Positions 1-39,946 of a stretch of 39,946 nt of DNA are shown here, piece by piece (within the stretch, counting starts at the first letter, position 1; each line of letters starts with the position of its first letter). The stretch comes from a bacterium (GTDB lineage Bacteria; Margulisbacteria; Marinamargulisbacteria; JAHFDA01), in the NCBI GenBank assembly GCA_023249225.1, contig JAHFDA010000023.1, positions 1 to 39,946 on the forward strand. The letters run 5' to 3'. Below the pieces are notes generated by a model. It saw only the letters and a list, made by a program, of their open reading frames with translations. It searched no databases and was not told the DNA's origin. Position numbers and translations under genes: made by a program.

Positions 1-100
1 ATTGGCCCAGGCGTTGATACTTTTTTGCAAAGGGCCATTCCACCAGGCGGACGAGCGCATAATCAACTTCTTGCAGGGCGCGCAAAAACTTACGAAGCAC
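1..100 (-). CDS. N-terminus of an unidentified protein, cut by the left edge
   Basis: Only the first 33 codons are in the window. They read from a GTG at 100-98 and begin MLRKFLRALQEVDYALVRL, a basic amphipathic start followed by a VEWPFAKKYQRLGQ stretch. The frame is open to the edge. The start is chosen because TAGAAT (107-112, minus strand) lies exactly 6 nt before the GTG, the same spacing as at several other unit starts here. The gene is divergent from the first GH57 gene, with 35 nt between start codons. Function cannot be judged from so short a piece. Confidence 0.5.
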   Translation of the reverse strand, partial: MLRKFLRALQEVDYALVRLVEWPFAKKYQRLGQ

Positions 101-106
101 ACGATG

Positions 107-112
107 ATTCTA
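107..112 (-). promoter_or_regulatory. -10 box of leaderless promoter for the left-edge gene
   Basis: TAGAAT, then 6 nt (catcgt), then GTG. There is no Shine-Dalgarno and no room for one if transcription starts about 7 nt after the box. I see no good -35. Confidence 0.45.
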
Positions 113-122
113 TCCGATTGGG

Positions 123-128
123 TACAAT
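123..128 (+). promoter_or_regulatory. -10 box of leaderless promoter for the first GH57 gene
   Basis: TACAAT, then 7 nt, then ATG at 136. An AAAAAGG stretch abuts the ATG directly, too close to act as a Shine-Dalgarno. No clear -35 is seen. The box lies 10 bp from the opposite-strand TAGAAT, so the two divergent promoters are packed together. Confidence 0.5.
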
Positions 129-135
129 AAAAAGG

Positions 136-2349
136 ATGTCCTCTTCAAAGCTTTGCGTGGCGCTCATCTGGCACATGCATCAGCCCTATTACGGCAACCC
201 GGTCACGGGCAAGGCGCTGCTGCCGTGGGTACGCCTGCACGCGGCCAAAGACTACTGGGATATGGCTGCGCTGGCAGCCGAGGCACCAGACGCGCACATG
301 ACGTTTAACTATGTGCCTTCGCTGCTGTTACAACTAGAGCAGTACCTTTCGGGCGAACTGACTGATCATTTTTTAGAGCTAAGCCAAAAAGACGCCGAAA
401 GCCTTATTCCCGAAGAGCGCTTGTTTATTTTACGCAATTTTTTTCACTGCCATTGGGATCACATGATCAAACCTTATCCCCGTTACTGGGATTTGCTGCT
501 CGAGCGCGGGCGTTTTGTGTCTGAAGAAGATCTGCAAGCGTTTGCGGGCCGGGCCACCGTACAGGATATGCGTGACCTGCAAATGTGGTTTAACCTGACC
601 TGGTTTGGGCATAAAAGCCGCGAGCTCGATCCGCAGCTACGGGCCTGGATTAGCCAAGGCCGCAATTTTAGTGAGTCTGATAAACAGGCCATGCTTCGGA
701 AACAGTTTGACCTCATGGGCGCGCTGGTGCCGCTCTTGCGTGAACGCATGCAGGCCAGGCAGTTCGAAATCAGCATGACACCCTTTTATCACCCGATCCT
801 GCCCCTTTTAATCGACAGCGCCGTAGCGCGCGAAGCCATGCCCGGGGTGGTCTTGCCAGAACCGCCTTTTAAGCATCCCCAGGACGCGCAAATTCAGCTT
901 AGGCGTTCGCGCGGATACTACGAAAAATTGTTCGGTTGTCCGGTGCGGGGTGTATGGCCCAGCGAAGGTTCGGTCAGTCAGGCGGTTGCGGAACTCATTG
1001 CTGCTGAAAATTATGCCTGGATGGCCAGTGACGAAGAAATTTTGGCCCATGCCACGGGTCAGGATGGCACCACGCATTATCGTAGTCTGACCGCCCAGGA
1101 ACTTTTTCAGCCTTACACAGTCAAAACCGCTGCGGGTGAAGTGTCCATGGTGTTTAGGGATCACCGCCTTTCAGATCGCATTGGTTTTGTGTATGCGCAC
1201 TGGCGGCCCCAGGATGCCGTGGCCGATTTTATAGGACACCTCGAAGCCATTGCGCGTACGATACCCTCCGCAGACCGTCCGCCTTTGGTCACGATCATCC
1301 TGGACGGCGAAAACGCGTGGGAACACTATGGCGAAAATGGAGTGCCTTTTTTGCGTGGACTGTACCAGGCGCTGCAAACACACGCTGATATCCGCTGCGT
1401 CACGGTCAGTGAATACCTGGAAGCCTATCCACCACGAGCCAGCTTACAACGTTTGTTTGCCGGTTCATGGATTAACCACAACTTTAAAATTTGGATCGGT
1501 CATCCCGAAGACAATTTGGGCTGGACTTACATCGAAACCGCCCGCCAGATGATCGAGACCGTGTTGCAAGGCCAAGCCAGCGAAGCCTTTGCAGCCCTGT
1601 CCGAAACCGAAAAAGCCAGGCGTTTCGAAGCCGCCTGGGAAAGCATTTATATTGCCGAAGGCAGCGACTGGTTTTGGTGGTATGGCGACGACCATTCCAG
1701 CGCCAACGATGGCGACTTTGACGACCTCTTCAGGCAACATCTTAAAAATGTATATGGTTACCTCGAAGAAGCGGTGCCCGAGGCGCTTTTTAAACCCATC
1801 AAGAGCTTGCGTATGGTGCGACGTCCCGACCGGGAGCCTTTTTACCTGATGGATCCTAAGATTGATGGAAAATCGGTAGACTATTTTGAGTGGAAAAACG
1901 CCGGTCTGTATCAGTTTGAGCACGAGGGGGGCGCCATGCACCAGGTGCAACTGGTACTCACACATCTTTATTATGGTTTTAGTCTCGACCAGCTTTTTGT
2001 GCGTCTCGACTTTCATCCTTCGGTCAAAGCCGAGCTGCAAAGCTACCAGTTTCGCCTGCGTTTTATGGATCCGGTGGCCGTTGATCTTGAGTTTCAGATG
2101 AATCATCAGGGTTGGCAGGTATTTAAAAACCGTCAGGAAGTCCTGCCATCCGTGGTGCGTGCGGCCCTGGGACAGTGCTTTGAGACAGCTATTCCGTTTT
2201 CGGTGCTGGCGGTTTCGCCCAACAGCCGTGTGGCCATGGTGGTGGACATCTTGAGGGGTAATCAGGTAGTCGACAGCCGTCCGCAAAGTGGCCCCATGGA
2301 ATTCAATATTCCAGGCGACACTTACGAAGCCGATAAATGGTACGTGTAA
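136..2349 (+). CDS. GH57 glycoside hydrolase, amylopullulanase/alpha-amylase type
   Basis: 737-aa GH57 enzyme predicted to cleave or rearrange alpha-glucan (glycogen/starch) with a retaining mechanism. It opens with the GH57 'LIWHMHQPYY' motif. The probable nucleophile is E277 in VWPSEGSVS and the acid/base is D390 in ILDGENAWEHYG, matching the amylopullulanase-like branch. The C-terminal ~180 residues after the catalytic barrel are a beta-rich domain. No signal peptide is seen, so it should be cytoplasmic. The frame stays open upstream to a TTG at 25, but ATG 136 is preferred: the family homology starts there, a TACAAT -10 box precedes it by 7 nt, and the upstream stretch is better explained by the divergent gene. 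Its stop overlaps the next start (TAATG). Substrate specificity (amylase, pullulanase or transferase) cannot be settled by reading. Confidence 0.9.
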   Translation: MSSSKLCVALIWHMHQPYYGNPVTGKALLPWVRLHAAKDYWDMAALAAEAPDAHMTFNYVPSLLLQLEQYLSGELTDHFLELSQKDAESLIPEERLFILRNFFHCHWDHMIKPYPRYWDLLLERGRFVSEEDLQAFAGRATVQDMRDLQMWFNLTWFGHKSRELDPQLRAWISQGRNFSESDKQAMLRKQFDLMGALVPLLRERMQARQFEISMTPFYHPILPLLIDSAVAREAMPGVVLPEPPFKHPQDAQIQLRRSRGYYEKLFGCPVRGVWPSEGSVSQAVAELIAAENYAWMASDEEILAHATGQDGTTHYRSLTAQELFQPYTVKTAAGEVSMVFRDHRLSDRIGFVYAHWRPQDAVADFIGHLEAIARTIPSADRPPLVTIILDGENAWEHYGENGVPFLRGLYQALQTHADIRCVTVSEYLEAYPPRASLQRLFAGSWINHNFKIWIGHPEDNLGWTYIETARQMIETVLQGQASEAFAALSETEKARRFEAAWESIYIAEGSDWFWWYGDDHSSANDGDFDDLFRQHLKNVYGYLEEAVPEALFKPIKSLRMVRRPDREPFYLMDPKIDGKSVDYFEWKNAGLYQFEHEGGAMHQVQLVLTHLYYGFSLDQLFVRLDFHPSVKAELQSYQFRLRFMDPVAVDLEFQMNHQGWQVFKNRQEVLPSVVRAALGQCFETAIPFSVLAVSPNSRVAMVVDILRGNQVVDSRPQSGPMEFNIPGDTYEADKWYV

Positions 2350-4412
2350 TGCCCAAGCCACTCGCTTTTTGTTTTGCCATCCATTGTCACCAGCCGGTGG
2401 GCAACTTTGATGAAGTCATCGAGGCCACCTACCAAAGCTCGTACTGGCCCTTTTTGCAGGTGCTCGACCGCCATCCGCAGATACCCTTTGCCGTGCACTA
2501 CTCGGGTTACCTATGGTTGTGGATCGAAAAACATCATCCCGAATGCATGGATCTCTTGCGGCGCATGGTGGCGCGTGACCAGGTAGAACTTTTAACCGGT
2601 AGTTTTTACGAATGCATCCTGCCGCTGGTGCCCGATGCGCACAAGGTGGCACAGATCAAAAAATTGAGCGACTACTTGCAGCAGCGTTTTGGCCAGCGCC
2701 CGCAGGGCATGTGGCTGGCCGAGCGCGTGTGGGAACCCAACCTGCCGCGCTTTCTTGCAGACGCCGGTGTGGGCTACGTCACACTCGATGACATGCATTT
2801 TTTTGGCTGCGGATTTTCTGAAGGCGATCTACGCAGTTACTACAGCACGCACGATAACGGGCCGTCCGTGGATATTTTTCCGATTTCAGAAAAACTGCGC
2901 TACCTTATTCCGTTTAAGCCGGTTTCCGAAGTGTTCGACTATTTTCACAGTCTGCCCCAGGACACTCCCCGGCTGCTTACATTGGCTGACGACGGAGAAA
3001 AATTTGGTGCCTGGCCGGGCACGTATCAATGGGTTTACGAACAAAAGTGGCTGCATCACTTTCTCGAGGGTCTTGAAAAAAGTCCGGTGATAGAAACCCT
3101 GCGTTTTAGCGCTGCCCGCCAACGCTTTGGCAGTGCTGGCACCGTGTTTCTGCCCACCGGCTCGTACATGGAAATGGCCGAATGGTCGCTGCCTGGCCAG
3201 ACCGCACGCCTTTATCACAGGGTAGGGGAGCGCCTGCATCAGCACGGCCTCTACGAGACGGCCCGGCCTTTTGTGCGCGGGGGCATCTTTCGTAACTTTT
3301 TAAGCAAATACAGCGAGGCGGCATGGATGCATGCGCGCATGCTTGATGTGGCTGCACGCGTGGATTCCAGCGCCTTGGCAGCCGTCCAAAAATCTGCCGC
3401 CACAGAAGCGGTCTTTCGCAGCCAGGCCAACGATGCTTACTGGCATGGTGTTTTTGGGGGACTGTATCTGCCGCATCTGCGGCACGGTGTTTTTCAGAAC
3501 CTGCTCGAAGCCGAGGCACTGCTTTTAAAAGATTCGAAACCCCAGTTTAGTCGCCGATGTTTAACGGGTCACGTACAGGAGACAGCGCATTTTAACAGTC
3601 CGCAGCTATACAGTGTCTGGGATCCGGCACAGGGACGTTGCCTGGAGCTTTCGCATCTGCCTACCCGGTTTTGTGGCAGCAATGTACTGACGCGGCGCGA
3701 GGAGTCTTATCATGACAAGGTGGCCAGCGCCAGCACGGCGCGGGCGGGCGAAGGTGAAACGATTCATGGCGGCGTGCGTGCCAAGGAAGCCGGACTGGCG
3801 GCGCACCTGGTTTACGATCCCAGTGCACGGCAAGGCGCAATTGACGCATGGATGCCGGGCGAGGCGTGGCAAGATACGCTGGGGGGGGGTGGAACGGTAG
3901 TGGAACTGACAAGCACTGGCCAGGTACAGTGGCAGAGCAACGGTTTTAAGATGGAACGCGCCGTCGCGGGCCGCTTTAAGAAAACCGTGTGTTGGCAGAA
4001 TGAACGCACCCTTAAAATAACTTTGGACATTGCTCTACCCAAGGGCCAGACCGCCTGGCTGGGGCAGGGTTGGCATCTTTCCATGCTTTCCGACCGTAGC
4101 CCCGACCGTTACCTGTGGGTCAGCGGCGCAGATGGCAAGATTCAGCAGCTTAGCCCCGCACTCACGCATGTTGGCGAATTTGCCGCGGCAGGCATGGGAA
4201 ACGATTGGGATAAAGTCAGTTTTGGCCTGCGCAGCGCCCAACGCTTTCGGCTTAAGTCGTTTCCTATATATACCGTCTCGCTTTCCGAAGATGGACTCGA
4301 AAAAACCTACCAGGGCAGCGCGCTGTGGTTATGGTGGAAAGTTGCAGAAAAAATTCAATTAAGTTACGAAGTGTTTGTGGGCGGCGTGGGGGATATGCAG
4401 CCCGTTGTCTAA
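2349..4412 (+). CDS. GH57 4-alpha-glucanotransferase / alpha-amylase with DUF1925 and DUF1926
   Basis: 687-aa cytoplasmic GH57 enzyme of the Thermococcus 4-alpha-glucanotransferase group, which moves maltooligosaccharide segments between alpha-1,4-glucans. It starts FCFAIHCHQPVGNFDEVIE. The nucleophile is E125 in GMWLAERVWEP and the acid/base lies in LADDGEKFG (D214/D215), close to E123/D214 of the T. litoralis enzyme. The middle helical DUF1925 and the long C-terminal beta-sandwich (DUF1926, from about residue 390) are both present, giving the usual length. ATG 2349 overlaps the previous stop (TAATG), so the two genes are translationally coupled. A run of nine G at 3881-3889 lies in the C-terminal domain (LGGGG) and is a slippage hotspot. 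Confidence 0.92.
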   Translation: MPKPLAFCFAIHCHQPVGNFDEVIEATYQSSYWPFLQVLDRHPQIPFAVHYSGYLWLWIEKHHPECMDLLRRMVARDQVELLTGSFYECILPLVPDAHKVAQIKKLSDYLQQRFGQRPQGMWLAERVWEPNLPRFLADAGVGYVTLDDMHFFGCGFSEGDLRSYYSTHDNGPSVDIFPISEKLRYLIPFKPVSEVFDYFHSLPQDTPRLLTLADDGEKFGAWPGTYQWVYEQKWLHHFLEGLEKSPVIETLRFSAARQRFGSAGTVFLPTGSYMEMAEWSLPGQTARLYHRVGERLHQHGLYETARPFVRGGIFRNFLSKYSEAAWMHARMLDVAARVDSSALAAVQKSAATEAVFRSQANDAYWHGVFGGLYLPHLRHGVFQNLLEAEALLLKDSKPQFSRRCLTGHVQETAHFNSPQLYSVWDPAQGRCLELSHLPTRFCGSNVLTRREESYHDKVASASTARAGEGETIHGGVRAKEAGLAAHLVYDPSARQGAIDAWMPGEAWQDTLGGGGTVVELTSTGQVQWQSNGFKMERAVAGRFKKTVCWQNERTLKITLDIALPKGQTAWLGQGWHLSMLSDRSPDRYLWVSGADGKIQQLSPALTHVGEFAAAGMGNDWDKVSFGLRSAQRFRLKSFPIYTVSLSEDGLEKTYQGSALWLWWKVAEKIQLSYEVFVGGVGDMQPVV

Positions 4413-4433
4413 AGCCTAGCCCGTAAGTACACT
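4405..4433 (+). promoter_or_regulatory. Promoter of the galT-glgA operon, leaderless type
   Basis: TTGTCT (4405-4410), a 17-nt spacer and TACACT (4428-4433), then 6 nt and the ATG of the GalT-family gene. The -35 half overlaps the end of the preceding GH57 gene. No Shine-Dalgarno lies before the ATG. This separates the locus into two transcription units, though read-through from upstream is possible. Confidence 0.6.
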
Positions 4434-4439
4434 GTTGCC

Positions 4440-5510
4440 ATGCCCGAACTCCGCAAAGACCCTGTGGTTGGACGCTGGGTCATTATTGCCACCGAGCGCA
4501 GTCAGCGCCCAACTGATCTCGTGGTTAAGTCTAAGCACCCCGGGCGCACACATTGTCCATTTTGCGAGGGTAGCGAGGCGTATACACCGCCCGAGATTAT
4601 GGCTTTTTCGTCGGGCGAGCGCCAGCCCAATGGCCGTGGCTGGCAGGTGCGGGTGATTCCCAACAAGTTTCCGGCCTTGCAGATTGAAGGCGGTTTTGAG
4701 CGTGTGGGTCTGGGCATTTACGACATGATGAACGGGGTGGGCGCACACGAAGTGATTATCGAAGCGCCCACGCATGTGGTCGATTGGCTGGCCTTGCCGC
4801 GTGAGCATCGCATCAAGATCTGGCAGGGCATCCGCGCGCGTATCGAAGATCTCTACCGCGACCAGCGTTTTCGCTACGTGCTGGCGTTTAAAAACTATGG
4901 CAGCGCGGCCGGAGCCTCGCTCTCACACGGACATTGCCAACTGATTGCCACCCCGATCATGCCGATTAACGTCAAGAACAAACTGCTGGGCGCGCGCGAA
5001 CATTATCTGCGCAAAGAACGCTGCATTTTTTGCGACATCATCCGCCAGGAGCGCGAGTCAGGCTTGCGCGTGGTGGCCGAAAACGAAGGCTTTATTGTGG
5101 TGACTCCTTTTGCCAGCCGTTTTCCGTTTGAAATGAGCATTTACCCACGGCGGCACCAGCATTCGTTTTTACATATCACCGATGATGAACTCGACCTGCT
5201 TGTGCGCATCATGGAAAACGTATTGGGACGCCTGTCGCAGGCGCTTGGAGATCCCGCCTACAATCTGGTATTGCAGACTTCTCCCAATCTCATTCCGCGT
5301 CCTGGACGGGCCGATCAGTGGGGTTCGATCCGCGAGGATTATCACTGGCACATTGAAATTCTTCCGCAGCTGATGCAAGTGGCTGGTTTCGAACGTGGCA
5401 CTGGCTTTTACATTAATCCCACCAGCCCCGAAGAAGCGGCCCGCCACCTGAAAGAAGTCAGCATCGAGCTGCTCAACAAGCCGCCGGTGCCGCAAGAGGT
5501 TCCGGCATGA
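4440..5510 (+). CDS. galT: GalT-family hexose-1-phosphate nucleotidylyltransferase
   Basis: 356-aa HIT-superfamily protein. In galactose metabolism GalT swaps UMP between UDP-glucose and galactose-1-phosphate through a uridylylated histidine. Seen here are a metal site Cys39-x2-Cys42 (HCPFCEG), the active-site pair H163-G-H165 in SLSHGHCQ, a second CIFCDII Cys pair, and the EDYHWHIEILP / GFERGTGFYINP signature of the C-terminal domain. There is no other Leloir gene nearby; it lies in front of glycogen genes. The plant member At5g18200 of this family is an ADP-glucose phosphorylase, so an ADP- or UDP-glucose role in glycogen turnover is as likely as galactose use. The stop overlaps the next start (ATGA). 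Confidence 0.88.
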   Translation: MPELRKDPVVGRWVIIATERSQRPTDLVVKSKHPGRTHCPFCEGSEAYTPPEIMAFSSGERQPNGRGWQVRVIPNKFPALQIEGGFERVGLGIYDMMNGVGAHEVIIEAPTHVVDWLALPREHRIKIWQGIRARIEDLYRDQRFRYVLAFKNYGSAAGASLSHGHCQLIATPIMPINVKNKLLGAREHYLRKERCIFCDIIRQERESGLRVVAENEGFIVVTPFASRFPFEMSIYPRRHQHSFLHITDDELDLLVRIMENVLGRLSQALGDPAYNLVLQTSPNLIPRPGRADQWGSIREDYHWHIEILPQLMQVAGFERGTGFYINPTSPEEAARHLKEVSIELLNKPPVPQEVPA

Positions 5511-6424
5511 AGCGCGAAGACATCGAAAATCTTACGCGCACCGAACTGCTTGATATCGCCCGTCAGCTTAATATTCGTGGACGCAGCCTGATGAGCAAAA
5601 AACATCTTCTAAGGGAAATCCAGGAGGCCGAACGCCGCAGCTCTGGCGGAAAGTCTAAACCAAAGCTTCCTGGTGGCGCCAAGCCCGGCGCCTCTGTCAC
5701 CCAGGCTACCCGTACCAAGCACAAGCGTGCCCAACGTCGACTCATGCCACCGGCACGTGAACCCCGCAATCGTACCGAAAGTGCCAGCCGCACTGTTCCA
5801 GCCCCAGAAGCACCCTCTGCACCGGCAGTCCTCGCTCCGGCGTTAAAGCACTCCGACGTGGGGAAACTTCCGGCACAATACGGGATCACGCATCTGGTGC
5901 TGATGGGCATTGATCCAACCCATGTATATGCCTATTGGGAATTAAGGCCTGTCGATCTTGGCCGCGTTCAAGCTTTGGGAGTGGGGGATCTGGTATTGCG
6001 GCTTTATGATGTGACCGATGTTTATTTTGACGGTGCCAATGCCTGGCGCAGCGATGATCACTTTGTGGGTTACGCCAATAACTGGTACCTGCATACCGGC
6101 ATTGCAAACCGCAGTCTTCTGGCAGAAATCGGCTGGTTGCTGGCCGATGGCCGTTTTTATCCAGTGACGCGCAGCAACACGGTGCATACGCCCGCCAATC
6201 AGCCGTCAGACCGCAGCGATGCTGAATGGATGGTGGTGCACGAAGCATTCGAACAACTCTATGCCTTATCCGGTGGTTTTGTGGGCGGGCTGCCCAGCGG
6301 ACCCTCGAGCCTTACCTGGCAACAAGAATTGGTCAAAATTCGTTTGGGCGGCCCCAAGCCCGTCAGTTCACTTTCATTTGCCGGAGGCTTAAGCAGCGCC
6401 CGATTGCTCCGAAAAACCGTATGA
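5507..6424 (+). CDS. DUF4912 protein with N-terminal Rho-N/SAP-like domain
   Basis: 305-aa protein of unknown function. Residues 1-45 (ENLTRTELLDIARQLNIRGRSLMSK) look like the Rho N-terminal / SAP-type helix-extended-loop-helix fold. Residues ~46-115 are a basic then Ala/Pro-rich linker of low complexity. Residues ~120-255 match DUF4912, with the GITHLVLMGIDPTHVYAYWEL opening. The last 50 residues are Gly/Ser-rich. It overlaps both neighbours by 4 nt (ATGA), so it is made together with GalT and the branching enzyme. From that context I infer a glycogen-associated role, perhaps binding of the glucan or an enzyme, but nothing catalytic is visible. Confidence 0.8.
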   Translation: MKREDIENLTRTELLDIARQLNIRGRSLMSKKHLLREIQEAERRSSGGKSKPKLPGGAKPGASVTQATRTKHKRAQRRLMPPAREPRNRTESASRTVPAPEAPSAPAVLAPALKHSDVGKLPAQYGITHLVLMGIDPTHVYAYWELRPVDLGRVQALGVGDLVLRLYDVTDVYFDGANAWRSDDHFVGYANNWYLHTGIANRSLLAEIGWLLADGRFYPVTRSNTVHTPANQPSDRSDAEWMVVHEAFEQLYALSGGFVGGLPSGPSSLTWQQELVKIRLGGPKPVSSLSFAGGLSSARLLRKTV

Positions 6425-8037
6425 CACCCCAGGGTTACATACTCATGGTGTTGCACGCGCATCTGCCTTTTGTGCGGCATCCCGAATTTCCGTTTTTCCT
6501 GGAAGAACAGTGGTATTACGAAGCGATGATCGAAACCTATGTGCCGTTGCTGCTCATGATGCAACGGCTTTACGACGAGGGCGTTTATTTCAGGCTGACC
6601 ATGAGCCTGACGCCGCCACTGTGCGCCATGATGGAAGACGAATTGCTGGGGCAGCGTTTCCAGAAGCACTTGCACAAGCTCATCGAACTGGCCGAGCGTG
6701 AACGCGCGCGCGTAGGAGACCATTCACCCTTTACATCGGTGGTGGATATGTATCGCCGCAAGTTGCACGAGATTCGTGCTTTTTACCAGGACCGTTGGGG
6801 CGGCAAGATATTGCGGGCCTTTGCCGAGATGCAGCGCGGGGGTGGCCTGGACATCATCAGCTGCGCCGCCACACACGGATTTTTACCCCTTATGGAAATG
6901 GTTCCGGGCGCGGTGCGTGCGCAACTGGGCGTGGCTGTCGACGATTACATGCGCCATTTTGGTTGTCGTCCGCAGGGCCTGTGGCTGCCCGAATGCGGTT
7001 ACTATCCCGGCCTCGATCGCACGCTTAAAGAATTTGGCCTGCGTTATTTTTTCCTTGAGACCCATGGCGTGCTGCATGCCGACCGGCGGCCCAAATACGG
7101 GGTCTATGCGCCCTTGTATTGTCCCAGCGGCGTGGCAGCCTTTGGCCGTGACACCGAATCCAGCAAGGCCGTGTGGAGCGCCGAAGAAGGTTACCCCGGC
7201 GATTACCGTTACCGCGAGTTTTATCGCGATATTGGTTTTGACCTGCCGCTCGGGTACATTCAAAATTACATTCACCCGGATGGCATCCGGATCAACACCG
7301 GCCTTAAGTACTACAAAATCACGGGTACGGGCAATCACAAAGAGCCTTACCGTGAATCCGAAGCCCTGGCTCTGGCGGCTGAACATGCCGGCAATTTTCT
7401 TTTTAACCGCGTCAAGCAGGTAGAACATTTGCACGGCATGTTTGGACACGAACGCAAGCCGCTGGTGGTCAGCCTTTACGATGCCGAACTCTACGGCCAC
7501 TGGTGGTACGAGGGGCCGGTCTTTCTCGAACAATTTTTTCGTAAGATGCATGCCCTGCAGCAGCAGCTTCGGCCGGTCACGGCCGCCGAGTACCTGCGCG
7601 AGTATCCGCTCAATCAAAAAGCCCTGCCTTCGCAGTCGACCTGGGGAAACAAGGGTTACAACGAGGTCTGGCTCGAAAGTAGTAACGACTGGATCTATCG
7701 CCACCTGCATGTGGCCGCCGAGCGCATGATTGCGGCTGTGCAAGACTATCCGCACAGCACCGGCTTGCAGGGACGTGCCTTAAATCAGATGGCGCGCGAG
7801 TTGCTGTTGGCGCAGTCGAGCGACTGGGCCTTTATCATGAAGACGGGCACGCATGTCGACTACGCGGTGCGGCGCACACGTGAACATTTGGGGTATTTTG
7901 ACCGCCTGCACAGCACGCTGCGCGAGGGAAACATCAACGAAGCCTTTTTGCATCAGTGCGAAAGTCAGGACAATGTGTTTCCGCACATCAATGTCCGGCA
8001 TTTTTGCGCCGCCGCGCCCACGGAGCAGCGCCCATGA
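6421..8037 (+). CDS. GH57 1,4-alpha-glucan branching enzyme
   Basis: 538-aa GH57 protein with the DUF1957-type C-terminus. It forms alpha-1,6 branches by moving alpha-1,4 chains, the branching step of glycogen synthesis. It begins MTPQGYILMVLHAHLPFVRH. The nucleophile is E191 in GLWLPECGYYPG and the acid/base is D354 in SLYDAELYGHWW, at almost the same numbers as in the Thermus and Thermococcus enzymes (183/184 and 353/354). Length is typical. ATG 6421 overlaps the DUF4912 stop, and its own stop overlaps the next start. A longer in-frame start at 6226 is rejected because it would run through the DUF4912 gene. Confidence 0.93.
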   Translation: MTPQGYILMVLHAHLPFVRHPEFPFFLEEQWYYEAMIETYVPLLLMMQRLYDEGVYFRLTMSLTPPLCAMMEDELLGQRFQKHLHKLIELAERERARVGDHSPFTSVVDMYRRKLHEIRAFYQDRWGGKILRAFAEMQRGGGLDIISCAATHGFLPLMEMVPGAVRAQLGVAVDDYMRHFGCRPQGLWLPECGYYPGLDRTLKEFGLRYFFLETHGVLHADRRPKYGVYAPLYCPSGVAAFGRDTESSKAVWSAEEGYPGDYRYREFYRDIGFDLPLGYIQNYIHPDGIRINTGLKYYKITGTGNHKEPYRESEALALAAEHAGNFLFNRVKQVEHLHGMFGHERKPLVVSLYDAELYGHWWYEGPVFLEQFFRKMHALQQQLRPVTAAEYLREYPLNQKALPSQSTWGNKGYNEVWLESSNDWIYRHLHVAAERMIAAVQDYPHSTGLQGRALNQMARELLLAQSSDWAFIMKTGTHVDYAVRRTREHLGYFDRLHSTLREGNINEAFLHQCESQDNVFPHINVRHFCAAAPTEQRP

Positions 8038-10511
8038 AGGCCATAATCCTGGCCGGAGGTTTTGGCACGCGTCTGCGTCCGCTTACCATTAACATGCCTA
8101 AACCCATGGTGCCCATGGTCAACGTTCCTGTGATGGAACGGGTACTGCACCTGCTTAAAAAATATGATTTTACAGATATCCTGACCATCCTGTATTACCA
8201 GCCAGACGTGATCCGAAATTATTTTGGCGATGGCAGCCGTTGGGGCGTCACAATGACGCACGTACACACCGTCAATGATTACGGCACGGCCGGTGCGGTG
8301 CGCATGGCCCTTGATTCGCTCGATGAGCCTGTGCTGGTGATCAGCGCCGACATCGTGACCGATTTTGATCTGCAACACTTGATCGAGTTCCACCGCCAAA
8401 AACGCAGCATGGCAACCCTTAACCTCACGCGCGTGACCCAACCGCTCGAATATGGCATTGTCATCACGCGTCCCGATGGCTACATCGACCGCTTTTTAGA
8501 AAAACCCATGTGGGGGGAGGTTTTTTCAGACACCGTCAATACCGGCATCTACGTGCTCGAACCTGCCGTGCTCAAGCAAATTCCTCCCGATACCAAGTAC
8601 GACTTTAGCCGTGACCTTTTTCCAAAATTATTGGCTGCTGGAATGGCGTTTTATGGCCATATCGCCCAGGGATACTGGAAGGACATCGGTAACATTAAAG
8701 AATATGTCAGCGCCAATTTTGACTGCCTCGAAGGCCGCGTACAGGTATTGCCTGCGTTGCCACAGACCTGCGCGGGTGAAGTGCACCCTTCTGCCACCTT
8801 AAGTGGCAAGGTGTGTATTGCTGCAGGCGCGCGCATAGGCCAGCATTGCCAGATCATTAATTCGGTTCTTGGTCCGGGCTGTGTCATCGAAGATAACGCG
8901 CTGGTGAGCAACAGCATTCTGTGGCGCAATGTGGTCATCGGCCAGGGCAGCATCGTCAGAGAAGCCGTGCTTGGTGAGGGGGTGCAATGCGGCTTTAAGG
9001 TAGTGGTGGACGCAGGCGCGGTGATTGGTGATCATACCCAGCTCGGCAGTAATGTGTATGTCAAACCCTATGTGAAAATCTGGCCCAACAAACGTATCGA
9101 AGACGAGGCCACTGTGGTGCAGAGCATCATCTGGAACGAACGTCTGGCACGGCGCTTGTTTTCTTCTTTCGGTGTCTCGGGGGTAGGCAACATTGATATT
9201 ACGCCCGAATTTGCCGGCAAGCTGGGCGCTGCTTACGGGGCTTTCTTAGGCCCGGGCAAGCAGGTGGTGGTCAGCCGCGACAGCCACCGCGCCAGCCGCA
9301 TGATTCACCGCGCCATTATTTCGGGTCTTATTTCGGCGGGGGTCAACGTGGTGCATCCGGGCGACAATCCCGCTGCTGTCACGCGCCACATGGTGCGGGC
9401 CCTGTCTTGTGCGGGGGGCATCCACGTGCGCAAGTCACCGTACGAAGTGTCGGTGATTGACATTAAGTTTTTCGACGCCGGTGGCGTGGATTTGGCGGTG
9501 GCCAAAGAAAAAACCATCGAAAGTTATTATTTTTCAGAAGATTTTGCGCGCATCTCCACCGAAGAAGTAGGCAGCATCACCCAGACCTCGCAGCCCTTGA
9601 TTCAGCAGTATCAGGATACCCTGCTACAGACCGTCGATTGCGAGTTGATCCGCCGGGCACACCTTAAAGTGGTGGTCGATTACAGCTGGGGCAGTGCCAG
9701 CCTGATCTTTCCGGCCATCCTGGGCAAATTAGGTTTAGAAGTGGTCAGCCTTAATAGCAATATTGACGAAAATAAAATCAGCAAAACAGCATCTGACTTT
9801 CAACTGGGCATTGACCAGCTTTCGACCATTGTGCGCACCTTGCAGGCCAATGTGGGTATTCTGATAGACACCGGGGCTGAAAAAATCTTTGTGGTAGACG
9901 AGACCGGGCGCCTGCTCTCGGGTGACGAAGCTTTGGCCTTTATGGTCTGGGCCCGCAGCAAACAGCAACCCGGAAAGCCAATTGCCGTGCCGGTCAGTGC
10001 ACCCAGCACTATTGAAGCTCTGGCGCTCCATGAAGACTGCCCCGTCAAGCGGCTACGCACGCATCCGCGTTACTTAATGCAGGCGGCCCAAGCCCAACCG
10101 GGCATCTTTATTGGCGAGCAAAGCGGTGGTTATATTTTTTCAGAGGTGTCGCCCGTATTTGATGGCATGCTTTCGGTGCTGCGCCTGCTCGAAACCCTGG
10201 CCCGTTTTCCAGGCGGCATCCATCAAAGAGTGGCCCAGCTGCCGGCACGCGCCGTGCAGCGCAAGCGTATTCCCTGCACCTGGGACCAAAAGGGGCGGGT
10301 GATGCGTGGCCTGCTCGAAATCAAACACGGCGGCCAAATTGAGCTGCTCGACGGCATTCGCATCACGCACAACGACAGCCAGGTCCTGGTGCTGCCCGAT
10401 GCCGATAGTCCTTTCTTTTATATTCAGGCCGAAGCCGCCGAAACCGCCGAGGCCGAGGCGCTGGTGGCTGAATATTCAGGAAAGGTGCTGGCACTGCGAG
10501 ATAGTGCGTGA
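8034..10511 (+). CDS. Sugar-nucleotidyltransferase / phosphohexomutase-like fusion with a degenerate mutase half
   Basis: 825-aa fusion. Residues 1-235 are a nucleotidyltransferase with the AGGFGTRLRPLTINMPKPMVP signature (NTP + sugar-1-P to NDP-sugar). Residues ~250-375 are left-handed beta-helix hexapeptide repeats. Residues ~385-825 are phosphoglucomutase/phosphomannomutase domains I-IV. The mutase half looks dead: the phosphoserine loop, normally TASHNP, reads GGIHVRKSPYEVS (about 460-473), and the metal loop, normally DGDGDR, reads IDTGAEK (about 608-614). The sugar loop GEQSGGYI is kept. Such fusions are known as mannose-1-phosphate guanylyltransferase-like proteins. Since the locus lacks a GlgC, this enzyme may supply the glucosyl nucleotide for the adjacent glycogen synthase. 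ATG 8034 overlaps the previous stop. Confidence 0.88.
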   Translation: MKAIILAGGFGTRLRPLTINMPKPMVPMVNVPVMERVLHLLKKYDFTDILTILYYQPDVIRNYFGDGSRWGVTMTHVHTVNDYGTAGAVRMALDSLDEPVLVISADIVTDFDLQHLIEFHRQKRSMATLNLTRVTQPLEYGIVITRPDGYIDRFLEKPMWGEVFSDTVNTGIYVLEPAVLKQIPPDTKYDFSRDLFPKLLAAGMAFYGHIAQGYWKDIGNIKEYVSANFDCLEGRVQVLPALPQTCAGEVHPSATLSGKVCIAAGARIGQHCQIINSVLGPGCVIEDNALVSNSILWRNVVIGQGSIVREAVLGEGVQCGFKVVVDAGAVIGDHTQLGSNVYVKPYVKIWPNKRIEDEATVVQSIIWNERLARRLFSSFGVSGVGNIDITPEFAGKLGAAYGAFLGPGKQVVVSRDSHRASRMIHRAIISGLISAGVNVVHPGDNPAAVTRHMVRALSCAGGIHVRKSPYEVSVIDIKFFDAGGVDLAVAKEKTIESYYFSEDFARISTEEVGSITQTSQPLIQQYQDTLLQTVDCELIRRAHLKVVVDYSWGSASLIFPAILGKLGLEVVSLNSNIDENKISKTASDFQLGIDQLSTIVRTLQANVGILIDTGAEKIFVVDETGRLLSGDEALAFMVWARSKQQPGKPIAVPVSAPSTIEALALHEDCPVKRLRTHPRYLMQAAQAQPGIFIGEQSGGYIFSEVSPVFDGMLSVLRLLETLARFPGGIHQRVAQLPARAVQRKRIPCTWDQKGRVMRGLLEIKHGGQIELLDGIRITHNDSQVLVLPDADSPFFYIQAEAAETAEAEALVAEYSGKVLALRDSA

Positions 10512-11935
10512 ACATTTGGTATTGCAGCAGCGAAGCAGTGCCTTATTTTAAGACCGGTGGGCTGGCCGATGTGTCTGCTTCCCTGACCCAGGCCTGGGCA
10601 CAGCTGGGGCATCGGGTCAAGTTACTGCTGCCTTTATACCGCCAACTTGACCGCAAAAAGTATCCCATCGAAAACGTTAAGACCCTGACCTTGCACCTGG
10701 GGCTTTGCGATTACACCATAACGGTCTGGCGCCCACGCGCAAAAAAACAAGCAGTCGAAGTCTGGTTTATCGACCTGCCCTGGGCCTTTGACCGCAGCGG
10801 TCTTTATGGTGCTCCCCAGGACTATCCCGACAATTTGCAGCGCTTTGCAGTTTTTGGCCGGGCGCTTGCCGCCCTGGCACAAGAAGACGGTGGCGTCGAC
10901 GTCTTGGTCGGTAACGACTGGCAGTGCGGCCCACTGATGGCCTACGCACGCATCGAATGCCCACAGGCCCTACGGGTCTTTTGTATTCACAATCTGGCTT
11001 ACCAGGGCCTCGGAAGCATGTATACCATCAGCCAGCTAGAGCTCGACCGTTACAGCCACCATCTGCATTACGAATTCCACCACCAGGTCAGCAGCATGAA
11101 GTTGGGTCTCACCGAGGCGGACCTTTTGCTCACGGTGTCGCCCGGCTATGCCAAAGAGATCCAGACGTCCGCTTATGGTTGTGGCCTCGAGGAAGTTTTG
11201 CGCGAGCGTGGCCCGCGTTTACAGGGCATCCTTAATGGCATTGACGAGCCTTTATGGAGCCCGCAAACACGCAAACTGCCTTACCCCTATACCGCCCGAA
11301 GCCTGGGTAAAAAACGCCAAAACCTGCACGCGCTTCAAAAAAAATGGGGCCTGGGCAGGCTGGCAGATGATGCGCCCGTCTTTGGTTTTGTGGGCCGCCT
11401 CGATTCGCAAAAAGGTGTGGACCTGCTGGTAGAAGCATTTTCACGCTGGCTTGAACGCAATCCAGGTCAACTCTGCGTGCTCGGTGCGGGCCATCCGCAC
11501 TATGTGACCAGCCTGGCAGCGCTGCAAGCGTCCTTTCCGAAGCGGGTAGGACTGGGGCTCACTTTTGATGCTGCCCTGGCAGAACAAGTTTATGCCGCCA
11601 GCGATTTTTTTGTAATGCCCTCGCGTTACGAGCCTTGCGGCCTGGGGCAACTGATTGCCTATCGTTTTGGCGCCCTGCCGATTGTGCGCCACACCGGGGG
11701 CCTGGCAGACACCGTAAATGACATCAAAACAAAAAACGCCAGCGGCCTTGTTTTTGATGAGGCCACCCCACACGCTTTAGAAGCCGCCCTGACACGCGCC
11801 CTAAAGTTGTTCAAACAAAAAAACCGTTTCCATCAATTACAAGTGGGCGTGATGGGTTTGCACTTTACATGGGAGACTTCGGCGCAGGCTTATTTGCGGC
11901 TGTTCGAAAAATACAAGCCCGGTATTGAGCACTGA
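10508..11935 (+). CDS. glgA: Glycogen synthase (GT5)
   Basis: 475 aa, the normal length for bacterial GlgA, which extends alpha-1,4-glucan from ADP-glucose. The start is GTG 10508, overlapping the preceding TGA. The N-terminal Rossmann domain has the SSEAVPYFKTGGLADVSASL motif (the KTGGL loop contacts ADP-glucose). The C-terminal domain has VGRLDSQKGVDLL and MPSRYEPCGLGQLIAYRFG, with the catalytic Glu/nucleotide region, followed by HTGGLADTV. It is the last gene of the operon. No hairpin terminator is visible in the 61 nt before the convergent MBL gene. Confidence 0.95.
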   Translation: MNIWYCSSEAVPYFKTGGLADVSASLTQAWAQLGHRVKLLLPLYRQLDRKKYPIENVKTLTLHLGLCDYTITVWRPRAKKQAVEVWFIDLPWAFDRSGLYGAPQDYPDNLQRFAVFGRALAALAQEDGGVDVLVGNDWQCGPLMAYARIECPQALRVFCIHNLAYQGLGSMYTISQLELDRYSHHLHYEFHHQVSSMKLGLTEADLLLTVSPGYAKEIQTSAYGCGLEEVLRERGPRLQGILNGIDEPLWSPQTRKLPYPYTARSLGKKRQNLHALQKKWGLGRLADDAPVFGFVGRLDSQKGVDLLVEAFSRWLERNPGQLCVLGAGHPHYVTSLAALQASFPKRVGLGLTFDAALAEQVYAASDFFVMPSRYEPCGLGQLIAYRFGALPIVRHTGGLADTVNDIKTKNASGLVFDEATPHALEAALTRALKLFKQKNRFHQLQVGVMGLHFTWETSAQAYLRLFEKYKPGIEH

Positions 11936-11996
11936 AATAAAAATCCAATTTCTCCGAATGAAAATTACGCGGGGCAGAGGTTTTAGTGCCAAACAA

Positions 11997-13790
11997 TTAA
12001 GATTTACCTGCGTATACCGGGCAGTCTTCGGGATTGGGCTGGCCGACCTGCTTTTGGTTGGATTCACCGATCATGCCAAGATCGTTATGGATGGGTACGC
12101 GCACGGGCACGTGGGCGAACTTGGTTAAAAATTGTTCCAGCGTGGGATGGGCAACACCGACGCCATTTTTTTTGGGATCGCCCACGTCGCCCACCACAAT
12201 GTCCGGCGTCTTGGGCAAGTGCGCGTAGTTGATCTGCGCGCGGATGTGCGCTGGAATCGGTGCATCGTCGGGGGCGTTCTTGCCGCTGCGGTCGCTGGTC
12301 CACAAGATCAGCTCGCCGTCGGCGAGCTGCACGACGACTGAAATCGTCAGGTTCATGTGGTCAGTAAAACCCGTAATGATTTCCGGTGGAAAAGCGGCCA
12401 GTTCCGTCTGCGCGCGCACATATTCGCTGCGGCGGTAAATGTAGTTTTCGTAAATGACGGGATGAGTGAGCACTTTCAGGCGCGGGTGGCTGGCCTCCGG
12501 AAGATCGGCGTTAACGTGGTCGTACCACTCCGCCAAACGCCGTACGCCGGGGTCGTGGTCGCTGTGCAAGTGCGTCAAAATTACGTTGACGGCCAGCGGA
12601 TTAATGCCGTGGCGTCCAAGAATCGTCAGAATTTCTGCGGGCGGGTCAATCACATAAATCTGTCCCTCCACGCGAAACAAGGCCGACGAGGTGTACTGCC
12701 CAATCGTATTGGGCTTGCCGTCGCCGCTGCCGATGACCATGAAAAATTCTTCGGGGTCTTCGGGCATCTGGAGGTTGTCAAAGTGGTCCATCTGGCTCAA
12801 ATAGGCGGCTTCCACCAGTTGTAGATATTCCTCCGGATTGTCCCCAAAGAGCAGCATGTGACTTTCGACAAAATCAAAAATTTCATCAGCGGGCTTGCGG
12901 GAGCTGTGCGTGAACAGCGTATCGGCAATGGCGTTGTGTTCCAGAAATTCGGCCAGATCGTCCTGGGCGATAATCTCGTCGCCAACCTGCAGGGCCGCTT
13001 GGTGCCATGGGCCGGCGTCGGTGGCGATGTAGTTGTATTCCATGTAGGTCAGCGCTTCTGCCAGGCGTTTACTCCGATCCGTAGGTAACTGGACCTGTTG
13101 TTCGCTTCCTCCGGCATCGGTATATTTTGCGGCGGCGCGCCGAGTATTTTCGTGCCACCGTAGGCCTTCGTATTCATAGGTTTGTAAATTGCGTGAGCGC
13201 CGTGGGTGCAGCTTGTCTTTGACCAAGATCTTGATTGCGCCGGCGCGTTCGTAGTCGGCAATGCTTTGCGCCAGGATAAACTCGTGCTTGGGCGCGTCGG
13301 GCGCAAAGTAACTGAAATCTGTTTTGCCGTTGCGTAGCGGCACGGTGTATTTTTTTGCGAGCCAGCTCACCAGGGCTTCCACATCATCCGGAAGATGGCG
13401 CTCCGGCTGCTGGCCGAAAAACTCCGCTTGAAGCAAGTGGCGCAAAGCTTCGGCATCCGCTTCGGAGTTCATGATAAACGTCAGCGGCTTTTGGGCGATG
13501 AACACGGCGTCGATGGCCATGGTTTCCGGTTCAAAAAGGCGCGCGTTGTCGGGATTCTGAATGATCACATCGGGAATTTCGGCCTCGCCGAACAGCGCAG
13601 CCCACTGCTTGCTCGAAAGCGCGCCGCCCCACAGCGCGCTGCCTCCGTTTGCAAGCGGCAGCAGGCGCAGGCCCATGTCCATGGATGCCAGCGTGCGGTT
13701 GGCTTCCTCCGCTCGCGTTTGCGTGGCAAGGGGCATCGTCGTGGTCAGAACAGCGGTTTCGCCCACCCGGCGTTTGAGGAGAGTCATCAC
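11997..13790 (-). CDS. Large MBL-fold metallohydrolase with an unassigned N-terminal half
   Basis: 597-aa protein. Residues ~350-597 form a metallo-beta-lactamase-fold domain: the metal motif H407-L-H409-S-D411-H412-D413 in ILTHLHSDHDPGV, a downstream THPVIYENY histidine, LWTSDRSGKN and PIHNDLGMIG supplying later metal ligands. Residues 1-345 have no family I recognise: predicted soluble, mixed alpha/beta, no signal peptide. Start: a stop codon lies just upstream, leaving GTG 13790 or ATG 13787; GAGGGG about 10 nt before the GTG is a Shine-Dalgarno. Reaction and substrate are unknown. It is convergent with glgA and divergent from a small acidic protein gene. Confidence 0.82.
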   Translation of the reverse strand: MMTLLKRRVGETAVLTTTMPLATQTRAEEANRTLASMDMGLRLLPLANGGSALWGGALSSKQWAALFGEAEIPDVIIQNPDNARLFEPETMAIDAVFIAQKPLTFIMNSEADAEALRHLLQAEFFGQQPERHLPDDVEALVSWLAKKYTVPLRNGKTDFSYFAPDAPKHEFILAQSIADYERAGAIKILVKDKLHPRRSRNLQTYEYEGLRWHENTRRAAAKYTDAGGSEQQVQLPTDRSKRLAEALTYMEYNYIATDAGPWHQAALQVGDEIIAQDDLAEFLEHNAIADTLFTHSSRKPADEIFDFVESHMLLFGDNPEEYLQLVEAAYLSQMDHFDNLQMPEDPEEFFMVIGSGDGKPNTIGQYTSSALFRVEGQIYVIDPPAEILTILGRHGINPLAVNVILTHLHSDHDPGVRRLAEWYDHVNADLPEASHPRLKVLTHPVIYENYIYRRSEYVRAQTELAAFPPEIITGFTDHMNLTISVVVQLADGELILWTSDRSGKNAPDDAPIPAHIRAQINYAHLPKTPDIVVGDVGDPKKNGVGVAHPTLEQFLTKFAHVPVRVPIHNDLGMIGESNQKQVGQPNPEDCPVYAGKS

Positions 13791-13862
13791 TTACCAGATT
13801 CCCCTCAATGGGCAGGTTTAAACCTTGGAAAAATTGGGAATACTGGAAATCCGGGGTGCAGT

Positions 13863-14192
13863 ATGAGCGAAATCAGCAAAATTGGCGGGGTTCAAAACGC
13901 AAGTGATGCCCATAAAGAGGCTGAAGACGGCGTGGCAGACGATGTGGCTGGCGCGGCGGGCGCGGCATCGATGATGCTCGAACTGGCCTCGGTCAAATCG
14001 CAAATCCAGAATGTTTTGAGTCAGTACGGCATCGAAAACGTTGACGAAGTGATGGACATGATCAAAGCCTCGCCCGAAGTGCTTCAACTTCTTAAAAGCG
14101 CAGGTTCGCCCGAAGAGGCCATTCAGAAACTCCAGGAAGCGCTTAGCGACAACAACCTGTCCCAGAAGCTGACCGACGGGGCGATGGTTTAG
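13863..14192 (+). CDS. Small acidic helical protein, unknown
   Basis: 109 aa, starting MSEISKIGGVQNASDAHKEA. The frame continues far upstream, but those codons run antisense to the MBL gene, so ATG 13863 is taken. The N-terminal 30 residues are acidic and low in complexity, then an Ala-rich segment, then two or three predicted amphipathic helices (SVKSQIQNVLSQYGIENVDEV and SPEVLQLLKSAGSPEEAIQKL). It is soluble, with no cysteine and no signal peptide. The stop falls 6 nt before the convergent stop of the next gene. No family recognised. Confidence 0.6.
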   Translation: MSEISKIGGVQNASDAHKEAEDGVADDVAGAAGAASMMLELASVKSQIQNVLSQYGIENVDEVMDMIKASPEVLQLLKSAGSPEEAIQKLQEALSDNNLSQKLTDGAMV

Positions 14193-14198
14193 TTTTAC

Positions 14199-14993
14199 TT
14201 AAGGTTCGGTCTGCTGATCCGGTGTGAAATAGACAAAGTCCGGCGCGTTGCTTTCGCAAAAAAATGTTCCGCGGTGATGGTTGTAATATTCTTCCAGTTG
14301 AGCGGCGTAATCGTAGGGCAGCTTTAAAAGCTGTTTGGAATTTTCGTCGTAAAAAAACACGGCGGTTTCGGATACTTCGCCCAGAAAAACGCCATCGGGA
14401 TCCATAAAAATCAGGTTTTCGATGTCCAGGATTCCGTTTTGCTCATCAAGATCATTCCAGGGATGAAAAACGGCAATGCCGCTCAAATATTCAAGGTTAT
14501 AACTATCGCCTTCCTGGTTTGTGCCGTCTTCGCGCATATGGGTGTCATACAGGGTGCAGCCATCGAGCGAAATATCAAAGTAGGCCAGGGTATTGCCCTC
14601 GTCGTCCACAATGGCCCGTTTAAACTGCTCGTACCGGTCACCCATGCTCATAAAGGTGCGGATGTTGCAGTCGCGCAAAATGTCGTCCATACGTTCAAGC
14701 GCTGCGTCGCCTGCGACCATGCGTGGAGGCTGGCTGTCGCGGATGGCTTGCGCAATGATCCTGGCCAGGGCGGATGGATTCTGGATGGGCTTGCTGGCTG
14801 GCGGCTGTGCCTTGCGCGGCTTGTGTTCCGTCACGGCAGAAGGATGATCCGCTGCGGAAGCATCGTCGCGTTCAAATTCCCGGAAAAGAAAGCAGTCGCC
14901 CAGCACGGCAGCGACAACAAAAAGAAGCTCCGAACGGGTGCCTTTCGATTTGCATCTTTCGATCAAGTCAAGGGAGATGCGTTTAAGTTCCAT
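14199..14993 (-). CDS. Hypothetical cytoplasmic protein, 264 aa
   Basis: Begins MELKRISLDLIERCKSKGTR. Residues 1-40 are hydrophobic-amphipathic, ~45-80 are a Ser/Pro/Lys linker, and the C-terminal ~150 residues are acidic and beta-rich (FDISLDGCTLYDTH, NGILDIENLIFMDPDGVFLG, TAVFFYDENSKQLLKLPYDY). It has no TM segment and no motif I can tie to a catalytic family. A recognisable promoter lies upstream (15033-15060), giving a leader of about 35-40 nt with no obvious Shine-Dalgarno. Confidence 0.7.
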   Translation of the reverse strand: MELKRISLDLIERCKSKGTRSELLFVVAAVLGDCFLFREFERDDASAADHPSAVTEHKPRKAQPPASKPIQNPSALARIIAQAIRDSQPPRMVAGDAALERMDDILRDCNIRTFMSMGDRYEQFKRAIVDDEGNTLAYFDISLDGCTLYDTHMREDGTNQEGDSYNLEYLSGIAVFHPWNDLDEQNGILDIENLIFMDPDGVFLGEVSETAVFFYDENSKQLLKLPYDYAAQLEEYYNHHRGTFFCESNAPDFVYFTPDQQTEP

Positions 14994-15032
14994 GGCTGCG
15001 AAAGTTTCGAGAAATTCGGGACGAAGGGGTTA

Positions 15033-15060
15033 AAAGTATTTTCCGTTATTCCTGCGTCAA
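15033..15060 (-). promoter_or_regulatory. Sigma70-like promoter for the 264-aa hypothetical gene
   Basis: On the minus strand TTGACG (15060-15055), a 16-nt spacer and TACTTT (15038-15033). The predicted transcript start is about 35-40 nt before the ATG at 14993, so this unit has an ordinary leader. Confidence 0.45.
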
Positions 15061-15061
15061 T

Positions 15062-15364
15062 TCAGCGAGCAATGAGAATGCCAGTTTTATGAGTAGGAAA
15101 CAAACGCGGATTCTGGTTATTGCAAAGCACGTTCACCTGGCGGTTGATATGGTAAGTTTTTTGCTGGTTGGCCATGATGCGAAAAGTATAGGAAATGCAT
15201 TTTTCCAAGTCACCCGTGCCAAAGGTGTAAAAATTAATGTGTCCATCTTGGCTGCTTGCGGGGCGGCGCGAGAACTGTAGGCGGGGCTGGAATATAAGAT
15301 AAAGTACCACCATCGCCAAGGCGACGCTGTAAATGCTGATAATGACCGATAAACTTAAAGTCAT
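15062..15364 (-). CDS. Small single-pass membrane protein, unknown
   Basis: 100 aa with one N-terminal hydrophobic helix (residues ~4-25, LSVIISIYSVALAMVVLYLI) and a basic soluble tail carrying two cysteines. AAAGGA 8 nt before the ATG is a good Shine-Dalgarno, which supports a real gene. No family recognised. The 3' end lies next to the promoter of the following minus-strand gene. Confidence 0.55.
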   Translation of the reverse strand: MTLSLSVIISIYSVALAMVVLYLIFQPRLQFSRRPASSQDGHINFYTFGTGDLEKCISYTFRIMANQQKTYHINRQVNVLCNNQNPRLFPTHKTGILIAR

Positions 15365-15582
15365 AGAGGGTTCCTTTAATAATTTATCGCAGAGTACTCA
15401 GCTAAATTTCATATATTTTATAGAGGTCTTTCGATAGGTCTTACTGGTTTAGCATGTAAAATTTATTAATATTTTTGTAAAACTTCTACATCTTTCGATG
15501 CAAATTATGTTTAGAAGCAGGCTCCCCGGGGCATAAAGTAAGCACAGGCACAAAATCTAAGGGGCGACCGGGGTGGACCTAT
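15365..15582. other. AT-rich intergenic region with a possible structured leader
   Basis: 218 nt without a gene. The left two thirds are AT-rich (TATATTTTATAG, AAATTTATTAATATTTTTG) and could hold divergent promoters. TCTTTCGAT occurs twice (about 15427 and 15491). On the right, CCCCGG (15524-15529) can pair with CCGGGG (15568-15573), just before a GGTGGA Shine-Dalgarno-like stretch. Such pairing could mask the ribosome site. I do not recognise a known riboswitch. Confidence 0.35.
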
Positions 15583-15720
15583 ATGAACGAACAAGACATG
15601 AACATGCTTATTGAATCAGCCCACGAAAAGCTTAAAGATGTTGTTAAGCGCATCAAGAAGTATGAGCTGATGCTTGATTTTGGGTCGATCTCGGTAATGG
15701 TTAAGTTAAGCCTGAATTAA
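15583..15720 (+). CDS. 45-residue hypothetical protein
   Basis: Short ORF reading MNEQDMNMLIESAHEKLKDV and on to SVMVKLSLN. GGTGGA lies 6 nt before the ATG. It is predicted as one charged amphipathic helix with a short beta tail. It is followed after 25 nt by the 348-aa gene on the same strand, so the two may be an operon. Kept because of the ribosome site and clean context; no homologue recognised. Confidence 0.4.
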   Translation: MNEQDMNMLIESAHEKLKDVVKRIKKYELMLDFGSISVMVKLSLN

Positions 15721-15745
15721 TTCTCTACATGCTGGATTGATTGCC

Positions 15746-16792
15746 ATGACTTCTACAGACTTGGCCCGTTTTTTTCAACCTTGGACAGAACAGGGTGGAC
15801 ACCTCGACTTTGGCGTGGCCTGGGAACAGATTCTGCCTAAAGAAGCGCGGCTGGAGTTTCCATTTAGCAGCCCTATTTTTGCGGTTTTGTCGTTTGATGG
15901 CGGCTACTACTGGGCTGTCGACGATTTGCGTGGTTTGCCCGATGTTGAGGCCATTGCCCGGGCGCTGGTGCTCAAGCAACAGATGGTTCAAGTTGGATTT
16001 TTTGCGACACCGGTGCAACGCCGGCGTTTAAACCGCTGGTGCCAACTGGGATCACACGTGAAATGGTGGCATCCCGAAGAAGCGGTTGAAGCACTCAAAG
16101 CGCCTGCCTCGCTGCCGTTGCAGCGTGCCGAAATTCCGATGCCTGTCCCAAAGGCAGAAAACGTTCCTATCAAAATGCCGCTGACCGCTGCGGTGGCCCC
16201 GACCAGTCTGGATATTGGCAAGGGGCGTGAACTGCTCGACCGTCTGCGCGCCATGCTGGAACAAACCATTCCGTTGGGCGAGAAGACTGCCGCCGAAGCG
16301 GAAATTTCTGCTGCCATTGACGAGTACCAGACCTTGGAAACCGAGTTCCGCGCCAAACACATGGATGGGGTGCTGACTCGCGGCGGAGAAGCGCTCATCC
16401 GTGTGCAGGCACTGCTATCAAGATTAAATCAGGCCAAGCCAAGCACTGCGCCACCGTTAAGCATGTCTCGCACGCCGGAGGCTGACGTATCTGGTAAGGG
16501 CGATGAGAGTGGCCTGTTGGACGTGGTATCCGAAGCCACCGAAATGGAAGACCTGGCCCGCAACCTAGAGGAAGCTCTGTGCCGCCAGGTGGAAATTCTG
16601 GAACGCGCCACCCAGAGCCCCTTGCAAGGTGCCGCCGGAGACATATTGGAAGAATTCCGCCACGAACTCAATGAACTGGTGGCCTTGTATGAAGGTCAAA
16701 AAGTTGACGAGGCGCTCTACCGCTTGTCAGATTTAGAGTCGAAAGGCTCAATGATTAACCGCATACTTGGGCAGTACGTCAAAACAACTTAA
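15746..16792 (+). CDS. Hypothetical protein, 348 aa, helical C-terminal half
   Basis: Starts MTSTDLARFFQPWTEQGG. Residues 1-115 look like a compact alpha/beta domain with many Trp/Phe (FDGGYYWAVDDLRGL, CQLGSHVKWWHPEEA). Residues ~115-155 are a Pro/Ala linker. Residues ~155-235 and ~260-348 are helical, acidic and possibly coiled-coil (GRELLDRLRAMLEQTIPLGE, EEFRHELNELVALYEGQ). There is no TM or signal peptide. ATG 15746 is preferred over the in-frame TTG at 15737. Its stop overlaps the convergent dgt stop by 4 nt. No family recognised. Confidence 0.7.
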   Translation: MTSTDLARFFQPWTEQGGHLDFGVAWEQILPKEARLEFPFSSPIFAVLSFDGGYYWAVDDLRGLPDVEAIARALVLKQQMVQVGFFATPVQRRRLNRWCQLGSHVKWWHPEEAVEALKAPASLPLQRAEIPMPVPKAENVPIKMPLTAAVAPTSLDIGKGRELLDRLRAMLEQTIPLGEKTAAEAEISAAIDEYQTLETEFRAKHMDGVLTRGGEALIRVQALLSRLNQAKPSTAPPLSMSRTPEADVSGKGDESGLLDVVSEATEMEDLARNLEEALCRQVEILERATQSPLQGAAGDILEEFRHELNELVALYEGQKVDEALYRLSDLESKGSMINRILGQYVKTT

Positions 16793-17913
16793 TCATTCGT
16801 CAGCTTGTCAAAACACTTCTCTGCAAAGGTATCCGTCATTCCGCTAATATAATCGCACACGGCGCGGTAGCAATCTGTGTTGGCGTCAATTGCATCGGGT
16901 CGCTTGCGGATGTAAGCATCAAAGAGGGTCGCCAGAATTTTTTGTTTTTCCTGATTGGGTTCTTGTACGCGAGGATGCTGGTAAAAGTTTTTTTTCAAAA
17001 AATGTTTACACTCTAAAAACAGGGGTGCCAGGGACTCTGAAAACACGGCCAGGGTAGGCGCTTTATAAACATCGTGTCCTGTTTGAATACCGCAGCATTG
17101 AATGTTCTTTAGCGTGGCGGCAGCCGCATCGCGCACCAGAACGCCGATCATGTGGCTGATCGTCAGATGTACCTGCGTGGCCGTGTCGATCGTCTGGTAT
17201 TCAGCACGCACCACCGTGGTACTTTGCTTCCACAGCGTAAGCTGCGCCAGCGCGCCCAAGTCTAAGAGGCCCGCACGCAAACCATCATCCATGTCGTGGT
17301 TGGTGTAGGCAATTTCATCGGACAGATCGACCAGCTGCGATTCTAAAGGCACTCTGGGCTCGGCTTCGGCCTGGGGATGATCGCTGCGGCCGCCTCCGTG
17401 TTTTAAAAGGCCGTGGCGGACTTCGAAACTTAAATTGAGTCCGGGATACAGGGGGCTGCGTTTTTCTAACGTTTCAATGATGCGTTTGCTTTGCAAGTTA
17501 TGTTCAAAGCCGCCGTGGTCTTTCATTTTAAGCGCCAGCACCGTTTCACCGGCATGCCCAAAGGGCGGGTGCCCAAGGTCGTGTGCCAGGGCGATGCATT
17601 CGCACAGGTCCTCATTAAGGCGCAGCAACCGTGCCAGATGCCGCGAAATATGCACCACTTCGAGCGTATGCGTTAAGCGCGTGCGATAGTGATCGCCTTC
17701 GACGCTGACAAAAACCTGGGTTTTATGCTTAAGACGCCTAAAGGCGCGGCTGTGAATGATGCGGTCACGGTCGCGCTGAAAGCAGCTGCGGTTTTCAGAA
17801 GGCGTTTCGGGATAGACGCGTCCGCGGCTGTGGACGGCGTGGCAGGCATAGGCTGCCAGCCAGGATGCCTCCAGGGCTTCCAAGTCTTCGCGGCTGGCTA
17901 GACTCGTTCCCAT
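16789..17913 (-). CDS. dgt: dGTPase / HD-domain deoxynucleoside triphosphate triphosphohydrolase
   Basis: 374 aa of the dGTPase-like HD family, which removes triphosphate from dNTPs to give the nucleoside, controlling dNTP pools. The HD core is visible: H82 in RTRLTHTLEV, H111-D112 in LAHDLGHPPFGHAGE, and the later DLSDEIAYTNHDMDDG supplying a further Asp. The arginine-rich DRDRIIHSRAFRRLKHKTQV stretch before the core is typical. Cytoplasmic. ATG 17913 lies inside the 3' end of cysS (16-nt overlap), so the two are coupled. Deoxynucleotide specificity within the family cannot be read directly. Confidence 0.9.
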   Translation of the reverse strand: MGTSLASREDLEALEASWLAAYACHAVHSRGRVYPETPSENRSCFQRDRDRIIHSRAFRRLKHKTQVFVSVEGDHYRTRLTHTLEVVHISRHLARLLRLNEDLCECIALAHDLGHPPFGHAGETVLALKMKDHGGFEHNLQSKRIIETLEKRSPLYPGLNLSFEVRHGLLKHGGGRSDHPQAEAEPRVPLESQLVDLSDEIAYTNHDMDDGLRAGLLDLGALAQLTLWKQSTTVVRAEYQTIDTATQVHLTISHMIGVLVRDAAAATLKNIQCCGIQTGHDVYKAPTLAVFSESLAPLFLECKHFLKKNFYQHPRVQEPNQEKQKILATLFDAYIRKRPDAIDANTDCYRAVCDYISGMTDTFAEKCFDKLTND

Positions 17914-19232
17914 TTTTGGCCCTGTGGGGTGTCTTTGGCCAGAACACCCCTTTGTTTAAGCAAATCTCTCAAACGGTCTGATTCCATAAAGTTTTTTTCT
18001 GCACGGGCTTGTGCGCGTTGTTTCAGCAGTTCAAGTATGCGCGGATCAAGGGTGCTTTCTTCCTTGGGCAGGTCGAGGCCCAGTTGCTTGGCCAGCTTAG
18101 AAAGCAGGGGGCCACCTTTTTTAAGTTTATTGACTTCCCGGCAGGCGTTGAACAAAACAGCCATGGCTTCGGTGCTGTTAAAGTCGTCGTCCAAGGCGGC
18201 ATCAAATTGCGCCTGGAACTCTGCGTGCATGGCTTCGGGGGCGGGCTGGGTAAATTCATGCGCGGCCTGGGACAGGCGTTTAAGCGCTGCGGCATCCTCT
18301 TCAATTTGTGTTGTAGAAAAATGGATTGGATGGCGGTAGTGTACGCGCAGCAAAAAAAACCGCAGCAGGTTGGGGTCATAACGTTGGTACAGTTCACGCA
18401 GGGTAAACACATTGCCGAGCGACTTGCTCATTTTTTGCTTGTCGAGCGTGACAAAGCCGTTATGCAGCCAGTACTTGGCAAAAGGTTTTTGGCCGGTGGC
18501 GGCTTCGGACTGGGCAATCTCGTTTTCGTGATGCGGAAAAATAAGATCCTGTCCGCCGGCATGGATGTCGATGCGCGGCCCAAACGCCGCAGTGGCCATG
18601 GCGCTGCATTCGATATGCCAGCCCGGACGGCCAAGTCCCCAGGGGCTATCCCAGGCGGGTTCTCCGGCTTTTTGCGGTTTCCATAACACAAAATCGAGCG
18701 GATCTTTTTTGTGCGTGTCCACTTCCACGCGTGCGCCCGCTTCCATCTGTTTGCGGTCACGCTTACTCAACTGCCCATACGGCGCATAGTGGGCAATCGA
18801 AAAATAAACGCTGCCATTCACCTCATACGCGTAACCCTGATCCAGTAAGCGTACGATCATGGCGATGATCTGCGGCATACTCTGCGTGGCACGCGGATAA
18901 TCTTGAGCACGGTTTACCCCCAGGGCATCCATGGCAGCAAAGTAGGCATCTTCATAGGTGCGCGTAAGTTCTTCGTGTGCCACACCCAGTTCCTGTGCGC
19001 GGGCGATAATCTTGTCGTCCACATCTGTAAAATTCTGCACGTGCGTCACACGGTAACCGCGGTACTCCAGGTGCCGTCGTACCAAGTCAAACGCCGCATA
19101 GGCTCGGGCATGCCCCAAGTGACAGTGGTCATAGACCGTTACGCCGCACACATACATATGCACCTGCGGTGGAGCCCAGGGTTCGAAAAGCTCTTTTTGT
19201 TGCGTTAGGGTGTTATAAACGTAGACGCTCAC
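17898..19232 (-). CDS. cysS: Cysteinyl-tRNA synthetase
   Basis: 444-aa class I aminoacyl-tRNA synthetase that charges tRNA-Cys. Zinc/cysteine site C29 in MYVCGVTVYD, HIGH motif H38-LGH41, PHHENEIAQSE, and the KMSKS loop in LDKQKMSKSLGN are all present, followed by the DALR-type anticodon domain. The frame is open further upstream (to 19370), but GTG 19232 is chosen: it gives the standard VSVYVYNTLTQQKELFEP start and sits 9 nt after a perfect TATAAT. The longer N-terminus would lie across the divergent gene. dgt overlaps the 3' end. Confidence 0.94.
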   Translation of the reverse strand: MSVYVYNTLTQQKELFEPWAPPQVHMYVCGVTVYDHCHLGHARAYAAFDLVRRHLEYRGYRVTHVQNFTDVDDKIIARAQELGVAHEELTRTYEDAYFAAMDALGVNRAQDYPRATQSMPQIIAMIVRLLDQGYAYEVNGSVYFSIAHYAPYGQLSKRDRKQMEAGARVEVDTHKKDPLDFVLWKPQKAGEPAWDSPWGLGRPGWHIECSAMATAAFGPRIDIHAGGQDLIFPHHENEIAQSEAATGQKPFAKYWLHNGFVTLDKQKMSKSLGNVFTLRELYQRYDPNLLRFFLLRVHYRHPIHFSTTQIEEDAAALKRLSQAAHEFTQPAPEAMHAEFQAQFDAALDDDFNSTEAMAVLFNACREVNKLKKGGPLLSKLAKQLGLDLPKEESTLDPRILELLKQRAQARAEKNFMESDRLRDLLKQRGVLAKDTPQGQKWERV

Positions 19233-19241
19233 GCGCGTAGA

Positions 19242-19251
19242 ATTATATAGT
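19242..19251. promoter_or_regulatory. Overlapping bidirectional -10 boxes, cysS / SGNH hydrolase
   Basis: The 10-mer ATTATATAGT contains TATAAT on the minus strand (19247-19242), 9 nt before the cysS GTG, and TATAGT on the plus strand (19246-19251), 6 nt before the SGNH ATG. The two start codons are separated by 25 nt. Both transcripts would be leaderless or nearly so, and RNA polymerase cannot hold both directions at once. Confidence 0.6.
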
Positions 19252-19257
19252 ACCTTG

Positions 19258-20388
19258 ATGCGGGTTTGGCGGCTTTGGACAGCGCTCATCGGAATGGCTG
19301 TTGCGCTTGGCCTCTTGTGCGCCGCCGAAGGTGCTGTCCGATTGTGGCTTTGGCAGCGTAGCGGCCGCAATGGAGAACTGTTATGGCGCCAGCATCTGCT
19401 GTGGTCAGGCCAGACCGCTTATTACGCGCAAAGCAAAAATCCGCTCATCGACCCCCTGGGTTTTAAAAAGCTTCCCAATCAGGTTTTGACACAGCGCAAA
19501 CACCGCAACGAATTCCGCATTCTGGTGCTGGGCGGTTCGGCCGTGATGGGCTGGGACAACGCGCTGGGTCACGACTGGCCTACCGATTTACGTGACGCCT
19601 TGCAACGGTATAACACGGATCTCTATGTCAATGTGGTCAACGGCGGTATTTCGGGCGGATTGTCCTTTCATGAAAACATGCAGCTGTGGGCTCTGCGGCA
19701 TTACGGTTGGGATGCCGTGGTGGTTTACACGGGCTACAACGACTTGTATTACTTTTTTCTTGATCCCAGCCATTATCGCGCCACACAGGCGGCGTATCAG
19801 AGCCGCTTTCAGCGTTTGAATTTGCTCTCGGAAGAAGTGGCGGCACATTCAATTATTTTTGCCTATTTGCGAAACCGGCGTGTCCAGAGGCAGCTTGCGC
19901 CGGACAAGGCGGTCTTTGCCACCCCCTTTGGCGCGCGGTCAGTCAGCCCAGAGGAACTGCTGGAATTTCAGAATCATTTAAAACAACAAACTGCAGAAGT
20001 CATTCTCAGCTGCCAGTCCCGGCATATCCCACTGCTCTATGTGATCCAGCCCTTTTTAAGCGACATCCAGCGCTTGCGCCCGCTGACAGTGGATGAGCGC
20101 AAAGTGAAACAGGCCTTTCTCAAGCAGAATGAGCTTGCCTGGGACTCCATTGTCGAAAAACACATGCCACTGCTGGTAGAGTCTATTCAAAGTGTGTGCC
20201 AAACACAGGGCGTGCCGTTTAGTTATTTTCGGGATATTTTAAGTCCTTACAGCGAAGCTTTTTATGATGATGTGCACAACCACAAAAGCGCCATGGCAGT
20301 GATTGGGCTAGAGGTGGGGCGTCTTGTTCAGGAAAAAATCTTAAAGCGCAGTACGCAAGCGTGGATGCGGTATCAGCCGACGCTCTAG
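19258..20388 (+). CDS. Membrane-anchored SGNH/GDSL-type hydrolase
   Basis: 376 aa with an N-terminal membrane helix (residues ~6-24) and an extracytoplasmic SGNH esterase domain. Block I is RILVLGGSAVMGW with the nucleophile at S94. Block II is the glycine in VNGGISGG, block III is YTGYND, and block V is D337-D-V-H340. Family members remove or transfer acyl groups on sugars, lipids or cell-wall polymers; the substrate here is unknown. ATG 19258 is taken over the in-frame TTG one codon earlier because TATAGT lies 6 nt before it. The 3' end overlaps the convergent phosphoesterase by 4 nt. Confidence 0.8.
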   Translation: MRVWRLWTALIGMAVALGLLCAAEGAVRLWLWQRSGRNGELLWRQHLLWSGQTAYYAQSKNPLIDPLGFKKLPNQVLTQRKHRNEFRILVLGGSAVMGWDNALGHDWPTDLRDALQRYNTDLYVNVVNGGISGGLSFHENMQLWALRHYGWDAVVVYTGYNDLYYFFLDPSHYRATQAAYQSRFQRLNLLSEEVAAHSIIFAYLRNRRVQRQLAPDKAVFATPFGARSVSPEELLEFQNHLKQQTAEVILSCQSRHIPLLYVIQPFLSDIQRLRPLTVDERKVKQAFLKQNELAWDSIVEKHMPLLVESIQSVCQTQGVPFSYFRDILSPYSEAFYDDVHNHKSAMAVIGLEVGRLVQEKILKRSTQAWMRYQPTL

Positions 20389-21314
20389 AGTTTACTGGTC
20401 ACCCAAAAACGATCGCGCACCACGCCATCGGTTGTCTTAAAATAAAAATACGCTTTGCGCGGGTTGCCATGTACGTTAAAAATTCCGAACAGGGCACCAA
20501 ACTTTTTACCGTTGCGGCGGGTGAACATGCTGGCCCAGTGGGCGGCTGGTTTTTGGCTTTTGTAGATTGACTTCCCGCCCAGGCCCGAGACAAACACAAA
20601 GCTGTGACCTTTTTCTAAAGTCATAACGTTAGCCGTGCTGACGACCACCGGCGGATTGACCGATGAAAGCAAATAAGACCGGCTGTAGGTGTGGTCATGG
20701 GCGGTGGCGATGATGGCGCCTCCGTCCAGGGCAGCCTGGTATACCCCCCAGCCGGTTTCATCATCTTTGTAGCCCACATTCATCACACGTTGGTTTTTGT
20801 GCCAGGCGCAAATACGCCACAGGTGCTGATCGGCTTTAAGTTGTCTTTCAATATAGGTGTCATGGTTAAGGCCCAGGCTGCCAGGCGCAGTCAGCACAAA
20901 AAATATTCCCTTGTACGTGGCTGCGCATTTGACGCCGAATTCGCCGTTCCAGGTCAGGCCCGTACGACGGGCGCGCTGCATAAACATGGCCTGATAGCCT
21001 TGCAGGCCATACCATTTGGCTTCATCGTGGTTACCGGCGCAGGCCAGCACGGGCAGTGATCCCAGGATCTGCTCGAACTGTTTTTGCCACTTGAGCGGTT
21101 TGTTTTTGTAGTCGAGATCGCCCAGATGCACCACCAGATCGGCTTCTTCGCGCTTGATCAGTTTTAACACCCGGCGAGCCCGCCACCCCAGGCCCTGATC
21201 CCCCACAAAGGCGATACGCACATTTTCAGAAGGAAATAATTCTTCCTGCGCCGACAGCGGACAAAAGACAGTCAAACATAAGAGCATTGCCAAAAAAAAA
21301 GTCCGGATGAGCAC
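20385..21314 (-). CDS. Secreted calcineurin-like metallophosphoesterase
   Basis: 309 aa. Signal peptide residues 1-~22 (VLIRTFFLAMLLCLTVFCPLSA). The metallophosphoesterase ligands are all visible: FVGDQG (the usual GDxH replaced by GDQG), HLGDLDY, CAGNHDEAKWYG, then WHKNQR and ATAHDHTYSRSY. This set resembles purple-acid-phosphatase-like periplasmic enzymes, in which the second Tyr ligand (GDLDY) binds iron. Start: GTG 21314 is preferred to the ATG at 21338, because TACACT lies 6 nt before it and the signal peptide then begins cleanly. A T9 tract lies in the signal-peptide codons. Confidence 0.87.
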   Translation of the reverse strand: MLIRTFFLAMLLCLTVFCPLSAQEELFPSENVRIAFVGDQGLGWRARRVLKLIKREEADLVVHLGDLDYKNKPLKWQKQFEQILGSLPVLACAGNHDEAKWYGLQGYQAMFMQRARRTGLTWNGEFGVKCAATYKGIFFVLTAPGSLGLNHDTYIERQLKADQHLWRICAWHKNQRVMNVGYKDDETGWGVYQAALDGGAIIATAHDHTYSRSYLLSSVNPPVVVSTANVMTLEKGHSFVFVSGLGGKSIYKSQKPAAHWASMFTRRNGKKFGALFGIFNVHGNPRKAYFYFKTTDGVVRDRFWVTSKL

Positions 21315-21320
21315 GTTTCT

Positions 21321-21326
21321 AGTGTA
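21321..21326 (-). promoter_or_regulatory. -10 box of leaderless promoter for the metallophosphoesterase
   Basis: TACACT, then 6 nt (agaaac), then GTG: the same hexamer and spacing as before galT. The box lies inside the alternative longer reading frame, which argues against the ATG at 21338. Confidence 0.5.
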
Positions 21327-21383
21327 CGCCTGACGCATACATCTTTCGACTTTGTGCTGTCGGCATATTCGCCCGGTTAAAAC

Positions 21384-21412
21384 TTTACTTCTGGTAGAGC
21401 GCTCTTTACTAT
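21384..21412 (+). promoter_or_regulatory. Probable promoter of tRNA-Met
   Basis: TTTACT (21384-21389), 17-nt spacer, TACTAT (21407-21412), leaving about 5 nt of leader before the tRNA 5' end. Confidence 0.4.
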
Positions 21413-21424
21413 AAGCCTCATAGC

Positions 21425-21499
21425 GGCGGGATAGCTCAGGGGTAGAGCAGGAGACTCATAAGCTCTTGGTCGGGGGTTCAAATCCCTCTCCCGCTACCA
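21425..21499 (+). tRNA. tRNA-Met (CAT), elongator type
   Basis: Full cloverleaf with encoded CCA. Acceptor GGCGGGA pairs with TCCCGCT (one G-T pair). D stem GCTC/GAGC, anticodon loop CTCATAA with anticodon CAT, T arm GGGGG-TTCAAAT-CCCTC. The last anticodon-stem pair is an A-G mismatch. The anticodon stem lacks the three G-C pairs, and the acceptor lacks the 1-72 mismatch, of initiator tRNA. The sequence closely follows common bacterial elongator tRNA-Met. A lysidine-modified tRNA-Ile(CAT) cannot be excluded by eye. The following gene starts 7 nt after CCA. Confidence 0.93.
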
Positions 21500-21506
21500 T
21501 AAAAAT

Positions 21507-24452
21507 ATGCTAAACAACCAATCCCTGGCCCGCTTCTTTGACCGCAGCATCTTGATTTTGCAGATGGCTATCTTGGCAGGGGTGCCGCTGTATTTTAACC
21601 GACTTACAAATTCTCTGTTCGAAATCAACAAGCTTACGTTGCTGCGCGTGTGTACCCTTTTAATCGGAGTGTTGTGGGTCACGCGCAGGCTGCTGCTGGC
21701 AAAGCAGCTTGCGGGCCCAGATGATAAGCTCAAATCACAACGCAAGACAAAAACTTTGTTACCCGTCACGGCAGCTGAAGCGGTCACCCAAGCTCCGGTT
21801 TTCGATCTTCGTGCCTGGAAGCATTGGCCTCTGTGGTTATGGATCCTGTGGCTGTGGCTGACCGCAAACGTGCTTAGCACCGTGTTTAGCGTTAACCGCG
21901 CCATGGCATTTTGGGGCGCGTACGACCGCTGGGATGGCTTGCTGACGACCATGAACTACGCGGTGTTGCTTGTGATCTTTGCTTTTGGCGTAACGCGTTT
22001 TCGGCAACTTAAATATCTTTGGGGGGCCCTGATTGCGTCCGCCCTCCTGGCGGCCTTATATGGCATAGCGCAGCAAATGGGTTTTGATTTTATTAACTGG
22101 AAGGGCGGGATCAAAACCGACAAAATTATTTCTACTGCGGGCACCACGGGGCATTATTGCGCTTATGCAGCCATGATGATTCCGGTATTATGCGCCGCTT
22201 TGCTGGCCATGGCTGAAGAACACCAAACACGCTGGCGCGAAGTTTTTTGGGAGACGCTTTGCTTTGCGGGGATCATCGGTTTGTATGCGCTTGGCGTATT
22301 TATCAGCGCAGGCCAACTGATCTGGGTGGCGGCGCTGCTGGTTTTAGCGGCCGCATTTTTTTTAGGGCGCCGCAGCGGCTGGCAGGGCAGCTTGTTTTGC
22401 ACTGCCACGCTGGTGTATATCACCTTTATAGGCAGTTACAGCCGGTCAGCGGGACTGGGCTTTACGGCAGGCATGATCTTTTTTTTCGTTTTGGCAGGTA
22501 AAAATTACGGTGATCAGGCTCGTTTCGGTGCTTTTGTGGGAGACATGCTGGCCACGCTGCTCACGGTAGGGTTGGTGTTTGTCACGTACCTTTTTGGCGC
22601 GTACCGCCTGCATTCTTGGGTCGGCCCCGTGGCAGGGCTTTGGATGCTGGCCTACGGACTGGGCCTCATTTGGATTTACCGGAACCCTAAAATTGCGCTG
22701 GTCAGAATGTTGATCCTGATCGGTTTTGTGGAGTTGCACCAGTTGACACTGTCTATGTGGCACCTGCTGGCGTGCGTGGTTACAGGCAGTATTTTATTTT
22801 GGGTGCTATCAAAACGTCATTTGACACACAACGTTTGGCTTTGGCTCGTACTCTTGTATTTTATGCTTGTAGCAACATCAACGGGCTTTGCCTTGCCCCA
22901 GTGGTGGCAGAATTTTCAGCAGCACCAGCATGCCTCCGCTGATTTATCCAACAAAAAAGATGAAAGCAATCTGGCTTCTAAACTCGAAGGCATGGCGCTG
23001 GATCAGGCCAAGGGTTCGGCGCGTGGCAGCATATGGCAATCTGCGCTGGCAGCCTGGCTTGATGGTCCCAAACAGTTTTTAATTGGCACCGGGCCAGATA
23101 CCGTGGTGTATGTGTTTCCTCAATACCGTCGCCCGGAATACGGCGCACTCGAAGGTAGTCACTCATCCACGCCTGACAAGGTGCACAACGATTACCTGAA
23201 CACCTTGATGACACGCGGCCTTTTGGGCTTTGTATTTTTTTATGGCATGTTGCTGCCGTGTTTTGTATTGATTGTGGTGGGGGCTTTGCTCCGTCAGCAC
23301 GCCCAATCTTCCACGCGCTTTATACTGGCAGCGTGCCTAAGCGGGGCGTTGGTTTATCTGGGGCAAACTTTATTTAATTTTGGAGTAGCTATGTCTTACG
23401 TTCCTTTTTATGCCTTCATGGGTCTGGGCTTGGCTACGGCGGCGTATGCCCAGACTTGGAAAGATGAAGAACCGCGCGCAAACCTTAGGGCATTTTTTGA
23501 TTGGGGACGGGTATCTCCACAACAACGCCTGGGCTTATGTGCCACAGGGTTGCTGGGCATGGGGCTTTTGTGGCTGGCGCTCAAGCCTTTTGTGGCTGAC
23601 ATGCATTATCGCCAAGGCACGCGTGCCTTTGAAAACGAGGTGCTGGCAAACGGAAACCTTTCTGCTGTTGAACGGGCCATACAGCATCTGTCCCAGGCTG
23701 TGGCCTTATCGCCGGACGAACCTGTGTACCGGGCCCGTCTGGGCAAGGCTTATGAAGAATGGCAGGCGCAGGTTTCGGATGCAAGGCAAAAACAAGGTCT
23801 GCTTGGGCTGGCCTTTGAGAACTATCAAAACTGCGTGGCCCAACAGCCTAGAAACCCCTGGTATTTAAACCGTCTCGCGGCGGTTTATCAGTTAAAAAGT
23901 AGCGCTGCCACACAGCCCGCCGATCAACAAAAGTTTCTTGCGGAAGCCGAACGATTGATTGACCAGGCTGTTGCCGCCGACCCTAACAATCTGATTTTTT
24001 TAGAAAACGCCGGATTTTTTAAACAGGAACACAAGCAGTGGCTGCAGGCCCTGGCTTACTACGACCGCGCCGTGGCAGTGGCGCCCTTGCATCGCGATGC
24101 CTGGCTGCGCAAGGCACAGGTGCATGAACAACTGGGGCAAGCCCAGCTGGCGGCCGAAACACGCCAGCATGTGTTGCAGGTGGTCAACGATTACATGGCT
24201 GCTGCCTCAAAAAAAATGTCGCAGGGCAAGGTCTACGACGCGGTCTGGTTGCTGGACTACGCCTCCAGGTTTGACCCTGACCGCATGGACGTTCATTTGT
24301 ATTTAGCCCAACTGTATTTGCAAACCGATAAGTTTGTTGTAGCCGAGAGACACCTTCAAGACATATTGCAGCGTTATCCAGACGATGCCAGCGCCATCGA
24401 GTTGTTGAAACAGGTGCATGCCAAAAAAAATCGCAACCCCATTATTTTTTAG
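21507..24452 (+). CDS. O-antigen ligase/polymerase (Wzy_C) fused to a TPR domain
   Basis: 981-aa inner-membrane protein. About a dozen TM helices fill residues ~15-695. The large extracytoplasmic loop before the last helices carries the ligase/polymerase signature (GTGPDTVVYVFPQYRRP ... SHSSTPDKVHNDYLN, His near 560). Members join or polymerise undecaprenyl-linked glycans, or transfer them to lipid A or protein. The C-terminal ~280 residues are TPR repeats (AIQHLSQAVALSPDEP, ALAYYDRAVAVAP, HLYLAQLYLQTDKFVVAERH), a fusion seen in some bacterial polymerases and likely on the outer face. There is no Shine-Dalgarno; the ATG lies 7 nt after tRNA-Met. It has no linked glycosyltransferases. Confidence 0.85.
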   Translation: MLNNQSLARFFDRSILILQMAILAGVPLYFNRLTNSLFEINKLTLLRVCTLLIGVLWVTRRLLLAKQLAGPDDKLKSQRKTKTLLPVTAAEAVTQAPVFDLRAWKHWPLWLWILWLWLTANVLSTVFSVNRAMAFWGAYDRWDGLLTTMNYAVLLVIFAFGVTRFRQLKYLWGALIASALLAALYGIAQQMGFDFINWKGGIKTDKIISTAGTTGHYCAYAAMMIPVLCAALLAMAEEHQTRWREVFWETLCFAGIIGLYALGVFISAGQLIWVAALLVLAAAFFLGRRSGWQGSLFCTATLVYITFIGSYSRSAGLGFTAGMIFFFVLAGKNYGDQARFGAFVGDMLATLLTVGLVFVTYLFGAYRLHSWVGPVAGLWMLAYGLGLIWIYRNPKIALVRMLILIGFVELHQLTLSMWHLLACVVTGSILFWVLSKRHLTHNVWLWLVLLYFMLVATSTGFALPQWWQNFQQHQHASADLSNKKDESNLASKLEGMALDQAKGSARGSIWQSALAAWLDGPKQFLIGTGPDTVVYVFPQYRRPEYGALEGSHSSTPDKVHNDYLNTLMTRGLLGFVFFYGMLLPCFVLIVVGALLRQHAQSSTRFILAACLSGALVYLGQTLFNFGVAMSYVPFYAFMGLGLATAAYAQTWKDEEPRANLRAFFDWGRVSPQQRLGLCATGLLGMGLLWLALKPFVADMHYRQGTRAFENEVLANGNLSAVERAIQHLSQAVALSPDEPVYRARLGKAYEEWQAQVSDARQKQGLLGLAFENYQNCVAQQPRNPWYLNRLAAVYQLKSSAATQPADQQKFLAEAERLIDQAVAADPNNLIFLENAGFFKQEHKQWLQALAYYDRAVAVAPLHRDAWLRKAQVHEQLGQAQLAAETRQHVLQVVNDYMAAASKKMSQGKVYDAVWLLDYASRFDPDRMDVHLYLAQLYLQTDKFVVAERHLQDILQRYPDDASAIELLKQVHAKKNRNPIIF

Positions 24453-24490
24453 TGTGTAGGTGTCCGCTTCATCTGCGTGAATAATCTGGG

Positions 24491-25327
24491 TTAGAGCGTA
24501 CATGTCACCCGCAGGGCCAGATCAAGTTGTGAAAAAGGACTGACATAGGGTGATATCTGCCAATGTTCCGAAGACAAGGTTTTTTGTTGATATTCACCCA
24601 CCCAGTGTTCGCCAATCACGCGGCCCAGCCATGCGCCCATGACCATGTCTGATACCCAGTGATGGTGTGAATTCATATCACCCACAAACATAGCCAGGCA
24701 GACGGCGTAAGCGGGCCACTCGGCATCGTACATCAATCCAATGACTGTGGCAGCGGCACTGTAGGTGGTGGCATGCAACGATGGAAAGGCCGTGTTTTTT
24801 CCAAAACGTTCACTGGTCCAGTGCCACCATTCGGCGGGGTTTCCGCCCTCAACGGGACGGGCGCGACCGGTGAGGTGCTTAAAGGATTGAGCCAGAATCA
24901 ACGCGCTTACCACCGCATCGCCCATGGCCAGTCCGGTACGCTGCAACTTACTGTCACCCATGGCCATAGCGTATTGATAGGCTATCAAGGGAGTTTCCCC
25001 AATCAAAAAATCAGGGATGCTGGCACTAAAGTAATATCCCGAGTTAAGCCACGGATACAGGTCTTGTTCGAGTGACGGCTGTAATGAGGCGTCTAACATA
25101 AATAAAGTGCCTGCGGTTAACAAAGCGGGGAACAGGCTGGCCTTGTTTTCTGTGGTGAGGGGCGTGCTTAATAGATGGCCCCAGGCGCCGGGCAGGCGTA
25201 TCAGGGGTAAAGTTTCAATGTCAGCCCCCCAAATGATGGCCGGAAACAGTCCATAACCTAATAAAAACAGGGCTAGAAGGCATTTTTGGGGCACCACCCT
25301 GTATTGTAGGGGCTGAATGAAATTCAT
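24491..25327 (-). CDS. PAP2-family phosphatase
   Basis: 278-aa membrane or secreted phosphatidic-acid-phosphatase-like protein, a family that dephosphorylates lipid phosphates such as undecaprenyl-PP. An N-terminal hydrophobic segment (residues ~16-34) may be a signal peptide. Motif C1 is KHLTGRARP and motif C2 is FPSLHATTYS. Motif C3 is odd: HHHWVSDMVMG keeps H-x3-D, but the usual Ser-Arg pair six to seven residues before the His reads Gly-Asp (FVGDMNSHHHW). Activity is therefore uncertain. A stop lies 12 nt upstream in frame, fixing ATG 25327. AAAAGG upstream may serve as a weak Shine-Dalgarno. Divergent from the CPBP gene. Confidence 0.85.
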   Translation of the reverse strand: MNFIQPLQYRVVPQKCLLALFLLGYGLFPAIIWGADIETLPLIRLPGAWGHLLSTPLTTENKASLFPALLTAGTLFMLDASLQPSLEQDLYPWLNSGYYFSASIPDFLIGETPLIAYQYAMAMGDSKLQRTGLAMGDAVVSALILAQSFKHLTGRARPVEGGNPAEWWHWTSERFGKNTAFPSLHATTYSAAATVIGLMYDAEWPAYAVCLAMFVGDMNSHHHWVSDMVMGAWLGRVIGEHWVGEYQQKTLSSEHWQISPYVSPFSQLDLALRVTCTL

Positions 25328-25331
25328 GGAA

Positions 25332-25359
25332 TTGAATCAGCCTTTTGGCGATATATAAT
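25332..25359 (+). promoter_or_regulatory. Promoter of the CPBP protease gene, leaderless type
   Basis: TTGAAT (25332-25337), 16-nt spacer and a perfect TATAAT (25354-25359), then 8 nt and ATG 25368. This is the strongest -35/-10 pair in the window. On the other strand the same AT tract offers TATTAT/TATATA for the divergent PAP2 gene. Confidence 0.65.
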
Positions 25360-25367
25360 AACCACTT

Positions 25368-25988
25368 ATGCTTCCTAAACCGGGTCGTCTGCGCAGCATG
25401 TTGATTGTCTTTGGCCTGTATTTTTTATTTCAGGGCCGTTTGAGCATGCTCAAACAAGCAGAATTTTATACCTTCACTATTCGAGGAGCATTCTGGACGC
25501 TACTCCTGCTCGGAGGACTGCTTTTTTGGAACTATTTTCGGCAGCGGCGTTCTGGCAGCGGTTTTTTGCCCGAAGCCAGCCATGAACTGCCTTATCTGAT
25601 GCATCCACAGCGCCAATGGCTGGTGTTGTTATGCATGCCGCTTTTGATTTTTGTGGAAGAATTTTTATTTCGGGTCGGCCTTCTGAACGCGTTCATGCCC
25701 CGCTTGGGAGTGGGGCCAGCCATTTTATGTTCTGCCCTGGTATTTGTACTGGCGCATGAACAAGCGCTTAAAGCGGATCAAACCAATGCGTCCTTGTTCC
25801 TGTACGGACTGACTTTTGGTCTTGCGTACGTGCTTTCGGATTACCAGATCGGAGCACCGTTCCTGGTGCACCTGGGAGTCAATCTTCAGGCTTGGCTCAT
25901 CAATACCGCACGCTGGCGTCGGGCAGGGTATCCCGTGTGGCCCCAGCCATTTAACGTGCGCCAGCTTTGGTCAGCAGTTCGTCTGTAA
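25368..25988 (+). CDS. CPBP-family intramembrane glutamic protease
   Basis: 206 aa with about six hydrophobic segments. The family motifs are present: E97-E98-x3-R102 in FVEEFLFRVG, H130 in FVLAHEQ, and H168-x3-N172 in LVHLGVNLQ. These residues form the Rce1-type active site. Bacterial members cleave membrane or secreted substrates or act in membrane homeostasis; the substrate is unknown. The start is fixed by TATAAT 8 nt upstream. The last 38 nt overlap the convergent AsmA-like gene. Confidence 0.82.
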   Translation: MLPKPGRLRSMLIVFGLYFLFQGRLSMLKQAEFYTFTIRGAFWTLLLLGGLLFWNYFRQRRSGSGFLPEASHELPYLMHPQRQWLVLLCMPLLIFVEEFLFRVGLLNAFMPRLGVGPAILCSALVFVLAHEQALKADQTNASLFLYGLTFGLAYVLSDYQIGAPFLVHLGVNLQAWLINTARWRRAGYPVWPQPFNVRQLWSAVRL

Positions 25989-27591
25989 GACTGGCCGAAT
26001 CCCATATAAAACCCTTGGGCGTCCAGCGGGTTTGCACTTGCAGGTTAACTGTTTTTAACAGCGTGTCTGGGGCCGGTTGTCTGGGCAAAAGCGGTTTCAA
26101 GTTTAGATAATAGGGCAAATCTTTTAAACAGTTATTCGTAAGGTTCAAGCGCATTTTAAGCACAATCCCATCATCAGGCCGAGCCGGGTTGATATGCGCC
26201 ATGTCTCCACGGGCGGCAAAGCTGCCTTCTTTTAACGTGGCGGTATCCAGTTCAAAATGAGTCGCCTGGCCAAGCTCTGCCCATGCATTAAAGTTGATGC
26301 TGGTTACATCAGATTCCGTAAAAATGGCCCGTGTAATCTTGGCATTGGCCTTAAAGCGGTTCTCAAGCATATAGGGATAGATCGGGGTCAGGTCGGGCAG
26401 CTCTGATACGATCAGGTAGCTTGAATCGAACACGGCCGCAAAGCGCGGCTGGTACCAAAAGGGCCACTCAATATTGATTTCAAAATTTGAATGGCCCGAC
26501 TGAAATTCGATGGCACGCACTTCAAGCTTGGGATCGTTAAAGGTTACTTTGATTTTACTACCTTTAAGGGGGTGTTTTAAGGCCGGATGCTTGAACTCTA
26601 AATTGCTCAAGGTCAGGCCAAAACGGGTATGCGCAGCTTCGTTGATTTCGCCTTGAAAGTTTAATTCAAACTCGCCATCACCCCGCAGGTGGATGTTGGG
26701 GAACAAGTGATTAAAAGGTTCTTCCTGGAGCACCTCGTTCACGTTGAAGCGTTCATTTTTAAGATGAATGTAATACACTGGCACTTCGGAAATATTACCG
26801 ATTTCAGCGTCGACCTCAAGCAAGACACCTAGAATATCTAACTTGCCGCCTTTGACGGCAAGTTTATTTTTTTTAACGTCATAGGCCAGGGCCTGCTCTC
26901 CGTGTACCGGACATTGCCAATTACGATTCAGTTGCATAATGCCGTCCAGTTTTTGGGTGATTTGCAAGGAGCCGTCCTCGGCTGCTGCGCTAAAGGTCCA
27001 AGCCAGGTTAAGCCCCCCCAGTTCCATACGAAAACGGTTAACATGATCCTGAATCACCATGCCTGCGTCTAAACAACGGATGTTGGCCACCTGGGTGGGA
27101 ATCAATTTAAGGACAGACAACAACTGTTCGCGTTGAAAAAATTTTAAAGTGGCCTCGTTTTTTTGCAAAAATATCCAAGGCTGTTTCAGTACCACCGTGG
27201 TGCAGTGAAAACCCTTTTCAGCCAACATTTTGACAAAATTAAAATGAAATTCGGCCTCGGGTATCTGGATCATCAGATCCATATCTCCGCTGCGTTGAAT
27301 TTGCAGGTTTTGCACGTGCAGGTAAGGCAGTGGTAGTAACTTTAATTCCACTGCTTCAAGGTGCACGGTACCTCCCACGCGGGCTTGAATAAGCTGGTCG
27401 GCCATCGATCGAAACTCGCTGTCGCTGGGGCTGTATGTTTTAACAAGGCTGATAAAGACCAGCCAAACAAAGACCAGCAAGAACAGGATAATCAGCGCCA
27501 CAAATCCTGCTTGCATGGCCGGACTGGCTGGTGTTTTTTCCGGAGGCGCAGGCGGGGCCAAAACCACATCGTCTTTTTTTGGGGGGGGCAC
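25951..27591 (-). CDS. AsmA-like inner-membrane-anchored periplasmic protein
   Basis: 546 aa. A Pro-rich cytosolic tail (residues 1-25) is followed by one TM helix (~28-50). Next comes an AsmA/TamB-type beginning (VGGTVHLEAVELKLLPLPYLHVQNLQI) and a long beta-rich periplasmic region that repeats short amphipathic strands. AsmA-family proteins bridge the periplasm and are implicated in outer-membrane lipid transport, so the protein supports a diderm envelope. Start GTG 27591 lies 6 nt after TACAAT and is followed at once by C8 then A7 (codons PPPKK). Convergent overlap with the CPBP gene. Confidence 0.72.
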   Translation of the reverse strand: MPPPKKDDVVLAPPAPPEKTPASPAMQAGFVALIILFLLVFVWLVFISLVKTYSPSDSEFRSMADQLIQARVGGTVHLEAVELKLLPLPYLHVQNLQIQRSGDMDLMIQIPEAEFHFNFVKMLAEKGFHCTTVVLKQPWIFLQKNEATLKFFQREQLLSVLKLIPTQVANIRCLDAGMVIQDHVNRFRMELGGLNLAWTFSAAAEDGSLQITQKLDGIMQLNRNWQCPVHGEQALAYDVKKNKLAVKGGKLDILGVLLEVDAEIGNISEVPVYYIHLKNERFNVNEVLQEEPFNHLFPNIHLRGDGEFELNFQGEINEAAHTRFGLTLSNLEFKHPALKHPLKGSKIKVTFNDPKLEVRAIEFQSGHSNFEINIEWPFWYQPRFAAVFDSSYLIVSELPDLTPIYPYMLENRFKANAKITRAIFTESDVTSINFNAWAELGQATHFELDTATLKEGSFAARGDMAHINPARPDDGIVLKMRLNLTNNCLKDLPYYLNLKPLLPRQPAPDTLLKTVNLQVQTRWTPKGFIWDSASLTDELLTKAGAR

Positions 27592-27597
27592 GTTTTT

Positions 27598-27603
27598 ATT
27601 GTA
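27598..27603 (-). promoter_or_regulatory. -10 box of leaderless promoter for the AsmA-like gene
   Basis: TACAAT on the minus strand, then 6 nt (aaaaac), then GTG 27591. Its upstream half lies inside dut. Confidence 0.55.
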
Positions 27604-27611
27604 ACGGATGA

Positions 27612-27617
27612 TAAACT
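27612..27617 (+). promoter_or_regulatory. -10 box of leaderless promoter for dut
   Basis: TAAACT, then 6 nt (gacgcc), then GTG 27624. Only 32 nt separate the dut and AsmA-like start codons, so each promoter's upstream part sits in the other gene. Confidence 0.5.
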
Positions 27618-27623
27618 GACGCC

Positions 27624-28064
27624 GTGCAACTTTTGATCAAGCGGCTGAAGCATTACCCGGCTACGGAACTGCCTGCGTATCAAACGTCTGAAAGCGCAGG
27701 CCTGGATCTTTTGGCGGCTATCCCTGACCCTTTGAAACTCAATCCGATCGAACGCGCTGCCGTGCCCACCGGTATTGCGCTGGCCATCCCCTTTGGTTTC
27801 GAGGGTCAGGTACGACCTCGTTCTGGTTTGGCCTTGCGGCTTGGGCTTGGCATGGTCAATGCCCCTGGCACCATCGATGCCGACTACCGTGGCGAGATCA
27901 AAGTCATTCTGATTAATCTGGGTTCTATACCCCTGGTGATCATGCCCGGCGAACGTATTGCCCAACTTGTGATTGCGCCCGTGGCCCGGCCCGATATGCT
28001 TGAGGTTTCAGAACTGCCGCAAACGGTGCGTGACAGCGGAGGGTTTGGATCGACGGGGGTTTAA
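27624..28064 (+). CDS. dut: dUTP diphosphatase
   Basis: 146-aa trimeric-type dUTPase that converts dUTP to dUMP and PPi, keeping uracil out of DNA. All five motifs are seen in order: SAGLDLLAA, RPRSGLALR, GTIDADYRGEIKV (catalytic Asp), GERIAQLVI and the C-terminal RDSGGFGSTG. Length is typical and the protein is cytoplasmic. The start is GTG 27624; the leaderless-type -10 box 6 nt upstream supports it. A hexanucleotide repeat follows the stop directly. Confidence 0.95.
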   Translation: MQLLIKRLKHYPATELPAYQTSESAGLDLLAAIPDPLKLNPIERAAVPTGIALAIPFGFEGQVRPRSGLALRLGLGMVNAPGTIDADYRGEIKVILINLGSIPLVIMPGERIAQLVIAPVARPDMLEVSELPQTVRDSGGFGSTGV

Positions 28065-28112
28065 ACGAGGACGAATACGAGGACGAGGACGAGGACGAAT
28101 ACGAATACGAGG
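28065..28112. repeat. Hexanucleotide tandem repeat between dut and dapB
   Basis: Eight back-to-back units of ACGAGG or ACGAAT in the order GG, AT, GG, GG, GG, AT, AT, GG (last two bases), followed by a decayed ACAGGG. It starts on the base after the dut stop and ends 15 nt before the dapB -10 box. The unit length keeps any reading frame, and I see no gene in it. Confidence 0.9.
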
Positions 28113-28127
28113 ACAGGGGTAAACCTG

Positions 28128-28133
28128 TATAAT
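28128..28133 (+). promoter_or_regulatory. -10 box of leaderless promoter for dapB
   Basis: Perfect TATAAT, then 7 nt (ccacggc), then ATG 28141. The -35 position falls in the hexanucleotide repeat and shows no TTGACA-like sequence. Confidence 0.6.
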
Positions 28134-28140
28134 CCACGGC

Positions 28141-28884
28141 ATGGTTATCAGGGTTTTGGTCAATGGGGCAAAAGGAAAAATGGGGCAGTCTGTGTGTCAG
28201 GCGGTACGTGCGGATGATGCGTTAGAGCTGGTGGCTGAAACTGACCTGGGAGATAGCCTGGGGGACAGCATCCGTCGCAGTGGCGCGCAATGCGTGGTGG
28301 ATTTTACGCATCCCAAATCACGCCTCGATAACGTACAGACCATCCTTTCAAATGGGGCCTGTGCGGTGGTGGGCACCACCGGGTTTACTGAACGCGATCT
28401 TGCCGTGGTGACTGTGATGTGCCACGAACATGGACAAGGCTGCTTGATTGCGCCCAACTTTGCAGTGGGTGCAGTTCTCATGATGCGTTTTGCCGCTGAA
28501 GCTGCGCAATACATGCCCGCTGTGGAGATCATTGAATACCACCACAATCAAAAAGCAGACTGTCCTTCGGGAACCGCCATTAAAACCGCTCAACTGATTG
28601 CAGAGGCACAGTCCAAAAAATCATTGCACCCGGGCAAGGATCCCACGGAGATCTGGAACCTGCCCGAATCGCGTGGTGCCGACCTGGCCGGAATCCGAAT
28701 TCATGGCGTGCGTTTGCCGGGTTTTATTGCCAGTCAGGAAGTCATCCTGGGCGGCATGGCACAGGTGCTGACCATTCGCCATGACACCAGCAGTCGTGAA
28801 GCCTTTATGCCCGGTGTGCTTTTGGGCATTAAAAAGATGCAAGGACGCAAGGATTTTGTGTATGGGTTGGAAAAGTTGTTGTAG
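28141..28884 (+). CDS. dapB: 4-hydroxy-tetrahydrodipicolinate reductase
   Basis: 247 aa. Reduces HTPA to tetrahydrodipicolinate with NAD(P)H in the DAP/lysine pathway that feeds peptidoglycan. The Rossmann start is VNGAKGKMGQ, followed by VDFTHP and GTTGF. The catalytic signature is EYHHNQKADCPSGTAIKTA (H134, H135, K138). Length is slightly short but normal. Cytoplasmic. Followed after 19 nt by asd of the same pathway. Confidence 0.95.
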   Translation: MVIRVLVNGAKGKMGQSVCQAVRADDALELVAETDLGDSLGDSIRRSGAQCVVDFTHPKSRLDNVQTILSNGACAVVGTTGFTERDLAVVTVMCHEHGQGCLIAPNFAVGAVLMMRFAAEAAQYMPAVEIIEYHHNQKADCPSGTAIKTAQLIAEAQSKKSLHPGKDPTEIWNLPESRGADLAGIRIHGVRLPGFIASQEVILGGMAQVLTIRHDTSSREAFMPGVLLGIKKMQGRKDFVYGLEKLL

Positions 28885-28903
28885 GGCGAAGGGGTAGAAC
28901 AGC

Positions 28904-29923
28904 ATGAGCAAGGAATATGTGGTGGCAGTGGTGGGGGCCACGGGAGTCGTAGGACGGGAGATGATTGGGGTGCTCGAAGAGCGCCTCTTTCCGGTCAAAC
29001 AGCTGCTGCCCCTGGCTTCTGAACGTTCGGCAGGCCTGCGGGTCGAATTTCGGGGGCATCAGGTGCTGGTCACGGAGCTTAAAGAAAATTCCTTTAAGGG
29101 CGTTGATATCGCCTTGTTTTCGGCTGGGGCAGATATTTCTAAAACCTTTGCCCCACATGCGGTGCGTGCGGGTGCGGTGGTCATCGACAACACCAGCCAA
29201 TTTCGCATGGACGCCGAAGTACCGCTGGTCATCCCGGAAGTCAATGCTCACGTGCTAAAAAAACACAAAGGCATCATCGCCAATCCCAACTGCTCAACCG
29301 CACAGCTGGTTTTGCCACTTAAGGCAGTGCTTGACCACGCCCGTATTAAACGCGTGGTCATCTCGACCTATCAGTCCACCTCGGGTGCAGGCAAGGAAGC
29401 CATGGACGAACTGCGCAACCACGCTGCGGCCCTGTTAAACGGCGTGCCCGCCGGACGACCGCAAAAATTCACCAAGGAGATTGCTTTTAACCTGATTCCA
29501 CACATCGATGTCTTTCAGGACAACGGTTATACCAAGGAAGAAATGAAGATGGTCAACGAAACCCGTAAAATTCTAGGCGACGACAGTATTCGAGTCACCG
29601 CAACGGCGGTGCGTGTCCCGGTGTTTATCGGGCATTCAGAGGCTGTCAATGTCGAAATTGACCGGCCCGTGGATATTGCTGAAATCAAGGCTTGGATTGC
29701 CGCCTTTCCGGGCGTCGAGCTGATGGACGACCCCATGCACAATGTCTATCCCACACCGCAATCGGCCTCGGGCAAGGATCCCGCCTTTGTGGGCCGCATC
29801 CGCAAGGACGTCAGCTGCGAACGTGCTTTTGACATGTGGGTGGTGGCCGATAATTTACGCAAGGGCGCGGCATTAAATTCCATACAAATTGCTGAAGCGC
29901 TTGTGGCGCAAAAACTGATCTAA
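28904..29923 (+). CDS. asd: Aspartate-semialdehyde dehydrogenase
   Basis: 339 aa. Reduces aspartyl phosphate to the semialdehyde, the branch point to DAP, threonine and methionine. NADP motif VGATGVVGREM; active-site C130 in NPNCSTAQLV; then STYQSTSGAGKEAMDEL and the HIDVFQDNGYTKEE block. AAGGGG 9 nt before the ATG is a Shine-Dalgarno, fitting an internal operon gene after dapB. Confidence 0.95.
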   Translation: MSKEYVVAVVGATGVVGREMIGVLEERLFPVKQLLPLASERSAGLRVEFRGHQVLVTELKENSFKGVDIALFSAGADISKTFAPHAVRAGAVVIDNTSQFRMDAEVPLVIPEVNAHVLKKHKGIIANPNCSTAQLVLPLKAVLDHARIKRVVISTYQSTSGAGKEAMDELRNHAAALLNGVPAGRPQKFTKEIAFNLIPHIDVFQDNGYTKEEMKMVNETRKILGDDSIRVTATAVRVPVFIGHSEAVNVEIDRPVDIAEIKAWIAAFPGVELMDDPMHNVYPTPQSASGKDPAFVGRIRKDVSCERAFDMWVVADNLRKGAALNSIQIAEALVAQKLI

Positions 29924-29929
29924 GTTGCT

Positions 29930-30574
29930 ATGGACTGGCGTTCCAGGGAGTCGCAAATCGATGATCCTGAACACACGCGCGTGGCCGCTTTTTACCAAAA
30001 CAACATTCGTCTATCGGGATCTTCTTTTCCGTCCTTAGGCTGGTACAACCCGCAAACCCAACGGGTACGCTTTGAGGTATTTATGCTGCTCGGTGCCTTG
30101 CAAGGCAGCACCGTGCTGGATGCCGGTTGTGGCTTGGGTGATTTTTATGCGTTTCTGCTCGAAAAACACAGCAATGATTTGTGTTACGTTGGCCTCGATC
30201 TGATGCCCCAGTTTATTGCCCGGGCTGCCGAAAGATTTGCCGCCGATTCACGGGCCCGTTTTGTGCCCCAAAGTTGGGAGCAGTGGCAGTCTCCGGTGGA
30301 TTGGATCTTTTCTTCGGGCGCCTTTAATTTAGGTCAGCCAGAACCCTATGCCTACGTGCGCAAACACCTTTTGCACTTTCTGACCCTGGCGCGCCGCGGC
30401 ATGGCAGTTAATTTCTTATCGAACAGCACCACAGCAACGCAACGCGACCCAAATTTTTTTTATTATGACCCGGCTGAAATCCTGCGCCTCGCCCTAGATT
30501 TAACCCCGCATGTGGTCTTGCACCATGATTATCTGCCTAATGACTTTACAGTTTTTCTTTATCCATCCTTTTAG
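29930..30574 (+). CDS. SAM-dependent class I methyltransferase
   Basis: 214 aa. Motif I VLDAGCGLGDFYAFL (residues ~63-77) binds SAM; motif II-like YVGLDLMPQFIARAA and WIFSSGAFNLG follow. The N-terminus has a YNPQTQRVRFEVF helix typical of small-molecule methyltransferases. It begins 6 nt after asd and probably shares its transcript. The substrate is unknown. Confidence 0.82.
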   Translation: MDWRSRESQIDDPEHTRVAAFYQNNIRLSGSSFPSLGWYNPQTQRVRFEVFMLLGALQGSTVLDAGCGLGDFYAFLLEKHSNDLCYVGLDLMPQFIARAAERFAADSRARFVPQSWEQWQSPVDWIFSSGAFNLGQPEPYAYVRKHLLHFLTLARRGMAVNFLSNSTTATQRDPNFFYYDPAEILRLALDLTPHVVLHHDYLPNDFTVFLYPSF

Positions 30575-30630
30575 AACCTACAGCGTACGCATTTGGGATG
30601 TTAAAATTAAAACTGTTTTCACTTAGTTAC

Positions 30631-30643
30631 TATATATAGGGAG
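30631..30643 (+). promoter_or_regulatory. Promoter box and Shine-Dalgarno of the sugar-uptake operon
   Basis: TATATATA (-10-like) at 30631-30638 runs into AGGGAG (30638-30643), 6 nt before ATG 30650. If the -10 is the preceding TACTAT (30628-30633), the leader would be about 10 nt and still contain the AGGGAG. In contrast to the leaderless genes, this start has a clear Shine-Dalgarno. Confidence 0.45.
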
Positions 30644-30649
30644 TTCACC

Positions 30650-31990
30650 ATGCGCAGATATTGGGTGCTCGCGCTGGCATGCCTGCTATTGGCATCCACG
30701 GGTTGCAAAAACAAAAACAATCAAAAAACAGAAGGTCCCGTTACGGTGCGCATGTGGATCATGCCCAACAGCGCCCAGCCTGCCAACGATCTTTTAGAGG
30801 TACTCAAACCCTTTCACGATAGCCATCCCAACATCCGGGTCGAAGTCACTTCAATAGACTGGGGCAGCGCTAAAGACAAGCTGAATTCGGCGGCCATCAG
30901 TGGCGTTGGGCCCGACATCACCCAGATTGGAAGCACCTGGGTGGGCCTATTAAGTGCCACCCGCGCGCTGGCATCGCTTAGCGAAAAAGTGCCCTCGCTG
31001 GGCGGGCCCGATATATTCTTGCCAGCGGCCTGGACCAGCTCCGGATTGGAAGGCAGCGGAGAGATCACGTCCATCCCTTGGTTTGTAGATGCACGTGTGC
31101 TGTACTACCGCACCGATGTCTTTGAAAAACTGGGCCTCACCGTTAAAGACATCGACACCTGGGAAAATTTTAAAACAACCCTTGATAAAATTAAAAAATC
31201 CCAACTGGTATTGCAAGGACAGACGGTGGATCCCTTAGGTTCTCCGGGCAGCAACGACTGGAATATTTTGCATAACATGGCCCCTTGGATCTGGGCCAGC
31301 GGCGGAGATCTGCTCAACAGCGACCACAGCCGGGCCGTTTTTAACCAGGCTGAATCTTATCAGGGAGTCAGTTTTTTTCTGGGGCTGGCCATCGACGGAT
31401 ACATTCCCAAATACTGCCTGGAACTCAACACCGCCCAAGTGGCGGCTAAATTTAACGAAGGCGCCTATGCCATGTATTTCGACACGCCGGCCCAAATTAA
31501 GAATCTGGAACTGCCCATCGAAAAGGGTGGGGCAGCCGGCACCGTGGCCGCGCGTAACTACGCGGTAGCGCTGTACCCGGCAGGACCGTCCGGGCGTTAT
31601 ACGTTTTTTGGCGGTTCCAATTTGGCCGTCTTTAAGGCCTGTGAGCATCCGGCCGAAGCCTGGGAAGTGATTGCCTATCTGGCGTCTAAACCGGCCCAAA
31701 TTGCCTATGCCAATGCCACTGGCTTTATTCCAGCCCGTCAGGATGCTTTTGCAGATCCGTTCTTTACGGAACATCCCAAACGGAAAATCTTTATCGAAGC
31801 CGTCAAGTATGGCCGCACTTATCCGTGTGTCTCCGCCATTGGCGCAGCCGAACCCGCCTTGATGCGTCACTTTGGAAACCTTTGGGCCCAGGTCAGTGGT
31901 ACCTTTGGTCCCAAACAGCGGGTAGACATTCACAAAGAACTCGATCAGGCTGTCCAGGAACTCAACATTATTATTTCGGAGAGCATATAA
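30650..31990 (+). CDS. ABC sugar-binding lipoprotein (family 1 extracellular solute-binding protein)
   Basis: 446 aa. Lipoprotein signal peptide with lipid-attachment C19 (LLLASTGC) followed by a Lys/Asn linker. The family-1 binding fold starts VTVRMWIMPNSAQPANDLLE and shows GPDITQIGSTW, SIPWFVDARVLYYRTDVFEKLG and YTFFGGSNLAVFKAC. It captures an oligosaccharide outside the inner membrane and delivers it to the two permeases just downstream (3-nt gap). The ligand is unknown; the GH26 and CBM genes nearby point to a beta-glycan product. Confidence 0.92.
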   Translation: MRRYWVLALACLLLASTGCKNKNNQKTEGPVTVRMWIMPNSAQPANDLLEVLKPFHDSHPNIRVEVTSIDWGSAKDKLNSAAISGVGPDITQIGSTWVGLLSATRALASLSEKVPSLGGPDIFLPAAWTSSGLEGSGEITSIPWFVDARVLYYRTDVFEKLGLTVKDIDTWENFKTTLDKIKKSQLVLQGQTVDPLGSPGSNDWNILHNMAPWIWASGGDLLNSDHSRAVFNQAESYQGVSFFLGLAIDGYIPKYCLELNTAQVAAKFNEGAYAMYFDTPAQIKNLELPIEKGGAAGTVAARNYAVALYPAGPSGRYTFFGGSNLAVFKACEHPAEAWEVIAYLASKPAQIAYANATGFIPARQDAFADPFFTEHPKRKIFIEAVKYGRTYPCVSAIGAAEPALMRHFGNLWAQVSGTFGPKQRVDIHKELDQAVQELNIIISESI

Positions 31991-31993
31991 GCC

Positions 31994-32947
31994 ATGAAAA
32001 CAGCGGCACCCCCTTTGCTGGCACAAATGCGCAGGCATAAGCACGCCTATGCCTTTATTCTGCCCACGCTGTGCGCCATGTTTCTGATCCATTTTGTGCC
32101 CATGTTGCAGGGTATTTACATGAGCTTTCTGCGTTTAAATCAAATCACCTTGCGGCAATACCTGGGCGCACCGTTTATCGGGCTGCGCAATTATGTCGAC
32201 ATCTTGTTTAACCCCCAGAGTCTGGTACGTATTTCGGGACTGGGTCAGGCTGCCAAGGTAACGCTGATTTACGCCTTTGTGGTGACGCTGGCCACCATTG
32301 CCCTGGGGCTGGGCATGGCCCTGCTGCTGCACCGCGAATTTAAAGGCCGCACTGTGGCACGCACCTTGTTTTTTTTGCCCTGGATTATTCCACAGTTTGT
32401 GGTGGGTCTGCTCTGGGGTTTTATGTGGCAGAAAAACGAGGGGATCATTAATTTTGTGTTGCACGACTGCCTGCACCTGCTAAGCGACAAACCTTTTTGG
32501 CTGATCGGCAACAATACCCTATGGGCCATTATCATTCCCACCGTATGGCGTGGCTGGCCCTTTGCCATGATCATGCTGCTTGCGGGCCTGCAGCAGATCA
32601 GTGACGAATATTATCAGGCCGCCAAAATTGACGGTGCCAACGCCTGGCAGCGTTTTTGGCACATCACCCTGCCGCTGTTAAAACCGGTTTGGGCCACATT
32701 GCTTTTGTTCGGCATGATCTTTAACGTTTATTCTTTTAACATTGTGTACATGATGTTTGGCCTGGGGGCGGGATACCCGGGTCCGTGGGGCGACCTGATG
32801 ATGACCAATATTTTCCGTGCCAGTTTTGGCGCTTACCGTTTTGGCGCCGGGGCGGCGGCCTCGGTGCTGCTGATGTTGTTTATGATCGGCATGGTACTGG
32901 TGTGGAATCACTACTTTAAAAAAGACGTGACGGCAGGCAATCTTTGA
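31994..32947 (+). CDS. Sugar ABC transporter permease, MalF-like
   Basis: 317 aa with six TM helices. The EAA coupling loop is EYYQAAKIDGANAWQRFWHITLPLLKP (about 203-230), which docks on the ATPase. It belongs to the MalF/UgpA group without the large P2 loop. Its stop overlaps the start of the second permease (TGATG), so the pair is translationally coupled. No ATPase gene is in the window, so a shared MsmX/UgpC-type ATPase encoded elsewhere is inferred. Confidence 0.92.
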   Translation: MKTAAPPLLAQMRRHKHAYAFILPTLCAMFLIHFVPMLQGIYMSFLRLNQITLRQYLGAPFIGLRNYVDILFNPQSLVRISGLGQAAKVTLIYAFVVTLATIALGLGMALLLHREFKGRTVARTLFFLPWIIPQFVVGLLWGFMWQKNEGIINFVLHDCLHLLSDKPFWLIGNNTLWAIIIPTVWRGWPFAMIMLLAGLQQISDEYYQAAKIDGANAWQRFWHITLPLLKPVWATLLLFGMIFNVYSFNIVYMMFGLGAGYPGPWGDLMMTNIFRASFGAYRFGAGAAASVLLMLFMIGMVLVWNHYFKKDVTAGNL

Positions 32948-34718
32948 TGTTCGGACAATACCTGTCCCGGGTTTTGTTTGCCTCGGTGCTTCTGATCCTG
33001 CTGGCGGTGATGCTTTTTCCGATTGGCTGGATGGTGATCACCAGTTTAAAAAGCAACAACGACATCCTGGTGGGGCACTTGTGGTTCACGCGCTACAGCA
33101 ATCAAATTCAGGCCATGTTCATGCACAATGGGAACATGTATATGGCTACCGAAAACGGTGCCTACCTGCGTTCTGATGGCAAAACCCATGCGTTTAAAAC
33201 CCTTTCCAAGGGTCAAGAGGTGGCTTCGGCTTTTTTTAAGGCCCCCGGACGTGAACTCATTCAGGCCACCAAAACCGACGTGCGCGTGCGTGACGCGGTC
33301 GATGGCCAGGAACTGCGCCAGATCCCCGTGGTGGATCTGCCCTGGCTCTGGCGTGAAAACATCAAGTCGAGCTGCGTGGCAGTCGTGAGTCACCGGGCCT
33401 ACGTGGGGCATCTGGTACTCAAGTCGCCCGAAGAAGAACATCAAAGTTATCCGGGTCAGGGAGTGCTCGAGGGTTTGCAGATCGTGGATCTTAAGGAAAA
33501 CCGTTACTTAAAAACGCTCAAACAAGACGAAGGACTGCCAGAAAACAACATTACGGCACTCTTGCCCTGGGGTGCTGATCTCTGGGTCGGAACCACCCGG
33601 GGTCTGGCGCGTGTGCGTCAGGATCAAGTGGTACAGGTGCTGGGCGCAGCACAGGGTGTGCCGGGCATGGTGCAGTGTCTGTGGAGCGACGGTACAACCT
33701 TGTTTGTGGGCACTGAAGATGGTCTGGTGCTGCTCGATGCCGATGGCGCGCTGATCGGTCGGCTGGGCCAGTCCCAGGGTTTGCTCAAGGATGACGTGCT
33801 TAGTATCGCTGGCGCAGGCAGCTTGCTTTTTGTCGGCGGTCCCACCGGTCTTTCAGTTTACGACCGCGCGCTTGAACGCACGGTACACGTGCTTGAACGC
33901 TCGGGCCAACAGCCCTGGAAGGTCACCGCTCTTTCTGTGGCGGGTGATTTTTTGTGGGTGGGCACTGCCGATGGGTATGTCCGCAAGCTGCAACGCGAGC
34001 GTTACAGTGTCGAAGACGAAAACCGGGCGCCCGAAACGCCCTACAATATCCGTTGGACCAACTATGTGCAGCTTTGGAAAAACATCAGCTTTGGCACCTA
34101 TTTTAAAAACAGCCTGATCATTTGCCTGATCACCACCCTGATTGCCATGACGCTGGCCACCTTGGCGGCTTATGCCTTGTCGCGTTTTGAGTTTCCGGGC
34201 AGCAATCTTTTTAGCACGGCCATTCTGGCAACGCAAATGATTCCAGGCCTGATGTTTCTGATTCCCATCTACCTCATGTTTGTTAAATTTCATGAGTGGT
34301 TCGGCATTCAGTTCATTAATTCGTACAAGGGCGTCATCTTTGTCTACAGCGGATTCTGCGTAGCTTTTTTGCCTCTATTCCGGTCAGCTTAGAAGAAGCC
34401 GCGCGCATAGATGGCTGCAGCCGTTTCGGGGTTTTCTGGCGCATCACGCTGCCACTGGCCATTCCGGGCATCATTGCCACGGCCATTTTTATTTTTTTAA
34501 CCGCCTGGGATGAACTGATGTTTGCCACGGTCATGTTGCAAAAGAAGGACTACCTCACCATACCTTTAGGTATTAAGCTATACATCGGCAATCATCAAAA
34601 CCGCTTCGACTTGATGATGGCCGCCGCCACAGTGGCCACACTACCGGTGATTGTCTTGTTTGTGCTGGTACAAAAATGGTTTGTCAAAGGCCTGACAGCG
34701 GGAGCAGTCAAAGGGTAA
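32947..34718 (+). CDS. MalG-like sugar permease with an inserted beta-propeller; -1 frameshift at 34365-34371
   Basis: TM1 is residues ~8-32. Then about 300 extracytoplasmic residues (~45-355) show seven repeats of the Reg_prop type; the clearest are LWVGTTRGLARV, LFVGTEDGLVLL, LFVGGPTGLSVY and LWVGTADGYVRK. The usual MalG core resumes at ~373 (FGTYFKNSLIICLITTLIAM). The first frame stops at 34392 after 481 codons. Slipping back one base on T-TTT-TTG (34365-34371) joins it to ASIPVSLEEAARIDGCSRFG and on to a stop at 34716-34718, about 590 residues in all. The downstream part holds the EAA loop (ARIDGCSRFGVFWRITLPL) and the last TMs, so without the shift the permease could not couple to an ATPase. 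Programmed frameshift, transcript slippage, decay and a missing T in the sequence are all possible. Confidence 0.8.
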
Positions 34719-34731
34719 TAAGAGTTGAACT

Positions 34732-36408
34732 ATGAATAAAAAAATGTGGGTGGTGCTTGTCGGTTTGCTGTTAGTGCTTCTGCTTCTATGTGTGCCACAG
34801 ATCTTTTCTTTTGACCGGGTTAAAACGCCAGTGGCATGGACGGCGGCGGCTCCGGCACAAGGCGTTTATGTAGGTATCTTTCGTCAAGATGCTCCCAGGC
34901 GCATGGATTTTATAAAATCCTTCGAAAAAGATTACGGGCTGCATCCCAGTATCGTGATGTGGTACCTTGACTGGAACAGCAAGTTTCCTAAAAAAGAAGC
35001 CTTGGAAGTGATCCAATTTAATGCGGTGCCACATCTGGTGTGGGAACCCTGGATTTGGGGCGACGAACAACGGATCAATCTTAAAAATATTATTGCCGGC
35101 GAGTGGGACAGCCATATTCGCGAATTTGCCAAGGATGTGAAATCTTTTGACCATCCCATCTTTATCCGTTGTGCGCACGAATTTAATATCGAAGGATACC
35201 CCTGGGGCCTGGTCAAAAATAACCGTGACCCCCAGGAATACATTCAAGCTTACCGGCACATCGTGGATATTTTCCGCACGGTGGGCGCGCGCAATGTGAT
35301 CTGGGTCTGGTCGCCGATGAACTACAGTTATCCAGACGCATCCTGGAACGATTTCATCAAGGCTTACCCGGGTAACGACTATGTCGATTGGATTGGCATC
35401 GATGGTTACAACTGGGGCAGCACCCAGAGCTGGAGCCGCTGGCAGAGCTTCGAGGACTTGTTCCGCGAAAGCGTGCTACGTGTGTCAGGTGCTTTTCCGG
35501 ACAAACCGATCATGATCGCCGAGTTTGGCAGTGCTTCGGCGGGCGGTGACAAGGCCGAGTTTTTCCGCCGCATGCCGGGCTATCTTAAGAGCAGCTTAAA
35601 ATCAGTGCGCGCCATCACTTACTTTGATTTAAACAAGGAAGCTGATTGGCGCATCGATTCAGCCCCCAAAACGGCCGAAGCCTTTCATCAGGTTTTGGGC
35701 GATCCCATTTTTTTGCATGCGCCTGACGGCATTCTGGCGCTTAAGGGAACGGCGTCCAAGCTACGCCAAAGACAGCCTTTATTGGCATTACGCGCTGTAG
35801 CGCCTGTAAAAGTGAACGGCGCGTTGACCGAATGGGGTCAGGCTAAGTTTGTGTCGCTGGCCTCCTGGGATGACGTTGAAACCGGACCCGATTGGCAGGG
35901 TAAACAGGATCTGTCTGGCATGTTTGCACTGTTATGGTCGCCGCAATTTCTGTATGTGGCGGCCAAAATTTATGATGATAAACCGTTTAATAATTCCCAC
36001 AGCAATGAGAACTTGTGGAACGGCGATGCGGTCGAACTGACTTTTGCAGGCAACGCCCAGGCCGACCCCCAGCGCAAGGAGTATATGACGGGAGATTTTC
36101 AGATCGGCTTTGGTATTGGCAATGCCAAAGAGGCCAAACCCAAGGTATGGGAATGGAAACAGCATCGCCGGGCACTGGCAGAGGTTCAGTACGTGGTAGC
36201 ACCCATGAAGGGTGGCTACATCATCGAAGCCGCCATTCCGCTGGAGTTGCTCGCGCATTTTAAGCCCACGCCAGGCCTTGAAACCGGTTTTAATTTTGCT
36301 TTCGACGATGCCGACGATGCCCAAGGGCGCAGGACCCAGATGCTGTGGGCCGGAAACTATCTGTTTTACAAGGACCCCAGCGTCTGGGGTCGGGTGCATT
36401 TTCAATGA
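34732..36408 (+). CDS. Exported GH26-type glycanase with C-terminal CBM9-like domain
   Basis: 558 aa. An N-terminal hydrophobic helix (residues 5-25) serves as signal or anchor. Residues ~43-325 are a GH26-like (beta/alpha)8 barrel: acid/base E150 in FIRCAHEFNIEGYPWG and nucleophile E264 in IMIAEFGSASAGGDK; WVWSPMNYSYPDASW is also typical. GH26 members act on beta-mannan or beta-1,3/1,4-glucans. Residues ~350-558 resemble CBM9 (VNGALTEWGQA, NLWNGDAVELTFAG, YIIEAAIPLELL). It begins 13 nt after the permease, so cleavage and uptake are probably coupled. Exact substrate unknown. Stop overlaps the next start (ATGA). Confidence 0.85.
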   Translation: MNKKMWVVLVGLLLVLLLLCVPQIFSFDRVKTPVAWTAAAPAQGVYVGIFRQDAPRRMDFIKSFEKDYGLHPSIVMWYLDWNSKFPKKEALEVIQFNAVPHLVWEPWIWGDEQRINLKNIIAGEWDSHIREFAKDVKSFDHPIFIRCAHEFNIEGYPWGLVKNNRDPQEYIQAYRHIVDIFRTVGARNVIWVWSPMNYSYPDASWNDFIKAYPGNDYVDWIGIDGYNWGSTQSWSRWQSFEDLFRESVLRVSGAFPDKPIMIAEFGSASAGGDKAEFFRRMPGYLKSSLKSVRAITYFDLNKEADWRIDSAPKTAEAFHQVLGDPIFLHAPDGILALKGTASKLRQRQPLLALRAVAPVKVNGALTEWGQAKFVSLASWDDVETGPDWQGKQDLSGMFALLWSPQFLYVAAKIYDDKPFNNSHSNENLWNGDAVELTFAGNAQADPQRKEYMTGDFQIGFGIGNAKEAKPKVWEWKQHRRALAEVQYVVAPMKGGYIIEAAIPLELLAHFKPTPGLETGFNFAFDDADDAQGRRTQMLWAGNYLFYKDPSVWGRVHFQ

Positions 36409-37298
36409 CGCTTCCGCTGCCGGTGGAGACCCAGGTATCCCGTTCCACGCCGCAAAAATCTTTTTACAAGGGCATTGTGGTTATTGAATCGCCGACAAAG
36501 GCTCCCGATGCATCTGTGGGTGAGCCTATAAACCTCAAGCAAAATCAGAAGTCTTCACGCGGCTGGCTGCTTTTGTTTATGAGCTTGTCGGTTGTTTTAA
36601 TTGCTTTAACCCTATACGCAGCCCAGATGTATCAAAATTTGCAGCGTCAAATTCAAGCCACGCGTGATCAGCTGCAACAGCAGCAGCGCGCGCAGCAATT
36701 TGCCCCTGTGCCGCCACGCGAGGCCTGGGCGCTGCCCTTTACCCCCGAAAACTTTAAAAAACAGTGGTGGCATTTTGATCGTCTAAATTGCACTTGGTTG
36801 CCCGAAGCGGTCTCCGAAACTTTCTTGGGCCCACACAGCCTTGAGTTGCGGGGCCAGATCCAAGGCTGGTATGGCGGGGGCCTGGGAACCTATCTGGGCA
36901 TGGATGCGCGCGGCTACACCCATTTGTCGCTAAACGTTTTTGGCTATGGCCCAGGCAGCGGAATTCTAAAGATCGAACTGGTCGACGATGACAACAAAAA
37001 TTACCGGGCCGATGTCAATGCTCAAAAACCCGGAACAGGCGATCAGGACGATGTTTTGACGTACGCGCTGCCAGTGACTTGGCAGGGATGGAAGCACATC
37101 AATATCCCGTTGTTGGCCTTTAGCGATGCCAATCCCGGAGCTGGGGACGATCTTTGGAATCCCAGCCAGTGGCTTGGCTCGGGGGGTTTGTTGCAAATGC
37201 AGTGGATTGCCTTAGGCAGCCAAGCCACACAACCTTTTCATATGCAGATTAACAAACCTAGATTTATTCAAATAAAAGAAAATGCCTCAAAAAAGTGA
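36405..37298 (+). CDS. Membrane-anchored CBM11/CIA30-like carbohydrate-binding protein
   Basis: 297 aa. A cytosolic N-terminus of ~48 residues is followed by a TM helix (~49-72), a Gln-rich coiled coil (QNLQRQIQATRDQLQQQQRA) and then an extracytoplasmic beta-sandwich. From ~155 to 270 it matches the next gene closely (WYGGGLGTYLGMD, SGILKIELVDDDNKN, WQGWKHINIPLLAF, GSGGLLQMQWIALG). No hydrolase residues are seen. ATG 36405 overlaps the GH26 stop. The coiled coil suggests oligomers holding glycan near the transporter. The family call rests on pattern only. Confidence 0.7.
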   Translation: MTLPLPVETQVSRSTPQKSFYKGIVVIESPTKAPDASVGEPINLKQNQKSSRGWLLLFMSLSVVLIALTLYAAQMYQNLQRQIQATRDQLQQQQRAQQFAPVPPREAWALPFTPENFKKQWWHFDRLNCTWLPEAVSETFLGPHSLELRGQIQGWYGGGLGTYLGMDARGYTHLSLNVFGYGPGSGILKIELVDDDNKNYRADVNAQKPGTGDQDDVLTYALPVTWQGWKHINIPLLAFSDANPGAGDDLWNPSQWLGSGGLLQMQWIALGSQATQPFHMQINKPRFIQIKENASKK

Positions 37299-37309
37299 AA
37301 TTGATAGGG

Positions 37310-37338
37310 TATAAAACTCGATAGGATTAAGACAGGAA
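37310..37338 (+). promoter_or_regulatory. Promoter box and Shine-Dalgarno of the secreted CBM paralogue
   Basis: TATAAA (37310-37315) could be a -10 giving a leader of about 25 nt. AGGAA (37334-37338) lies 7 nt before ATG 37346. This suggests a separate or additional transcript start inside the uptake cluster. Confidence 0.4.
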
Positions 37339-37345
37339 ACTCAGC

Positions 37346-38005
37346 ATGAAATTTTTTAGATTGATCGCCAATGTAACTTTATTTTTCTGTTTATGCCATT
37401 CGGTGGCCCTGGCTGCGCGTATGGTCGACGATTTTGAAGACGGCAATATCGCCAAGAATCCCGAGTGGTGGAAGTTTGGCCGCCTGATTACCGATGTCGT
37501 GACCAACAAAGGCAAGGCTCCCAAGGGCGAGACGCTGGGCAAGCGCGGTTTGCTGATCGAAGGTTCCACGCGCAACTGGTACATCGGCGGATTGGGGACT
37601 TACTTGGGAATCGATTCATCGCCTTACACCCACCTGGAACTTTTTATTTTGGGAACCGGCAAGGATTCTGGCCAGATTAAAATTGAACTGTGGGACGATG
37701 ACAACAAAAACTGGAAAGCCGAAGCGGATCCAAAAAAAGATTATTCTCCGATCTACGACGATATTTTTACCTATGCGTTGCTGGTCGACTGGGAAGGCTG
37801 GAAGCGCGTATCCATTCCGTTGCGTGACTTTACCGACAACAATCCGGGCGTGGGCAACGATGCCTGGGATCCGCAGCAGCTCGATGGCAGCGGGGGCCTC
37901 TTGCAGATGTCCCTGGTGGCCTTGGGACGCGGCGCCACCGGTAAGATTGCAGTCACCCTTGATGAAATAAAATTGAGCGTGCCCAAAACTGCGGAGAAGA
38001 AATGA
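37346..38005 (+). CDS. Secreted CBM11/CIA30-like protein, paralogue of the preceding gene
   Basis: 219 aa with a Sec signal peptide (1-~23, FFCLCHSVALAA). The mature part opens RMVDDFEDGNIAKNPEWWKFG, as CBM11/CIA30 domains do, then shares the block WYIGGLGTYLGID ... KIELWDDDNKNW ... WEGWKRVSIPLRDF ... GSGGLLQMSLVALG (residues ~77-198) with the anchored neighbour. This points to tandem duplication followed by loss or gain of the anchor. Probably a periplasmic or surface glycan-binding protein. Stop overlaps the next start (ATGA). Confidence 0.72.
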   Translation: MKFFRLIANVTLFFCLCHSVALAARMVDDFEDGNIAKNPEWWKFGRLITDVVTNKGKAPKGETLGKRGLLIEGSTRNWYIGGLGTYLGIDSSPYTHLELFILGTGKDSGQIKIELWDDDNKNWKAEADPKKDYSPIYDDIFTYALLVDWEGWKRVSIPLRDFTDNNPGVGNDAWDPQQLDGSGGLLQMSLVALGRGATGKIAVTLDEIKLSVPKTAEKK

Positions 38006-38508
38006 ACTGGCTTATTTTATGCCTGACGGTCTGGGTGACCTGCGCAAACCGAGCTTGGGCCGTGGATGTATCTGTGACCGCCAAAGTCACCGTAGAGGAA
38101 GTGTTTACGCTTTCGGTAGACCGCGACGACATTGACTTTTACCAGGTTAAACCCGGAGATCAGCGTTACGATATTCCGCCTACCGGCATCCGCGTGATCA
38201 CCAAGTCAAATTCGGGTGACCCCTGGTATTTAAAGCTGCGTGTCTCCGAGCCTTTAAGCAATGGCCGCAGCATCATTTCCAACGAACATTTTGGCTGGTA
38301 TGGCTGGACCGAGGGTTCGGGTACCTGGTACGGCACCGGCAAGGAATACCTGTTGGAGACGCCGTCATTGGCCTACCGCAGCACAGCATCCGAAGGCTTA
38401 AATGCCGACCCAGGTGTGGCCAACGTATTTAAATTTAAACTGGATGTGCCTAAAAACCAGCAGGCGGGCCACTACGAAACCACCGTGCAGTTTATTTTAA
38501 CGGAATAA
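38002..38508 (+). CDS. Small secreted beta-sandwich protein A, WxL-like ending
   Basis: 168 aa with a signal peptide (MNWLILCLTVWVTCANRAWA). The mature chain is beta-rich, with VDVSVTAKVTVEEVFTLSV, a DPWYLKLRVSEPL strand and the C-terminus AGHYETTVQFILTE. The WYL strand and the GxYxxxxxFxLTE ending are shared with the next protein and resemble WxL domains of Gram-positive surface proteins. The resemblance is by eye only. It overlaps the CBM gene by 4 nt. Confidence 0.6.
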   Translation: MNWLILCLTVWVTCANRAWAVDVSVTAKVTVEEVFTLSVDRDDIDFYQVKPGDQRYDIPPTGIRVITKSNSGDPWYLKLRVSEPLSNGRSIISNEHFGWYGWTEGSGTWYGTGKEYLLETPSLAYRSTASEGLNADPGVANVFKFKLDVPKNQQAGHYETTVQFILTE

Positions 38509-38512
38509 TCTG

Positions 38513-39091
38513 GTGTGCCGCTTTAGACTGGCCATGTGCGCGTGCCTGGGCCTTTGGGTTCTTCAACCGGTCGAGGCTTCGCTGATCCTGTCGAGTTCCG
38601 ATATTTCCAATGGCGGCACGCTTGAACTGGGCACCTATGTTCCGGGCCAGTCTGATTACAATCTTCCGGGGGCGTATACCACCAATAACAGTTCGGCCTA
38701 TCCGGGTATTGCCTTGCGCTGTCAAAACGACACGGCCGTAGATTGGTATCTCAACCTAAGTGGTACAACCCTGACTCAAACCAGCACGGGTGCCACGCTT
38801 CCACGCACTGCCTTTCAGTCATTGCCGACCTATGCGCAGTACAGCAACAGCGCCGCCACGCCGCCCGATTCCAATAACAACGCGGTCTTGCGCGCAAATT
38901 TGTACACCACCACCTTTGCATCCGTAAGTTCAACGCCCATCACCCTGTACCGCAGCCTGTCCGGCACCGATTACAACATCACCACCGGCAGCAACTATAT
39001 TCAGGTCAAAACCCAGTTTGCCGTCATCGTGCCCGGCAGCGCCGCGCCCGGACTTTACAGCTCTAGCCTAACCTTTACACTTACAGAGTAG
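38513..39091 (+). CDS. Small secreted beta-sandwich protein B, WxL-like ending
   Basis: 192 aa. The start is GTG 38513, 4 nt after the previous stop. Signal peptide 1-~22 (ACLGLWVLQPVEA). The mature chain is rich in Ser/Thr/Asn/Tyr, like fimbrial or surface-fibre subunits. It has VDWYLNLSG and ends APGLYSSSLTFTLTE, parallel to protein A. A single cysteine (in ALRCQND) remains in the mature chain. Likely a surface subunit; no close family named. Confidence 0.6.
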   Translation: MCRFRLAMCACLGLWVLQPVEASLILSSSDISNGGTLELGTYVPGQSDYNLPGAYTTNNSSAYPGIALRCQNDTAVDWYLNLSGTTLTQTSTGATLPRTAFQSLPTYAQYSNSAATPPDSNNNAVLRANLYTTTFASVSSTPITLYRSLSGTDYNITTGSNYIQVKTQFAVIVPGSAAPGLYSSSLTFTLTE

Positions 39092-39095
39092 TTCT

Positions 39096-39896
39096 ATGAC
39101 ACAAAAAATATTCAAGGGCCTTAGATTTCACTTTTCACTTTTCACTTCTTACTTCTTACTCCTTACTTCAGCTTGGGCCTTTAGTTTTGGCATCGATCCA
39201 TCGCACCTGACCTTTGAAAGCAGTCCAAGTGAAACCGTATTGCAGACCCTTTATGTGGTCAATTCGTCTGCCAGTACGGTCAAACTCATGTTGTCGGTCG
39301 AGGAATGGACCTTGCAAGCCGATGGGGCCAAGCAGTTTGGTGCAGTTGGCAGCAGTCCCTCGGGTTGCGGCGCGTGGATCGAGATTGAACCCAAAACCTT
39401 GCAGTTGACGCAAGGCGAAAAAAAACCGGTCACGGTCACGTTGAAAACACCCGACACGTCGGTCGGAGGTCACCAGGCCGTGGTTTTTGCACAGAACGTA
39501 CCAGAAACCCCTGCCGATCAGGAGGGCCGGGTGCAACTTTTAGGCAAGGTCGGTGCCCTCATTTACCAGGAGACCCTGGGTAGCACGCGGCATGACATTA
39601 AAGTGAGCAGCGCTGGACTGGTGGCCGAATTCCGTAACCAGGCTTTAACGCTCAATCTTGAAAACACGGGTAATGCGTATACGCTTGCCACTATTCGGGC
39701 CCTCTTGCTTAGGCAAAGTGATGGTGCCCTGCAGGGCGAACTTGAACTCGAGCCCTTTAAGTCACTGCCTGGCCAGCAGAAGACTGTCTTAGTGGCTTTT
39801 AAGACTCCACTCCCTCCGGGTCAATACATCTTACTGGTGACGGTTGAACCCGAAAAAGGTGAACCGGTGGTGATCGAAGAAAACTTTACCCTTTAA
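39096..39896 (+). CDS. PapD-like / DUF916-like secreted chaperone or scaffold
   Basis: 266 aa. Signal peptide residues ~5-28, encoded by imperfect heptanucleotide repeats. The mature N-terminal half has an Ig-like chaperone layout: FGIDPSHLTFESSPSETVLQTLYVVNSS, then CGAWIEIEPKTLQLTQGEKK, PVTVTLKTPD and GGHQAVVFAQN. The second half is another beta-sandwich (LTLNLENTGNAY, LPPGQYILLVTVEP). PapD-type chaperones complete or cap subunit strands, and WxL-interacting proteins of Gram-positives are built similarly. Placement after two small secreted subunits supports a chaperone or scaffold role. It is too divergent to name. Confidence 0.6.
   Translation: MTQKIFKGLRFHFSLFTSYFLLLTSAWAFSFGIDPSHLTFESSPSETVLQTLYVVNSSASTVKLMLSVEEWTLQADGAKQFGAVGSSPSGCGAWIEIEPKTLQLTQGEKKPVTVTLKTPDTSVGGHQAVVFAQNVPETPADQEGRVQLLGKVGALIYQETLGSTRHDIKVSSAGLVAEFRNQALTLNLENTGNAYTLATIRALLLRQSDGALQGELELEPFKSLPGQQKTVLVAFKTPLPPGQYILLVTVEPEKGEPVVIEENFTL
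39125..39166 (+). repeat. Six imperfect heptanucleotide repeats inside the signal-peptide codons
   Basis: Units ATTTCAC, TTTTCAC twice, TTCTTAC twice and TCCTTAC follow one another without gaps. They encode the FHFSLFTSYFLLLT hydrophobic core of the chaperone-like protein. Seven is not a multiple of three, so gain or loss of one unit would shift the frame. Confidence 0.8.
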
Positions 39897-39946
39897 CTGA
39901 AATTACGTAAATTTTCCGGCGATAGATATTAAGAGCCTGCAAAAAA
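39897..39946. other. Right-edge intergenic sequence
   Basis: 50 nt after the chaperone-like gene, AT-rich, with AATTACGTAAATT and GATATT. Nothing can be assigned before the window ends. Confidence 0.3.

Follow-up and report, generated by a model that had tools for sequence, protein, structure and literature searches.

The window, the whole stretch of 39,946 nucleotides analysed here, is a contig from a bacterium of the phylum Margulisbacteria and carries genes for a predicted sugar ABC importer followed by genes for putative glycan-active proteins (Table 1). The ORF for a MalG-type permease spans 32947-34392 on the + strand, and its ATG start overlaps the stop codon of malF. After the first transmembrane segment (TM1) comes a brief conserved stretch, TSLKSNNDILVG, and then an insert of 326 residues, in agreement with the sequence-only reading, which had put about 300 residues at this place. 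Relatives without an insert have a loop of 15 residues at the site, as expected from the claim that MalG permeases normally have a short loop here, and the insert occupies this same loop in all relatives aligned. The topology rule supports the proposed extracytoplasmic position of the insert, given the positive N-terminus before TM1 and an insert free of hydrophobic segments. A Pfam scan of the window ORF found no signalling domain, be it a histidine kinase, a response regulator or Y_Y_Y.

Table 1. Features of the importer locus in the window
Feature	Position	Strand	Evidence
Solute-binding protein, lipoprotein-like, CUT1 type	30650..31990	+	SBP_bac_8 1.1e-36, SBP_bac_1 2.8e-36; 56% identical to the G006 orthologue
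MalF-like permease, 317 aa, no large P2-type insert	31994..32947	+	BPD_transp_1 5.4e-22
N-terminus and TM1 of MalG-like permease	32947..33075	+	Hydropathy 2.77 over 19 residues, net positive N-terminus; alignment with 18 relatives
Beta-propeller insert between TM1 and TM2, 326 residues (44-369)	33076..34053	+	Blades 1 and 4-7 clear, 2-3 degenerate
MalG core, first part (TM2 onward, to ...VIFVYS)	34054..34349	+	Aligned with relatives; final clear homology before the frame break
Out-of-frame tail to premature stop	34350..34392	+	25 nt missing relative to all 34 relatives
MalG core remainder, other frame (EAA loop, last TMs, GLTAGAVKG end)	34344..34718	+	BPD_transp_1 4.9e-18; profile A2 positions 478-597, 243 bits
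Exported GH26-CBM9 protein	34732..36408	+	Glyco_hydro_26 1.9e-14, CBM9_1 8e-23; HE and EFG motifs present
Family c2, first copy: CBM11/CIA30-like, N-terminal membrane anchor, true start uncertain	36345..37298	+	Alignment A4
Family c2, second copy: exported CBM11-like protein	37346..38005	+	Alignment A4

The GH26 and CBM neighbours that had been named are indeed there, with the gene for the GH26-CBM9 protein adjoining malG. The HE and EFG motifs of this protein are presumably the GH26 catalytic positions. Among the members of family c2 there are weak CBM_11/CIA30/SGBP_B matches. In 15 of the 20 neighbour loci examined, a c2 gene follows downstream of malG, either directly or with one or two genes in between. 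Further genes of the window code for a 1,4-alpha-glucan branching enzyme of the GH57 type (6226-8037) and for an 851-residue protein made up of a nucleotidyltransferase, hexapeptide repeats and a phosphoglucomutase/phosphomannomutase (7956-10511). Past c2 there are three short, exported-looking genes with no Pfam match (38002-39896).

The MalG-like core said to follow the insert does so up to about residue 468; the rest lies in another frame (34344-34715) and the ORF ends at 34392. The gap between the Y-S and I-L-R codons measures 27 nt in 34 of the 34 relatives compared and 2 nt in the window, and therefore a 25-nt deletion is the simplest reading. With these 25 nt absent near 34350, the window copy of the gene cannot be read through the EAA loop in one frame. 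Relatives have BPD_transp_1 with the EAA loop (L008, 5e-22; L004, 4.3e-17; also L013, L012, L022 and L020). Programmed frameshifting at the T-run was rejected as the sole cause, since the window is short of eight residues and a further base when set against each of the relatives compared. The gap is either a real mutation or an assembly error. Only if the assembly is at fault would the window copy be expected to yield a functional MalG. If real, the deletion is probably recent because no other interruption is present in the insert or the 3' part.

To characterize the insert we compared it with domain and structure profiles. Pfam Reg_prop gave 25.4 bits for the window insert alone and 19.1 bits for the whole ORF against a cut-off of 20.4, and whole relatives scored under the cut-off or were silent; the Reg_prop scan of control genomes also misses the propellers of the family itself. 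A profile of 13 related inserts, the window included, matched the sensor propellers of hybrid two-component systems (HTCS), with E-values of 9.9e-32 for 3ott/3va6, 2e-30 for 4a2l and 3.4e-23 for 3v9f, and the window insert by itself matched 4a2l at 4.7e-4. A single-blade model that excluded the window sequence found five blades in the window with a sum of 58.8 bits, while 500 shuffles reached at most 2.1 bits. These scores, with the profile E-value of 9.9e-32, rule out a chance repeat pattern. The same model detects six or seven blades in full-length relatives, and cutting the insert by alignment gives seven units. Blades 2 and 3 of the window are degenerate by the blade model, matching the two degenerate blades first suggested. 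Pfam PorZ_N_b_propeller matched 10 of the 13 family members weakly. AlphaFold run on the single sequence predicted an all-beta insert at low confidence (pLDDT 56, compared with 48.7 for the ORF), and Foldseek searches with this low-confidence model returned propellers as the top PDB matches at a TM-score of about 0.5. On these sequence comparisons the insert is assigned as a Reg_prop-like beta-propeller homologous to the HTCS sensor propellers, in support of the Reg_prop-type propeller of the sequence-only reading.

To determine how common such permeases are, we searched with the insert profile for further inserts after TM1, as that reading had recommended. Half of the phylum's 74 genomes (37) match the profile. 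Within the window's own class, the insert is found only in the window genome and G006. The full insert, 321-346 residues long, is present in families f18-f21, f23-f25 and f27-f30. Family f26 has a shorter insert of 202-204 residues that corresponds to blades 1-3 and 7, and family f22 has a 15-residue loop and no insert. Beyond the phylum, 299 Bacillota genomes yielded no insert-bearing MalG. The matches in them were all weak and to generic propellers, and the ten of these looked at in detail had no MalG core. Viral contigs gave no match, no record of the plasmid collection spans 80% of the query, and a scan of genome contigs with the window protein found only an ordinary permease.

The two families with a reduced or missing insert belong together. 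In a tree of the core only, f22 and f26 form one clade with support of 95/99 when both outgroups are included and 100/99 without the long Scybalocola row. An ancestral insert-free state of f22 was considered. The clade of Thermus with f22 is rejected with a p-AU of 0.0016; the grouping of Thermus with f22 and f26 (p 0.063 in the AU test) is not firmly rejected. The AU tree test favours secondary loss of the insert. The simplest history is one of seven blades, then four after loss of blades 4-6, then none, all in one clade, and in that clade the insert is dispensable. The malFG cluster lies near peptidyl-tRNA hydrolase-like and Mfd-like genes (c4 and c5, identities assigned by eye from sequence) at L060-L065, L071 and L072. 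The recurrence of this neighbourhood in several families suggests vertical inheritance of the malFG cluster.

We also examined the partners of the permease. An OB_MalK protein is encoded at G000:C121, and the partner permease and binding protein adjoin malG, so the importer parts are present. A single MalK-type ATPase was found in 12 of the 13 genomes searched. All 21 genomes searched for a CUT1 binding protein have one, mostly a single copy, some with a second SBP_bac_8 match. From these counts of MalK-type ATPases and CUT1 binding proteins, the propeller-bearing system seems to be the main CUT1 importer of these bacteria or the only one. The unfused MalF of relatives is mostly 311-325 aa long. 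The binding-protein gene adjoins malF in f1, f7, f19, f21 and f23 and lies elsewhere in other families. Family f18 (G039) encodes a fusion of the binding protein (SBP_bac_1/8) to MalF of 821 aa (L066:5592-8057), adjoining a propeller-bearing MalG. In f22 the binding protein is not fused to MalF, and its gene lies at another place.

The glycan-active neighbours differ between families. GH26-CBM9 proteins are neighbours in f1, f7, f22 and f26, those of the GH8 type in f19, f21, f23, f24 and f29 (by Pfam for two, by sequence clustering for the rest), and c2 in most families. Directly upstream of malF, the usual place of the binding protein, a gene for a single-domain GH26 is found in f26 and f22 (L061:10515-11468, L062:1382-2317 and L063:10023-11030); the protein at L061 is lipoprotein-like, and the binding protein of these families is encoded elsewhere. 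Very large proteins of 2017-2506 aa are encoded directly downstream of the propeller MalG at L067 (9178-15231), L068, L069 and L070. The one at L067 has a GH8 domain, with little else of its length matched. In the plasmid collection, TT_RS10345 (WP_011174518.1) on pTT27 of Thermus thermophilus is among the best MalG-core matches from beyond the phylum. Because of the glycan-active neighbours and the GH1 beta-glucosidase beside the Thermus match, the substrate of the importer is probably a beta-linked glycan oligosaccharide.

The insert changes much faster than the rest of the permease. Between the window and G006, identity is 22% in the insert and 67% in the core. In the closest pairs dN/dS is about 0.09-0.11 for the insert and about 0.02 for the core. 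The insert is therefore under purifying selection although it diverges several times faster than the core. Most of its conserved positions hold glycines or core hydrophobics, and no candidate site or pocket shared across the family is evident among them. Together with the fast divergence, this argues for a scaffold with partners that differ between lineages rather than for a single common ligand.

We tentatively propose, at a probability of roughly 0.45, that the propeller would serve at the channel mouth as a docking module for the binding protein and/or glycan-handling partners. The locus encodes a type I (CUT1) ABC importer, and the propeller would stand on the MalG side of its periplasmic face, near the place where the binding protein docks. 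In the E. coli MalFGK2E complex, the N-lobe of MalE reportedly interacts chiefly with MalG (PMC3150292), so a domain in the P1 loop would sit close by. There the propeller may hold the binding protein and/or the lineage-specific GH26-CBM9, GH8 and CBM11-like proteins by the channel mouth. It would be an accessory, selected for in most families and, in one clade, cut to four blades and then lost. Counting against docking, f22 does without the insert, and the insert persists while the enzymes encoded next to it change between GH26, GH8 and none. We nonetheless favour it over glycan binding or sensing, a pure clamp for the binding protein, and a passenger domain.

The sequence-only reading had a glycan sensor or docking platform in mind. 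As a sensor or glycan-binding module, the propeller would take up oligosaccharides at its entry face and would thereby concentrate the substrate or gate transport. Homology to the HTCS sensor propellers, the GH and CBM neighbours, and the binding of disaccharides on the entry faces of the BT4663 propellers (PMC5121618) are all consistent with a glycan-binding module. We consider it unlikely, as neither the structural character of the conserved positions nor the low identity of the insert to that of G006 fits a shared pocket; for a sensor specifically, the gene also has no signalling domain and one clade dispenses with the insert, so that this part of the earlier proposal is not supported. If the propeller were instead a stand-in for the P2 loop of MalF, it would solely clamp the substrate-binding protein, much as MalF-P2 contacts MalE in E. 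coli (PMC3150292), and MalF here has no P2-type insert. Yet f18 keeps the insert despite a binding protein already fused to MalF, f22 has none despite an unfused binding protein, and the propeller is in MalG rather than MalF. Recruiting the binding protein is thus not its whole role, because f18 has both, and we regard a pure clamp as improbable.

Least probable of the four is an old loop insertion that was tolerated, is constrained only to fold, and has been eroding from seven blades to four and to zero. The rapid divergence, the mostly structural conserved residues, and the three-blade reduction and loss in f26 and f22 could all be read as the decay of such a passenger domain, but every other insert-bearing family has retained 321-346 residues and close pairs have a dN/dS of about 0.1. 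Returning to docking, a wider proposal can be made, which we hold to be doubtful: a phylum-wide class of sugar ABC importers in which the MalG propeller captures glycans or glycan-degrading enzymes at the channel mouth and so couples hydrolysis to uptake, with stepwise loss of whole blades (seven, four, zero) in one lineage.

No paper naming a propeller in a MalG permease was found in the open-licence literature, and to this extent the statement that no such system has been described was right. A large MalG insert is nevertheless known in kind. In MalG1 and MalG2 of the Thermotogales, TM1 and TM2 are separated by a hydrophilic region of about 500 residues that reportedly resembles no known protein (PMC2246101, Noll et al. 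2008), and mal1 of T. maritima encodes an apparent manno-oligosaccharide transporter (PMC2246101). Like the permease of the window, they combine a large TM1-TM2 insert with an otherwise normal MalG core; their insert is longer, about 500 residues compared with 326, and the comparison is with the published description only. In the open-licence literature we did not find descriptions of the propeller identity, the spread across the phylum or the seven-four-zero series.

Similar to the HTCS propellers of BT4663 (4a2l), BT4673 (3ott) and 3v9f, the insert has a sequence of the Reg_prop type with seven predicted blades, is predicted to be extracytoplasmic and is tied to glycan use. In contrast to these, there is one propeller instead of two, with no Y_Y_Y spacer and no kinase, and it lies inside an ABC permease. 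The N-terminal propeller of PorZ, a component of type IX secretion and not of a transporter, has a weak likeness by Pfam. Thermus TT_RS10345 shares 53.7% identity with the core over the matched 42% of the query and is in an operon with its beta-glucosidase, but its loop has 15 residues and no insert. P2 of E. coli MalF is likewise an extra periplasmic domain of a maltose-type ABC permease that contacts the binding protein. It lies between TM3 and TM4 of MalF and has about 180 aa (PMC2246101), whereas here MalF has no P2 and the propeller is between TM1 and TM2 of MalG. Of the additional domains on the outer side of sugar ABC importer permeases, MalF-P2 has been studied most. The MalG propeller, with natural sister families of seven, four and zero blades, provides a ready series for testing the function of such domains, and may offer a fold to test for the MalG insert of the Thermotogales.
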